Assembly (NCBI GenBank): GCA_000995185.1
Contig: LCET01000001.1
Coordinates: 167,028-213,180 of the forward strand
Origin: Candidatus Woesebacteria bacterium GW2011_GWC1_42_9
GTDB taxonomy: Bacteria > Patescibacteriota > Microgenomatia > UBA8517
Length of the DNA: 46,153 nucleotides
Reading direction: 5' to 3'
Made by a program: the position numbers and the translations under genes. This document shows positions 1-46,153 of the stretch, piece by piece. The notes beneath the pieces are model-generated. The model made no database searches, had not been told where the DNA came from, and saw nothing but the letters and a program-made list of their open reading frames with translations. Positions within the stretch are counted from its first letter, which is position 1. Every line of letters begins with the position of its first letter.

Positions 1-1
1 T

Positions 2-403
2 AATCAATTAAAGAGTGAGTTTCCCAAAATGTTATCGGAAAGATATTACCCTCAAGAGTTTTTTGATCCGCTTTCAATAGATGAAGTTTACCGTTTGGCA
101 GATATCGTAGTGGGGAGGTCTGGCGCAAATACGGTGAGTGAAATAATTAGCATAAAGCGTCCATCTGTTTTTATCCCCATTCCGTGGACCAGATATGATG
201 AGCAGGGCGAAAACGCAAAGATGGCAGAGAAATTAGGGATTGCCTTGGTTATAAACCAGTCTGAGCTAACTCCGATATTACTAAATGAGACGATATTGAG
301 AGTAAAGGATGATTGGACCAAAATGATTAAATCGAAATCCTTACCCGAAGATAGAAAAGCTTCAGGTAATTTGGTCTCTTTGATGGAACAAATTATTAAG
401 TGA
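2..403 (+). CDS. murG: MurG C-terminal part (partial, cut by window edge)
   Basis: The reading frame is open from base 2 with no start, so this is the 3' part of a longer gene. The encoded C-terminal domain carries the GT-B signature of MurG: a Y-x-L-A-D stretch, then V-V-G-R-S-G-A-N-T-V-S-E, then a P-x-P segment with a charged D-E-Q-G-E-N-A. MurG transfers GlcNAc from UDP-GlcNAc to lipid I at the inner face of the membrane to make lipid II. It overlaps the next gene by four bases (GTGA), so the two are probably translationally coupled. Its place upstream of ftsQ, ftsA and ftsZ is that of the dcw cluster. Identity is confident; the N-terminal domain is not visible. Confidence 0.9.
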   Translation, partial: NQLKSEFPKMLSERYYPQEFFDPLSIDEVYRLADIVVGRSGANTVSEIISIKRPSVFIPIPWTRYDEQGENAKMAEKLGIALVINQSELTPILLNETILRVKDDWTKMIKSKSLPEDRKASGNLVSLMEQIIK

Positions 404-1056
404 AGAGATATATCGTGCTAGGATTATGTTTTGGAATTGTTATTTTTATTGTTTTGATGTATTTAAAAGTGATTAAAATTCGTGAGATTGAGTGCGTCAG
501 CCAATATGGGCTTTGTCCGTCGGCGGTAAACGCTCAACTAGATTCATATGTTGGGTTAAATATTAGGGATGCAAAGAAGAGGATTTATGAATATATTGGC
601 AAAGAAGGTAGTATTAAAGGGGGTAAAGTGGCATATAAAGCGCCCTTTCAGTTAGTGGTGTATATAACTGAGAAGAAGCCCGGAGTTGCTCTTTTCATGG
701 AAGGCCAGGATTATATAATTGTTGACCCTGAAGGGTCGGTGATCGGGACGTCTCCCACGACAGATTTACCGAAACTCTCTATCACCCAAACAGGGTACAC
801 CAAGGATCAGCTCGAATTTGCGAGCAATTTGTATTATGAATTTTCGAGGCTTCATCCGATTGAGTTTTCGGAGCTTGGGGACAAAGATATGATCGTTAAG
901 ATAGCTGGCGGCGTGAAAGTGATTTTTCCTCTTGAGGGTGATATTGATGTATTGCTTGGGTCGCTCAGATTAATTCTTTCACAGTTGAATAATGATGAGC
1001 GAGAAATTAGAATAGGTTCAATAGATTTAAGATTTGAAAATCCAGTTTTAAGATAA
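400..1056 (+). CDS. ftsQ: FtsQ/DivIB-like division protein with POTRA domain
   Basis: This 218-residue protein has a short cytoplasmic start, one membrane segment (about residues 4-24) and an extracytoplasmic part that begins with a POTRA-like fold (I-R-E-I-E-C-V, then V-G-L-N-I-R-D-A and the K-A-P-F-Q-L-V-V-Y-I-T-E-K-K-P strand). That is the FtsQ layout; FtsQ bridges early and late divisome proteins. The GTG start at 400 overlaps the murG stop. Two cysteines (residues about 32 and 39) lie at the start of the POTRA region and could form a disulfide. Sequence conservation in this family is low, so the call rests on topology and position between murG and ftsA. Confidence 0.8.
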   Translation: MKRYIVLGLCFGIVIFIVLMYLKVIKIREIECVSQYGLCPSAVNAQLDSYVGLNIRDAKKRIYEYIGKEGSIKGGKVAYKAPFQLVVYITEKKPGVALFMEGQDYIIVDPEGSVIGTSPTTDLPKLSITQTGYTKDQLEFASNLYYEFSRLHPIEFSELGDKDMIVKIAGGVKVIFPLEGDIDVLLGSLRLILSQLNNDEREIRIGSIDLRFENPVLR

Positions 1057-1058
1057 AA

Positions 1059-2330
1059 ATGGCCAATAAATCAAGAATAGTAACAGCAATAGATATAGGC
1101 TCTTCGAAGATTGCCACTTTGATGGCGCAAGTAACTCAAGATCCTAATAGTCTTGAGGTTTCCTCAAGCGTTATAGGTGTGTCCTCCCAAGAATCAAAGG
1201 GGGTAAAAAAGGGGCAGATAGTAGACATAGAAGATGCGGTGGAAACAACAATTGCTTCTGTGGAATCTGCTGAAAGGATGGCGGGCTATAGTATTGGTAG
1301 AGCATATGTGCTGGTGGGAGGGGCGCACATTGCTTCACAGAATTCGACGGGAATTGTCGCGATTAGCGATCCTGATGGGGAAGTCTCTTCGGACGATGTT
1401 GTTCGGGTGATAGACGCGGCAAGAGCAATATCTCTTTCTGCTACACGCGAAGTAATTCATGTTTTGCCTAGGGAATACATCGTGGATGGAGAGAGCGGTG
1501 TTCGTGACCCTGTGGGGATGACAGGTGTAAGACTAGAAGTTGATACGCATTTGGTGACAGCAAGCACGGCAGCGTTAAAGAATTTGGCAAAGACGGTAAA
1601 TGAAGTTGGAGTTGATGTTGAAGAGATGGTTTTTTCGGGTTTGGCTGCAAGTTGGGCGACTCTTTCTTCGACAGAAAAGGAGTTGGGATGCGCGCTAATT
1701 GATATAGGTGCAGGGACTACTTCCATTGGGGCGTTTGTGGATGGGGCGCTAGCTTATTCTGGGGCAATACCAATAGGTGCGAGAAATGTGACAAATGATC
1801 TGGCAATAGGCTTGAGGGTGTCTTTGGATACAGCAGAAAAAATTAAGATATCTTTGGGCAAAAAAGCTGATGGGGACGCCAAAAGGGAACAATATGTTGA
1901 GATTAATGAAAGCGGTGGTAAGGAAGCCAAAAGAATCTCAAAAAGGACGTTAACAGAGGGAATTATTAGGCCGAGATTAAGTGAGATTTTTAATATGGTT
2001 AAGCTTGATCTTGAGAGGGCTGGGATTATGAATCGAATACCTTCCGGCTTGGTTGTTACGGGCGGCGGATCGTTGACAGTCGGCTTGGAAGACGCTGCCA
2101 AACGGGTGATGTCTTTGCCGGTGAGAGTAGCTAAACCAAGCGGAGTCACAGGATTGGTTGATGATGTGCTTAATCCTCAATTTTCAGCCGCGGTTGGGCT
2201 AATAAAGTATGCGGCCAATGTCCCTGATGGCGGTCAAGGGCCTAGTAAAAGTTTTGGCAAGAAGCTAAAAATGCCCAACACGAACATATTAAGTGGAATT
2301 ATTGAAACAATAAAGGATCTATTGCCTTGA
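1059..2330 (+). CDS. ftsA: FtsA, actin-like divisome ATPase
   Basis: This 423-residue actin/HSP70-fold protein tethers FtsZ to the membrane. The phosphate-1 motif A-I-D-I-G-S-S-K lies at about residues 10-17, phosphate-2 I-D-I-G-A-G-T-T-S at 214-222, and the adenosine motif V-V-T-G-G-G-S further on. The SHS2 region lies between the first two motifs. The C-terminal tail (G-I-I-E-T-I-K-D-L-L) looks like the amphipathic membrane-targeting helix of FtsA. It starts 2 bases after the ftsQ stop. Length is normal. ftsZ follows from its own promoter. Confidence 0.95.
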   Translation: MANKSRIVTAIDIGSSKIATLMAQVTQDPNSLEVSSSVIGVSSQESKGVKKGQIVDIEDAVETTIASVESAERMAGYSIGRAYVLVGGAHIASQNSTGIVAISDPDGEVSSDDVVRVIDAARAISLSATREVIHVLPREYIVDGESGVRDPVGMTGVRLEVDTHLVTASTAALKNLAKTVNEVGVDVEEMVFSGLAASWATLSSTEKELGCALIDIGAGTTSIGAFVDGALAYSGAIPIGARNVTNDLAIGLRVSLDTAEKIKISLGKKADGDAKREQYVEINESGGKEAKRISKRTLTEGIIRPRLSEIFNMVKLDLERAGIMNRIPSGLVVTGGGSLTVGLEDAAKRVMSLPVRVAKPSGVTGLVDDVLNPQFSAAVGLIKYAANVPDGGQGPSKSFGKKLKMPNTNILSGIIETIKDLLP

Positions 2331-2354
2331 GTTTTTTATTGTTTTTGTTAAACT
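2327..2354 (+). promoter_or_regulatory. Probable ftsZ promoter
   Basis: TTGAGT (2327-2332), 16-base spacer, TAAACT (2349-2354) preceded by a TGn extended -10. A start near 2361 gives a leader of roughly 19 bases before ftsZ. The -35 box overlaps the ftsA stop codon. Confidence 0.55.
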
Positions 2355-2379
2355 GCCCGTATAGAGAGGCGCGGGTAAA

Positions 2380-3588
2380 ATGGCATTAGTAAAACCAGAT
2401 TCTTCAAGAATAGCAAAGATTCGAGTAATTGGCGTGGGCGGGGGCGGTGGAAATGCTGTTGCCTCGATGGTCGAGGGCGATCAAATCACTGGGGTTGAGT
2501 TTATTGTTGTTAATACCGATGCCCAAGTCTTACTGGCAAACCCAGCACCGACTAAGCTTCAGATAGGGGAAAAATTGACCAAAGGACTTGGAGTGGGTGG
2601 GAACCCAGAAATTGGTAAACAAGCGGCAGAGGAAACTATGGAAAAAGTTAAAGAGCTTTTGCTGGATTCGGATATGGTTTTTGTTACCGCTGGAATGGGT
2701 GGGGGGACTGGGACCGGCGCTTGTCCAATCATTGCCCGATTGGCACGGGAATCTGGTGCTCTCACTGTAGGAATCGTCACAAAGCCCTTTGCTTTTGAGG
2801 GATCAAGAAGAAGCATCCTTGCTGATGAAGGGGTCGATAAGCTTCGAGAGGAAGTGGATACTTTGATTGTCATTCCAAATCAGCGGCTTTTGGATGTGAT
2901 AGATCGGAAGATGACCTTGGTTGAAGCCTTTAAAGTTGCCGACGGTGTTTTAGGGCAAGCTGTTGGCGGGATTGCCGATATTATTACAACTCCGGGCTTA
3001 GTTAATGTGGATTTTGCTGATGTAAAGACGATTATGAAAGATGCGGGATCTGCACTATTGGGTATTGGGACTGGTGTCGGAGAGAATAGGGCACAGATGG
3101 CGGCAAGGGCCGCAGTAAGCTCACCTCTTTTGGATCTTTCGATAGATGGTGCCAAGGGAGTACTTTTTAATATTACTGGCGGGCCAGATCTGACAATGTT
3201 TGAAGTTGATGAGGCGGCGAGAGCAATATCGGGGGCGGCTGATCCTGATGCAAATATTATATTTGGGAATGTGATCAAAGAGGATTTTTCTGATCAAGTA
3301 AGAATAACTGTGATCGCGACGGGGTTTGATGAAACTCAGTCGAGGATCGCTAAAATGAATGTAGTACCAACTAACCTTCCTAAAATCCAAGGGGTAGTGA
3401 GTGAACCTTCCGAGGAAAGGAAGGTAGAGGTCAAAGACATAGATGAGGGAACGAAAGAAGTAATTGATTTTGAGCCTAAAGAGTTTGAAGAGAGGGAAGA
3501 GGATGAGCGCCAGACTGAGCTACCCAAAAAGCGCGACGAATTCGGTGAAGATTTTGAAGTCCCCGCTTTCTTAAGAAAAATCCACTAA
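2380..3588 (+). CDS. ftsZ: FtsZ, tubulin-like division GTPase
   Basis: This 402-residue protein assembles the Z ring. The N-terminal glycine-rich loop G-V-G-G-G-G-G-N-A is at residues 18-26, the tubulin signature G-G-G-T-G-T-G at 107-113, and the T7-type segment with D-F-A-D-V-K lies near residue 210. After about residue 320 follows an acidic, charged linker, and the protein ends in a canonical C-terminal peptide (V-P-A-F-L-R-K) that binds FtsA. All functional parts are present and the length is normal. Confidence 0.97.
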
Positions 3589-3591
3589 AAC

Positions 3592-3621
3592 TTGACAATT
3601 ATAGGATTGTTTTTGTATGAT
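3592..3621 (+). promoter_or_regulatory. Distal ileS promoter P1
   Basis: TTGACA (3592-3597), 18-base spacer, TATGAT (3616-3621): near-consensus sigma-70 type, directly after the ftsZ stop. Transcription would start near 3628 and give a leader of about 124 bases before ileS containing a stable hairpin. Confidence 0.75.
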
Positions 3622-3652
3622 ACGGTTGTTCTTTGAATAGGAAAAGATCTTA

Positions 3653-3691
3653 GCACCGGGGGCCTTTATTTTTTTATTACGCCCTCGGTGC
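3653..3691 (+). other. Stable hairpin in the ileS leader
   Basis: GCACCGGGGGC (3653-3663) pairs with GCCCTCGGTGC (3681-3691) over 11 pairs with one G-U. The loop is a 17-base, T-rich stretch. No T-run follows the 3' arm, so this is not a plain terminator. I looked for T-box landmarks and did not find them. A role in ileS expression or RNA stability is inference. Confidence 0.6.
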
Positions 3692-3733
3692 CAAATTTAA
3701 CCATAAGTCGGGTTTTTATATTGGCCTAAAAAC

Positions 3734-3742
3734 TGCTAAAAT
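3734..3742 (+). promoter_or_regulatory. Proximal ileS promoter P2 (near-leaderless)
   Basis: An extended -10 (TGC then TAAAAT at 3737-3742) ends 9 bases before the ileS ATG. It would give an mRNA with almost no leader that bypasses the upstream hairpin. Confidence 0.5.
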
Positions 3743-3751
3743 AAGCTTCAA

Positions 3752-6670
3752 ATGCCGACTAAGCCATATTTTGATCCTGTCGATCCGAAACCTAATTTCC
3801 CGGAAATAGAGAAAACGCTCCAAAAGGAGTGGGAGAAAAAAGGGATTGTCAAGAAATATCTTGATAAAAATAAAGCCTCCAAAAAGTATTATTCATTTTT
3901 AGATGGCCCGATTACCGCCAATAACCCGATGGGAGTGCACCATGCCTGGGGGAGGACTTATAAAGATCTCTACCAACGCTATAAAAATATGAATGGATTT
4001 AGGGAGCGCTTTCAGAATGGGTTTGATTGTCAAGGATTATGGGTAGAAGTAGAGGTGGAGAAAGAATTGGGACTAAAGACCAAGCGTGATATCGAAAGTT
4101 TGGTACCGGGTGACAAGAAAAAAAGTATCGCCAAATTTGTAGAGCTTTGTCGTGATCGAGTAAATAAGTTTGCCGATATCCAGACCCAGCAATCGAAACG
4201 TTTGGCCTATTTTATGGATTGGGACAATTCCTACTACACGATGAGCGATGAGAATAATTATATGATTTGGCATTTTTTGAAAAAGTGCCACGATGATGGG
4301 CTTATCTATAAAGGAACTGATTCCGTTCCTTGGTGTCCAAGGTGCGGGACGGCCATAAGCCAGCATGAAATGTTAACTGAAGATTATAAAGACGTTACTC
4401 ATGAGTCGGTGTATTTTGAGCTTCCAATCGAAGATCATGATTCTCAGTATCTTTTAGTTTGGACGACTACTCCTTGGACCATCCCGGCCAACGTCGCGGT
4501 AGCGGTTGATCCGAAGCTAGATTATTCACTCGTTAAAGGTGAGACCGGCAATAAATATTGGGTGGCAAGTGAATTGGTCAATAAAGTATTTAAAAAAAGT
4601 ACTAAGGAGATTGAAAAGACGGTTAAAGGGAAAGACTTGGTGGGGTTAAAGTACCGCGCCCCTTTTGATAATTTGCCCGAAGTGGCCAAGGTAAAGAAGG
4701 ATAATCCTGATAGATTCCATCGAGTAATCGCTTCAGACGCAAGAATTTTACCTATTACAACAAGTGAGGGGACTGGCCTAGTACACACGGCAACCGGTGC
4801 AGGGACGGAGGACTTTGCCCTGGGAAAGAAACTTGGGCTTCCGGTACTCCCGGTCATCGAGGAAGACGCAAGCTATATGAGTGGATTTGGGTATTTGACA
4901 GGTAAAAATGCCAAGAAAAATCCAGAGCTTATTTTGGATTTTCTTTTAAAGAATGACCCTAAAAAGAACGATGACTGGGTGTTTAGGATTGAAAAGTATC
5001 GTCATCGATATCCCGCGTGCTGGAGGTGCAAAACAGAGCTAGTTTGGAGAGTAGTTGATGAATGGTACATCGCCATGGACAAGCCTTCGCGTAAAACTTT
5101 GCGTGAGCGCATGATTGCGGTTGTCAAAAAAATTGAATGGATGCCGGAGTTTGGTCTTAAGCGGGAGCTAGATTGGCTCAAAAACATGCACGATTGGCTT
5201 ATTTCTAAAAAGCGCTATTGGGGGCTGAGCCTCCCAATTTGGGAGTGCAAGTCTTGCGGAAACTTCGAGGTGATTGGGAGCCGTGAGGAGCTTAAGGAAA
5301 AGTCCATTTCAGGATGGGAGGAATATAAAGACCATTCGCCACATCGCCCATATATCGATGAAGTTAAAATTAAATGTTCCAAATGCGGGAAGGAAATTGA
5401 GCGAATTCCTGATGTGGGGAACCCTTGGCTTGATGCTGGGATCGTGCCATTTTCGACAATTTCAAGTGATAATAAACAGCCGCTCTATCTTGATAATCGC
5501 ACAGAATGGGAGAAGTGGTTCCCTGCCGATTTTATCACCGAAAGCTTTCCCGGGCAGTTCAAAAATTGGTTTTATTCCGTGATCGCGATGAGCACCGTGC
5601 TTGAAGATAAGGAGCCATATAAAAGAGTGCTTGGATTCGCCACGCTTTTTGATGAACACGGGAAACCAATGCACAAAAGTGCTGGCAACATGATTGAGTT
5701 TAATGAAGGTGCAGATAAAATAGGAGTTGATGTAATGCGATTAATGTATACGCGGCAGAATCCTTCCGATAATTTACCTTTTGGTTATCACAAAGCCGAT
5801 GAAGTCAGAAGGCAGTTCCACTTGAAATTATGGAATATTTATAATTTCTTTATTACGTATGCAAATTTAGATGGCTGGTGCCCAAGCAAACCAGAATTAG
5901 ACACTGTTAAGTTAACAATGCTGGATAAATGGATTTTATCTCGATTGGATGGGACTATTGGTGAAGTCACTAAAAATCTTGAAGCCTATAGAGCAGATAA
6001 TGCGACGTTAGCCCTGGAGGATCTTGTTGAAGATTTGTCTAATTGGTACATCAGAAGGTCCCGTGATCGTGTAGGCCCCGAGCTTTATGGGGTTCTTTAT
6101 TTTACACTTGGGAATTTATGCCGGCTCCTTGCACCTTTTGCCCCACACATTTCGGAAATAATTTACCAGAACTTGGAAAAGAGTGGATCTGTTCACTTGG
6201 CTAGTTGGCCCAAAAAAATCGGGATGAGAGACAAGAAACTTGAGCTTGAAATAAATAATTTAAGGGTGGCCGTGGAAAATGCGCACGCGGAAAGGAAAGC
6301 GCTTAGAATACCCGTGAGACAACCCTTGGCTGAGCTTAAATCTACTCTTCCTTTTAGTGCTCCTCCCGATAATCTTCATTATTTATTAATGGAAGAAGTG
6401 AATGTAAAAAAATGGACTACCAAGAAGGCAAGTCAATTAAAATCAACTTTTGATACAAAAATTTCACCAAGCTTAAAAGAGGAAGCAGATACTCGGGAAC
6501 TGATTAGAAAAGTCCAACAAGCTAGGCGGGCGATGGGAATTTCGTTGGTCCAAAAGATAAAAATTACTAGTCCTTGGCTGCCAAAGGAGGAAAAAAATCT
6601 TACTTGGTTAGCCGAGAAAACACTTTCATCGTCGGTTTCTAAGGGAGAGTTTAAAATTATAACTTCGTGA
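3752..6670 (+). CDS. ileS: Isoleucyl-tRNA synthetase
   Basis: This 972-residue class I synthetase charges tRNA-Ile. The HIGH-type motif is H-H-A-W-G (residues 63-67), within P-M-G-V-H-H-A-W-G-R. The CP1 editing domain contains T-T-P-W-T-I-P-A-N and G-T-G-L-V-H. The KMSKS-type loop reads P-M-H-K-S-A-G-N (about 639-646), so the first lysine is replaced by methionine and the serine by histidine. Cysteine pairs (C-P-R-C-G; C-x-S-C-G; C-S-K-C-G) suggest zinc sites. The C-terminal anticodon-binding domain is present. The stop overlaps the next gene (TGATG). Confidence 0.95.
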   Translation: MPTKPYFDPVDPKPNFPEIEKTLQKEWEKKGIVKKYLDKNKASKKYYSFLDGPITANNPMGVHHAWGRTYKDLYQRYKNMNGFRERFQNGFDCQGLWVEVEVEKELGLKTKRDIESLVPGDKKKSIAKFVELCRDRVNKFADIQTQQSKRLAYFMDWDNSYYTMSDENNYMIWHFLKKCHDDGLIYKGTDSVPWCPRCGTAISQHEMLTEDYKDVTHESVYFELPIEDHDSQYLLVWTTTPWTIPANVAVAVDPKLDYSLVKGETGNKYWVASELVNKVFKKSTKEIEKTVKGKDLVGLKYRAPFDNLPEVAKVKKDNPDRFHRVIASDARILPITTSEGTGLVHTATGAGTEDFALGKKLGLPVLPVIEEDASYMSGFGYLTGKNAKKNPELILDFLLKNDPKKNDDWVFRIEKYRHRYPACWRCKTELVWRVVDEWYIAMDKPSRKTLRERMIAVVKKIEWMPEFGLKRELDWLKNMHDWLISKKRYWGLSLPIWECKSCGNFEVIGSREELKEKSISGWEEYKDHSPHRPYIDEVKIKCSKCGKEIERIPDVGNPWLDAGIVPFSTISSDNKQPLYLDNRTEWEKWFPADFITESFPGQFKNWFYSVIAMSTVLEDKEPYKRVLGFATLFDEHGKPMHKSAGNMIEFNEGADKIGVDVMRLMYTRQNPSDNLPFGYHKADEVRRQFHLKLWNIYNFFITYANLDGWCPSKPELDTVKLTMLDKWILSRLDGTIGEVTKNLEAYRADNATLALEDLVEDLSNWYIRRSRDRVGPELYGVLYFTLGNLCRLLAPFAPHISEIIYQNLEKSGSVHLASWPKKIGMRDKKLELEINNLRVAVENAHAERKALRIPVRQPLAELKSTLPFSAPPDNLHYLLMEEVNVKKWTTKKASQLKSTFDTKISPSLKEEADTRELIRKVQQARRAMGISLVQKIKITSPWLPKEEKNLTWLAEKTLSSSVSKGEFKIITS

Positions 6671-7713
6671 TGCGAGGAAATTTAGGTTTAGTTTTTGCGG
6701 TCGCAGTATTAACCGCGACAAGCGTCATTGTACTTCAGTCGATCGTCCCTTTTATTTTTCCGCAGTATTATTTTTATATAGCATTAGGAATTGTGATGTT
6801 TATAGTTTTCTCCTTTATTGATTTTAGCGTACTTTCCGCTTTTTCACCTCATCTTTATGTGGCCAGTATTGTATTTTTACTTCTTCCTTTTCTGGTAGGT
6901 CAAGTTACCAGGGGGGTCGTGAGATGGGTCGGGGTGGGAGAGCTTACGATCCAACCATCTGAAATCGTCCGTCCATTCCTTATCCTTTTTTATGCAGTTT
7001 ATCTCGCAAAAGAGGATAAAGTTAGACTAACTGCCGTAAGAACTGGAAAAGCGTTAATATTTCTGTTCATTCCCTTTATTTTAATTTTGCTTCAGCCGTC
7101 GCTTGGGGTGGCGGTTTTAACTCTGATTGGTTTTTTTGGAGTGTTCTTGTCCCTTAATTACGACAAAAAAATATTACCAGTGGGCATGCTGATTTTTATT
7201 ATTGCCCTCCCGGTTTTTTGGCTCGTGCTTGCGCCTTATCAAAAATTAAGAGTTATTACGTTAATAAACCCGATGGCGGACCCTTACGGTGCCGGTTATA
7301 ATAGTATTCAGTCGGTGATAACGATAGGAAGCGGGGGAGTGTGGGGGAAAGGATTAGGGAAAGGAGTTCAGACTCAGCTTGAGTTTCTCCCAGAGCGGCA
7401 TACAGACTTTATTTTTGCAAGCATTGCTGAAGAAATGGGCCTAGTTGGCGCTTTATTTGTTCTTTTAGTTAGTTTTTTTCTTTTATATCAAATTATTGTC
7501 CCGATCCAAAAGGGCGGTAATTATCTGGAGAGAGCATTCCTATCGGGAATATTTCTAACTCTATTTACGCAAGTGGCTGTGCATGTCGGGATGAATATGG
7601 GTTTGGCGCCAATTACTGGTTTGCCGCTCCCCTTGGTTTCCGCCGGTGGATCATCATATCTTGCGACGATGATTATGCTTGGAATAGTTGCCAGGGTGCG
7701 GGTTCTCGCGTAA
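6670..7713 (+). CDS. rodA: RodA/FtsW-family SEDS glycosyltransferase, RodA-like
   Basis: This polytopic membrane protein of 347 residues has about ten membrane segments. SEDS proteins polymerise lipid II glycan strands. The family core is clear: Q-P-S-E-I-V-R-P, the large loop with G-K-G-L-G-K-G then Q-T-Q-L-E-F-L-P-E-R-H-T-D-F-I-F-A, and the C-terminal G-L-P-L-P-L-V-S-A-G-G-S-S. The L-P-E-R-H-T-D form fits RodA (elongation) better than FtsW. GTG-ATG stands at 6667-6672; I chose ATG 6670, which overlaps the ileS stop. No class B PBP partner is visible in the window. Confidence 0.88.
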   Translation: MRGNLGLVFAVAVLTATSVIVLQSIVPFIFPQYYFYIALGIVMFIVFSFIDFSVLSAFSPHLYVASIVFLLLPFLVGQVTRGVVRWVGVGELTIQPSEIVRPFLILFYAVYLAKEDKVRLTAVRTGKALIFLFIPFILILLQPSLGVAVLTLIGFFGVFLSLNYDKKILPVGMLIFIIALPVFWLVLAPYQKLRVITLINPMADPYGAGYNSIQSVITIGSGGVWGKGLGKGVQTQLEFLPERHTDFIFASIAEEMGLVGALFVLLVSFFLLYQIIVPIQKGGNYLERAFLSGIFLTLFTQVAVHVGMNMGLAPITGLPLPLVSAGGSSYLATMIMLGIVARVRVLA

Positions 7714-7716
7714 AAT
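7688..7716 (+). promoter_or_regulatory. rplU promoter, near-leaderless
   Basis: TTGCCA (7688-7693), 17-base spacer, TAAAAT (7711-7716). The -10 ends 9 bases before ATG 7726. The -35 lies inside the end of rodA. Confidence 0.6.
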
Positions 7717-7725
7717 ACAGTGTCC

Positions 7726-8028
7726 ATGAAATATGCAGTTGTTAGGATAAAGGGAAGGCAGTATAAAGTGAGCGAAGGAGAGGAGTTTTTGGTTGATTTT
7801 TTGGGTAAAGATAAGCCGGAGGCCGAAGTGCTTCTTATGGTGAACGATGAAAAAGTAAAGGTTGGCACTCCAAAGGTCAAAGGGGCAAAAGTGGTTCTTA
7901 AAGTTCTTGAGCCGGAAGTTAAGGGTAAAAAGCTTCATATACAAAAATATCGAGCGAAGTCTCGCTACCGAAAGAAGATCGGTTTTAGACCTGTATTCAC
8001 GAGCTTACAAGTAAAGTCAATCAATTAA
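7726..8028 (+). CDS. rplU: 50S ribosomal protein L21
   Basis: This 100-residue protein binds 23S rRNA. It begins M-K-Y-A-V-V-R-I-K-G-R-Q-Y-K-V, the usual L21 N-terminus, and has the C-terminal Y-R-A-K-S-R-Y-R-K-K-I-G-F-R basic signature. An in-frame GTG lies two codons upstream (7720), but the ATG at 7726 matches the family and fits the -10 box. rpmA follows as usual, but with its own promoter and without the small cysteine protease gene (ysxB) often found between the two. Confidence 0.95.
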   Translation: MKYAVVRIKGRQYKVSEGEEFLVDFLGKDKPEAEVLLMVNDEKVKVGTPKVKGAKVVLKVLEPEVKGKKLHIQKYRAKSRYRKKIGFRPVFTSLQVKSIN

Positions 8029-8063
8029 CTTCACTATATATCAAAAGGTAATTTAAAGATCTA

Positions 8064-8092
8064 TTGACAAGCGTGAAAAATCATCTTACACT
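8064..8092 (+). promoter_or_regulatory. rpmA promoter
   Basis: TTGACA (8064-8069), 17-base spacer, TACACT (8087-8092). The leader to ATG 8107 would be about 8 bases, A/T-rich and without a Shine-Dalgarno sequence. Confidence 0.75.
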
Positions 8093-8106
8093 AATTTAAA
8101 TTAAAA

Positions 8107-8352
8107 ATGTCAAAGAAAAAGCAAGCAGGAAAGCTTAAACAGCATGTAAGACCCGCCGGTAAACGCTTGGGACTAAAGGTGGCTCATGGAGAGAAAGTTG
8201 TGACCGGATCTATCTTGGCCAGGCAGAGAGGGACCAAGTTTTCTCCCGGGGAGGGAGTGCGCGTAGGACGTGATCATACTCTTTATGCAGTAGTTAGCGG
8301 TCAGGTTAATTTTAAGAAACGCCAAGGAAAAGGCATTATTTCAATAATGTAA
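8107..8352 (+). CDS. rpmA: 50S ribosomal protein L27
   Basis: This 81-residue protein lies near the peptidyl-transferase centre. The core G-K-R-L-G-L-K, V-x-x-G-S-I-L-A-R-Q-R-G-T-K-F and G-x-x-V-G-R-D-H-T-L-Y-A is intact. The N-terminus (S-K-K-K-Q-A-G-K-L-K-Q-H-V-R-P-A-G) differs from the usual A-H-K-K-G-x-G form and lacks the cleavable extension of Firmicutes, which agrees with the absence of a processing protease gene. It is probably cotranscribed with parB, which starts 2 bases after the stop. Confidence 0.95.
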   Translation: MSKKKQAGKLKQHVRPAGKRLGLKVAHGEKVVTGSILARQRGTKFSPGEGVRVGRDHTLYAVVSGQVNFKKRQGKGIISIM

Positions 8353-8354
8353 CA

Positions 8355-9194
8355 ATGGCTGAAGAAGTACTTCAAATAGCAGTAAACGAGTTGCAACCTA
8401 ATCCTTTGCAGCCACGGGGAGTGATTACTCCGGAAAGCTTGGTAGACTTGGTCGATTCCATAAAGGAGCATGGCATTTTGGAGCCTTTGGTGGTAGCCAA
8501 AACCCCTGCAGGATTTCAAATAATTGCTGGCGAGAGGCGCTGGAGAGCATCCAAATTAGCGGGGCTTTCTCATGTCCCAGCTATTGTCCGAGAGACTACT
8601 CCCAAAGGAATGCTTGAGATGGCACTAGTTGAGAATGTTCAGAGGGTGAATTTGAATGCACTTGACCGTGCTCAAGGGTTTGAGCGGTTAATGAATGAAT
8701 TTGGACTTACCACAAGCGAGATTGCAGTGAGGATCGGGAAATCTGTGGCATATGTTTCGAATACCATGAGGCTTTTGACCCTTCCGGATGCCTTGAAAGA
8801 TGGTCTTTTGTCTAGTTTAATTACTGAGGGGCATGCAAGAGCCCTGGCTTCGATAGATGATCCGGATTTGATGGTTGAAGCATACAAAATTATTTTGAGA
8901 GAGTCTGGTTCGGTGAGGCGAGCCGAAGAGCTGGCAAGGAGGATGAAGGCTCGTTCTAAACAAGAGCCAAAGCCAAAAGCAAATATCCATCAAACCATGA
9001 TTGTCTCTGAAGAAATTGACCGTTTGAGGGATGAAATGCACAACGCCTTGAAAGCAAAGGAAGAAAAGGATGGGTTTACTCAAGTAAAGCTATCCCGTTC
9101 AAGGGCTCAAACCAGAATAACTTTTGTGTTTAAGGGTAATCCGGATGAAACGGAAGAAAAGCTTCAGAGGATATTTAAGGGGATTACCAAGTAA
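8355..9194 (+). CDS. parB: ParB/Spo0J-family partition protein
   Basis: This 279-residue protein has the ParB N-terminal CTP-binding domain with G-E-R-R-W-R-A-S at residues 59-66 and the L-V-E-N-V-Q-R box near 100-106. A helix-turn-helix follows (about 118-140: T-T-S-E-I-A-x-R-I-G-K-S-x-A-Y-V-S-N). The C-terminal part is charged and likely dimerises. ParB loads at parS sites and spreads as a CTP clamp for chromosome segregation. No parA is adjacent. I did not find a palindromic parS-like site near the gene. Confidence 0.9.
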   Translation: MAEEVLQIAVNELQPNPLQPRGVITPESLVDLVDSIKEHGILEPLVVAKTPAGFQIIAGERRWRASKLAGLSHVPAIVRETTPKGMLEMALVENVQRVNLNALDRAQGFERLMNEFGLTTSEIAVRIGKSVAYVSNTMRLLTLPDALKDGLLSSLITEGHARALASIDDPDLMVEAYKIILRESGSVRRAEELARRMKARSKQEPKPKANIHQTMIVSEEIDRLRDEMHNALKAKEEKDGFTQVKLSRSRAQTRITFVFKGNPDETEEKLQRIFKGITK

Positions 9195-9196
9195 CT

Positions 9197-9751
9197 TTAA
9201 TAGATAGGTTCGTCGATGCCGCCAATCTCACTTATTGGCCAGTACACCACCCAGGCTCTTCCGGTGATTTTATCGCGTGTAATCGGGCCGAAAGCGCGTG
9301 AATCAAGTGAATGTGGTCGATTATCTCCCATTACCACGTATGAATTTGCCGGAACAGTTGCCGGTCTTCCCTCCTGCAGATAATTACCCCCTTTAATCAC
9401 CAGGTCCTGAGGCAAGTAGCTTTCATTCAACGTCTGGTCGTTTACATAAACCCTACCTTGCTTCACCATCACACTATCTCCTGGAAGCCCGATTATCCGT
9501 TTGATATATTCGTCGGTGTAATTTGGAGGAGCCTTAAAAACGACCACATCCCCCCTCTGAGGTTCTCTCATAAATCGATAAGTCACTTTATCTGTCAGCA
9601 AATACTCGCTGTTGTGGAAATTTGGCTCCATTGAAGCACCCTTAATTTTATGCGGCTGGAGCACAAGGAGATAGATGAATAAAAAAATTGAGACCGAGAA
9701 AATAATTACTTGGACGGTATCCAGGATAAATCCAATTAGTCTTTTGATCAC
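9197..9751 (-). CDS. lepB: Signal peptidase I
   Basis: This 184-residue membrane serine protease removes signal peptides. One membrane segment (about residues 8-32) precedes the catalytic box G-A-S-M-E-P-N (Ser40). The general-base Lys84 lies in Y-I-K-R-I-I-G-L-P-G-D, and M-G-D-N-R-x-x-S-x-D-S-R-x-F-G follows near 137-150. A longer frame runs to a TTG at 9787, but that TTG is the first part of a TTGAAA -35 box whose -10 (TATAAT) ends 6 bases before GTG 9751. I therefore place the start at GTG 9751. The gene is convergent with parB. Confidence 0.92.
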   Translation of the reverse strand: MIKRLIGFILDTVQVIIFSVSIFLFIYLLVLQPHKIKGASMEPNFHNSEYLLTDKVTYRFMREPQRGDVVVFKAPPNYTDEYIKRIIGLPGDSVMVKQGRVYVNDQTLNESYLPQDLVIKGGNYLQEGRPATVPANSYVVMGDNRPHSLDSRAFGPITRDKITGRAWVVYWPISEIGGIDEPIY

Positions 9752-9757
9752 GTAATC

Positions 9758-9787
9758 ATTATATTCGCGATAGGGTCGGGCTTTCAA
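9758..9787 (-). promoter_or_regulatory. lepB promoter, leaderless
   Basis: On the minus strand: TTGAAA (9787-9782), 18-base spacer, TATAAT (9763-9758), then 6 bases to GTG 9751. The predicted transcription start coincides with the start codon. Confidence 0.7.
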
Positions 9788-9797
9788 CCGTCGAAAT

Positions 9798-9806
9798 TGA
9801 TATAAT
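9798..9806 (+). promoter_or_regulatory. tRNA-Val promoter (extended -10)
   Basis: TGA followed by TATAAT (9801-9806), 11 bases before the tRNA 5' end. No good -35 is visible, as is common with an extended -10. Confidence 0.65.
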
Positions 9807-9817
9807 AAGTATGTTTT

Positions 9818-9889
9818 GAGCTCGTGGCTCAGTGGTAGAGCGTCCCGTTCACATCGGGAAGGTCGCTGGTTCGAGTCCAGCCGAGCTCA
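9818..9889 (+). tRNA. tRNA-Val (anticodon CAC)
   Basis: The cloverleaf is complete. Acceptor GAGCTCG pairs with CGAGCTC, D-stem GCTC with GAGC, and the anticodon stem TCCCG with CGGGA around CAC at 9850-9852. The T-arm has a canonical GTTCGAGTC. The discriminator is A and CCA is not encoded. A 65-codon ORF with a strong ribosome-binding site and then a terminator follow, so the tRNA and ORF may share one transcript. Confidence 0.95.
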
Positions 9890-9921
9890 CTAACAAACTT
9901 TGATCGAGAGGAGGTTCAGAC

Positions 9922-10119
9922 ATGTTAGATATGATAATTGCAATTGGCATTGCAAATGGAATATCAATATTTATTAGAATTGAGGGCGATATCGTGATAA
10001 TAGGAATTTATGATTCACAGATTTGTCGACAGATCACATGTCAGATAAGAACTGTTAAAGAGCTTGTTGTAGCCAGTAACGGGCTTCTTGAGGAGGTTGG
10101 TGTGATTTCGTTGTCGTGA
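9922..10119 (+). CDS. Small hypothetical protein behind tRNA-Val
   Basis: This 65-codon ORF is not recognised. It is supported by a strong Shine-Dalgarno run (GAGAGGAGG, 9906-9914) placed 7 bases before ATG 9922, and by a terminator 6 bases after the stop. The product is isoleucine-rich in its first half (M-I-I-A-I-G-I-A, then I-S-I-F-I-R-I), carries C-R-Q-I-T-C-Q in the middle and a charged-to-hydrophobic tail. It has no confident membrane segment. It may be read from the tRNA-Val promoter. A real small protein is likely but not proven. Confidence 0.55.
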   Translation: MLDMIIAIGIANGISIFIRIEGDIVIIGIYDSQICRQITCQIRTVKELVVASNGLLEEVGVISLS

Positions 10120-10125
10120 GTGGGT

Positions 10126-10167
10126 GGGTGCGTATGACTTGGCACAGTATGCGCACCCATATTTTTG
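10126..10167 (+). terminator. Terminator after tRNA-Val and small ORF
   Basis: GGGTGCG (10126-10132) pairs with CGCACCC (10152-10158), extended inward by T-G, A-T and T-A pairs. The 3' arm is followed by ATATTTTT. Confidence 0.7.
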
Positions 10168-10176
10168 GGATAATTG

Positions 10177-10182
10177 TATAAT
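10177..10182 (+). promoter_or_regulatory. -10 box of the glycosyltransferase operon, leaderless
   Basis: TATAAT ends 6 bases before GTG 10189, which places the predicted transcription start on the start codon. No clear -35 is visible. Confidence 0.55.
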
Positions 10183-10188
10183 GCCTCA

Positions 10189-10929
10189 GTGAAAACTTCG
10201 GTAGTCATACTTACAAAAAATGAAGAAAGGAATATTAAAAAGTGTTTAAAAAGTGTTTATTTTAGTGAAGAAATTATATTAATTGATGATTATTCTACGG
10301 ACAAAACAGTTAGTATAGCCCGTAGGAATGGGGCGAAAATATATAAACGTCATTTGTACGATGATTTTAGTAAACAGAGAAATTTTGGACTTAAGAAAGC
10401 CAAGAATAAATGGGTTTTGTTTCTGGACGCTGATGAAGTACTAAGCCCGGAATTGGCCAAAGAAATTCAAAGTTTAGGCGCAACGGACACTCAAGGATAT
10501 TTTCTCAAAAGACGCGACTACTTTTTAAATAAAAAAATTTTAGGCGGTGAGAGTGGGGGAGTATGGCTTTTAAGATTAGGGAGGAAGAGTGCTGGAAAGT
10601 GGGACCGTGCAGTTCATGAGCACTGGGAAATTAATGGGAAAACTCAGAGATTAAAAAATTATCTTTACCACTCCCCTCACCCGAGTTTTTTAAGCTTGAT
10701 CTCAAAAATTAATTATTATTCGGATTTGCATGCAATTGAAAACGAAAAGGAGGGGAAAAATCCGTCTTTGATTAAAATAATATTTTTCCCAATGGCAAAA
10801 TTTATTTATAATTTTGTGTTTAGGCTTGGCCTTCGTGATGGTACTCACGGATTTGTCTTAGCAGTTGCGATGTCATTTCACTCTTTTTTGTCTTGGAGCA
10901 GTCTATATTTAGATGATCAAAAAAAATAA
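10189..10929 (+). CDS. Family 2 glycosyltransferase (WaaE/KdtX-like)
   Basis: This 246-residue GT-A enzyme opens with S-V-V-I-L-T-K-N-E-E-R-N-I, typical of family 2. The nucleotide-binding I-D-D-Y-S-T-D is at about 32-38 and the metal-binding F-L-D-A-D-E at 78-83. The segment R-D-Y-F-L-N-K and the late R-D-G-T-H-G-F motif are found in the subgroup often annotated as LPS core glycosyltransferase. The sugar and acceptor cannot be read from sequence. GTG 10189 was chosen over an upstream TTG because the -10 box covers the region between. It overlaps the next membrane gene by 17 bases, which points to one glycan-assembly operon. Confidence 0.85.
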   Translation: MKTSVVILTKNEERNIKKCLKSVYFSEEIILIDDYSTDKTVSIARRNGAKIYKRHLYDDFSKQRNFGLKKAKNKWVLFLDADEVLSPELAKEIQSLGATDTQGYFLKRRDYFLNKKILGGESGGVWLLRLGRKSAGKWDRAVHEHWEINGKTQRLKNYLYHSPHPSFLSLISKINYYSDLHAIENEKEGKNPSLIKIIFFPMAKFIYNFVFRLGLRDGTHGFVLAVAMSFHSFLSWSSLYLDDQKK

Positions 10930-12049
10930 TTTTTCTAAACTTCTTATATTCTTAATTTTTGTTTTGCTGCCTTTTGGACAACTCCCGGGTTTTTTGATCG
11001 ACCGATTAGTTAAAATTTCGTTTACCATCCACCCGATTGATATCGTTGTCATAATATTGGGATTAATTAATTTTAATCTTAAGCTAGCAAGAGCCGTTAT
11101 TTTTGTTTCGCTATTTTCCTTAGCCCTGTCTTTGGGTTTTTTTGACCCAGGCAAGGTCGTATTTGGGTCGTTATATCTAATAAGATTTATTTTTTATCTT
11201 ATATTCCCCTTTGTTATCAGAAAATATGTTGGTGAGGACGTAGGCAACAAAAAGTCTCTTGTAAATCTTTTGGTTGCGATCGGGGTAGTGATTGCAATTA
11301 TTGGTTTTTGTCAGTATTTATTTTTTCCTGACTTACGGTCACTCAAATATTTCGGCTGGGATGATCATTATTTTCGGCTGGTTGGGGCTTTTTTGGACCC
11401 GGCTTTTATGGGGATTATGTTGGCTTTGGCAATATTGGCTAGCCTATTCACCTCGACTATGTGGGTTACCTTGCTTATGACTGTCGCTCTCTCTTTAACT
11501 TATTCGAGAGCAAGCTATTTAAGCCTAATTATTGGCTTGATTGTACTTTCGTGTTTTAAGAAATCTTTTGTTAAATCGTCATTGGCGATAATAATATTTT
11601 TGCTTTTATCCATGCCGCTCCTCCCGCGTCCGAAGGGAGAGGGGGTGAATCTCTTGCGAACAAACTCAATCGTCCAAAAAAACGACAACCTGGGCTTGTC
11701 CTACAAAATAGTCAGTAAATATCCGGTTTTTGGAGTTGGATTTAATAATATTTGTCAAGCGCGGTCTTTGATTGAAAAAGACTTGCCTGTAAATTCATGT
11801 AGTGGCTTGGATAATAGTATGCTGTTTATCGTCGCAACAACGGGAGCAGTCGGGGCAATGATTTTTGTTAGCTTCGGTATAAATCTTTGGGTGAAGACTA
11901 AAAAGAATAATTCAGGACTATTGTTCAAAGTATCCCTTGTGGCAGTGATTGTTCATTCACAATTCACTAACACTCTTTTTTATAATTTTATTTTATTGTG
12001 GCTTGGAATACTGATTGGGATTAGTAGAAATTTTAAGGAGAATAGCTGA
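10913..12049 (+). CDS. O-antigen ligase/Wzy-like polytopic membrane protein
   Basis: This 378-residue protein is almost wholly made of membrane segments (about ten) with one longer extracytoplasmic loop near residues 235-290. That loop contains K-Y-P-V-F-G-V-G-F-N-N, the local pattern of the WaaL/Wzy ligase-polymerase superfamily. Such proteins join or polymerise lipid-linked glycans outside the membrane. The overlap with the glycosyltransferase supports a shared surface-glycan role. Its 3' end overlaps the convergent Ig-like gene by 17 bases. Which activity (ligase or polymerase) cannot be decided. Confidence 0.75.
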   Translation: MIKKNNFSKLLIFLIFVLLPFGQLPGFLIDRLVKISFTIHPIDIVVIILGLINFNLKLARAVIFVSLFSLALSLGFFDPGKVVFGSLYLIRFIFYLIFPFVIRKYVGEDVGNKKSLVNLLVAIGVVIAIIGFCQYLFFPDLRSLKYFGWDDHYFRLVGAFLDPAFMGIMLALAILASLFTSTMWVTLLMTVALSLTYSRASYLSLIIGLIVLSCFKKSFVKSSLAIIIFLLLSMPLLPRPKGEGVNLLRTNSIVQKNDNLGLSYKIVSKYPVFGVGFNNICQARSLIEKDLPVNSCSGLDNSMLFIVATTGAVGAMIFVSFGINLWVKTKKNNSGLLFKVSLVAVIVHSQFTNTLFYNFILLWLGILIGISRNFKENS

Positions 12050-12746
12050 CCGAGATTGCGACCTCCGATTCGTTTCCGGCAAGGTCGACGACTAGAAAAT
12101 TTAAGGTATTTTCTCCATCGCTTAGGGTATAGGGATGAGAGAATTTTCCTCCTCCTCCGACCACAATCACTCTTTCATTTATTGTGACACTGGTCTCAAG
12201 CTCTGTTTCGCCCTCAATTGTGATTTGCTTATCTTTTCCAAAGAAGCTTTGTCCGTTTTTGGGATTAGTGATATTGATTTCAGGTTTAGTAATGTCATAG
12301 CTTATGTTGTAAGTTTGGGTAGGTTTGCTTGTATTGCCCCCTTCGTCTACTGTAACTGCGGAAAGTGAATTTTTATCCCTTGTGAGAGTGAAGGAACTTG
12401 AGAAATCGCCGTCGATATCCGTGAGAATTTCTTTTTCTGTCCCATTTAGTGTAATAATAACCTTCGACTCTGGCTCAGCACTTCCTTTTACAATCAGCCG
12501 CGGGTCATTTGTCTGCTCTGGCAGAGAGTCTATTTGGGGTGGTGCTGGGGGGGTATCATCGGTGACTTCGAAAATGGGCGAGCGGCCAGTTGCACTAGCC
12601 AGTAAATTGCTAACCTTCGCTGTCAATGAAAATCCATAGGTAAAGATAAAGATAATCAGCAACACCGTAAGAGCGCCAAAAACAATAACACTTCGACGGT
12701 TCTTTTTTTCTTCGGTCCTTGTGAGACGCGAATAATATTTTGCCAT
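12033..12746 (-). CDS. Membrane-anchored surface protein with two Ig-like domains
   Basis: This 237-residue protein has a basic N-terminus, one membrane segment (about 20-42), a short proline-rich linker (T-P-P-A-P-P) and two beta-sandwich repeats of about 80 residues. The second repeat reads P-E-I-N-I-T-N-P-K-N-G, later G-E-T-E-L-E-T-S-V-T-I-N, then D-G-E-N-T-L-N-F-L-V-V-D-L-A-G-N-E-S. That resembles bacterial Ig-like (Big_9/glucodextranase-type) modules. A structural or adhesive role outside the membrane is inferred. The ATG follows the tRNA-Thr discriminator base by a single nucleotide, so the mRNA is probably released by tRNA processing. Confidence 0.75.
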   Translation of the reverse strand: MAKYYSRLTRTEEKKNRRSVIVFGALTVLLIIFIFTYGFSLTAKVSNLLASATGRSPIFEVTDDTPPAPPQIDSLPEQTNDPRLIVKGSAEPESKVIITLNGTEKEILTDIDGDFSSSFTLTRDKNSLSAVTVDEGGNTSKPTQTYNISYDITKPEINITNPKNGQSFFGKDKQITIEGETELETSVTINERVIVVGGGGKFSHPYTLSDGENTLNFLVVDLAGNESEVAISVSYSP

Positions 12747-12747
12747 G

Positions 12748-12818
12748 AGCCCTCTGTCAGAATCGAACTGACATCGGCGGTTTACGATACCACTGCTTTG
12801 CCACTAAGCTAAGAGGGC
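12748..12818 (-). tRNA. tRNA-Thr (anticodon CGT)
   Basis: Acceptor GCCCTCT pairs with AGAGGGC, D-stem GCTT with AAGC, and anticodon stem GTGGT with ACCGC around loop ATCGTAA (anticodon CGT, reads ACG). The T-arm has GTTCGATTC. CCA is not encoded. The Ig-like protein gene starts immediately downstream. Confidence 0.93.
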
Positions 12819-12842
12819 AACTATCAAGCTCGAATAACTCAG

Positions 12843-12851
12843 AGTATAGCA
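12843..12851 (-). promoter_or_regulatory. tRNA-Thr promoter (extended -10)
   Basis: Minus strand TGC then TATACT (12848-12843), 24 bases upstream of the tRNA 5' end. It probably also drives the Ig-like gene. Confidence 0.55.
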
Positions 12852-12876
12852 CAATGCATGAAAACTGTGTCCCAAT

Positions 12877-13071
12877 TTATTTTTTTGGGTTCATGAGCAT
12901 GAGATATGCTTTCCAAAGCGCCGCGGCGCCAACTAGGACATAAACAGTTTGGGTAAGAATTGTCGCTCCGAACAAATATGTGACCAAATTAAAGTCAAAA
13001 AGTCCGACGAGTCCCCAATTTAGGCCTCCTATTACCAAAAGCACCATCGCAGGCATCCATAATTTCTTCAT
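12877..13071 (-). CDS. DUF378-family small membrane protein
   Basis: This 64-residue protein has two membrane segments. The DUF378 signature is clear: L-V-I-G-G-L-N-W-G-L-V-G-L-F-D-F-N-L-V, followed by a second helix ending L-W-K-A-Y. Function is unknown. The frame extends five codons upstream to ATG 13086, but GGGGGTGAG just before ATG 13071 is a good ribosome-binding site, so 13071 is chosen. It is divergent from the next small membrane gene. Confidence 0.8.
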   Translation of the reverse strand: MKKLWMPAMVLLVIGGLNWGLVGLFDFNLVTYLFGATILTQTVYVLVGAAALWKAYLMLMNPKK

Positions 13072-13106
13072 TTTTCTCACCCCCATTCTTTTAAGAAGCT
13101 AATTTC

Positions 13107-13136
13107 AGAATATTCTATTGTGTTTGGTGTTTGCAA
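13107..13136 (-). promoter_or_regulatory. Promoter of the DUF378 gene
   Basis: Minus strand TTGCAA (13136-13131), 18-base spacer, TATTCT (13112-13107). It overlaps the oppositely directed promoter of the DUF5652-like gene. Confidence 0.45.
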
Positions 13137-13146
13137 GTATTAGTAT
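13118..13146 (+). promoter_or_regulatory. Promoter of the DUF5652-like gene, leaderless
   Basis: TTGTGT (13118-13123), 17-base spacer, TAGTAT (13141-13146), then 6 bases to ATG 13153. Confidence 0.45.
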
Positions 13147-13152
13147 TAATTT

Positions 13153-13362
13153 ATGGAAATAGGGCGTTTTGTGTGGGGGCTTATCCCCTTTTTGGTGATT
13201 TTTATTGTTTTGGATGTTGTCCTGAGGGGAGTTGCCTTGTGGAGATCTTCAAAGAGGGATGAAAAAGGGTGGTTTGTGGCGCTTTTAGTGATTAATTCAA
13301 TAGGTATTTTTCCCCTTATTTATCTCCTTACCCATCCGGAGAAAAAGAGCAAGAAAAAGTAA
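13153..13362 (+). CDS. DUF5652-like small membrane protein
   Basis: This 69-residue protein has two membrane segments separated by a short basic loop: a first helix (about 8-30), W-R-S-S-K-R-D-E-K-G-W-F, then a second helix ending in Y-L-L-T-H-P-E and a lysine tail. The R-D-E-K-G-W-F-x-A-L-L-x-I-N-S-I-G core matches what I know as DUF5652, seen mainly in Patescibacteria; some relatives are annotated as phospholipase-D nuclease N-terminal type. Function is unknown. Confidence 0.7.
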   Translation: MEIGRFVWGLIPFLVIFIVLDVVLRGVALWRSSKRDEKGWFVALLVINSIGIFPLIYLLTHPEKKSKKK

Positions 13363-13377
13363 TTTCCTTTGGAAAAG

Positions 13378-13386
13378 TGGTATACT
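13378..13386 (+). promoter_or_regulatory. typA promoter (extended -10)
   Basis: TGG then TATACT (13381-13386). The start would be near 13393, so the transcript begins almost directly with the hairpin at 13395-13411. Confidence 0.55.
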
Positions 13387-13394
13387 GGAGCAGT

Positions 13395-13421
13395 CCCCCA
13401 GACATTGGGGGAAGTTTTTTT
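13395..13421 (+). terminator. Terminator-like hairpin directly before the typA start
   Basis: CCCCCA (13395-13400) pairs with TGGGGG (13406-13411) around a 5-base loop. Then come AAG and seven Ts (13415-13421), and the ATG follows at 13422. Shape and T-run are those of an intrinsic terminator, in the 5' leader of typA. The 3' arm GGGGGAAG is also the only Shine-Dalgarno-like sequence, so folding would hide it. Confidence 0.65.
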
Positions 13422-15281
13422 ATGAATATGAGTGAACAAAAAGATAAAAGGAATATTGCCGTTATTGCCCATGTAGACCATGGCAAGACAACACTAGTGG
13501 ATGCTCTTTTGAAACAAACTCATACTTTTCGTGAAAATGAGGAGGAGATGGGGAAGGAGCAAATTATGGATTCAGGCGACCTTGAACGTGAACGAGGGAT
13601 TACTATTTTGGCCAAAAATTGTGCAGTTGATTATAAAAATACGAAGATAAATATTATTGATACGCCTGGTCACGCGGATTTTTCAGGTGAAGTTGAACGA
13701 ACATTAGGAATGGCAGAAGGAGCACTTTTGATCGTGGATGCTCAAGAAGGACCGATGCCGCAAACAAGGTTTGTATTACGGCGTGCTTTGGAACTGGGCT
13801 TAAAGATTATTGTCGTGATTAATAAAATTGATAAAAGGTTTGCTCGCGTTCCTGAATCGGTATCTAAATTGGAAAGCCTTTTTTTAGAATTAGCAAAGGA
13901 TGAGTCTCAGCTTGATTTTCCGATAATTTATGCCATCGGGAGGCGCGGGGTTGCGTTTAATACTTTACCTGAAGATATGGAACAAAAGGGAGATATTACT
14001 CCACTTCTTGATTTGATCATAAGTCATGTACCGGCACCTAAAAATTCTCCTCTGGGGACTTTTAAAATGGTGGTTACTACGCTTGATTATGAGCCTCATC
14101 TTGGACAGATCGCTATCGGTAAAATTTTTAGAGGCAAGCTAGTTAAGGGCGAGAAAGTAATTGTCACTAACTCGCCTGGGAAAATATATAAAGTAGAGAA
14201 GGTTATGGTCCCTCGGGGCCTGGGAAGAGTTGAAGTCGAAGGCGCTGAGGCAGGCGAAATAGTGGCCATAGCCGGCGTTGATAATCTTAAAATTGGCCAA
14301 ACAATTTCTGATCCTAGTGATACGACCCCGCTTCCGGAAATCGCAGTTTCACCACCCACTTTGCATATCACCCTTGGTCCAAATACTTCCCCCCTGGCAG
14401 GCCAGGAAGGAGAGTATTCCACCGGCAGGCAAATTGAGGAAAGACTTAGAAAAGAAATAGAAACAAATCTAAGTTTAAAGGTCGAGGCACTTGGGAACGG
14501 TAAGTTTAAGGTGTCTGGAAGAGGTGAGCTTCATCTGGCGATCTTACTGGAGACTCTTCGGCGTGAAGGCTATGAAATGGAAGTCGGTAAGCCCGAAGTT
14601 ATTCTCAAAAAAATTGATGGAGTACTAAAAGAGCCGGTGGAAGAGGTAAACATTATTGTCCCTCAGGAGTTTGTCGGAGTTATAAATCAAGAAATGGGTA
14701 AACGGTATGCAAAAATTCTTAAAATGGAGGCGATTTCTGAGGAAGAAACAGAATTTATCTATCAATTCCCGACTCGCGCTATGATCGGCCTCCGCGGCCT
14801 ACTTTTAAATCTCACCAAGGGGACAGTTGTCATGAGTTCGCAAGTAATTGCCTATGAAAAAATTGGTCGGGAACTACCAAAATTAAGGCGTGGAGCATTG
14901 ATTTCGCAATCCTCAGGATCTGCTTTGGCTTATAGCCTTGAAACCGCCCAAAATCGAGGGATCACTTTTATCGATCCGGGAGAAACTGTCTATGAAGGGA
15001 TGATCATCGGCCAAAATGCGAAAAACGAAGATATTGAAATAAATGTATGCAAGGGTAAAAAACTGACAAACATGAGGAGTAAATCTTCGGACGGGATTAT
15101 CCAGTTGACCCCAGCCACGAAGCTTTCTTTGGAACAATCGCTTGATTTTCTGGAACGTGATGAGCTATTGGAGATTACCCCAAAGAGTTTGCGCTTAAGA
15201 AAAAAACATCTTACTGTTTTGGCCCGAAGGCGAATAAACCGCGCCGCCCGCTCGAGCCAAGCCACCCAAGCGATGATTTAA
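13422..15281 (+). CDS. typA: TypA/BipA translational GTPase
   Basis: This ribosome-associated GTPase of about 619 residues is related to EF-G. The N-terminal GTPase domain shows A-H-V-D-H-G-K-T-T-L (G1), R-G-I-T-I-L-A (G2), D-T-P-G-H-A-D-F (G3) and N-K-I-D (G4). The BipA-specific C-terminal part includes the G-R-G-E-L-H-L-A-I-L segment and N-V-C-K-G-K-K-L-T-N. Starts at ATG 13422 and ATG 13428 (M-S-E-Q-K-D-K) are both possible; the frame upstream of them runs through the leader hairpin. The stop is followed, with no gap and in the same frame, by repeat fragment C1. Confidence 0.95.
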   Translation: MNMSEQKDKRNIAVIAHVDHGKTTLVDALLKQTHTFRENEEEMGKEQIMDSGDLERERGITILAKNCAVDYKNTKINIIDTPGHADFSGEVERTLGMAEGALLIVDAQEGPMPQTRFVLRRALELGLKIIVVINKIDKRFARVPESVSKLESLFLELAKDESQLDFPIIYAIGRRGVAFNTLPEDMEQKGDITPLLDLIISHVPAPKNSPLGTFKMVVTTLDYEPHLGQIAIGKIFRGKLVKGEKVIVTNSPGKIYKVEKVMVPRGLGRVEVEGAEAGEIVAIAGVDNLKIGQTISDPSDTTPLPEIAVSPPTLHITLGPNTSPLAGQEGEYSTGRQIEERLRKEIETNLSLKVEALGNGKFKVSGRGELHLAILLETLRREGYEMEVGKPEVILKKIDGVLKEPVEEVNIIVPQEFVGVINQEMGKRYAKILKMEAISEEETEFIYQFPTRAMIGLRGLLLNLTKGTVVMSSQVIAYEKIGRELPKLRRGALISQSSGSALAYSLETAQNRGITFIDPGETVYEGMIIGQNAKNEDIEINVCKGKKLTNMRSKSSDGIIQLTPATKLSLEQSLDFLERDELLEITPKSLRLRKKHLTVLARRRINRAARSSQATQAMI

Positions 15282-15512
15282 GAGCTGGTCACCGTACTTT
15301 GCTCGAACCTATTTAGCCAGGATGAGTATATCAAAGGATATCTACTCGACCCCGATTTGCCACTTATTACCAAAGTAAAAATCGGTCTTTACTACTACAT
15401 CACCAGTGACCTTATTTTACAACTAAACGTATTTAAAGACTATCTTGAGAAAATAAATCCATTTCTATTTTTAGAAGTATTTGGTAAACGATGCAAGGAT
15501 CAAAAATATTAA
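15282..15512 (+). pseudogene. Repeat fragment C1 (5'-truncated copy of the gene at 17575)
   Basis: These 76 in-frame codons begin right after the typA stop and have no start codon. The translation (E-L-V-T-V-L-C-S-N-L-F-S-Q-D-E-Y-I-K, ending K-D-Q-K-Y) matches residues 11 to near the end of the ORF at 17575-17844, with a two-codon deletion near the middle. Roughly four of five bases agree by eye over the first half. It is a decayed copy left at a recombination boundary. From here to 15571 I see only a small inverted repeat (TTTGCC/GGCAAA at 15539-15553). Confidence 0.75.
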
Positions 15513-15571
15513 TGAGTGATTAATAATTTCAAGGTTCATTTGCCTTTGGCAAAGTTAACATACCCAAAAAT

Positions 15572-16522
15572 TTAAACTATTTCAACACTTTTATTCCAAT
15601 ATTCATCAAACGCTTTCTTTATTTCATCATAGTTCTCAGTCAGGTTTATTTCTGACCTTTGACCTGACGAAATAGCATTAACGTTTGGTACATTTCTCGC
15701 ATAATCCACATCATCAATAATCCAACGATCGTGAGCATCTCGAACTAGTTTGCTGTCAATGGTAGCCCAGGAAACATCGATATTCTTATTAGCCATTTCT
15801 TGCTTAAATCGTGTAAGATCTTTCCGAGCAGTGGTATTAAGATTGCCTTCGCCCAGGTCTAGGGATATTATGCGTATTTGCTTAATTTTACTAGCATCAG
15901 CAATAGCCCAAAGCCACTCAAGAGCCTCTTTTTGAAAGTGCTTATCAAGCCAGTAGATGCCACCTTCGCATTCACCCAGTACCTTTTTTATCCACATGAT
16001 ATTAGAGAAAGGACGATTAGGATCTATAAATATATTTCTTGGTGTTTGAGGAGAGTCGGGAGAAATCAAAATACGTACAATCCGTGTTTTTTTATTGTAA
16101 TTAATAATTTCCGCATAATTCATGAAGTCTAGCAAATGCGTAAGTGGTTCTCGCGAATCATAAAACCAAAATCCCGTTGTTTTTAGAACCGTTAAAACTT
16201 GCTCAACTGTTATATTGGCAACTCCCCAAAGATATTGTTGTATGGCAATAGTTGGAGGGTAAAATAGAAGCATTTGTTTGAGCAACTCTTTTTCCCCACC
16301 ATCACAACGGATAAAGAGTGACTCAAAAATAGCTCTACCCAATTCAGACAATTCACCAGTTGCCGAATCACTGAAAACACCTAGTTCTTCCCAAAAAAGG
16401 TAGTCGTCTCCTAGATCAAGATGGCTAATCGCCCCAGTTTCGCCAGCAGTTCTTATGTAGGGTAGTACCTTTTTCCAATTAGTTTTTGGGAGAAGTATCG
16501 TCTTTTCTGTTGTTTGACTCAT
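15572..16522 (-). CDS. Putative effector with C-terminal PLD-like (MIT_C-type) HDR motif
   Basis: This 316-residue protein has no membrane segment. The N-terminal 150 residues look helical and may hold a winged-helix fold. The C-terminal half has alternating strand and helix pattern with D-K-H-F-Q-K-E-A-L-E-W-L (193-204), I-R-I-I-S-L-D-L-G (216-224) and the signature R-D-A-H-D-R-W-I-I-D (261-270). A single H-D-R site is what I associate with PLD-like domains such as MIT_C, which occur in several defence effectors. Catalysis is not established. It is the second gene of an operon and overlaps the first by 44 bases. A/T-rich codon use differs from host genes. Confidence 0.5.
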   Translation of the reverse strand: MSQTTEKTILLPKTNWKKVLPYIRTAGETGAISHLDLGDDYLFWEELGVFSDSATGELSELGRAIFESLFIRCDGGEKELLKQMLLFYPPTIAIQQYLWGVANITVEQVLTVLKTTGFWFYDSREPLTHLLDFMNYAEIINYNKKTRIVRILISPDSPQTPRNIFIDPNRPFSNIMWIKKVLGECEGGIYWLDKHFQKEALEWLWAIADASKIKQIRIISLDLGEGNLNTTARKDLTRFKQEMANKNIDVSWATIDSKLVRDAHDRWIIDDVDYARNVPNVNAISSGQRSEINLTENYDEIKKAFDEYWNKSVEIV

Positions 16523-17282
16523 GTTTTTTGATTTCCACTTCTACTGCTTTTTCCAATGCAGACATTTGGTCCCTGAACGTACCCATATTGAAAGCAAATT
16601 GGAGGTTCTTAGGGTACGATAGAGCGATACCACTAGGGAATTCAACTGTAATCATCTCTGGTCGCACATTTGTAATTGGAGCATAACTACCTTTAGTTTC
16701 GTTTTTTAGAGGATTGGCATGAGTTTGTACAGGATCATTATCAATACCAACTTCATCATCCTTAACTAAAATTTCACTTGAGACAATTCCATTCTGATAA
16801 ACACCTGCGTATTCAATGGACTTGCGAAAGATGTTTGCCACGTTATCTGCAACCTTCTGACCAATTTTATGGCTACGCACAAGAATACTGCTTAGTGCAG
16901 TAGGCACTGCATGGCCGGCAAACTCATTAAGAAGCGTCTTGTATAGTTTTGGAGCTGTAACAGCTAACTGTTTAGCTGTTTGGAGATCATTATCGTCAAT
17001 CGGGTGTGCAAAACTGAGGGAGAGGTCAGTATTTCGATAGGCATTGCCTTCTCGACCAAGTAAGCCAAAATGTACAAGAGAGGCAACTTTCATTCCAACT
17101 GGGCCAGTTACTTTTTCATAACCCATTTCCTTAACAGCGTTATCCCTACTAAACGCTGACTTACTAAACGCTGTTTGAAGCTTAGCGCTATAGTTAATAG
17201 CATCTTCAAGCGTAATTGATGGATAAGATGCACTACGTTCTTTTGTTTTCACTTGTTTAGTGGTTGGTTGTTCTTCTGTCAT
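16479..17282 (-). CDS. Putative winged-helix DNA-binding partner protein
   Basis: This 267-residue protein is not assigned to a named family. Residues about 20-160 read Y-P-S-I-T-L-E-D-A-I, K-E-M-G-Y-x-x-V-T-G-P-V-G-M-K-V-A-S-L-V-H-F-G-L-L, then Y-R-N-T-D-L-S-L and H-P. That is a pattern I have seen in hypothetical proteins with a winged-helix-like start. The middle is acidic (V-K-D-D-E-V-G-I-D-N-D), the C-terminus has a strand-rich segment and a charged tail. It is the first gene of a two-gene operon with a good promoter. A regulatory or sensor role next to the PLD-like protein is inference. Confidence 0.5.
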   Translation of the reverse strand: MTEEQPTTKQVKTKERSASYPSITLEDAINYSAKLQTAFSKSAFSRDNAVKEMGYEKVTGPVGMKVASLVHFGLLGREGNAYRNTDLSLSFAHPIDDNDLQTAKQLAVTAPKLYKTLLNEFAGHAVPTALSSILVRSHKIGQKVADNVANIFRKSIEYAGVYQNGIVSSEILVKDDEVGIDNDPVQTHANPLKNETKGSYAPITNVRPEMITVEFPSGIALSYPKNLQFAFNMGTFRDQMSALEKAVEVEIKKHESNNRKDDTSPKN

Positions 17283-17314
17283 AGATTTACTTTCTTTAAT
17301 AACTTTATTTAATC

Positions 17315-17344
17315 ATTTTACATCAGGAAAATACCACTTGTCAA
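17315..17344 (-). promoter_or_regulatory. Promoter of the PLD-like operon
   Basis: Minus strand TTGACA (17344-17339), 18-base spacer, TAAAAT (17320-17315). The leader to ATG 17282 is about 26 bases. Between this promoter and repeat R1 (17345-17465) I see nothing further. Confidence 0.65.
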
Positions 17345-17465
17345 CACTGTTCTATGTGTTGTTCTTTGGCTAGTCTTAACATATCCTGGGTAAAAGATAA
17401 TAATTCGGTATAGTTGTGATAATAATGATATAGAACACTGGTAAATTAATAATTTTGTATTAACT

Positions 17466-17592
17466 CTAGTACGTAGGTCCGACTCCGGTTATCGGTATGA
17501 TTTTTTCCAGGCTAAATATAAGACGTTAAAAATAGTGGCTAGAACTCGGGATAATGTTGATTTATTGAGGGAAATTGGAGAAAACACAAAAC
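17466..17592. repeat. Repeat R1 (partner of R2 at 21800-21925)
   Basis: R1 and R2 align over about 126 bases with two single-base gaps upstream and downstream of an ungapped 44-base core. They share CTAGTAC, CCAGGCTAA, GGCT-GAACTCGGG, AAT-TTGATTT and ACAAAAC, with a diverged centre. Read on the plus strand R1 encodes an open peptide (A-R-T-R-D-N-V-D-L-L-R-E-I-G-E-N-T-K-P-F) that runs into the ORF at 17575 in a neighbouring frame. Confidence 0.7.
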
Positions 17593-17844
17593 CATTTCGC
17601 TATTGAGCTGGTAACCGTAATTGGCTCGGACCTATTTAGCCAGGACGAGTATATCAAACAGTATCTACTCGACCCCGATTCGTCACTTATTACTAAAATA
17701 AAAATAGGTCTTCGTTACTACATTACAACTCAGCCTGAGTTAATTTTACAGCTTACCGTTTTCAAAGGCTACCTGGAGAAAATCAATCCGTTTCTATTTA
17801 TGGAGGTATTCGGTAAAGATCGCGAAGATAGAAAAATATGGTAA
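17575..17844 (+). CDS. Repeat-encoded small protein C2 (possibly frameshifted remnant)
   Basis: This 89-codon frame from TTG 17575 has an unknown product. The body reads I-E-L-V-T-V-I-G-S-D-L-F-S-Q-D-E-Y-I-K, then K-I-K-I-G-L-R-Y-Y-I-T-T-Q-P-E and Y-L-E-K-I-N-P-F-L-F-M-E-V-F-G-K-D; it looks mostly helical and soluble. C1 at 15282 is a truncated copy. No Shine-Dalgarno precedes the TTG. Dropping one C at about 17598 joins it to the R1 peptide (E-N-T-K-P-F then A-I-E-L-V-T-V), so the original gene may have been longer and is now broken. I cannot name a family. Confidence 0.45.
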   Translation: MEKTQNHFAIELVTVIGSDLFSQDEYIKQYLLDPDSSLITKIKIGLRYYITTQPELILQLTVFKGYLEKINPFLFMEVFGKDREDRKIW

Positions 17845-18115
17845 TATTGGGGTACCGAATGATCCCTGTAGTGAAAGTATCTTACTATTAGGGAACTGAC
17901 GACACAAATTCATTTGTGATCCGTACATGAATGATTTTTTGTGTTTAGGGGGAAAGTCTGCGATCAGGAGAGACAAAAACAGGCATATACGAGCCTTTAT
18001 ATGCTGCAGATGAGAGGTATTTGTACCCGCGAGGCGGGTTGGAAGGAGTTTGGGGAGTAAATCCGCCGCGCCAAAAATTTTTTTTAAAACGTAGTAAAAT
18101 CAACTAGAGGTTAAT
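17845..18115 (+). promoter_or_regulatory. Leader region upstream of the EcoRI-like gene
   Basis: No gene is seen here. It holds the left 16-base direct repeat, a perfect small palindrome CACAAATTCATTTGTG (17902-17917), a hairpin ACCCGC/GCGGGT (18025-18039), and an alternative pairing GGCGG (18033-18037) with CCGCC (18063-18067) that is followed by a T-rich run. TAAAAT at 18095-18100 and AGAGG at 18106-18110 would serve the gene at 18116. The alternative hairpins could act as an attenuator; this is inference. Confidence 0.45.
17893..17908. repeat. Left 16-base direct repeat flanking the EcoRI-like module
   Basis: GAACTGACGACACAAA, identical to 19948-19963. The two copies are 2055 bases apart and enclose both restriction-modification genes. 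Confidence 0.8.
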
Positions 18116-18952
18116 ATGGCAAAAAAGAATCAATCTAAAAGATTAACTAATCAACATAAAGAATCCCAAGGTGCAGTTGGTATATTTGGAGACGAGGCAA
18201 AGTTCCACGATACAACAGTTAGTAAAATTTCACATCTTGTAATTGAGCAACTTGAAAATGAATTTCCTAAATTAACTTTTAGGCATAGGACAGCAATAAA
18301 AAAGAATGAGATAAACGAAGCATTAAAGAAAATTGATCCAGAATTAGGGCAAACCCTTTTTGTATCAAATTCAAGCATTATCCCAGACGGCGGAATAATT
18401 GAAGTAAAAGATGATAACGATATTTGGAGAATATTGCTTGTAACAGAAGCTAAGCATCAAGGAAAAGATATTGAAAATATCCAAAAAGGAAATTTAGTTG
18501 GCAAAAATAACAATCAAGACTTGATGGCAGCTGGTAACGCAATAGAAAGATCGCATAAAAATATATCAGAAATCGCCAACTTTATGCTACATGAATCCCA
18601 TTTCCCTTATATCTTATTTTTGGAAGGATCAAATTTTCTTACTGAAACTATTTCAATTAAGAGACCAGATGGAAGGGTGGTTACTCTTGATTATAACTCA
18701 GGCATGTTAAATAGATTAGATAGATTGACTTCTGCAAATTATGGAATGCCAATTAACACAAATTTATGTAAAAATAAATTTGTTAAACACAAAGATAAAA
18801 CCATTATGCTTCAGGCAGCTTCGATATATACGCAAGGTAATGGTGAAAAATGGGATGTAAGAGAAATGCTTGACATTATGATTGAGATTTCAAAAACCTC
18901 TCTTCAGGTATTAGGAAGTGAGATATTTAACCAGATAACTAAAGATAAATAA
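18116..18952 (+). CDS. ecoRIR: EcoRI-type restriction endonuclease (predicted GAATTC)
   Basis: This 278-residue protein is collinear with R.EcoRI (277 residues) from the first residues (K-x-Q-S-x-R-L-T-x-Q-H-K-x-S-Q-G). Catalytic Asp91, Glu111 and Lys113 (P-D-G-G-I at 90-94; T-E-A-K-H at 110-114) lie at the EcoRI numbers, as do the recognition residues in M-A-A-G-N-A (137-142), Glu144-Arg145, and Arg200 and Arg203. R.EcoRI is a homodimer that cuts G/AATTC; the same specificity is therefore expected. The start is ATG with AGAGG upstream. The methylase gene follows after 16 bases. Base composition is more A/T-rich than host genes, which fits acquisition by transfer. Confidence 0.95.
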   Translation: MAKKNQSKRLTNQHKESQGAVGIFGDEAKFHDTTVSKISHLVIEQLENEFPKLTFRHRTAIKKNEINEALKKIDPELGQTLFVSNSSIIPDGGIIEVKDDNDIWRILLVTEAKHQGKDIENIQKGNLVGKNNNQDLMAAGNAIERSHKNISEIANFMLHESHFPYILFLEGSNFLTETISIKRPDGRVVTLDYNSGMLNRLDRLTSANYGMPINTNLCKNKFVKHKDKTIMLQAASIYTQGNGEKWDVREMLDIMIEISKTSLQVLGSEIFNQITKDK

Positions 18953-18968
18953 CCAAAACCATTTGATT

Positions 18969-19988
18969 ATGGCAAGAAAAGCGACAAATAAATTACTGCA
19001 AAAAGCTAAAGAATCAAAGAGCGATGAATTTTACACTCAGCTTTCTGATATTGAAAATGAATTAAAGCATTATAAAGATAGATTTAAAGATAAAGTAGTT
19101 TATTGTAATTGCGATGACCCTAGAACTAGCAACTTTTATGAGTATTTTTCCTCAAATTTCAAAGAGTTGAGGCTAAAAAAAATCATAGCCTCTTGCTACA
19201 GAAAGCAAGAAAGAGATTTATTTAATAATAAAGAATTTGAAAGTGGGTTTTTTTATGAATATTCAGGTACTCAGGGCGAAAAAATAAAACCAAGCGCTAA
19301 TGATATAATCCACTTTAAAGGAGACGGGGATTTTCGTAGTTCAGAAAGTATAGAATTATTGAAACAGGCGGATATTATTGTAACCAATCCACCATTTTCA
19401 TTATTTAGGAAATATGTAGATCAATTAGTTAAATACGATAAGAAATTTTTAATAATTGGCAACATTAACGCTATTACCTATAAAGAAATTTTTAAACTAA
19501 TTAAGGGAAATAAGGCGTGGCTAGGAATAAATTTAGGTAGAGGTATCTCAGGTTTTATTGTGCCAGAACATTATGAACTTTACGGAACAGAGGCACGTAT
19601 TGATAGCCTTGGAAATAGAATAGTTTCCCCAAATAATTGTTTATGGTTAACTAATTTAGATACTTCTAAAAGACATGAAAACATTACTCTTACAAAAAAA
19701 TATTTTGGAAATGAAATCGAGTATCCATATTATGATAACTACGATGGAATTAATGTAAATAGAACAAAAGATATTCCTCTGGATTACGAAGGTGTTTTGG
19801 GCGTACCCATAACTTTTTTACATAAATATAACCCAGAACAATTCGAAATAATTAAATTCAGAAAAGGAAATGATGAAAAGGATTTGTCAATAAACGGTAA
19901 ATGTCCGTATTTTAGAATTTTAATCAAGAAAAGAATACAAAAAAATAGAACTGACGACACAAAAATATTAGTTAGTGATTTGTCTTAG
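18969..19988 (+). CDS. ecoRIM: EcoRI-type adenine methyltransferase with C-terminal extension
   Basis: This 339-residue N6-adenine methyltransferase is collinear with M.EcoRI (326 residues). It starts M-A-R-x-A-T-N-K-L-L, has V-V-Y-C-N-C-D-D-P-R, F-K-G-D-G-D-F-R-S and the catalytic N-P-P-F at 140-143. It methylates the inner adenine of GAATTC and protects host DNA. After the family's usual end (R-I-Q-K) about 14 further residues (N-R-T-D-D-T-K-I-L-V and on) are encoded by sequence containing the right 16-base direct repeat. ATG 18969 matches the family start; a TTG two codons upstream is less likely. Confidence 0.95.
   Translation: MARKATNKLLQKAKESKSDEFYTQLSDIENELKHYKDRFKDKVVYCNCDDPRTSNFYEYFSSNFKELRLKKIIASCYRKQERDLFNNKEFESGFFYEYSGTQGEKIKPSANDIIHFKGDGDFRSSESIELLKQADIIVTNPPFSLFRKYVDQLVKYDKKFLIIGNINAITYKEIFKLIKGNKAWLGINLGRGISGFIVPEHYELYGTEARIDSLGNRIVSPNNCLWLTNLDTSKRHENITLTKKYFGNEIEYPYYDNYDGINVNRTKDIPLDYEGVLGVPITFLHKYNPEQFEIIKFRKGNDEKDLSINGKCPYFRILIKKRIQKNRTDDTKILVSDLS
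19948..19963. repeat. Right 16-base direct repeat, inside the methylase 3' end
   Basis: GAACTGACGACACAAA, identical to 17893-17908. It encodes part of the methylase tail that has no counterpart in M.EcoRI. Confidence 0.8.
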
Positions 19989-20026
19989 CCATAGGGGTCG
20001 CCTTTTTAGAGAAATAGTTAAGATTC

Positions 20027-20518
20027 TTATTCTCCCAACTCTCCAGTAGTTCTAATTGGATCACCTATCAAAATCGAGTGAAACTCATCCTCTGGCAAAC
20101 GTTCTCTTTTAAATACTTGCCATCCTAAGTCGTAAACCGTCTTCATATTCCAAATGTGATGTTTGTGTAATGTAACTAGATCGTGTAAATAAATGGCTCC
20201 AGGAGCATTTTCGCTCTCTATTATTCTAAACTTATTGCCGTATTCATTAATTGGATACTTTTCTCGGTAATACTTAATGCTTCTTTTCCGTGCCAGTTCA
20301 TCTCTAAAATAAGAACTACCAAAATATGCACCAATGATAGCTGCTAAACCAATACTAATTTTGTTGAAGTTGTCAGCTATTGCATTTAGATTTTCTAAGG
20401 GGAGAAAAAAATGGGCAAGTACAAAGATTAAGAAGGATATAATCAGGAAAGCCTTGTAGGTTTGGACCTGTTTTCTGAATTTTTTCCAATTTTTCTTAAA
20501 CCTTTTCTTGTTTAACAT
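20027..20518 (-). CDS. Two-helix membrane protein downstream of nuclease
   Basis: This 163-residue protein is not recognised. A very basic N-terminus (K-K-R-F-K-K-N-W-K-K-F-R-K) precedes two membrane segments (about 22-41 and 53-70), followed by a cytoplasmic domain of about 90 residues with Y-Y-R-E-K-Y-P, H-D-L-V-T-L-H-K-H-H and a C-terminal R-L-P-E-D-E-F. It starts 8 bases after the nuclease gene ends, so both are one operon. A role as membrane partner of the nuclease is inferred from linkage only. Confidence 0.55.
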   Translation of the reverse strand: MLNKKRFKKNWKKFRKQVQTYKAFLIISFLIFVLAHFFLPLENLNAIADNFNKISIGLAAIIGAYFGSSYFRDELARKRSIKYYREKYPINEYGNKFRIIESENAPGAIYLHDLVTLHKHHIWNMKTVYDLGWQVFKRERLPEDEFHSILIGDPIRTTGELGE

Positions 20519-20526
20519 ATTTATTT

Positions 20527-21762
20527 TTATGGAAAATGAAACAGCAATACAGTAAGTAGCAATTCTCTTTTCGTGTCGACATTCAGGTGAAATCTGAATC
20601 TTTGTATTGTTCCTTCTGCTTCTTCACTCTCTAAATTTATAAAGTTACTATGCTTTTTTGCAGCTTCTCTTGCCGTAGTTATTACATTAGTGAAGTCAGC
20701 ATTTCTTACGAAGACCATAATTGAGGCTTTAGAATCTCTCCAAGTAAGATATTTGAGTATTTGGTCGATAGTTTCAATAAACTTCTTTTCCCCTGTCCAA
20801 AATTTGCACTCGGCAATAAAAGTGTTATTTCCGTCATGTCTAAGTAAAATATCTGTTTTACCCGATTTATTGAACGTTTCACCCGTAGCTGATCCTTCAA
20901 AGTTGGTTTCTAGAATTATTAGAAAATGATCTCGCAGTCCTTCTTCATCTTTGTTGGTATAAACAGCCGGCATTCTTTCAATCTGTTTTCCCATATCGTG
21001 GATAACACGAAGTATTGCGTTATATGTTTCAGTATCTAGAGTTGGATCTGGGGTTCCAGAATTGCTTGGAGATGGTCTCGGAATAATTTTCTTTTTAGCT
21101 TTCGGAGCAGGAATAGAAAATGTGCTCGGAACGTTATCTCTTTTTTTGACGGGGACACCCAACTGGTCCAAGAAACTATTATTAGATTTCAAGCTTTCTT
21201 TTCTTTCCTTAAGCAACATCCTAGCATTCTCTGATAAGCTTGCATTGTAATTATTTACTTCGTTTGCAAGATTTCCAAGCTGTTTTTGTAAATTGGAAAG
21301 ATTTTGGTCTGAGTCTCTTTTTGTTTTTTCGGCATCATTGGTGAAGTTAATAATCTCAAAACATAAAAACTCTCCATCATCATTAATTTCATGATCAAGC
21401 TCGATGGTCCATAGAAGTGATGTACTTGGTTTGAAGTTTATTACTTCAATCTCGCCGTTGAAGGGTAAGTGGTATTTAATAGCTTGCCTTGGATAAGATT
21501 TATTGTCAGTAATAAAAAAACTTTCTCGAGGATGTCTGTCAGCAGGAATCATTTTTTCTTCATGGGTTATAAACTTGTTTTCGATATCTAGTATTGGAGG
21601 ATCTATAGAAAACTCAGAAACTAAATGTTCAACATATTCATTCTCGTTTATATTCAGAATGTAGCCTGTCTCTTCTGAGTGAATTTTGTTTTTGAGTTTC
21701 TCCTTTTGGGAGCGCAAAACATCTCCAAAATACCCTTTAGTGAAGGGAGTAATAGTACTCAT
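20527..21762 (-). CDS. PD-(D/E)XK nuclease-like protein, putative defence effector
   Basis: This 411-residue protein has an N-terminal domain (about 30-180) with Y-H-L-P-F-N-G and I-N-F-K-P-S-T-S, then a coiled-coil-like stretch (150-200), a basic proline/serine linker (212-240) and a C-terminal nuclease fold. Catalytic residues are visible: Glu275 in E-E-G-L-R-D-H, Asp304 in G-K-T-D-I-L-L and E-C-K at 318-320, in the order E...D...ExK. I recall similar N-terminal halves fused to nucleases in hypothetical proteins but cannot name the family. It is the first gene of a two-gene operon next to the EcoRI-like pair; an anti-phage role is inference. Confidence 0.65.
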   Translation of the reverse strand: MSTITPFTKGYFGDVLRSQKEKLKNKIHSEETGYILNINENEYVEHLVSEFSIDPPILDIENKFITHEEKMIPADRHPRESFFITDNKSYPRQAIKYHLPFNGEIEVINFKPSTSLLWTIELDHEINDDGEFLCFEIINFTNDAEKTKRDSDQNLSNLQKQLGNLANEVNNYNASLSENARMLLKERKESLKSNNSFLDQLGVPVKKRDNVPSTFSIPAPKAKKKIIPRPSPSNSGTPDPTLDTETYNAILRVIHDMGKQIERMPAVYTNKDEEGLRDHFLIILETNFEGSATGETFNKSGKTDILLRHDGNNTFIAECKFWTGEKKFIETIDQILKYLTWRDSKASIMVFVRNADFTNVITTAREAAKKHSNFINLESEEAEGTIQRFRFHLNVDTKRELLLTVLLFHFP

Positions 21763-21799
21763 AATTGGATCTGATATTAGCAGAAATCTACATTGACTG

Positions 21800-21925
21800 C
21801 TAGTACAGGTTCGATTCCCGTTACCAGTGTTGCGACTCTCCAGGCTAACGCAATTTTTGCAAAATATAAGGCTCGAACTCGGGAGAATCTTGATTTTAGG
21901 GGGAGATTTTTAACTACTACAAAAC
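21800..21925. repeat. Repeat R2 (partner of R1), with tRNA-like edge
   Basis: R2 aligns with R1 (17466-17592). Its left part contains GGTTCGATTCCCGT (21808-21821), which is identical, in inverted orientation, to the T-arm of the neighbouring tRNA-Gly (21947-21960). R1 has a degraded form of it. Unlike R1 it is not followed by the C sequence. The stretch 21763-21935 otherwise holds no gene; open frames here are by-products of the tRNA-like sequence. Confidence 0.65.
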
Positions 21926-21935
21926 TAGTCCGATA

Positions 21936-22009
21936 TGGAGCGGGATACGGGAATCGAACCCGTGTCTCTACCTTGGGAAGGTGGCGTACTACCATTGTAC
22001 TAATCCCGC
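21936..22009 (-). tRNA. tRNA-Gly (anticodon CCC)
   Basis: Acceptor GCGGGAT pairs with ATCCCGC, D-stem GTAC with GTAC, and the anticodon loop is TTCCCAA. The anticodon stem CCACC/GGTAG has one C-A mismatch. The T-arm is ACGGGTTCGATTCCCGT. CCA is encoded at 21938-21936, unlike the other clear tRNAs in this window. Confidence 0.93.
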
Positions 22010-22021
22010 TTAGGCAGGTAA

Positions 22022-22030
22022 ATTATAACA
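22022..22030 (-). promoter_or_regulatory. tRNA-Gly promoter (extended -10)
   Basis: Minus strand TGT then TATAAT (22027-22022), 12 bases before the tRNA, located just past the lysM-gene stop. Confidence 0.6.
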
Positions 22031-22032
22031 TC

Positions 22033-22638
22033 TTAAGGTAATACAAACACATTCCCGGGATGAATAAGATCGGGGCTCGTCAGTTTGTTTGCCCTGGCAA
22101 TTTCTACCCATTTATATCCATTCCCATATTGAGCTACCGCTATATCCCAAAGCGTGTCCCCTTTTACAACAGTGTATGAGGAGGAAGTTGTGAGTCCTCC
22201 TTTTGTCGTTGTGGGAGCAATTTCTGGTGTCGCTGAGGGCTGTGGTGTAGCTACGGCCACTGCTGTCGCCTCTGGGGTGGCTACCTCTGCCACTTCGGAG
22301 GTCCTAGCAGGGACGTTTGGAACAACGAGCGTCTGTCCTTCAGCAATATCGTCGGCGCTTGTTAGATTATTTTCTTCCACGATATCCACCCAGTTATATC
22401 CAGTTTTATAATACTTTTCGGAGATAGACCAAAGTGTTTCTCCGCGGACTACTGTGTGAGTAGCCGGAAGAGTTACTTCGTCACTAACTGAAACTCCTGA
22501 GGGAAGAGTGGTTCCAGAATCTAAATTGCGGAAGTAGTTAACTACTAAAACGCCAACTACAACGATAACAAAAATTCCCAAAATAGTGCTGATGCTCGAC
22601 TCGTTTAGTTTAAAGATCTTAAGTAATGATTTAAGCAA
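22033..22638 (-). CDS. Membrane-anchored protein with two LysM domains
   Basis: This 201-residue protein has one membrane segment (about 17-36), a first LysM (H-T-V-V-R-G-E-T-L-W-S-I-S-E-K-Y-Y, near 61-77), a proline/alanine/threonine linker and a C-terminal LysM (S-Y-T-V-V-K-G-D-T-L-W-D-I-A, near 149-162). LysM modules bind peptidoglycan GlcNAc, so it probably links membrane and wall. The start is a TTG with a strong AAGGAGGTG eight bases upstream. It lies between tRNA-Asp and tRNA-Gly on the same strand. Confidence 0.88.
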   Translation of the reverse strand: MLKSLLKIFKLNESSISTILGIFVIVVVGVLVVNYFRNLDSGTTLPSGVSVSDEVTLPATHTVVRGETLWSISEKYYKTGYNWVDIVEENNLTSADDIAEGQTLVVPNVPARTSEVAEVATPEATAVAVATPQPSATPEIAPTTTKGGLTTSSSYTVVKGDTLWDIAVAQYGNGYKWVEIARANKLTSPDLIHPGNVFVLP

Positions 22639-22778
22639 ATTTATTCACCTCCTTGTAGGGCAATTAACTTAAATGAATCTAATGATTTAGTTTGATATTG
22701 TCAAGTAGTGATTTTGCCGATCTTTCCATCACTTTAATGGATTAAAGTATTGAGGGGATAAAGATGATTTTATATGGG

Positions 22779-22852
22779 CGAGGCTGAGGGGATTTGAACC
22801 CCTGATCTCTTCCGTGACAGGGAAGCGCTTTAAACCGCTAAGCTACAGCCCC
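22779..22852 (-). tRNA. tRNA-Asp (anticodon GTC)
   Basis: Acceptor GGGGCTG pairs with CAGCCTC (one G-T), and anticodon stem CTTCC with GGAAG around CTGTCAC. The T-arm is AGGGGTTCAAATCCCCT. Discriminator G and C38 agree with known Asp identity elements. CCA is not encoded. A TACAAT -10 lies 12 bases upstream on the minus strand. The Asp-like tRNA at 34751 differs in these identity positions. Confidence 0.93.
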
Positions 22853-22919
22853 AAAACACCTTATTGTACAATTTTTAGCCTAATTATTCCAGAATTTAAA
22901 AAAAAGGGGGGGTTGAGGT

Positions 22920-23102
22920 TCAGGCGGTTTCAGCTTTTTCGGCTTCCTTTTCTTTTGCTATTCTTTCTCTGGCGAAATGTCCATGGCCATATCCATAGAG
23001 AGAACAAACAATATCTCCCAATGAGTTTATGACCATCTTGCCTGGATTGATCTTATCCTTGGCTACGCAGTCCTCGCAAACAGACCCAATTTGAGGTGTC
23101 AT
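22920..23102 (-). CDS. Small CxxC hypothetical protein
   Basis: This 60-residue protein starts M-T-P-Q-I-G-S and has C-E-D-C at about residues 9-12, a single C at 33, Y-G-Y-G-H-G-H, and a charged alanine/glutamate/lysine tail. A GGAGG lies 7 bases before ATG 23102, which is preferred to the upstream ATG at 23147. Function is unknown. Metal binding by the cysteines and histidines is possible but not shown. No clear terminator follows, only a C-run and T-run without a stem. Confidence 0.6.
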   Translation of the reverse strand: MTPQIGSVCEDCVAKDKINPGKMVINSLGDIVCSLYGYGHGHFARERIAKEKEAEKAETA

Positions 23103-23185
23103 TTTGTATCCTCCAAGACATGAACTGTTAAGTGCAACCCTTCCCAAAGTAATATATTAGAAGCTTTTATGCAAGTCTTGGTTGG

Positions 23186-23193
23186 TATAAAAT
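23186..23193 (+). promoter_or_regulatory. -10 box of polX, leaderless
   Basis: TATAAAAT (23186-23193) ends 6 bases before GTG 23200. No clear -35. Confidence 0.5.
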
Positions 23194-23199
23194 GAGACC

Positions 23200-24978
23200 G
23201 TGAGGATCCATAAAAATATGTCTAATCGTGAGGTCGCCGATCTTCTTGCGGCCGCTTCCGCCGCCTATAAAATAAAAGACGAGCAGAAGAATAAATTTAG
23301 GAGTATTGCTTATGATCGCGCTTCAGCCGCGATCGAGCATTTAGGGAGCGAGGTAAAGGATTTTTGGGACGACGGGAAACTTGAGGATGTCCCGGGAATT
23401 GGTCCAAATATTGCCAAACATTTGGATGAGATTTTTAAAACGGGTAAATCCAAGCATTTTAACAAAGTGTTTCTGGGTGTTCCGCCGTCTGTTTTTGAAT
23501 TTTTAAAAATTACCGGAGTGGGACCGAAAAAGGCCATCAAATTAGCCAAAGAACTTAATATAAAAAGTTCCAAGGGAGCAATAAAGCGGCTTTCCAAAAG
23601 CGCAAAATCGGGGAAAATTGCTGAAATTGAGAGGTTTGGAGAGGGTTCTCAGAAGGTGATTGCAAAATCTATTAAAGAGCATGAAGCCAGGCCGAAGGAG
23701 AGAATGCTTATTTCACAAGCTGAAAATATTGCAAGAGACGTAGTTGGGTGGGTTAGTGAAAATAAATCTGTCGAGAAAATTGAAGTTTTGGGAAGCTTAA
23801 GAAGGAGAGCGTCGACCGTTGGAGACATAGACATTGCTGTTGCGACCAAAAATCCAGAGAGCATATTGGATCATTTTATTGAGTACCCGAATAAGACGAG
23901 GACATTAGGGAAAGGCCCGCATAAGGCTTCAATTGTGCTCCCAAATAATATCCAAGTAGACCTGATGGCTACGGAGAATGATTCATTTGGATCTCTACTG
24001 CAACACTTCACTGGATCGAAGCATCATAATATTGCCCTGAGGGAAATTGCCCAGAAAAAAGGGCTTAGTTTGTCTGAGTATGGGATTAAGGGAATTAATA
24101 ATTTAAAATTTAAAATTAAAAATTTTAAAGATGAAGAAAGTTTTTATAAATCTCTCGCTTTAAGTTGGATACCGCCTGAACTAAGGGAGGACGCGGGCGA
24201 GATCGAAGCTGCCAAGGCTAATAAATTGCCGGATCTACTTAAATTAAGCGACATTAAAGCCGATTTACAGATCCATTCTGATTTTGATATCGAAACGAGC
24301 CATGATATCGGTGACTCTTCAATGGTGGAAATTGCTAAAAAAGCCGAAAAGCTAGGATATCAGTATATTGGTTTCACTGAGCATAACCCAAGCCAAAGGG
24401 GCCATAACGAAAGAAAAGTAATTGAGCTAATTAAAAAGAAACGCGAAGCTATAAATCGGGTCAACACAAAGATTAAAATTTTTAATAGTATGGAAGTTGA
24501 TATTTTGCCCGATGGGAAATTGGCTATTGGCGATAAGGCCCTAGGGGAATTAGATTTTGCTTTAGTTTCGATCCATTCAAGTTTTGCTCAAAGCCGGCAG
24601 AGCATGACCGCCCGCGTTTTATCAGCACTTTCTCATCCGAAGGTGAAAATATTCGCTCACCCCACAGCAAGGAGAATAAACAAAAGAGAGGGAGTAGAGC
24701 TCGATTGGACTAAAATTTTTGAATTTTGCAGGGAAAATAATAGGTGGATCGAGATAAATGCTGAGCCCACTCGGCTGGACCTTCCTGATTATCTTGTCCG
24801 TGAGGCAGTCAAAGCCGGGGTAACGCTAACCCTCGGGACAGATTCACATCATGTTCGTTCACTTGAGAATATGAGATATGGGGTAGATGTTGCCCGCCGA
24901 GGCTGGGCAGAAAGAAAAGATATAATAAATGCAAGGACTCTGGTAGAATTTGAGAAGGTTTTAAAAGGGGGTGAGTGA
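23200..24978 (+). CDS. polX: Family X DNA polymerase with PHP domain
   Basis: This 592-residue protein has an N-terminal 8-kDa/HhH region with P-G-I-G-P-N-I-A-K-H and G-V-G-P-K-K-A-I-K-L, the polymerase palm with G-S-L-R-R at 198-202 and catalytic G-D-I-D at 208-211, and a C-terminal PHP domain from about residue 355 (A-D-L-Q-I-H-S; F-T-E-H-N; later H-P-T-A-R and G-T-D-S-H-H). PolX enzymes fill gaps in base-excision repair; the PHP part gives 3' exonuclease or AP activity in relatives. GTG 23200 fits the -10 box; ATG 23218 is an alternative. Size is normal for bacterial PolX. Confidence 0.92.
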   Translation: MRIHKNMSNREVADLLAAASAAYKIKDEQKNKFRSIAYDRASAAIEHLGSEVKDFWDDGKLEDVPGIGPNIAKHLDEIFKTGKSKHFNKVFLGVPPSVFEFLKITGVGPKKAIKLAKELNIKSSKGAIKRLSKSAKSGKIAEIERFGEGSQKVIAKSIKEHEARPKERMLISQAENIARDVVGWVSENKSVEKIEVLGSLRRRASTVGDIDIAVATKNPESILDHFIEYPNKTRTLGKGPHKASIVLPNNIQVDLMATENDSFGSLLQHFTGSKHHNIALREIAQKKGLSLSEYGIKGINNLKFKIKNFKDEESFYKSLALSWIPPELREDAGEIEAAKANKLPDLLKLSDIKADLQIHSDFDIETSHDIGDSSMVEIAKKAEKLGYQYIGFTEHNPSQRGHNERKVIELIKKKREAINRVNTKIKIFNSMEVDILPDGKLAIGDKALGELDFALVSIHSSFAQSRQSMTARVLSALSHPKVKIFAHPTARRINKREGVELDWTKIFEFCRENNRWIEINAEPTRLDLPDYLVREAVKAGVTLTLGTDSHHVRSLENMRYGVDVARRGWAERKDIINARTLVEFEKVLKGGE

Positions 24979-24979
24979 G

Positions 24980-25567
24980 ATGCAGATATTATTGTTACCA
25001 TTAGTATTATTAGTAGTTGTTGGGATTTGGGTCGCCATGACTTACAATTTCTTTGTTTCCAGCAAGGCCAGGATTAAAGCGGCGGTACAAGAAATTGGAA
25101 ATCAACTGAAGCGGCAAGCTGATTTGATCCCGAATTTGGAAAGCAGCGCCAAGGGCTTTTTGAAGCACGAGAAGGGAATATTTAAAGAACTTGCTGAGGC
25201 AAGAAAAGCCATTTCTGCTGCGGTAAAATCTAGAGATGTCCAAAAAATGGCAGACGCGGGGAGCAGGCTGGCAGGAATATTGCCTTCATTGAAAATTGCC
25301 GTAGAAGATAACCCTGAGATTAAGGGATCGGAAGTTGTAGTTAAGTTGATGGATGAACTTCGCGATACAAGCGACAAAATAATGTATGCGAGAAGGTTGG
25401 TTATTGACCTAACGGCAGATTATAATGTGCGCCGGGTGAGCCTTCCGTCAAACATCGTCGCAAATATGTTTGGGTTTAGCGAGTTGCCGGGATTGATTAC
25501 CCCTGAAAGCGGTGAGCATGTGGAAGTTTCTCAATCTGAGATGAAGTCGCCGAAAGTGAACTTGTAA
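24980..25567 (+). CDS. lemA: LemA family protein
   Basis: This 195-residue protein has an N-terminal membrane segment (about 3-24) followed by a long helical bundle. The LemA signature is present: Y-N-F-F-V-S, Q-E-I-G-N-Q-L-K-R-Q-A-D-L-I-P-N-L, and later Y-N-V-R-R-V-S-L-P-S-N-I-V-A. ATG 24980 with GGGGGTGAG before it was chosen over GTG 24971. The htpX-like gene follows after 1 base; lemA-htpX pairs are common and suggest a joint role in membrane protein quality control. The biochemical function of LemA is not established. Confidence 0.9.
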   Translation: MQILLLPLVLLVVVGIWVAMTYNFFVSSKARIKAAVQEIGNQLKRQADLIPNLESSAKGFLKHEKGIFKELAEARKAISAAVKSRDVQKMADAGSRLAGILPSLKIAVEDNPEIKGSEVVVKLMDELRDTSDKIMYARRLVIDLTADYNVRRVSLPSNIVANMFGFSELPGLITPESGEHVEVSQSEMKSPKVNL

Positions 25568-25568
25568 A

Positions 25569-26501
25569 ATGCAAAACATCTACGAAGCAACTGCAAGCAA
25601 TAAGCAAAAAAGCTGGTTTGTTGTCGGGGTTTTTTTGATTTTCGCGGCGGTTTCTATTTACATCCTGTCGCAAGCGTTCTCTGTGTATCTTGGATATGAG
25701 CCAGGTGGATTGGGGATTGTCGGCGTGGCGCTCATTATTTCAGGATTCATGAGCTTTGGAAGTTATTACTTTTCGGATCGAATTATATTATCAATTTCTC
25801 GTGCCCGCCCGGCTGATCGTAAACGGGATTTTGATTTTTTTACAGTCGCTGAGAATTTGAGTATCGCTTCCGGTCTTCCTGTTCCAAGGCTTTATGTAAT
25901 TGACGACACGGCGATGAACGCCTTTGCGACAGGGCGGGATCCAAAGCATGCCGTTGTTGTTGCCACAACCGGACTATTGGCTGAGCTAAATAGGACTGAG
26001 CTGGAGGGAGTTGTCGCACACGAGCTTTCTCATGTCAAAAATTATGACACTAGGCTAATGTCGGTTGTTGCCGTTATGGTCGGGACGGTAGCTCTTTTGG
26101 GGGATATGTTTTTGAGAATGAGCTATTACGGGAGAAGGGATTCAAGTGACAGGAAGTCTGGCCAATTGGGGATTATCATCATAGTGGTTGGGATCATTTT
26201 TGCGATATTGTCGCCTGTGATTGCGAAATTGATCCAGCTGGCAATATCAAGGCGGCGCGAATTATTGGCCGACGCTAGCGCCGTTGCGATTACTCGTCAG
26301 CCAAGCGGCCTTATTTCCGCTTTGAAAAAACTAGGGGGAGACCGCGAGCCATTGGAAGCTGCCAATAAAGCCACCGCTCATATGTACATCGTGAGCCCTT
26401 TTTTGGGCAAGAAAGAAGGTGCTGTGAGTAAGTTTGCGGGGCTATTTAATACTCATCCCCCGCTAGCTGAGCGCATCTTAGCGCTTGAGAAAATGAGATA
26501 A
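25569..26501 (+). CDS. htpX: HtpX-like M48 zinc metalloprotease
   Basis: This 310-residue membrane protease has two N-terminal membrane segments, the zinc motif H-E-L-S-H at 151-155 (V-V-A-H-E-L-S-H-V-K-N-Y-D), further membrane segments, and the third ligand in R-R-E-L-L-A-D-A-S-A-V. The ending S-T-H-P-P-type (here N-T-H-P-P-L-A-E-R-I) is typical. It degrades damaged membrane proteins at the cytoplasmic side. It is coupled to lemA. Confidence 0.92.
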   Translation: MQNIYEATASNKQKSWFVVGVFLIFAAVSIYILSQAFSVYLGYEPGGLGIVGVALIISGFMSFGSYYFSDRIILSISRARPADRKRDFDFFTVAENLSIASGLPVPRLYVIDDTAMNAFATGRDPKHAVVVATTGLLAELNRTELEGVVAHELSHVKNYDTRLMSVVAVMVGTVALLGDMFLRMSYYGRRDSSDRKSGQLGIIIIVVGIIFAILSPVIAKLIQLAISRRRELLADASAVAITRQPSGLISALKKLGGDREPLEAANKATAHMYIVSPFLGKKEGAVSKFAGLFNTHPPLAERILALEKMR

Positions 26502-26514
26502 CTCGCTGTAAACT
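26485..26514 (+). promoter_or_regulatory. gatC promoter, leaderless
   Basis: TTGAGA (26485-26490), 18-base spacer, TAAACT (26509-26514), 6 bases before ATG 26521. The -35 lies in the end of htpX. Confidence 0.6.
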
Positions 26515-26520
26515 AGCTAA

Positions 26521-26823
26521 ATGGATAAGAGCAACAAATTTGATGTCCGGCATATCGCAGACCTCGCCGGGCTGAATCTACAAAAAAAAGACTATTCTAA
26601 ATTTGAAAAGCAGCTCTCCTTAGTTGTTAATTATTTTGAAGAAATTAAAAAAGTTAATACCGACGATGTTGAGCCAACGAGCCAAACTACAGGGCTTACT
26701 GATGTCTTAAGGATAGATTTAATTAGACCCGAGGATCAGTTGTCAGTGTCTGAATCAACGTCTAATACCGATAAAACGCATAATAATTATTTTGTAGTTT
26801 CACTTTTACTCACTAAAGAATGA
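26521..26823 (+). CDS. gatC: GatC subunit of Asp/Glu-tRNA amidotransferase
   Basis: This 100-residue protein opens with V-R-H-I-A-D-L-A-G-L-N-L, then L-S-L-V-V-N-Y-F-E-E-I-K-K-V-N-T-D-D-V-E-P-T-S, the usual GatC helix-loop, and ends F-V-V-S-L-L-L. GatC wraps around GatA and joins it to GatB. It overlaps gatA by four bases (ATGA). Confidence 0.92.
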   Translation: MDKSNKFDVRHIADLAGLNLQKKDYSKFEKQLSLVVNYFEEIKKVNTDDVEPTSQTTGLTDVLRIDLIRPEDQLSVSESTSNTDKTHNNYFVVSLLLTKE

Positions 26824-28205
26824 GACCTCCACTATCCATAAAAGGTGTACAAGGCGATCTGAAGGAAAAAAAATATAATTGTACGGAGTTGGTGAATTTT
26901 TATCTTGGGCAAGCTAAAAAACTTAACCCCACTCTAAACGCTTTTACGACAATCTGTGAGGATTTTGCTTTTGAGAAGACAAAAATACTTAATGAAATAA
27001 TTCAAACTAACCCCAAAGCTTTCGAAGAGTTCCCTCTAATGGGGGTGGTATTGTCGCTTAAGGATTTGTTTTCTACTAAAGGCATAAGAACAACTGCCGG
27101 GTCGGAAGTGCTCAGTGATTATATTCCGCCCTTTTCGGGGACTGTGGTGAATAAATTAGAAGAAGCAGGGGCGATAATAATTGGAAAAACAAATTGTGAT
27201 GCTTGGGGTCATGGTGCCAGTGGTGAGAACTCTGATTTTGGCCCAGCAAAAAATCCTTGGGATACAAGCCGTGTCCCAGGCGGGTCTTCGAGCGGCTCAG
27301 CCGTATCAGTATCTGCCCAGATGTGCATGGCCAGTATGGGGACAGATACGGGCGGCTCCATCAGACAGCCGGCGGGCTTTTGTAATTTAGTGGGTTTAAA
27401 GCCGACTTACGGTGCAGTTTCTCGGTATGGGGTGATTGCAATGGCGTCTTCATTGGATACTGTTGGTCACCTTACTAGGTTTGCTGAAGATAGTGAAATA
27501 ATTTTTAATGTCATTAAGGGAAAAGACGGCAAAGATGGCACTATCAAGGATCAGTATAAAGAAAATAAAGCTTTGAATATTGGTATTCCAAAAGAGTATT
27601 ACGGTTTAGGAATAGATCGAGAGATTGTAGAGTTAATTAATGCCGCCAAAAGTAAGGTTAAAGGTGTTAAATTTGTCGAGGTGAGCTTGCCGCACACCAG
27701 ATATGCTATTCCCACTTATTATATTATTCAGCCGGCAGAAGTCTCTTCAAATCTCGCAAGGTATGACGGTGTGAGGTATGGGAAGAGTAGGAAAGCCTTT
27801 GGGGACGAGGCGGTAAGAAGGATAATGCTTGGGACTTATGTCCTCTCGGGAGGGTATTATGATGCCTACTATCTTAAGGCAATGAAAATCCGGTCAAAAA
27901 TTATTAATGACTTTGATCGTGCTTTTGAAAAAGTTGATGCGCTTTTGACACCGGTTTCTCCCACTCCTGCTTTTAAATTGGGTGAGAAAAATGAGCCGCT
28001 TGAGATGTATATGGCAGATGCCTTGACCGCGCCGGCGAGCCTTGCCGGGCTTCCGGCAATGTCTCTCCCTGTTGGCTTTTCTGGGAAGGGATTACCAGTC
28101 GGCATGCAGTTAATTGGTCCGAGGTTTTCCGAGAACGTTTTATTTGATCTTGGTAAACGTTACCAAGAAGCTACTGATTGGCACCTTCAAACACCAAATT
28201 TATGA
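26820..28205 (+). CDS. gatA: GatA amidase subunit
   Basis: This 461-residue amidase-signature enzyme frees ammonia from glutamine to amidate Glu-tRNA-Gln or Asp-tRNA-Asn. The Ser-cisSer-Lys triad is visible: Lys in V-L-S-L-K-D-L-F near residue 81, the serine cluster P-G-G-S-S-S-G-S-A near 156-164, and G-T-D-T-G-G-S-I-R-Q-P near 178-188. The ATG overlaps the gatC stop and the stop overlaps the MFS gene start (ATGA). Length is close to normal. Confidence 0.95.
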   Translation: MRPPLSIKGVQGDLKEKKYNCTELVNFYLGQAKKLNPTLNAFTTICEDFAFEKTKILNEIIQTNPKAFEEFPLMGVVLSLKDLFSTKGIRTTAGSEVLSDYIPPFSGTVVNKLEEAGAIIIGKTNCDAWGHGASGENSDFGPAKNPWDTSRVPGGSSSGSAVSVSAQMCMASMGTDTGGSIRQPAGFCNLVGLKPTYGAVSRYGVIAMASSLDTVGHLTRFAEDSEIIFNVIKGKDGKDGTIKDQYKENKALNIGIPKEYYGLGIDREIVELINAAKSKVKGVKFVEVSLPHTRYAIPTYYIIQPAEVSSNLARYDGVRYGKSRKAFGDEAVRRIMLGTYVLSGGYYDAYYLKAMKIRSKIINDFDRAFEKVDALLTPVSPTPAFKLGEKNEPLEMYMADALTAPASLAGLPAMSLPVGFSGKGLPVGMQLIGPRFSENVLFDLGKRYQEATDWHLQTPNL

Positions 28206-29446
28206 AAATAAGCAATCTATCAAATTCCAACTTTAGATATTTATGGGGATCACAGATCTTAAGCCAATTAACCGTAAATATAATGACTTTTTTGGTCCTC
28301 CTTAGGATTTATGAGCTTACCGGATCGACAATGGCAGCGTCGTTTGTCTGGGTGGCTAGCGCTTTGCCGGCGATGATCGTAGGGCCTTTGGGTGCGGTGG
28401 CCTCTGACCTATTTGACCGAAGAAAAATACTGATGATCACCAATTTTGCACAGGCAGTGATAATATTTTTATTTGCCTTAACCTATCAAAGGATCTTTTA
28501 CTTGTCTTACGGTGTTGTTTTAGGGTATTCGTTATTTAATCAGTTTTATACTCCTGCGGAATCATCTTCCCTTCCGATTTTAGTAAAGAAACAAAATCTT
28601 CCTCAAGCAAACGGTATATTTTTCATTTCCCAGCAGGTAGCGGTCCTCTCGGCCTTTGCCTTTGCGGGCCTTGCCGGGGAAGCTTTTGGATTTGGGACAG
28701 CCGCTCTATTGGGTTCATTTTTCTTAATCTTAGCATTTTTTAGCGTCTCTCGACTTCCAAGCATTAAGGTCGAAACCGAAGGGGAGGTTTATAGTTTTGA
28801 GGAGACGATGGTCCAGTTTTTTATAAAAATAATTGATGGGTACCAATTTATTAGGAGAAAGAAGGACGTCTTTTATCCCTTTGCATTTTTGATTTTTTTG
28901 CAAGCTTCTTTGACGATCCTTTTTATTAATCTTCCGGAAATTGGCATAGAAGTGATTGGCACAAAGCCATCACTGGTGGGATTGATGGCGATTGTACCAG
29001 CTGGAGTGGGGGCACTGGTTGGGACTTTTCTCACTTCGAAATTGTTATCTAAAAAATGGCGCAAAAAAAGATTAATCGAAATTTCATTAATTGTCCTTGG
29101 AACGGGACTCGTCCTTATGCCGGCAATTGTACCTTTGTTGGGCAATTTGTCGGGGAAAATCGTCGCGATCATTTGTTTTTTTGCGGCTGGAGTATCTTAT
29201 GTGAGTGCCCTTGTCCCCTCTTTGACTTTTTTACAGGAGCATACTCCGGCGAAATATACAGGGAGAGTTTTTGGTAATTTTTGGTTTATAACCTCCATAA
29301 TTACTGTTCTGCCAGTCCTTTTTGGAGCAACCATCACCGAGATTTTTGGAGTCCAAGTGTTGATGGTCGTGATGGGGGGGATAACTTTGTCTATGCTTGG
29401 ACTACTGCATTATTATATGCCGATAATATTTAAAAATGGAGTATAA
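28202..29446 (+). CDS. Major facilitator superfamily transporter
   Basis: This 414-residue protein has about 12 membrane segments in two halves joined by a cytoplasmic loop near residues 190-225. The cytoplasmic D-L-F-D-R-R-K-I-L motif after the second helix is the MFS signature loop. It begins with N-F-R-Y-L-W-G-S-Q, as in the enterobactin-exporter/EntS-like subgroup of drug and siderophore exporters. The substrate is unknown. ATG 28202 overlaps the gatA stop, and its own end overlaps gatB by 11 bases. It is thus fully embedded in the gat operon. Confidence 0.85.
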   Translation: MKISNLSNSNFRYLWGSQILSQLTVNIMTFLVLLRIYELTGSTMAASFVWVASALPAMIVGPLGAVASDLFDRRKILMITNFAQAVIIFLFALTYQRIFYLSYGVVLGYSLFNQFYTPAESSSLPILVKKQNLPQANGIFFISQQVAVLSAFAFAGLAGEAFGFGTAALLGSFFLILAFFSVSRLPSIKVETEGEVYSFEETMVQFFIKIIDGYQFIRRKKDVFYPFAFLIFLQASLTILFINLPEIGIEVIGTKPSLVGLMAIVPAGVGALVGTFLTSKLLSKKWRKKRLIEISLIVLGTGLVLMPAIVPLLGNLSGKIVAIICFFAAGVSYVSALVPSLTFLQEHTPAKYTGRVFGNFWFITSIITVLPVLFGATITEIFGVQVLMVVMGGITLSMLGLLHYYMPIIFKNGV

Positions 29447-30776
29447 ACCTGTAATTGGATTAGAAGTTCACATTGAGCTTTCAACAAAATCGAAGATGTT
29501 TTGCAGTTGCCCTGCCGAGCATTTTGCTAAGGAGGCAAATACTCAAGTATGCCCTATCTGTTTAGGACTTCCAGGGGCGCTTCCTTACACAAATTCGGAG
29601 GCGATTGATTCAATTATTAAACTTGGGATAGCCTTGGGCTGTAAAATCCCGGAATTTTCGAAGTTTGACCGAAAGCACTACAACTACCCAGACCTTCCTA
29701 AGGGGTACCAGATTAGCCAGTATGATTTACCAGTTTGCCTTGGCGGCCAGTGGACTTTAGACAATCACAAAAAAATTAGTATCACGCGGGTTCATATGGA
29801 AGAAGATACCGGGAAACTTATCCACCGCAAAGTTAACGGAGAAAAAGTAACCCTCGTGGATTTTAATAGAAGCGGCGTGCCGCTTGTCGAGCTTGTTACT
29901 GATCCTGATTTTGAAAGCCCGAAAGAAGTTGATGAATTTTTGAGAGATTTAAGGCACTTAGTTCGATACCTTGGCATTTCTTCTGCGGATATGGAGAAGG
30001 GGTCCTTGCGGTTGGAAGCAAACATATCCCTTGGTAGAGTGAAAGGGCGAGAGGATAAAAGGGTAAAACTGCCTGATTACAAAGTGGAGCTAAAAAATAT
30101 TAATTCTTTTAAGTTTTTGCAAAAGGCTCTAAGTATCGAGATTAAAAGACAAAGCGAGATATTAGATAGCGGGGAAAAAGTGAATCAAGAAACAAGAGGA
30201 TATGATGATTACAACAAAAAAACTTTCAGCCAGAGGTCGAAAGAAGGGTCAGAAGACTACCGCTATATGCCCGAGCCAGACATCCCCCCTTTAATTATTA
30301 ATAAAGCCGCAATTGCAAGAATAAAGAAGCTAATCCCGGAATTGCCAAAAGAAAAACAAATGCGGTTTAAAGATAGTTATAAACTTCCTGACAATTATGT
30401 CGATTTATTAGTGAATGACCAGGACCGCGCTGATTTTTTCGAATTAGCTGTAAAAATTGGAAAAGCACAAGGAATAGATTCGAAAATGATTGCAAGCGCC
30501 ATGCTTAATAATAATTTGGATAGATCAAGCTCATCACCAGCCGATATGGTGAAGAAATTGGTAGAAGTTACCAAAAAAGATTACGCAAGCCAAGCCGAAA
30601 TAGAGAAGGCGGTAAACAAGGTCATTAACGGGAATAAAAAAGCAGTCGATGATTATAAAAAAGGGAAGACAAACGTCATTGGTTTTTTAATAGGTAAAGC
30701 CCAAGGGTATCTCAAGGGAAAAGGAGAAGTTGGATTGGTGAGAACCGAACTTCTTAAACGGTTGGAAAAAAAATAA
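29436..30776 (+). CDS. gatB: GatB subunit of Asp/Glu-tRNA amidotransferase
   Basis: This 446-residue protein begins Y-K-P-V-I-G-L-E-V-H-I-E-L-S-T-K-S-K-M-F-C, the GatB N-terminal signature, with C-x-C and C-P-I-C-L-G-L-P-G-A-L-P following. The D-F-N-R-S-G-V-P-L-V-E segment and Y-R-Y-M-P-E-P-D-I-P-P confirm the kinase-like catalytic part, which phosphorylates the tRNA-bound acid and transfers ammonia. The C-terminal YqeY-like tail domain contacts tRNA and is present but slightly short. Only the MFS gene separates it from gatA. Confidence 0.95.
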   Translation: MEYKPVIGLEVHIELSTKSKMFCSCPAEHFAKEANTQVCPICLGLPGALPYTNSEAIDSIIKLGIALGCKIPEFSKFDRKHYNYPDLPKGYQISQYDLPVCLGGQWTLDNHKKISITRVHMEEDTGKLIHRKVNGEKVTLVDFNRSGVPLVELVTDPDFESPKEVDEFLRDLRHLVRYLGISSADMEKGSLRLEANISLGRVKGREDKRVKLPDYKVELKNINSFKFLQKALSIEIKRQSEILDSGEKVNQETRGYDDYNKKTFSQRSKEGSEDYRYMPEPDIPPLIINKAAIARIKKLIPELPKEKQMRFKDSYKLPDNYVDLLVNDQDRADFFELAVKIGKAQGIDSKMIASAMLNNNLDRSSSSPADMVKKLVEVTKKDYASQAEIEKAVNKVINGNKKAVDDYKKGKTNVIGFLIGKAQGYLKGKGEVGLVRTELLKRLEKK

Positions 30777-30790
30777 GGAACGATTACAAT
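30762..30790 (+). promoter_or_regulatory. dnaE promoter, leaderless
   Basis: TTGGAA (30762-30767), 17-base spacer, TACAAT (30785-30790), 7 bases before ATG 30798. Confidence 0.6.
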
Positions 30791-30797
30791 GCATAAG

Positions 30798-33700
30798 ATG
30801 GCTGAAAACTTCGTGCATTTGCATGTTCATACAGAGTACTCGCTTCTGGATGGCTTGAGTAAGGTGAAGCCCTTGGTCCAGCATGTCAAAGAATTAGGAA
30901 TGGATACTCTTGCTATTACCGACCATGGCGCAATGTATGGAGCGATTGAGTTTTATAAGGCTCTAAATAAAGAGGGAGTAAAGCCAATCATTGGAATGGA
31001 AGGATACGTCTCGCCGGAAGACCATAAGTTAAGAGGTGAGGGAAGTAAAAAAAGGGCTTATCACATTTTATTATTAGCTAAAAATAATAAGGGGTATAAA
31101 AATTTGATGAGACTTTCTTCTATCGCCCATTTAGAAGGGTATTATTACCGCCCGAGAGTGGATCATGAGACTTTGAGGAAATACTCAGAGGGGTTAATTT
31201 GTACTTCTGCTTGTGTAGCGGGGGAGCTAGCCCAAAACATCATAAATGATGACTTTAAGGGGGCCAAGAAAGCGATTCAGTGGCATTTGGATGTATTTGG
31301 AGAGGACTACTATTTGGAGGTCCAAAATCATGAATATGAAAAGTACATCAACGAAGCTAGTGACCAAGAAATTAGAGAAGAGCTTAGAAAACAGTCTGCC
31401 GCGGAGAAGAAAATGGATGAGGGAGTGGTTAAATTAAGCCGTGAATATGGCGTTCCAATAATCGCGACAAATGATGCTCATTATATTAAAAAAGAAGATG
31501 CCAATGCTCAGGATGCTCTCGTGTGTGTTTCGACGGGGAAAAATGTCTCGGATATTAAAAGGCTAAGATTTATTGATTCTCCTAGTTTTTATATTACTTC
31601 GCCGGAAGAAATGAGAAGACTTTTCCCGAAGCTACCAGAGGCTCTGGATAATACTAGAAAATTAGCTGATAAGTGCAATCTAGAAATTGAAACGGGAAAA
31701 TTTTATTTTCCCGAGGTTGTGATGGAGGGTAAAAAATCAGTAGAAGCCACATTGAGGGAAAGTGCAAAGAAGGGGTTAAAAGAAAAATATAACAAAGTTA
31801 CAAAGGAGCTTACAGAGAGGCTTGAGTACGAACTTAAGGTAATTTGCGAAAAGGGCTATGCTGCCTACTTTTTGATATTTCAAGATATGGCTAAGTGGGC
31901 CAAAAAACGAAGAATACCTATTAACACGAGAGGGTCTGCGGCAGGCTCCCTTGTTTCATTTAGTTTGGGAATTACAACTGTTGACCCAATTAAATATGGG
32001 CTTCCTTTTGAGAGATTTTTAAATCCCTTTCGGCCAAGTGCACCAGATATTGATATGGATATCGCCGATGACAAACGCGAGGAAATGCTTGCTTATTTGA
32101 GAAAAAAATATGGACAAGACAAAGTTGCTCAGATATGTACTTTTGGACGGATGCTTGCCAAAGGATCGGTCCGAGACATCGCGCGGGTATTGGGGTATCC
32201 ATATGAAATTGGTGATAGGATTTCTAAATTAATTCCCATGGGTTCTCAGGGTTTCCCGATGACGATTGCAAGAGCACTACAGGATAGCAAAGAGCTTAAA
32301 AATTTATATGATAGCGATCGTGATGCAAAGAAAATTATCGAAATGGCCAAGCAAGTTGAAGGCAATGCAAGACATATCTCTGTTCATGCGGCGGGGGTAG
32401 TGATCTCTCCGACTGAGCTAAACGATTTTGTCCCTATACAAAAAGAGCCAAGCGGCGACAAAATAATTACTCAATATGAGATGCACGCCTGTGAGGACAT
32501 AGGGTTAGTTAAGCTTGATATTTTGGGGATCAGGAATTTATCAATATTGCGGGAAGCCGTTGAACGTGTTAGGAAAGAAAGGAACATCACGGTTGATTTG
32601 ACGACAATCCCCTTGGATGACAAGGCGACCTACGACATGCTCGCCAGAGGAGACACGATGGGAACTTTTCAAATGTCGGGCTCCGGGATGACCCGTTATC
32701 TTGTGGAGCTAAAGCCTGAGAGTGTGGAAGATTTGATGATCATGGTAGCACTGTTTAGGCCAGGACCGATGAAAAATATTGACGAATATATCGCCAGAAA
32801 ACACGGCAAAAAAGAAGTAACTTATTATCACCCCAAAATGAAAAAGTTTTTGGACAAGTCGCTTGGCGTTTTAGTTTATCAGGATGATCTTTTATATACG
32901 GCTTTGGAGCTTGCTGGGTATGACTGGGAGGAAGTAGATAAATTTAGAAAAGCAGTCGGTAAAAAAATCCCGGAGGAAATGGCCAAGCAACACGAAATTT
33001 TTGTTAAAGGGTGCATCAGTCACTCAAAGATGACTAAAGAAGAAGCTGAGGGGCTATGGAAACTTTTCGAGCCTTTTCAGGGGTATGGATTTAACAAGGC
33101 CCACGCCGCAAGCTATGGGATGGTCGCTTATCAAACCGCGTATATGAAGGCTAATTACCCAGTTGAGTTTATGGCGGCTCTTCTAACTGCCGAATCAAAT
33201 GATACTGATAAAATATCGCAGGCCGTTAATGAATGCCGCAGGATGGGTGTAAACATACACCCGCCTGATATAAATATCAGCAATGTAGGATTTAAGATCA
33301 TTGAGGATAAGGAATCTCTTGGAGATAAGGGAATATTATTTGGACTTTCAGCGATAAAGAATGTGGGCGATGCGGCGATTACTTCGATTTTGGAAGCCAG
33401 GAAAGAAGGCGAGTTTGTATCACTTGTGGATTTTTGTTCCAGGGTGGATGCCCGAAAAGTAAATAAAAAGGTAATGGAGAGCTTGGTAAAAGTAGGCGCG
33501 CTCTCGATTTTTGGAGCTAGGGCCGCTGTACTATCGAAGCTTGATGAAATTAGAAGCAAAGTTAAGCCTAGATCCCAAAATGGTCAACAGGATTTGTTTT
33601 CAGAGCCATCTTCAAAAAATGAGGAAAAGAGAGCTGAGAGTTTAGTTATCCATAAGATTGAGTCGGAGATTGAGGAGTTTAAGGAGGAAGAAATAAATGT

Positions 33701-34301
33701 ATTTGAAAGAGAACTTTTAGGCCTAAGCCTATCTGCTCAACCCATTGAGGAAAGGATTGGAGGTCTTGGGGAATATTCTAGCCACCGGGTGATTGATTTA
33801 GTAGAGCTTACGAATAGCGGGGAGAGTGTTTCAGTAGCTGGAATGATTTGCAGCGTGAGAGTAGTGACGACTAGAAGCTCTGGTGCTAAAATGGCCTTTG
33901 CACAAATTCAAGACGGTACTGGGACGATAAATTTAGTGATATTTCCGAAGCTCTTCAATGAATCCATAAATATTTGGCAAGAAAATAACATTTTGCTCGT
34001 AGAAGGCAAAATTGATACTCGGGAGGATAGCCGTGCGATTTTAGTGAATTCGTTTAAGACAAAGGATGGATTGTCTGGTGACAATAAGATGATAATTGAT
34101 ATCCCCAAAGGGATTAGCAGTAAAAAATTAATCATGCTTAAATCAATTCTCGAAAAAAATCCTGGGGATAAACCTGTCGCCTTTATGCTATTGGGGCCTA
34201 AAATTGAGGTAAATTCGCCGCTCATGGTTAGTTGGAGTGTAGAACTTAGTGAGAAAATTTCAAATTTGCTTGATTATAAGGCCAATTATAAAGTAAACTA
34301 G
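30798..34301 (+). CDS. dnaE: DNA polymerase III alpha subunit
   Basis: This replicative polymerase of about 1167 residues has an N-terminal PHP domain (F-V-H-L-H-V-H-T-E-Y-S-L-L-D-G), the catalytic palm with P-D-I-D-M-D-I-A-D at about 416-424, the fingers, a helix-hairpin-helix region and a C-terminal OB fold (V-S-V-A-G-M-I-C-S, then M-A-F-A-Q-I-Q-D-G-T-G). The OB fold is followed by a short tail. ATG 30798 is preferred to ATG 30789 because the -10 box overlaps the latter. This is DnaE type; no proofreading exonuclease domain is inserted. Confidence 0.96.
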   Translation: MAENFVHLHVHTEYSLLDGLSKVKPLVQHVKELGMDTLAITDHGAMYGAIEFYKALNKEGVKPIIGMEGYVSPEDHKLRGEGSKKRAYHILLLAKNNKGYKNLMRLSSIAHLEGYYYRPRVDHETLRKYSEGLICTSACVAGELAQNIINDDFKGAKKAIQWHLDVFGEDYYLEVQNHEYEKYINEASDQEIREELRKQSAAEKKMDEGVVKLSREYGVPIIATNDAHYIKKEDANAQDALVCVSTGKNVSDIKRLRFIDSPSFYITSPEEMRRLFPKLPEALDNTRKLADKCNLEIETGKFYFPEVVMEGKKSVEATLRESAKKGLKEKYNKVTKELTERLEYELKVICEKGYAAYFLIFQDMAKWAKKRRIPINTRGSAAGSLVSFSLGITTVDPIKYGLPFERFLNPFRPSAPDIDMDIADDKREEMLAYLRKKYGQDKVAQICTFGRMLAKGSVRDIARVLGYPYEIGDRISKLIPMGSQGFPMTIARALQDSKELKNLYDSDRDAKKIIEMAKQVEGNARHISVHAAGVVISPTELNDFVPIQKEPSGDKIITQYEMHACEDIGLVKLDILGIRNLSILREAVERVRKERNITVDLTTIPLDDKATYDMLARGDTMGTFQMSGSGMTRYLVELKPESVEDLMIMVALFRPGPMKNIDEYIARKHGKKEVTYYHPKMKKFLDKSLGVLVYQDDLLYTALELAGYDWEEVDKFRKAVGKKIPEEMAKQHEIFVKGCISHSKMTKEEAEGLWKLFEPFQGYGFNKAHAASYGMVAYQTAYMKANYPVEFMAALLTAESNDTDKISQAVNECRRMGVNIHPPDINISNVGFKIIEDKESLGDKGILFGLSAIKNVGDAAITSILEARKEGEFVSLVDFCSRVDARKVNKKVMESLVKVGALSIFGARAAVLSKLDEIRSKVKPRSQNGQQDLFSEPSSKNEEKRAESLVIHKIESEIEEFKEEEINVFERELLGLSLSAQPIEERIGGLGEYSSHRVIDLVELTNSGESVSVAGMICSVRVVTTRSSGAKMAFAQIQDGTGTINLVIFPKLFNESINIWQENNILLVEGKIDTREDSRAILVNSFKTKDGLSGDNKMIIDIPKGISSKKLIMLKSILEKNPGDKPVAFMLLGPKIEVNSPLMVSWSVELSEKISNLLDYKANYKVN
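34270..34299 (+). promoter_or_regulatory. rplS promoter, near-leaderless
   Basis: TTGATT (34270-34275), 18-base spacer, TAAACT (34294-34299), 8 bases before ATG 34308, inside the end of dnaE. Confidence 0.55.
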
Positions 34302-34307
34302 CTCTCT

Positions 34308-34706
34308 ATGGCATTGTCAATTGAATTTAAAGAACAATCTTTTGGGGTTGGGGATGTGGTTAAGATCCATCATAAAGTTGCCGATCGAATTCAGGTTTAC
34401 GAGGGGACCATTATCGGTGTTCGTGGAAGAGGAACGGGTAAATCATTCACTGTAAGGAGAATCGGCACTCAAAAAGTTGGGATTGAGCAAATTTTCCCCT
34501 TGCACTCTCCTTTAATCACAAAGATCGAAAAGGTCCGTGAGGGGATGCGCGGGGTCCGCAGAGCCAAATTGTATTATATTCGCAATAAAAGTAAAAAAGA
34601 TATTGAATTAATCTACTCTCGGGCAAAAAAACGGGCGCTTGCTAAAGAAGCCGCTAAAAAGAAACCTTCTTCACAAAAGAAATCATCTCCAAAGAAGAAA
34701 AAGTAA
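34308..34706 (+). CDS. rplS: 50S ribosomal protein L19
   Basis: This 132-residue protein at the subunit interface shows [31 protein letters not shown] and [10 protein letters not shown], the L19 core, then [10 protein letters not shown] lysine/serine-rich tail of about 25 residues extends past the usual end, which makes it longer than the typical 115 residues. The tail is low-complexity and its role is unknown. Confidence 0.95.
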
Positions 34707-34710
34707 TTTC

Positions 34711-34738
34711 TTGACAAGTTTACGATATCTCGTATAAT
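34711..34738 (+). promoter_or_regulatory. Consensus promoter of the atypical tRNA pair
   Basis: TTGACA (34711-34716), 16-base spacer, TATAAT (34733-34738). Both boxes are perfect consensus, the best promoter in the window, 12 bases before the first tRNA. Confidence 0.85.
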
Positions 34739-34750
34739 TTCCTGACAAAA

Positions 34751-34827
34751 GGGTCTGTAGTTCAAAGTTGTCGGTAGAACGCTCGGTTGTCAATTGAGAA
34801 CTGAAGGTTCGATCCCTTCCAGGCCCA
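34751..34827 (+). tRNA. Atypical tRNA-Asp-like gene (anticodon GTC)
   Basis: Acceptor GGGTCTG pairs with CAGGCCC, D-stem GTTC with GAAC, T-arm GAAGG-TTCGATC-CCTTC is canonical. The anticodon loop TTGTCAA would read GAC (Asp). Oddities: the D-loop is 13 bases (AAAGTTGTCGGTA); the anticodon stem CTCGG/TTGAG has two G-T pairs next to the loop; the discriminator is A and position 38 is A, whereas the normal tRNA-Asp at 22779 has G73 and C38. It is transcribed from a consensus promoter with the tRNA-like RNA that follows. It may be a second, divergent tRNA-Asp or a tRNA with altered identity. Confidence 0.7.
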
Positions 34828-34833
34828 ATTTAA

Positions 34834-34945
34834 GGGGGTGTGGCTGAAGAAGTTAAAGCACGTTACGGAAAAACTTTACACTGCTGAAAAAAGTTGTAAC
34901 GGTTTACGTTCAGACGTAATGTAGGCGCAAGACCTACCATCCCTA
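34834..34945 (+). ncRNA. tRNA-Ser-like RNA with enlarged anticodon arm
   Basis: The first 28 bases follow the tRNA-Ser 5' half (GGGGGTGTGGCTGAAG...TTAAAGCAC). Acceptor GGGGGTG pairs with CATCCCT, the T-stem GTAGG with CCTAC and a long variable arm TTACGT/ACGTAA (34904-34919) is present, as in type II tRNAs. The anticodon arm is abnormal: CGTTAC (34861-34866) pairs with GTAACG (34896-34901), then a 5-base bulge, then AACTTT/AAAGTT, with a 12-base loop ACACTGCTGAAA that still contains a Ser(GCT)-like CTGCTGA. The T-loop reads CGCAAGA instead of TTCAAGA. A terminator follows after 8 bases. Whether it works in translation is unknown. Confidence 0.65.
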
Positions 34946-34953
34946 ATATATAT

Positions 34954-34993
34954 CGTCAGTGTAGACACAAAATATACTGACGGTATTTTTTTT
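34954..34993 (+). terminator. Strong intrinsic terminator of the atypical tRNA unit
   Basis: CGTCAGTGTA (34954-34963) pairs with TATACTGACG (34973-34982) around a 9-base loop, followed by GTA and eight Ts (34986-34993). Confidence 0.9.
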
Positions 34994-35001
34994 GATTCCT
35001 T

Positions 35002-35010
35002 TGTTATACT
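35002..35010 (+). promoter_or_regulatory. ruvC promoter, leaderless (extended -10)
   Basis: TGT then TATACT (35005-35010), 6 bases before ATG 35017. Confidence 0.6.
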
Positions 35011-35016
35011 TACAGA

Positions 35017-35526
35017 ATGGTGATTTTAGGGATTGATCCTGGGACGGCAACGACTGGATATGGAATTGTTGAATATTCTGAAGATAAAATTACTGCCAGA
35101 AAATTTGATCTGATCGAGACAAACAAAGACGGGTCTCCTTCAAAAAGACTCATGTATATTCATAGCGAATTAGTGAAGCTGATTGCTCTACATAAACCCG
35201 ACGTATTTGTGATGGAGAAATTATTCTTTGCTACCAACGCAAAGACTGCAATTAGAGTAGGGCAAGCACAGGGAGTGATGCTATTAAGTGCGGCAGAAGC
35301 AAATTTGCCGGTATTTGAATATGCTCCTGGGACTATTAAAAAAATGGTCGCTGGGAATGGACGGGCGGACAAGAAAGATATCCAGCGTTCGCTAAGGAAA
35401 GTTTTCGGAGCTAAAGTAAAAAGTAAAGCGAAGAAGAAGACTCATTTTGACAATGCGGCTGACGCTTTGGCCGTATCACTGTGTCATATCTATACTCTTA
35501 AAGGAGGTGATAAAATTGAGCGGTAA
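35017..35526 (+). CDS. ruvC: RuvC Holliday-junction endonuclease
   Basis: This 169-residue RNase H-fold resolvase cuts Holliday junctions at recombination sites. Asp7 (G-I-D-P-G) and Glu67 (V-M-E-K-L-F-F) are in place. The C-terminal acidic site reads F-D-N-A-A-D-A-L-A: Asp149 aligns with E. coli Asp141, while the position of Asp138 is Asn146 with Asp145 just before it. Thermus RuvC has His there, so this position varies in the family. The 3' end overlaps the next gene and contains its Shine-Dalgarno. No ruvA or ruvB is adjacent. Confidence 0.92.
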   Translation: MVILGIDPGTATTGYGIVEYSEDKITARKFDLIETNKDGSPSKRLMYIHSELVKLIALHKPDVFVMEKLFFATNAKTAIRVGQAQGVMLLSAAEANLPVFEYAPGTIKKMVAGNGRADKKDIQRSLRKVFGAKVKSKAKKKTHFDNAADALAVSLCHIYTLKGGDKIER

Positions 35527-35770
35527 AAAAATTGGAAGGGTCACCCACTACTATAGTAAGATTGGCGTTGCGGTCTTGGAGCTTACTGGCGACCTCACTG
35601 TTGGAGAAAGAATCAGATTTGAGAGAGGCGGGGAGGAACTCTTTGAACAAGAAGTCTCCTCAATACAAATTGAGCATAAGGAGGTAAAGAAGGCAAAAAA
35701 AGGTGATGATATTGGGCTTAAAACAGAGAAGGAAGTCAAAGAAGGCGCTGAGGTTTTCAAAGTCTCTTAA
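35516..35770 (+). CDS. EF-Tu domain-2-like small beta-barrel protein
   Basis: This 84-residue protein corresponds to the second (beta-barrel) domain of translational GTPases, without a GTPase domain: K-I-G-R-V-T-H-Y-Y-S-K-I-G-V-A-V-L-E-L, G-D-L-T-V-G-E-R-I, Q-I-E-H-K-E-V-K-K-A-K-K-G-D-D-I-G-L, ending G-A-E-V-F-K-V. Stand-alone proteins of this type are annotated as translation elongation factor-like in archaea and CPR bacteria; their function is not established. The frame opens earlier (35447) inside ruvC, but AAGGAGGTGA eight bases before TTG 35516 decides the start. Confidence 0.8.
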   Translation: MSGKKIGRVTHYYSKIGVAVLELTGDLTVGERIRFERGGEELFEQEVSSIQIEHKEVKKAKKGDDIGLKTEKEVKEGAEVFKVS

Positions 35771-36152
35771 ATTAACGTGGGAGGACGCTCACGACATTAG
35801 TGAAAGACTTAAAAAAATTGTTCTCGCGGTCGAGATGGACTGGGTTGATCCTTCAAGAGTTTATTGTTATCGCTCGAATAATTCCAAGGCGAGGGCCTAT
35901 GCCAGGATATGGGGATTTAGCAGGATTTGGCAACAAGCACTAGACAAACCGCCTCTTTATATCATCGAGGTTTTAGCTGAAAAATTCGATAATCTGAGTG
36001 ATGAAAAAAAAGATTATGTTCTACTTCATGAATTAGCCCATATCCCTAAAAATTTTTCCGGTGCATTAGTCCCCCATACAAGGCGGGGGAAAAATAATTT
36101 TCATGATAAATTAAAGAAAATGGCAAACACTTATAAATCGATCAAAAAATAA
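35706..36152 (+). CDS. Putative phage-type metallopeptidase
   Basis: This protein of about 148 residues has the zinc motif H-E-L-A-H-I-P-K-N-F-S-G-A-L-V-P-H near the C-terminus and a typical approach (S-R-V-Y-C-Y-R-S; A-R-I-W-G-F-S-R-I-W; Y-I-I-E-V-L-A-E-K-F-D-N-L-S). This matches the family I know as PhageMetallopep (PF18894), frequent in CPR genomes and phages. Substrate and role are unknown. The start is unsure: ATG 35706 overlaps the previous gene by 65 bases, while homology appears to begin near R-F-S-K-S-L-K at 35754. holA overlaps the stop by one base. Confidence 0.8.
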   Translation: MILGLKQRRKSKKALRFSKSLKLTWEDAHDISERLKKIVLAVEMDWVDPSRVYCYRSNNSKARAYARIWGFSRIWQQALDKPPLYIIEVLAEKFDNLSDEKKDYVLLHELAHIPKNFSGALVPHTRRGKNNFHDKLKKMANTYKSIKK

Positions 36153-36829
36153 TGAAACTGGTTTTAGTACATGGTGATGATGTTAGTAAATCTCGCAAGA
36201 GATTGCTTGCTATAATTGAAAACGTCAAAAAGCGCGGGTGGGAAGTAAATAGGTTTAGCGAAACCAATAAGGAAAGTTTTCTAAATAAATTTACTTCTGG
36301 TTCACTTTTTGCCAAAAATACCCTATATGTGGTTGAAAATGCGACGAAGATTTCCGCAAAAGATCTTCAGTGGATAAAAAAGAAAGGCGAGGTTTTCCCA
36401 GGGAGTCTTCTTTTATATATGAAGTCGCAGGCGCCTGCAAGATTTATAAAATCTCTCCCCCAGGGCGCTAAATTAGAGGAATTTGCCCTTCCTAAAGTCA
36501 TATTTAATATGCTTGATTCGATCATCCCGGGAAATTCAAAAACTTTTAATAATTTATTTCATGAATTAGTAAAGCGTGATGGTCAAGAATTTGTCTTAGC
36601 CGTCTTGGCAAGGCACTTAAGGGATCTTTATTGGGTTTCGTCTAATGCTGTCGGCCTTGGATATCCTTCTTGGAGAGTTAGTAAGTTAAAACGCCAATCC
36701 GAGCGTTTGACAGCTGAAAGAATAAAGGCAATGATTGATAAATTATCTAGGGTAGACATATTGTCAAAATTGGGAAAGGAAGATTTGGCTAGTGGTATTG
36801 ACCTAGTTATAACGCGAGAATTAAGATGA
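36152..36829 (+). CDS. holA: DNA polymerase III delta subunit-like protein (short HolA)
   Basis: This 225-residue protein is shorter than E. coli HolA (343). The N-terminus K-L-V-L-V-H-G-D-D lacks the full Walker A of ATPases, as is normal for delta. The C-terminal helical part has the delta pattern V-L-A-R-H-L-R-D-L-Y and P-S-W-R-V-S-K-L-K-R-Q-S, then L-S-R-V-D-I-L-S-K-L-G. Delta opens the beta clamp within the clamp loader. The middle lid region seems reduced. It is probably coupled to the metallopeptidase gene. Confidence 0.78.
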   Translation: MKLVLVHGDDVSKSRKRLLAIIENVKKRGWEVNRFSETNKESFLNKFTSGSLFAKNTLYVVENATKISAKDLQWIKKKGEVFPGSLLLYMKSQAPARFIKSLPQGAKLEEFALPKVIFNMLDSIIPGNSKTFNNLFHELVKRDGQEFVLAVLARHLRDLYWVSSNAVGLGYPSWRVSKLKRQSERLTAERIKAMIDKLSRVDILSKLGKEDLASGIDLVITRELR

Positions 36830-36835
36830 CTATTA

Positions 36836-38176
36836 ATGGATAAAAAACTTTTTGGGACAAGTGGGATTCGGGGTAATGCTGAAGAGTTGTTTACCTCGCA
36901 ATTTTGCTATGACATCGCCCTTACTTTTATAGAGTTTTTGAGGGGCCATGGGGAACTAGGGCCAATAGCGGTGGGGATGGATCCCAGAAAGTCTGGTCCG
37001 AGGATAAAAGAAGATCTTTTGAGTGGGCTTTCCGGTGGCAGCGTGCCATTATTTGACGAAGGGATTACTCCTATCCCGTCGATTAATTGGCTCCTTCTTG
37101 CCACTGAAATAAAGGCGGCAATCATGATCACTGGGAGCCATATCGCCCCGGAGCTTAACGGTGTAAAGTTTTATGCTCATAACGAGGAGATTTCGGCTTC
37201 GGACATGGAAGAAATTGAAAGCCTTTATGAGGAGAACAAAAATAAAGGAGGATCTTCACTGGAGGTTGTAGTTAAAAAGGAAACAAGGGCGAAGGATTTG
37301 TATAAAAAAATGTTGGTCGAGCAGATTAATTTGAAACTTCCAAAGTGGAAAATTGCCGTGGATTGTGCAAATGGTGCCCAAACAGTAGTTTTTCCTGATT
37401 TATTAGGTGAGCTGGGATTTGAAGTGGTAAAGATAAATTGCAGTACGGAAAAAGATTTTATTGCCCGCGATACTGATACAGATGACAAGGCGGAGATTGA
37501 AGAGTTAAAAAAAGCGGTCGTTTCAGAAAAGTGTGATTTTGGCATCGCCTTTGATGGAGATGGAGATAGATCTGTCTTTATCGACGAAACTGGTGAATTT
37601 GTCACGGGTGAATATTCTTGTACTTTGATTGCAAACCATTTGCCGGGGAGTAGCGTGGTGACAACTGTCGCGGCTTCTCAAGTAGTGGATTCTATTAAAA
37701 AGAGCGTTTATAAGACTAAAGTTGGATCTCCTTATGTAATCGGTGAAATGAAAAAACGGCGGGCTAATTTTGGCTTTGAGCAGAATGGCGGAGCAATTTT
37801 TGGAGAAAAAATGTACACGAGGGATGGGGGGTCCGTTGTCATGACGATGCTTGGTATATTTTCAAAGTTCGGGGGGACATTTTCTGAAATGGTCGGGGAG
37901 TTGCCCAAATACTACATGCACAGGACAAAGGTTGATTACAAATGGGAACAACAAGAAGAAATCTTAAAAAAGGCAAAGGAAAAATTTGGCAGCAGCAAAA
38001 TAGATGAAACAGACGGATTAAAAATATGGATAGATAGCGATACTTGGCTTTTATTTAGATCTTCGCAAAATGCTCCCGAGTTTCGAGTCTTTGCGGAATC
38101 AAAAGATAATGACAAGGCGAAAAAATTACTGGAGGAGGGAATTAGGTTAGTAACGAAAATAGCTGCCAATGATTAA
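36836..38176 (+). CDS. Phosphohexomutase (phosphoglucosamine/phosphomannomutase, archaeal type)
   Basis: This 446-residue alpha-D-phosphohexomutase has G-T-S-G-I-R-G at 7-13, the phosphoserine loop T-G-S-H-I-A-P with Ser101, the metal loop F-D-G-D-G-D-R near 239-245, and a sugar-specificity segment E-Q-N-G-G-A-I-F followed by R-D-G-G. The E-Q-N-G-G form is closer to archaeal PMM/PGM than to bacterial GlmM. It could supply glucosamine-1-phosphate for UDP-GlcNAc, or mannose/glucose-1-phosphate. It overlaps the isomerase gene by 8 bases, which favours a hexose-phosphate role. Confidence 0.85.
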   Translation: MDKKLFGTSGIRGNAEELFTSQFCYDIALTFIEFLRGHGELGPIAVGMDPRKSGPRIKEDLLSGLSGGSVPLFDEGITPIPSINWLLLATEIKAAIMITGSHIAPELNGVKFYAHNEEISASDMEEIESLYEENKNKGGSSLEVVVKKETRAKDLYKKMLVEQINLKLPKWKIAVDCANGAQTVVFPDLLGELGFEVVKINCSTEKDFIARDTDTDDKAEIEELKKAVVSEKCDFGIAFDGDGDRSVFIDETGEFVTGEYSCTLIANHLPGSSVVTTVAASQVVDSIKKSVYKTKVGSPYVIGEMKKRRANFGFEQNGGAIFGEKMYTRDGGSVVMTMLGIFSKFGGTFSEMVGELPKYYMHRTKVDYKWEQQEEILKKAKEKFGSSKIDETDGLKIWIDSDTWLLFRSSQNAPEFRVFAESKDNDKAKKLLEEGIRLVTKIAAND

Positions 38177-39239
38177 CCTTGATGATTTTACGAAATTAAA
38201 AGCCCTTGACAGGGGCAATGTTTTGGGATCTATCAGAGCGTTTTCTGATCAAATGGAAGCTGCCTGGATTGGGATTGCTAATTTGCCTTTGCCCGAAAAG
38301 TGTTCTATGGCTAATGAAGTTGTGGTCTGCGGGATGGGCGGATCCGCTCTTGGTGGACGAATTGTGGATGCATTGAGTCCATCAATGGTTAGGGTTCCAA
38401 TAGAAGTATTTACCGGTTATGAACTGCCAAACTACGTCGGACCTAAAACTTTAGTTATCGTTTCTTCCTACTCTGGAAATACTGAGGAGACTTTAGCTGC
38501 AGCCGACAAAGCTCTATCTAAAAAATGCCAGATTTTTGCGATTTGTACCGGTGGAAAGCTTGCAGAGATGGCCAAAAAAGAAAATTTTGATTCTTTTGTA
38601 TTTGACCCCATTCATAATCCGGCCGGGCAGCCGAGGATGGGGCTTGGATATTCAGTGATGGCCATTTTAGGGATCCTGTCCAGGTGTGAATTTATCCATT
38701 TATCCAATTCTCAAGTGGAAGAAGTAATAAAAAACACGCGCAAAATGTTAATGGATTTTGCCATAGATAAATTAGAATCCGATAACCCTGCCAAAAGACT
38801 AGCGCATGAATTAAAAAATAAAATGCCGATTTTGACTACAAGTGAGCACTTGGCGGGAGCGGCCCATGCGGTTAAAAATCAGCTAAACGAGTCCGCTAAG
38901 ACTTTTGCCCTGCTTTTTGATATCCCGGAGCTGAACCACCATTTGATGGAGGGGTTAAGGAACCCCGCCAAAGCAAAAGAATATTGGCAGTTTTTGTTTT
39001 TTGAGTCGGATCTTTTTGAAGCAAGAGTAAAATCCCGCTATCCCATTACTAAAAAAGTTTTGGATAAAAATGAAGTTGGATATTCTTCATATAAATTAAG
39101 TTCGAAGACTAAGCTTGCGCAAGTGTTTGAGCTTTTAGCCCTGGGTTCATATTTACAGTATTATCTAGCGGCGCTTTATGAGATTGATCCCTTGCCGATC
39201 CCCTGGGTTGACTACTTCAAAAAGGAACTAGAAAAGTGA
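38169..39239 (+). CDS. Bifunctional phosphoglucose/phosphomannose isomerase (SIS domain)
   Basis: This 356-residue protein has two SIS subdomains. The first shows V-C-G-M-G-G-S-A-L-G-G (about 53-62) and V-S-S-Y-S-G-N-T-E-E-T (98-107); the C-terminal PGI/PMI part follows with N-E-S-A-K and E-L-N-H-H. It interconverts glucose-6-P or mannose-6-P and fructose-6-P, and takes the place of a classical pgi gene in many archaea and CPR bacteria. Coupled to the upstream mutase, it forms a short route from fructose-6-P to sugar-1-phosphates. Confidence 0.88.
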   Translation: MINLDDFTKLKALDRGNVLGSIRAFSDQMEAAWIGIANLPLPEKCSMANEVVVCGMGGSALGGRIVDALSPSMVRVPIEVFTGYELPNYVGPKTLVIVSSYSGNTEETLAAADKALSKKCQIFAICTGGKLAEMAKKENFDSFVFDPIHNPAGQPRMGLGYSVMAILGILSRCEFIHLSNSQVEEVIKNTRKMLMDFAIDKLESDNPAKRLAHELKNKMPILTTSEHLAGAAHAVKNQLNESAKTFALLFDIPELNHHLMEGLRNPAKAKEYWQFLFFESDLFEARVKSRYPITKKVLDKNEVGYSSYKLSSKTKLAQVFELLALGSYLQYYLAALYEIDPLPIPWVDYFKKELEK

Positions 39240-39245
39240 TATAGT
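39237..39245 (+). promoter_or_regulatory. ppsA promoter, leaderless (extended -10)
   Basis: TGA then TATAGT (39240-39245), 6 bases before ATG 39252. The TGA is also the isomerase stop codon. Confidence 0.6.
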
Positions 39246-39251
39246 GAAGTG

Positions 39252-41522
39252 ATGCCTGCCGAAAAGCCTCTGATACTGTTTTATAACGAGATCGACAAAA
39301 GCGACATTCCTTCGGTCGGAGGTAAAGGTGCAAACCTTGGAGAAATGACTAAGGCCGGCTTCCCTGTCCCAAATGGCTTTGCAGTGACAGTGCAATCGTA
39401 TGAGATATTTTTAACCGAAAACGACCTTCATGAGAAGATCAAAGAGCTTTTGGGAAAAACGGATAGAAATGACTCGGAGAAACTAGCCAAAACTGCAAAG
39501 CTCATCCAAAAATTGATTCTTCGAAGCAAAATCCCATCAGACGTTGCCTGGGAAACGATTAACGCCTACAAAAAGCTCTCGGGCAAGTTCTCAAAAGCGT
39601 TAGTCGCCGTGCGTTCGTCGGCTACCGCTGAAGATCTCCCAACCGCTTCGTTTGCAGGTCAGCAGGCAAGCTTTCTGAATGTAAAAGGAGATGCAAGCCT
39701 TTTGGAAAGCGTCAAAATGTGCTGGGCATCGTTATTTACTGCTAGGGCGATTTTTTATCGAGAAGAAAATAAAATTCCGCATGAAAAGGTAAAAATTTCG
39801 GTCTTGATCCAAAAAATGATCCAGTCCGAGGTGTCGGGGGTGATCTTTACAATCGACCCGGTTACGAACGAAAAAGACAGGATTGTTATCGAGGCTGTGT
39901 GGGGACTTGGGGAAATGATAGTCCAAGGACTCGTTATCCCTGATCGGTATGTAGTCCAAAAAGACACTTACTCGATCCTCTCTAAAGAGATCTCGGATCA
40001 AGATAAACAGTTAATAAGAGCTGGCGCCGTGAATAAAGAGACCAAAGTTCCAGACAATCAGCGCGATATTCAAAAAATCACTGATCAAGATATCGTTCAC
40101 CTCGCCAAATTAGCCCAAGATATTCATAACCACTATTATTTTCCTCAGGATATCGAGTGGCACAAAGAAAAAGGAAAGCTCTATGTTGTCCAAACAAGGC
40201 CAGTTACGACTATTGGTACGGCCAAGATAAAGCCCGCCAAAGATAAAGATATCAAGACTTCCATTACTCCGATTTTAAGTGGACAGCCGGCAAGCCCGGG
40301 GATGGGCTCTGGCCATGTAAGAATCCTAAAATCTCCGAATGAAATTTCAAAAGTGGGCACCGGCGACATCTTAGTGGCAGAGATGACTTCTCCAGACTAT
40401 GTGCCTGCAATGAAAAAAGCAGTTGCCATTATTACCAATGAAGGCGGGATGACTTCGCACGCCGCGATAGTTTCAAGGGAACTTGGCATCCCTTGCGTGG
40501 TTGGGACTAAAAAAGCTACGACGATGTTGTCCGAAGGTATGGTTGTTACTGTTGATGGAGAAAAAGGTCAAATTTTTATGGGGAGTAAGGTAAAAATTAT
40601 TGAAAAGAAAGAAGAGAAGAAGGAGGAGAAAATTGTTAAAACCAAGACGGCGACAAAGATTTATGTAAATCTTGCGGAGCCAGAGAGGGCAAGAGAGATT
40701 TCTAAAAAATATGTAGATGGGGTCGGTCTTTTAAGGGCTGAATTTATGATTGCCAATATTGGGATTCATCCAAAGGAAGCCATCAAGATGAAAAAACAGG
40801 AGAAATTCATCAGCAAGCTGGCAAGTGATATTTCGATATTTTGCAAAAATTTTGATCCGCGGCCAGTGATATACCGCACGACAGATTTCAAAACAAACGA
40901 ATACAGGAGTCTCTCGGGCGGCAAGCATTGGGAGCCGGAAGAGCCTAATCCGATGCTTGGGTTTCGAGGTGCTTTTAGATATGTTGCAAATCCTGATGTT
41001 TTTAATCTTGAGCTTCAGGCAATTAAAAGGGTTCGAGAAAAATATAAAAATCTACAAGTCATGATCCCCTTTGTGCGTTCGCCTGAAGAATTGGTAAGAA
41101 TACGAAGAATAATGGCGACTGAGGGGTTGTTTGAATCACCTTCATTTAAATTTTTAATGATGGTCGAGCTTCCGGTGAACGTAATCAAACTTGAGGATTT
41201 TATAAGAGTTGGGATTGATGGTGTGTCTATCGGCTCCAATGATTTAACAATGTTGCTACTAGGAACAGATCGCGACAATTCGGAGGTAGCGAGTGCTTTT
41301 AATGAAAATTCTCCTGTTGTTCGGTGGGCATTGAAAAGAATTATCAGAATATGCAACAAACATAACGTCACTTCTTCTATTTGTGGACAAGCACCTTCGG
41401 TATATGATGAATTAGTTGAGAAACTGGTGAGTTACGGGATAACAAGCATTTCGGTTAATCCCGATGCGATAAACAGAGTAAGAAGGGTGGTCGCAGAGTG
41501 TGAACGGAAGATATTGAAATAA
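39252..41522 (+). CDS. ppsA: Phosphoenolpyruvate synthase
   Basis: This 756-residue enzyme converts pyruvate and ATP to PEP, AMP and Pi. The N-terminal ATP-grasp part starts with V-G-G-K-G-A-N-L-G-E-M and has A-V-R-S-S-A-T-A-E-D-L-P. The swivelling phosphohistidine domain has G-G-M-T-S-H-A-A-I-V-S-R-E with His403. A lysine/glutamate-rich linker (around 455-465) leads to the PEP-binding barrel with G-S-N-D-L-T-M-L and I-C-G-Q-A-P-S. It is a little shorter than E. coli PpsA (792). In CPR cells it may run in the catabolic direction. Its stop overlaps the enolase ATG by one base. Confidence 0.92.
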   Translation: MPAEKPLILFYNEIDKSDIPSVGGKGANLGEMTKAGFPVPNGFAVTVQSYEIFLTENDLHEKIKELLGKTDRNDSEKLAKTAKLIQKLILRSKIPSDVAWETINAYKKLSGKFSKALVAVRSSATAEDLPTASFAGQQASFLNVKGDASLLESVKMCWASLFTARAIFYREENKIPHEKVKISVLIQKMIQSEVSGVIFTIDPVTNEKDRIVIEAVWGLGEMIVQGLVIPDRYVVQKDTYSILSKEISDQDKQLIRAGAVNKETKVPDNQRDIQKITDQDIVHLAKLAQDIHNHYYFPQDIEWHKEKGKLYVVQTRPVTTIGTAKIKPAKDKDIKTSITPILSGQPASPGMGSGHVRILKSPNEISKVGTGDILVAEMTSPDYVPAMKKAVAIITNEGGMTSHAAIVSRELGIPCVVGTKKATTMLSEGMVVTVDGEKGQIFMGSKVKIIEKKEEKKEEKIVKTKTATKIYVNLAEPERAREISKKYVDGVGLLRAEFMIANIGIHPKEAIKMKKQEKFISKLASDISIFCKNFDPRPVIYRTTDFKTNEYRSLSGGKHWEPEEPNPMLGFRGAFRYVANPDVFNLELQAIKRVREKYKNLQVMIPFVRSPEELVRIRRIMATEGLFESPSFKFLMMVELPVNVIKLEDFIRVGIDGVSIGSNDLTMLLLGTDRDNSEVASAFNENSPVVRWALKRIIRICNKHNVTSSICGQAPSVYDELVEKLVSYGITSISVNPDAINRVRRVVAECERKILK

Positions 41523-42793
41523 TGGCGAAAATAACAAATGTTTGGGCGAGACAAATCCTTGATTCGAGAAGCATCCCCACCGTAGAATGCATGCTTCAAC
41601 TTGATACTGGGCATATCGTCACGGCTTCTGCCCCCTCGGGAGCGTCCACAGGAACATATGAGGCACTTGAGTTAAGGGATAATGACCCCAAAGTTTACCA
41701 TGGCAAGAGCGTTTACAAGGCAGTGCAATCGGTTAATCAAATTATCGGTCCAGCCTTGGTTCAATTGCAAATAGACCCTTCAAAGCAGGACGTTGTGGAT
41801 AAAAAAATTATTGAGTTGGATGGCACAAAAAATAAAACAAAACTCGGAGCAAATAGTACTTTGGCCGTATCTGTTGCAACCACTAAAGCCGGGGCAATTG
41901 TGAATAATATGTCCCTTCATCGCTGGGTGTCGGCTTTGGCAAAATCAAGAGGGATCGATGCAAAGCCGCATATTCCTACACCAATGTTTAATATGATTAA
42001 CGGCGGGCTTCACGGGGCGGGAAACCTTGATTTTCAGGAATTTTTCGTGATCCCGGCAAGCTCCAGTCAATATTCGGAAAGCTTGAGAGCAGGAGTGGAA
42101 ATTTACCAAGAGATAGGTAAAAATCTGTCTAGGAGAGGAGCGATACATTCTGTGGGCGATGAAGGTGGGTATGCACCTAATCTTTTTACCAACGCAGATG
42201 CCTTGGAAATATTAGTTGAAGCAATCAGGCTTTCCAATTATCAAGTAGGTCGGGATGTATTTTTAGGACTTGATGTCGCTGCAACGACATTTTATAAAGA
42301 CGGTTCTTATACAATTCGAGATAAATCTGCCCCAATGAACGAAGAGCTCATGATTGAGTATTATAAAGAACTTAATGATAATTATCACTTGGCTCTATTG
42401 GAGGATCCCCTATATGAGGACTCGTGGCAGGGGTGGACCCAAATGACGAGTAAGCTTGGCGGCCAGCTTATCGTAGTGGGAGATGATCTTTTGGTTACCC
42501 ACCCCAAAAGGGTGGAAAAGGCGATAGCCGAAAAAGCATGCAACGCTTTATTGGCAAAGCCTAATCAAATTGGGACAGTAACTGAGACGATTGATGTGAT
42601 TAGGATGGCAGTCGATGCTAAATGGAAAGTGATAGTTTCTCACCGCTCGGGAGAAACAAATGATGCCTTTATTGCAGATTTTGCGGTTGGTGTGGGTGCT
42701 GATCTGGTCAAATTTGGAGCGCCAGCAAGAGGAGAACGGGTTGCGAAATATAATAGATTAAGCGCTATCGAATTAGAATTAGCCCAAGGCTAA
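41522..42793 (+). CDS. eno: Enolase
   Basis: This 423-residue enzyme interconverts 2-phosphoglycerate and PEP. The S-G-A-S-T-G loop (about 39-44), V-G-D-E-G-G-Y-A-P-N, K-P-N-Q-I-G-T with the catalytic lysine, S-H-R-S-G-E-T-N-D and K-F-G-A-P-A-R-G-E-R are present. Some usually fixed positions differ: D-S-R-S-I-P-T-V-E instead of D-S-R-G-N-P-T-V-E, and N-G-G-L-H-G-A-G-N-L-D. The active-site residues appear intact, so activity is expected. It is probably cotranscribed with ppsA, whose product shares PEP with it. It is convergent with the GNAT gene. Confidence 0.93.
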   Translation: MAKITNVWARQILDSRSIPTVECMLQLDTGHIVTASAPSGASTGTYEALELRDNDPKVYHGKSVYKAVQSVNQIIGPALVQLQIDPSKQDVVDKKIIELDGTKNKTKLGANSTLAVSVATTKAGAIVNNMSLHRWVSALAKSRGIDAKPHIPTPMFNMINGGLHGAGNLDFQEFFVIPASSSQYSESLRAGVEIYQEIGKNLSRRGAIHSVGDEGGYAPNLFTNADALEILVEAIRLSNYQVGRDVFLGLDVAATTFYKDGSYTIRDKSAPMNEELMIEYYKELNDNYHLALLEDPLYEDSWQGWTQMTSKLGGQLIVVGDDLLVTHPKRVEKAIAEKACNALLAKPNQIGTVTETIDVIRMAVDAKWKVIVSHRSGETNDAFIADFAVGVGADLVKFGAPARGERVAKYNRLSAIELELAQG

Positions 42794-43254
42794 AATTCCT
42801 TTTCCATCCTAACCATCTCTACTTTTTTTGTTTTTATTGAAAAAAATATCCTATTCTTTTCCTTAAAACCCATTTTCTTATAAAATCCAATTGAATTAAC
42901 TGTTGCATTGAGGCTAATCTTTTTTGTTAATCTTTTTTTAAAGATTTCTTCTATTTTTAAGTAAATTGCCCGGCCAATACCCTTATTTTTTTGTAAAGGG
43001 GATACGTTTATTTGCAATATTTCGTTGGTTTCGAGTGAATATTGACCAAACCCGACTATCTCGTCACTTCTTGCAATCAGCCACTCTGTTTTAGCCGTCT
43101 GTAACTTTATGTTTTCTTCATTAATCTCACTTAGCCACTCCTCAATTACACCGGCGGGATAATATTTTGAATTTTCCTCACTAACCACAAGCCGATGAAG
43201 CTTTATAATTTCAGGGATATCTTTCTCATTTAGTTTTTCAATTTTTATTCTCAT
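42790..43254 (-). CDS. GNAT-family N-acetyltransferase
   Basis: This 154-residue protein has the acetyl-CoA loop K-N-K-G-I-G-R-A-I-Y (motif A) near residue 90, preceded by the L-Q-I-N-V-S-P beta strand, and the C-terminal N-S-I-G-F-Y-K-K-M-G-F-K-E. The substrate is unknown. It is more A/T-rich than its neighbours. It overlaps the enolase end by 4 bases and lies downstream of lexA on the same strand with a 40-base gap. Confidence 0.8.
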   Translation of the reverse strand: MRIKIEKLNEKDIPEIIKLHRLVVSEENSKYYPAGVIEEWLSEINEENIKLQTAKTEWLIARSDEIVGFGQYSLETNEILQINVSPLQKNKGIGRAIYLKIEEIFKKRLTKKISLNATVNSIGFYKKMGFKEKNRIFFSIKTKKVEMVRMEKEF

Positions 43255-43294
43255 AGTTCAATCCCTTGCTTGCTCGGCCATGAAAAAGCTTAGT

Positions 43295-43921
43295 TTAGTT
43301 GCGCTGGTAGCGGCGAATGAGGCCAACAACTTTTCCCTGGATCGTTACGTTTTTTACAAAAATAGGGCTCATACTGGAGTTTGCAGGCTCAAGCCTGATC
43401 CTAGTCGCCTCTTTAAAAAATCTCTTTAAGGTCGCCATGCCATTGTCCAAAAGTGCGACCACAATTTGGCCATCTCGGGCGTTGTCAGTTTCTTCAACCA
43501 CCACATAGTCGCCATCTCGGATTTGTTCCTCGATCATTGATTCTCCCCTCACCTGGAGGACGTACACACGCTTTTTGTGGCTTGAAAAAGATGGGGGAAT
43601 ACCAATAGTTGCATTGGGGTCGCGAAATGGCTCGATGGGCGACCCTGCGGCAATAAACCCTAAAATTGGAGCTTCGATTGATGATTCCTCGCTTTTCTCG
43701 GCAAATTCTTTTGATATCTTTATGGACCTGTTTTTGCCTGCTTCTCGGTTAATTATCCCCTTTGTCTCCAAAGCCGAGAGGTGCTCGTGCACAGTTGCTA
43801 GAGAGGATACGCCGATTGCATCTGCAATTTGCCTCAGAGTTGGAGCTCCACCTGTCGATTGGATATGCTGCTTAATATAATCTATGATTTGTCTTTGCCT
43901 CTTGTAAATTATTGGTGCCAT
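43295..43921 (-). CDS. lexA: LexA SOS repressor
   Basis: This 208-residue protein has an N-terminal winged helix (T-L-R-Q-I-A-D-A-I-G-V-S-S, about 28-40) and a C-terminal S24 peptidase domain. The cleavage site Ala92-Gly93 lies in F-I-A-A-G-S-P-I-E-P, Ser128 in R-G-E-S-M-I and Lys166 in M-A-T-L-K-R-F: all needed for RecA-stimulated self-cleavage. ATG 43921 matches the family start (the open frame continues to 43960). It is divergent from uvrB with only 32 bases between, so the repressor likely controls both, though I could not identify its operator. Confidence 0.93.
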   Translation of the reverse strand: MAPIIYKRQRQIIDYIKQHIQSTGGAPTLRQIADAIGVSSLATVHEHLSALETKGIINREAGKNRSIKISKEFAEKSEESSIEAPILGFIAAGSPIEPFRDPNATIGIPPSFSSHKKRVYVLQVRGESMIEEQIRDGDYVVVEETDNARDGQIVVALLDNGMATLKRFFKEATRIRLEPANSSMSPIFVKNVTIQGKVVGLIRRYQRN

Positions 43922-43930
43922 CTCTAAAAT
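43902..43930 (+). promoter_or_regulatory. uvrB promoter
   Basis: TTGTAA (43902-43907), 17-base spacer, TAAAAT (43925-43930). It overlaps the first codons of lexA. The leader to ATG 43954 is about 17 bases and has no clear Shine-Dalgarno. Confidence 0.55.
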
Positions 43931-43931
43931 C

Positions 43932-43937
43932 ATTATG
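43932..43937 (-). promoter_or_regulatory. -10 box of lexA, near-leaderless
   Basis: Minus strand CATAAT (43937-43932), 10 bases before ATG 43921. It interleaves with the uvrB promoter, so the two probably compete. Confidence 0.4.
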
Positions 43938-43953
43938 CAAACAAAACCCGAAG

Positions 43954-45957
43954 ATGTCAAGATTCAAATTACAATCAAACTACAAACCCATCCCTGATCA
44001 GGAGCAGGCAATTGAGAAGTTGGTTCAGAAAATTAAATCAGGTGAGAAGCACCTTGTCTTGCATGGGGTGACTGGATCCGGGAAGACGTTTACGGTCGCC
44101 AACGTCATCAACCGGTTAAATATGCCTGCATTAATAATTTCTCACAATAAAACGCTCGCAGCTCAGCTTTATCAGGAATATCGTGATTTTTTCCCGGAAA
44201 ATGCCGTGAGCTATTTTGTTTCTTACTATGATTATTATCAACCAGAAGCATATATCCCCTCAACTGACACCTATATCGAAAAAGATGCCGATATTAATGA
44301 ATTTATCGATAAGCTTCGTTTAGAGACTACTGCCAATTTAATTACACGAAAGGATGTGTTGGTCGTTGCTTCTGTTTCCTGTATATATAACATTGGCTCC
44401 CCTCGGGATTATCAGAAATTTACTATTGGTTTCGCTGTTGGAAATAACTTTAATCGCGAAGAGTTTATTGATAGGCTCGTCGACCTTCAGTATACAAGAG
44501 GCGATTTTGGTTTTTTGAGAGGTACTTTTCGTGTGACCGGCGATACAATCTCTATTTTTCCAAGTTATATGGATGATGGGGTGATAATAGAATTTGACGA
44601 AGAGGTAATAAAAAAGCTTGAAATTATCGATCTTCATACTGGAAAAGTAGTTCAGAACCCAAAAAGTTTTATGCTTTTCCCCGCTAAGCATTTTATAGCT
44701 GACAAAGAGAAGGAGAAACAGGCATCGGAGAATATCAAAAAGGATCTTCATAAACAAATTGATAAATTAAATAGTGAAGGGAAAAAACTGGAGGCATATA
44801 GATTGAAACAAAAAGTTGAGTATGATCTTGAAATGATTAGTGAGGTCGGCTATATCAAGGGGATCGAAAATTACTCGCGATACTTCGATGGGAGGATAAT
44901 TGGTGAAGCTCCAAATACATTGTTAACGTATTTTCAACAGAGGTTTGGAGATAATTGGCTAGTAATTATTGACGAAAGCCATATTACCTTTCCACAAATT
45001 AGGGGGATGCATGCTGGCGACTTGTCGCGGAAAAAGACATTAATTGAATACGGCTTTCGCTTGCCCTCAGCTCTTGATAATAGACCATTGAGATTTGACG
45101 AATTTTTGCGAAAGATCCCAGGTTTTTTAGCCGCAAGTGCTACTCCATCTGATTGGGAAAAATCGTTATCGCAAGGAAATATAGTTGAACAATTGCTGCG
45201 CCCGACTGGTATTCCTGATCCGGAGGTAGAGATAAGGCCTATCGCTACTCAAGTTGCAGACTGTATAAAGGAGGTTAAAAAAAGGGCCGAGAAAAGTGAA
45301 AGAAGCTTGATTACTACCCTCACGAAGCGCACGGCAGAGGACTTGGCAGAGTATTTATCCGCACAAGGGCTTAAAGTTCATTATCTTCATTCCGATGTGA
45401 AAACCCTAGAAAGGACAGATATATTGGACGATTTAAGACGCGGCAATTATGATGCCCTGGTCGGGATAAACTTACTAAGGGAAGGGCTTGATTTACCGGA
45501 AGTATCTTTGGTTTCGATCTTAGATGCAGATAAAGAAGGGTTTTTGCGAAGCGAGACTTCATTGATCCAAACCATGGGCCGGGCCGCAAGGCACGTTGAT
45601 GGGAGGGTAATTTTATATGCCGACAAGATAACTGGCTCAATGGAGAGGGCGCTTGGCGAGGTTAAAAGGAGGAGAAAGTATCAAATCGCCAAAAATAAGG
45701 AGCTAGGGATCACTCCAAGTACTATAAAAAAGGCAATCAGAGAGAAATTAGTTAGCAAGGAAGAGATGGAAAAAGCCAGCCGAGATAAGCGCGAAATAAA
45801 ATATATTCTACCGGAAATTGAGGCTGAAGCTCTTACTCCGATGGATAAAAAGAAATTAATTAAAATGTTGAAGACGGAGATGAGAATCGCCGCCAATGAT
45901 CTTAATTTTGAATTGGCAATTGAAATTCGCGACAAACTGCGAGAACTGGAAAACTGA
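43954..45957 (+). CDS. uvrB: UvrB excision-repair helicase subunit
   Basis: This 667-residue protein has Walker A G-V-T-G-S-G-K-T at 38-45, the beta-hairpin region with [10 protein letters not shown] near 93-102, the D-E-S-H motif with I-D-E-S-H, helicase motifs [10 protein letters not shown] and Q-T-M-G-R-A-A-R, and a C-terminal UVR motif ([13 protein letters not shown]). It verifies damage after UvrA. ATG 43954 (M-S-R-F-K-L) is chosen over an upstream in-frame GTG that lies within lexA. uvrA starts directly after its stop. Confidence 0.96.
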
Positions 45958-46153
45958 ATGGAATATTTAAAAATTAGAGGGGCGAGGGAGCATAATCTCA
46001 AAAATATAAATTTGGATATCCCAAAAAACAAGCTCGTTGTAATAACAGGAGTTTCAGGATCTGGAAAATCATCTCTTGCTTTTGATACTTTATACGCAGA
46101 AGGTCAAAGGCGATATGTTGAGTCTTTATCTTCTTACGCTAGACAATTCCTCG
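45958..46153 (+). CDS. uvrA: UvrA N-terminus (partial, cut by window edge)
   Basis: Sixty-five codons from an ATG that immediately follows the uvrB stop. The start reads [17 protein letters not shown], then Walker [28 protein letters not shown], the hallmark of UvrA. UvrA is the damage sensor of nucleotide excision repair. The rest lies outside the window. Confidence 0.96.

What the first reader, a model, noticed from the sequence alone, without database searches (positions are those of the whole stretch)
18116..19988. A complete EcoRI-type restriction-modification pair in a CPR-like chromosome
The endonuclease keeps EcoRI numbering exactly at Asp91, Glu111, Lys113, the M-A-A-G-N-A strand (137-142), Glu144, Arg145, Arg200 and Arg203, and the methylase keeps N-P-P-F and the whole M.EcoRI frame. 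GAATTC specificity is therefore predicted. EcoRI comes from an enterobacterial plasmid; a near-collinear relative in this background implies distant horizontal transfer. I saw GAATTC in host genes (for example at 1340, 3538, 5403, 16638, 34046, 34387), so the host must be methylated if the nuclease is active.
Basis: partly seen in the sequence, partly recalled or inferred. Interest (0 to 1): 0.75.

Follow-up and report, generated by a model that had tools for sequence, protein, structure and literature searches.

The report
EcoRI-type restriction system in Patescibacteria
A tiny Patescibacteria (CPR) genome carries an intact copy of the textbook EcoRI DNA-cutting and DNA-protecting gene pair; its closest relatives are in other Patescibacteria rather than on the E. 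coli plasmid, so it is an ordinary defence system in an unusual host that was acquired by horizontal transfer.

Summary
Window 18116-18952 encodes a 278-aa EcoRI-family endonuclease with every catalytic and recognition residue at EcoRI's own numbering; 18969-19988 encodes its M.EcoRI-family methylase. Both are open and under purifying selection (dN/dS about 0.1). GAATTC specificity is well supported: RsrI, only 50% identical to EcoRI, still cuts G/AATTC.

The origin story needs correcting. The pair is 83-93% identical to copies in other Patescibacteria and about 73% to enterobacterial EcoRI. Patescibacterial copies form one clade in both trees (M: 100/99); enterobacterial plasmid EcoRI is a separate long branch among mostly Bacteroidota copies. 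It is sporadic: 1 of 50 family genomes, 2 of 380 phylum genomes.

GAATTC is not specifically avoided in the host (51 observed, 55.8 expected on a 213-kb contig), so methylation must protect about 183 sites if the nuclease is active. The low-GC cassette is bracketed by the genome's only two copies of a 16-bp repeat, a probable insertion footprint. Own-flank repeats recur around the pair (10 of 52 loci, against 0.7% for mismatched flanks).

A new member of a known kind, of modest interest. A second M.EcoRI-family methylase, paired with a GmrSD_N-HNH nuclease, lies elsewhere in the genome.

The parts
18116..18952 (+). EcoRI-family type II restriction endonuclease (278 aa), PD-(D/E)XK, predicted to cut G/AATTC
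   Evidence: PF02963 E 3.4e-148; PDB 1ckq E 1.7e-132; all key residues kept; dN/dS about 0.1 against CPR copies
18969..19988 (+). M.EcoRI-family adenine methyltransferase (339 aa from ATG; in-frame TTG at 18963), predicted to methylate GAATTC
   Evidence: PF13651 E 2e-128; PADLOC MTase_II E 9e-150; putative recognition segment 188-231 is 91% identical to E. coli M.EcoRI
19945..19988 (+). locus-specific 3' extension of the methylase reading frame (about 14 codons plus stop), read from sequence beyond the shared cassette end
   Evidence: relatives share sequence up to ...IQKN and then diverge; tails differ between loci
17893..17908 (+). left copy of 16-bp direct repeat GAACTGACGACACAAA flanking the cassette
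   Evidence: only two exact copies in the 894-kb genome; mismatched-flank control
19948..19963 (+). right copy of the 16-bp direct repeat, overlapping the methylase tail
17909..19947 (+). inferred inserted unit: about 207 bp of leader plus R and M up to the cassette end; coding part 30% GC against 41% in the window
   Evidence: repeat positions; GC and GC3; flanks have no match in relatives
18106..18110 (+). Shine-Dalgarno-like AGAGG, 5 nt before the R start codon
   Evidence: sequence

Best explanation
It is an intact type II restriction-modification system of the EcoRI family in the chromosome of a Patescibacteria (CPR) bacterium. M methylates an adenine in each GAATTC (inferred from M.EcoRI) and so protects the roughly 183 sites of the host. 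R dimers cut unmethylated incoming GAATTC between G and A (inferred from EcoRI). The pair would act as phage and plasmid defence and as a post-segregational killing module. It reached this genome horizontally, from a lineage of EcoRI systems that circulates among Patescibacteria, by insertion of a roughly 2-kb unit that left a 16-bp direct repeat (inferred).
For: Shown: family membership of both proteins; all catalytic and recognition residues kept, D91, E111, K113, N141, E144, R145, R200 and R203 being invariant in 56 family members; R then M in the same order and on the same strand in nearly all relatives with both genes; dN/dS 0.06-0.11 for both genes; patescibacterial clade in the R tree (8 rows, 94/81) and the M tree (9 rows, 100/99); only 1 of 50 family genomes and 2 of 380 phylum genomes have R; coding GC 30% against 41%; two exact copies of the 16-mer in the genome, both flanking the cassette; 183 GAATTC in the genome. 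From literature: RsrI, 50% identical to EcoRI, cuts G/AATTC, and LraI is an EcoRI isoschizomer from an EcoRI-like R-M pair (PMC5896346, PMC4081073), so a 73%-identical enzyme with all contacts kept should do so too.
Against: No methylation, expression or cleavage data. GAATTC is not significantly depleted beyond a maximum-order Markov expectation (51 against 55.8), so there is no sign of long-term restriction pressure. The methylase carries an odd C-terminal tail of about 14 residues whose effect is unknown. The repeat could in principle predate the insertion or belong to the donor; no empty site was available.
Confidence: 0.88

Rival explanations
1. The pair is intact by sequence but functionally silent, or acts through methylation only: R is not expressed or is inactive, and M alone marks the genome.
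For: Broken or frame-shifted R copies exist in relatives (L051, L053, L054, L055, L057, L064). There is no GAATTC avoidance.
Against: R is full length with all key residues and dN/dS of about 0.1 against its CPR relatives.
Confidence: 0.1
2. The pair entered directly from an enterobacterial EcoRI plasmid.
For: About 73% R identity to E. coli EcoRI.
Against: The CPR copies are much closer (R 87-91%) and form their own clade; enterobacterial copies form a long separate branch, near Saprospiraceae copies in the R tree.
Confidence: 0.02
3. Assembly chimera or contamination: the segment belongs to another organism in the sample.
For: GC differs sharply, and no other sampled genome of the family has R.
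Against: It is embedded in a 213-kb contig with ordinary chromosomal genes on both sides; its best relatives are patescibacterial; the junction repeat is 16 bp, shorter than usual assembly overlaps.
Confidence: 0.04
4. The 16-bp repeat is a chance feature or part of an older repeat array, not the footprint of insertion of the R-M unit.
For: The neighbouring region holds other repeats (15282-15509 / 17605-17839).
Against: Only two exact copies in 894 kb, both at the cassette edges. Of 300 mismatched flank pairs, all but one shared at most 14 bp (one gave 33). 10 of 52 loci have own-flank repeats against 0.7% of cross pairs.
Confidence: 0.25

Closest known systems
EcoRI R-M system (R.EcoRI, PDB 1CKQ/1ERI; M.EcoRI)
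   Same: Same two proteins, order and strand; all catalytic and recognition residues at the same numbering; R about 73% and M about 72% identical
   Different: Chromosomal in a Patescibacteria genome rather than on a small plasmid; methylase carries a C-terminal tail
EcoRI-family pairs in other Patescibacteria (Levybacteria L003, Staskawiczbacteria L001, Kaiserbacteria L004, Moraniibacteriota L007, Peregrinibacteria L008; genome contigs)
   Same: R 87-91% and M 83-87% identical, same clade, same R-spacer-M layout
   Different: Different chromosomal surroundings and methylase tails; L004, L005 and L008 share about 200 bp of leader, and L004 and L008 share downstream sequence, not present here
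RsrI and LraI (characterised EcoRI isoschizomers)
   Same: EcoRI homologues with G/AATTC specificity (PMC5896346, PMC4081073)
   Different: More divergent (RsrI 50% to EcoRI). Neither was compared here by sequence.

Membership tests
EcoRI-type type II R-M system | Endonuclease homologous to EcoRI over its full length (PF02963) | tested here: met
   Profile 1-257 of 257, E 3.4e-148
EcoRI-type type II R-M system | PD-(D/E)XK catalytic residues D91, E111, K113 | tested here: met
EcoRI-type type II R-M system | Recognition residues M137-A142, E144, R145, R200, R203 | tested here: met
   Identical to EcoRI; N141, E144, R145, R200, R203 invariant in 56 members
EcoRI-type type II R-M system | Adjacent M.EcoRI-family adenine methylase (PF13651, NPPF) | tested here: met
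EcoRI-type type II R-M system | Cuts G/AATTC and methylates GAATTC | not testable with these tools
   Inferred from residues and from isoschizomers at lower identity
EcoRI-type type II R-M system | Intragenic and reverse promoters that regulate R and M, as in E. coli EcoRI | not tested
   Described for EcoRI (PMC3874152); the promoter scan on hand covers only sigma-70-type consensus and was not run
R-M unit inserted with target duplication (Kobayashi type) | Direct repeat at both edges of the R-M unit | tested here: met
   16-bp exact repeat, unique in the genome; insertion with target duplication is described for R-M systems in PMC3031569
R-M unit inserted with target duplication (Kobayashi type) | Empty site with a single repeat copy in a close relative | not tested
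   No second genome of the genus was found among those searched
Integron gene cassette | attC sites flanking the genes | tested here: not met
   None by a crude consensus-plus-hairpin scan of window 14000-23000, while relative L018 has one on each side

The most novel reading that the evidence does not exclude
EcoRI-family R-M pairs travel as a compact cassette whose right edge lies at the last codons of the methylase, so that the methylase stop codon and C-terminal tail come from the insertion site. The cassette moves between phyla by several routes (integron attC sites in some hosts, insertion with direct repeats in Patescibacteria), and the E. coli plasmid version is a late offshoot.
Probability: 0.3. 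Interest if true: 0.45.

Novelty: new member of a known kind. Interest (0 to 1): 0.27.

Why it matters
It places the best-studied restriction enzyme in a natural setting far from Enterobacteria, with a patescibacterial sub-lineage passed between different CPR groups. It gives a concrete, checkable methylation prediction (6mA at GAATTC) for uncultured bacteria, useful for linking CPR genomes to plasmids or phages by methylation. It also adds to evidence that R-M pairs move as self-contained units.

Tried and rejected
GAATTC avoidance as a sign of activity: looked strong by dinucleotide shuffles (6 against 23.7 in the window) but fell to an O/E of 0.91 on the 213-kb contig with a maximum-order Markov model, rank 27 of 64 palindromes; rejected. 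Integron cassette for the window copy: no attC-like site and no stable hairpin at either edge; rejected here, though supported for L018. Flank similarity between the window and relatives: none. L052 in the exact-repeat list is an artefact because M precedes R there, so it was left out of the final count. Literature on EcoRI in CPR: no paper in the held library has all three terms. A solved structure for the methylase: none found by sequence.

Full report
OBSERVATION. R (18116-18952) translates to 278 aa and matches the whole of Pfam EcoRI and solved EcoRI structures from end to end. With Met as residue 1, D91, E111, K113, M137, A138, A139, G140, N141, A142, E144, R145, R200 and R203 all stand at the quoted numbers and are the same in an E. 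coli plasmid EcoRI (L078). Across 56 family members D91, E111, K113, N141, E144, R145, R200 and R203 never vary. M starts at ATG 18969 (TTG 18963 is also in frame) and matches PF13651. The six GAATTC sites are exact and complete.

SPECIFICITY. The R residues that contact DNA in EcoRI are kept. RsrI, only 50% identical to EcoRI, cuts the same site, and LraI is another EcoRI isoschizomer whose methylase protects DNA from EcoRI (PMC5896346 and PMC4081073). The window R, about 73% identical to EcoRI, is closer to EcoRI than RsrI is. In M, the segment 188-231 is 91% identical to E. coli M.EcoRI, more than the rest of the protein, while methylases of the same family paired with another nuclease fall to 30-45% there (one, L069, to 70%). 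This segment is plausibly part of target recognition (inference). GAATTC specificity is therefore well supported but not shown.

IS IT FUNCTIONAL? Both genes are open and intact. dN/dS against CPR copies is 0.09-0.11 for R and 0.06-0.09 for M, so both have been under selection along these branches. Several relatives have broken or partial R genes, so intactness is not a given. GAATTC is not avoided: contig C1 has 51, against 55.8 from a maximum-order Markov model, and the genome has 183, at the low end of but within its family's range. If R is active, M must protect about 183 sites.

HOST AND ORIGIN. The pair sits within a 213-kb contig of an 894-kb genome, among ordinary chromosomal genes such as typA. 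R occurs in 1 of 50 family genomes and 2 of 380 phylum genomes, so it is sporadic. Coding GC is 30% against 41% for the window. In the R tree the window groups with seven patescibacterial copies (94/81). In the M tree it groups with eight rows, seven patescibacterial and one from an unnamed uncultured bacterium (100/99). These come from different CPR groups, so the system has probably passed between them. Enterobacterial plasmid copies are a separate long branch among mostly Bacteroidota sequences. The sampling behind the trees started from the window protein and keeps only places that share a short peptide with it, so it favours near relatives and is not a census of the family.

HOW IT GOT THERE. 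Similarity to relatives covers R to the last codons of M and stops; the window's flanks match none of them. In the window the shared part ends at ...IQKN and the frame runs on for about 14 codons of unrelated sequence; tails differ widely between loci, median 14 residues beyond residue 322. A 16-bp sequence, GAACTGACGACACAAA, occurs exactly twice in the genome, at window 17893 and 19948, bracketing the unit. Of 300 mismatched flank pairs from different loci only one shared more than 14 bp. Repeats between a locus's own two flanks are found in 10 of 52 loci against 0.7% of cross-locus pairs, with exact repeats of 53 bp (L048) and 97 bp (L012). R-M systems are known to insert with variable target duplications and to ride on integrons and other elements (PMC3031569). 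One relative, L018 from a Desulfamplus MAG, lies between two attC-like sites; the window has none. Insertion with a 16-bp target duplication is the best reading for the window, but no empty site was available.

VERDICT. The finding is real and mostly well read. It is a new member of a known family in a less usual host. The enterobacterial-transfer emphasis is not supported. The more interesting side is the mobility of the unit and the second, differently paired M.EcoRI-like methylase in the same genome.

Noticed in passing
L075:1120-3325 (G000:C1:142339-144544); also L069, L070, L071, L072: A second M.EcoRI-family methylase (about 51% identical) directly followed by a GmrSD_N-HNH nuclease, in the same genome; similar pairs occur in G011, G030, G031 and G032. 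Its 188-231 segment is only 30% identical to the window M, suggesting another target. PADLOC scores the nuclease as a type II REase.
   Followed up: partly
L018:5885-5965 and L018:7870-7950: attC-like sites on both sides of the EcoRI pair in a Desulfamplus MAG, suggesting it is an integron gene cassette there; L030 also has attC-like sites upstream.
   Followed up: partly
window 20527-21762 (-): Full-length match to PADLOC candidate defence family PDC-S54 (E 1.4e-139), next to the R-M pair; with tRNA-Gly at 21936-22009 the stretch 15.5-22 kb looks like a small defence island.
   Followed up: no
window 15282-15509 and 17605-17839: Two 80%-identical copies of what looks like a coding remnant (about 75-89 codons) flank a two-gene block of unknown function (15572-17282, minus strand); no family match for the remnant, no other copy in the genome.
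   Followed up: partly
G000:C1 (213 kb): CACGTG, GGTACC and GAGCTC are the most under-represented 6-bp palindromes (O/E 0.37, 0.42, 0.55 by maximum-order Markov), hinting at other past or present restriction systems.
   Followed up: no
L080:2501-5825 (Rhodococcus plasmid): An EcoRI pair is followed by a DUF262 (GmrSD_N-type) gene, echoing the methylase-GmrSD_N pairing seen in the window's genome.
   Followed up: no

Follow-up and report, generated by a model that had tools for sequence, protein, structure and literature searches.

The locus described here lies in a 46,153-nucleotide stretch of the Candidatus Woesebacteria bacterium GW2011_GWC1_42_9 genome (contig LCET01000001.1), and this whole stretch is hereafter referred to as the window. 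Between rplS and ruvC, we found a short unit on the forward strand in which a promoter-like sequence is followed by an off-type tRNA gene (tRNA-Asp#2), a tRNA-shaped RNA (hereafter the candidate), and an intrinsic-terminator-like hairpin, with ruvC further downstream; the candidate is the last RNA of this unit. The features, together with an ordinary tRNA-Asp gene of the window, are as follows:

34308–34706, + strand: rplS (50S ribosomal protein L19; TIGR01024, PF01245), the upstream neighbor
34711–34738, + strand: promoter-like TTGACA-16-TATAAT, 12/12 consensus bases
34751–34827, + strand: tRNA-Asp#2, an off-type second "tRNA-Asp" (GTC) called by ARAGORN (RF00005, 52.7 bits)
34834–34945, + strand: candidate, a type II tRNA-shaped RNA with 33/33 pairs and the discriminator A73 at 34945
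Acceptor stem of the candidate: 7 pairs, 2 of them G-U
34843–34859, + strand: D-arm of the candidate, 3 pairs, loop GAAGAAGTTAA without GG
34861–34901, + strand: lengthened anticodon arm of the candidate (outer stem of 6 pairs, bulge GGAAA, inner stem of 6 pairs, 12-base loop)
34904–34919, + strand: long variable arm of the candidate, 6 pairs, 4-base loop TCAG
34921–34937, + strand: T-arm of the candidate, 5 pairs, loop CGCAAGA replacing the usual TTC-type loop
34950–34993, + strand: intrinsic-terminator-like hairpin with T-run, 14 pairs, −17.2 kcal/mol
35017–35526, + strand: ruvC (TIGR00228, NF000711, PF02075), the downstream neighbor
22775–22853, − strand: ordinary tRNA-Asp

None of 300 shuffles of the 80 upstream bases reached the promoter score of 12/12. 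An initial annotation made from the sequence had credited the candidate with a strong promoter; the match is complete, but it is placed upstream of tRNA-Asp#2 rather than directly before the candidate, and thus would serve both genes, which are separated by only 6 bases. The strong terminator claimed there was borne out by the hairpin and its T-run (z −4.7; matched by 0/200 shuffles), which a simple terminator scan did not pick up. A −10-like TTATACT was seen by eye immediately ahead of the ruvC ATG, so the RNA unit appears separate from ruvC. Sugar-phosphate genes are located downstream of ruvC in the window; a functional link between these and the candidate was considered and rejected, as the order ruvC-metallopeptidase-holA-phosphomutase is also found by eye in the relative G004. 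Unlike the ordinary tRNA-Asp of the window, tRNA-Asp#2 has a 13-base D-loop, A73, and the anticodon loop TTGTCAA. AspRS requires G73 and C38. In the phage comparison, the tRNA-Asp#2 part of the window was similar to actinophage tRNA-Asn genes only.

A complete type II cloverleaf can form at 34834–34944 on the forward strand, and all 33 pairs are standard. The type II acceptor, D-arm, long variable arm, and T-stem reported initially are all present, as is the enlarged anticodon arm with its 6-pair stem, 5-base bulge, second stem, and 12-base loop; the reported change of TT to CG in the T-loop corresponds to CGC where TTC would be expected. Like type II tRNAs (Ser, Leu, and Tyr), the candidate arranges its acceptor, D, variable, and T helices as in a tRNA; unlike them, it lacks an anticodon loop and both elbow motifs, namely, the GG of the D-loop and the TTC of the T-loop. 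Its 1-72 pair is G1-U72. A descriptor of this cloverleaf matched only the candidate on both strands of the 46-kb window and had no match in 60 one-strand shuffles, although it was composed after the candidate had been seen and is thus weak as a probability. The cloverleaf (−27.5 kcal/mol) is not the minimum-energy fold (−29.7 kcal/mol), and the folding stability of the candidate is ordinary (z −0.5 and −1.5). Both a tRNA gene finder and the Rfam tRNA model were silent: ARAGORN did not call the candidate, and RF00005 did not report it in a search up to E 10. With a tRNA fold that lacks decoding features, the candidate is a putative pseudo-tRNA.

Among the 43 tRNAs above the RF00005 cut-off in this genome (G000), we found four ordinary tRNA-Ser genes at other places (GGA, TGA, GCT, and CGA), all of which have G73 and G1-C72; this also answers the earlier call to search for the full serine set. 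A covariance model of ten type II tRNAs (R2) matched the candidate in register at 7.9 bits, compared with 78–86 bits for the four tRNA-Ser, which are themselves part of R2, and 15.7 to 51 bits for those array tRNAs of relatives (see below) that R2 found. As encoded, the anticodon loop is not a 7-base loop with U33, and among 24 single contiguous excisions from the arm, none produced such a loop with a purine at 37. The candidate is not a decoding tRNA-Ser, and the expected inability to decode is supported: an anticodon loop is not restored by any single excision, the D-loop has no GG, and the T-loop has no TTC. The genome contains a second tRNA with an enlarged arm, a tRNA-Asn with 15 additional bases on contig C17 (L307), which was set aside because this contig looks archaeal by eye (aIF2-beta-like, aIF1A-like, and KH proteins). 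Contig C17 is a probable assembly contamination, and the 15-base insertion is taken as an archaeal intron.

The same locus was surveyed in the 49 genomes of the family, including the one studied here, that have a match to the RuvC of the window; named records among the relatives are mostly Candidatus Woesebacteria. In 13/49 genomes, ARAGORN called at least one tRNA gene within 1.5 kb upstream of ruvC and on its strand. No tRNA was recognized there in the other 36/49, four of which have less than 1 kb of upstream DNA (L204, L211, L225, and L242). We classified 24 of these array tRNAs from 12 of the 13 genomes, omitting the single tRNA-Ile of G017, which is ordinary by eye. Under a strict definition of a canonical anticodon arm (stem of 4–6 pairs, loop of 7 bases, U at 33, A or G at 37), 15 of the 24 are off-type and 8 are canonical (including tRNA-Asp#2 and the tRNA-Ile of G029), while the remaining one was not parsed but is canonical by eye. 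In the off-type arms, the loop has 6, 8, 11, 14, or 16 bases, or a 7-pair stem ends in 3 or 4 loop bases, or position 33 is A or G. Of the controls, drawn from the own genome and G008, 78/84 passed the same test; the six that failed appear to have been parsed wrongly, given that 83/83 controls passed a looser test, compared with 12/24 array tRNAs. The acceptor and T arms are intact in the 15 off-type tRNAs, and the TTC T-loop is kept in all 23 array tRNAs that were parsed. These counts exclude one more tRNA-like gene, in G039, whose anticodon arm is very large and which ARAGORN did not call (L243 2253–2351, 32.2 bits).

Structured RNAs are interleaved with these tRNAs: a z of −3 or lower was obtained for 17/20 inter-tRNA stretches, a set that excludes the candidate and one terminator, and in which the borders were drawn by eye and some stretches possibly contain terminators. 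For the first tRNA of 9/12 units, a promoter match of at least 10/12 lies no farther than 80 bases away; such a match was also reached by 41/300 shuffles in G022 and 17/300 in G008. Between the congeneric genomes G008 and G039 (L292 and L294), the last array tRNA differs by four double compensatory changes in the D and anticodon stems, and its anticodon loop reads CGCGAAA in one and ATAGGAT in the other. G004, which has the highest RuvC identity besides the own genome (69 percent), has a layout like that of the window, namely, a promoter, a tRNA with a disturbed anticodon arm, a long-hairpin RNA, and ruvC. Upstream of ruvC in 18 outgroup genomes at the order and class levels (L227 and 17 others; G069 and G070, which have RuvC matches, were left out), tRNAs were seen in four (L254, L256, L262, and L266). 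All are ordinary by eye; apart from the tRNA-Ile of L254, they lie on the strand opposite to ruvC.

Other observations were made in these arrays. In G003, G008, and G039, the array ends with a structured RNA that has a long helix and the core AAGGTGTTTGTGGCACT and whose pairs differ among the three (L231 5550–5660; L243; L230 5200–5270). C-rich, anti-Shine-Dalgarno-like stretches such as CCUCCUCC occur in several array RNAs (L209 1394–1471; L202 1367–1452; L251; L250). In G008, no tRNA-Asn and no tRNA-Ser were found outside the array; however, 72,000 of its 1,078,885 bases are N, so these absences carry no meaning. We found no description of such a locus among the open-licence papers listed on manA, CPR/Microgenomates tRNAs, tRNA-like RNAs and introns, non-decoding anticodon arms, pseudo-tRNAs, and tRNA clusters.

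The unit of the window resembles the ruvC-upstream units of these Woesebacteria in its position just upstream of ruvC and on the same strand, its promoter, its tRNA-like gene, and its structured RNA. The candidate itself differs from their off-type tRNAs, which keep a normal T-arm and have no sequence similarity to it. The explanation that we favor, at slightly better than even probability, is that the candidate is a small RNA that has a tRNA shape but does not decode, made as the last product of a short unit at a variable rplS-ruvC locus. Several findings count against this explanation. No homologue of the candidate, and hence no covariation, was found by DNA search across 95 genomes, and a single-sequence model run over 50 genomes gave nothing convincing (one match at E 0.08, coding by eye). 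In addition, the stability of the candidate is ordinary, 36/49 genomes have no recognized tRNA at the locus, 8/24 array tRNAs including tRNA-Asp#2 are canonical, and tRNA duplication and decay are seen elsewhere.

An alternative, which we regard as rather unlikely, is that the candidate arose by duplication of a type II tRNA gene (for serine, leucine, or tyrosine) and is now a pseudogene decaying without function. Alignments against shuffles gave z 3.45 with tRNA-Leu(TAA) and z 2.9 with tRNA-Ser(GGA), and the in-register R2 match points in the same direction; the two homologue searches gave no relative that would demonstrate constraint. Partial tRNA copies are found beside real tRNA genes, as 3′ halves and as a 5′ half and a 3′ half that flank an intact tRNA-Met (L317 1580–1660 and 2950–3020; L025 90–190; L377 940–1220), which indicates that tRNA duplication and decay do occur. 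However, all 33 pairs of the candidate are intact, those of the long added helix included, the promoter and terminator are both intact, and in relatives, the off-type tRNAs of this locus maintain their helices by compensation.

A kinship with the manA RNA family (RF01745), of which the candidate would be a minimal relative, appears improbable. manA RNA is tRNA-like, occurs in phages and plasmids, and is often located beside tRNA genes (PMC2864571; PMC3692125; PMC7779021), and the manA and tRNA models have been linked, at low score, through the cloverleaf (PMC3692125). A search of 321 bases with 4227 families gave a 17.1-bit RF01745 match for the candidate (E 0.024), and the four tRNA-Ser give no RF01745 match up to E 10. 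The motifs UGGCUGAA.AA and GUAGG..CGCA.GA..CCUAC are common to the candidate and the patescibacterial manA of L073 (z 3.3), and tRNAs lie near the true manA in 4/20 viral loci scanned. The RF01745 score of the candidate is nevertheless far below the gathering score of 55.2, and the z of 3.3 is no better than the 3.45 obtained with tRNA-Leu. In the RF01745 alignment, the 5′ hairpin falls on the end of tRNA-Asp#2 and the D-domain hairpin is missing; the candidate thus lacks a 5′ hairpin of its own, the D-domain hairpin, and the inner hairpin domain. With manA, the candidate shares the D-domain motif CUGAA.AA, the closing GGG/CCC helix, a variable-arm-like helix, and tRNA neighbors, but it is shorter (112 bases versus about 190), has three hairpin domains fewer, and reaches 17 of the required 55 bits. 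Where manA has the sequence core CUGAAUAA..UAAGGU, the candidate reads CUGAAGAAGUUAAAGC. The family is also rare around this genome, with scores above 40 bits in 2/95 relatives and matches in 1/373 in the class (E 1e-4) and 1/379 in the phylum (E 0.001), and the downstream sugar-phosphate genes are no help because the gene order is the same in G004. Descent of the candidate from manA is possible.

In viral contigs, manA gave at least 120 matches, and 20/20 of those scanned are true manA. Two manA-like RNAs below the Rfam cut-off were observed on small contigs of two patescibacterial genomes (L073 1501–1656, 51.9 bits; L074 1501–1687, 41.6 bits); L073 is phage-like by eye, and a phage search with it gave no match. 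Another Rfam match slightly below its gathering score is an FMN riboswitch in G075 (L079 1574–1733, 63.1 bits).

SerRS uses G73 and the long variable arm. The initial annotation proposed that the candidate could be charged with serine for a non-translational use, and it does have a long variable arm and a tRNA-like acceptor stem. However, A73 and G1-U72 differ from the G73 and G1-C72 of all four tRNA-Ser, the R2 score is far below theirs, and both elbow motifs are missing, so that serine identity did not hold up and charging by SerRS is very improbable. The non-translational role itself is supported as a possibility. The least probable reading is the minimal intron also raised there; its removal would have to yield a tRNA that decodes serine or tyrosine codons. 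Neither Tyr(GTA) nor Thr(GGT) was found among the 43 tRNAs, and tRNA-Tyr is a type II tRNA with A73 as in the candidate, but no single excision restores a canonical loop, both elbow motifs are missing, and in G008 about 1.1 kb separates the two genes, so a single gap could account for both absences, which are probably due to the assembly.

For the favored explanation, a non-decoding small RNA, we consider that the candidate is probably released from a tRNA co-transcript. A single transcript would cover tRNA-Asp#2 and the candidate, and the enzymes that process tRNA ends (RNase P at the 5′ end, and RNase Z or exonucleases at the 3′ end) would recognize the tRNA-like element. Such end cuts, with tRNA-Asp#2 marking the cut, would free a candidate with defined ends, on which the cloverleaf may confer stability. 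RNase P reads mainly the acceptor-T stack. The intact acceptor and T arms and the free anticodon arm of the off-type array tRNAs fit selection for tRNA end processing alone. Unlike the 23/23 parsed array tRNAs, the candidate has a broken T-loop and is thus not one of these punctuation-type tRNAs; with this loop lost, it is better seen as a released RNA than as a cutting signal. Phage tRNA clusters hold phage-encoded stable non-tRNA RNAs that are co-transcribed with tRNAs, e.g., RNAs C and D of T4.

Once freed, the candidate may work outside the ribosome, and its most likely role is that of a regulatory or protein-binding RNA, by analogy with the Bacillus cereus pseudo-tRNA known as tRNA-Other (PMC3399842). 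tRNA-Other is likewise tRNA-shaped and acts outside translation; a larger regulatory RNA may include it as a structural element (PMC3399842). tRNA-Other differs from the candidate in having a Trp anticodon, being weakly lysylated, and residing at another genomic place in another phylum (PMC3399842).

A broader and more speculative proposal, which we hold only tentatively and consider rather doubtful, is that Woesebacteria keep a fast-evolving small-RNA locus between rplS and ruvC, at which non-decoding tRNAs serve the enzymes of tRNA processing as natural cutting signals and release changing structured RNAs, the candidate included. If true, this locus would be a natural counterpart to engineered tRNA-punctuated RNA arrays. 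If confirmed, it would also show how bacteria whose genomes are very small can naturally obtain several small RNAs per transcript, and the tRNA counts of such genomes would include non-decoding genes.
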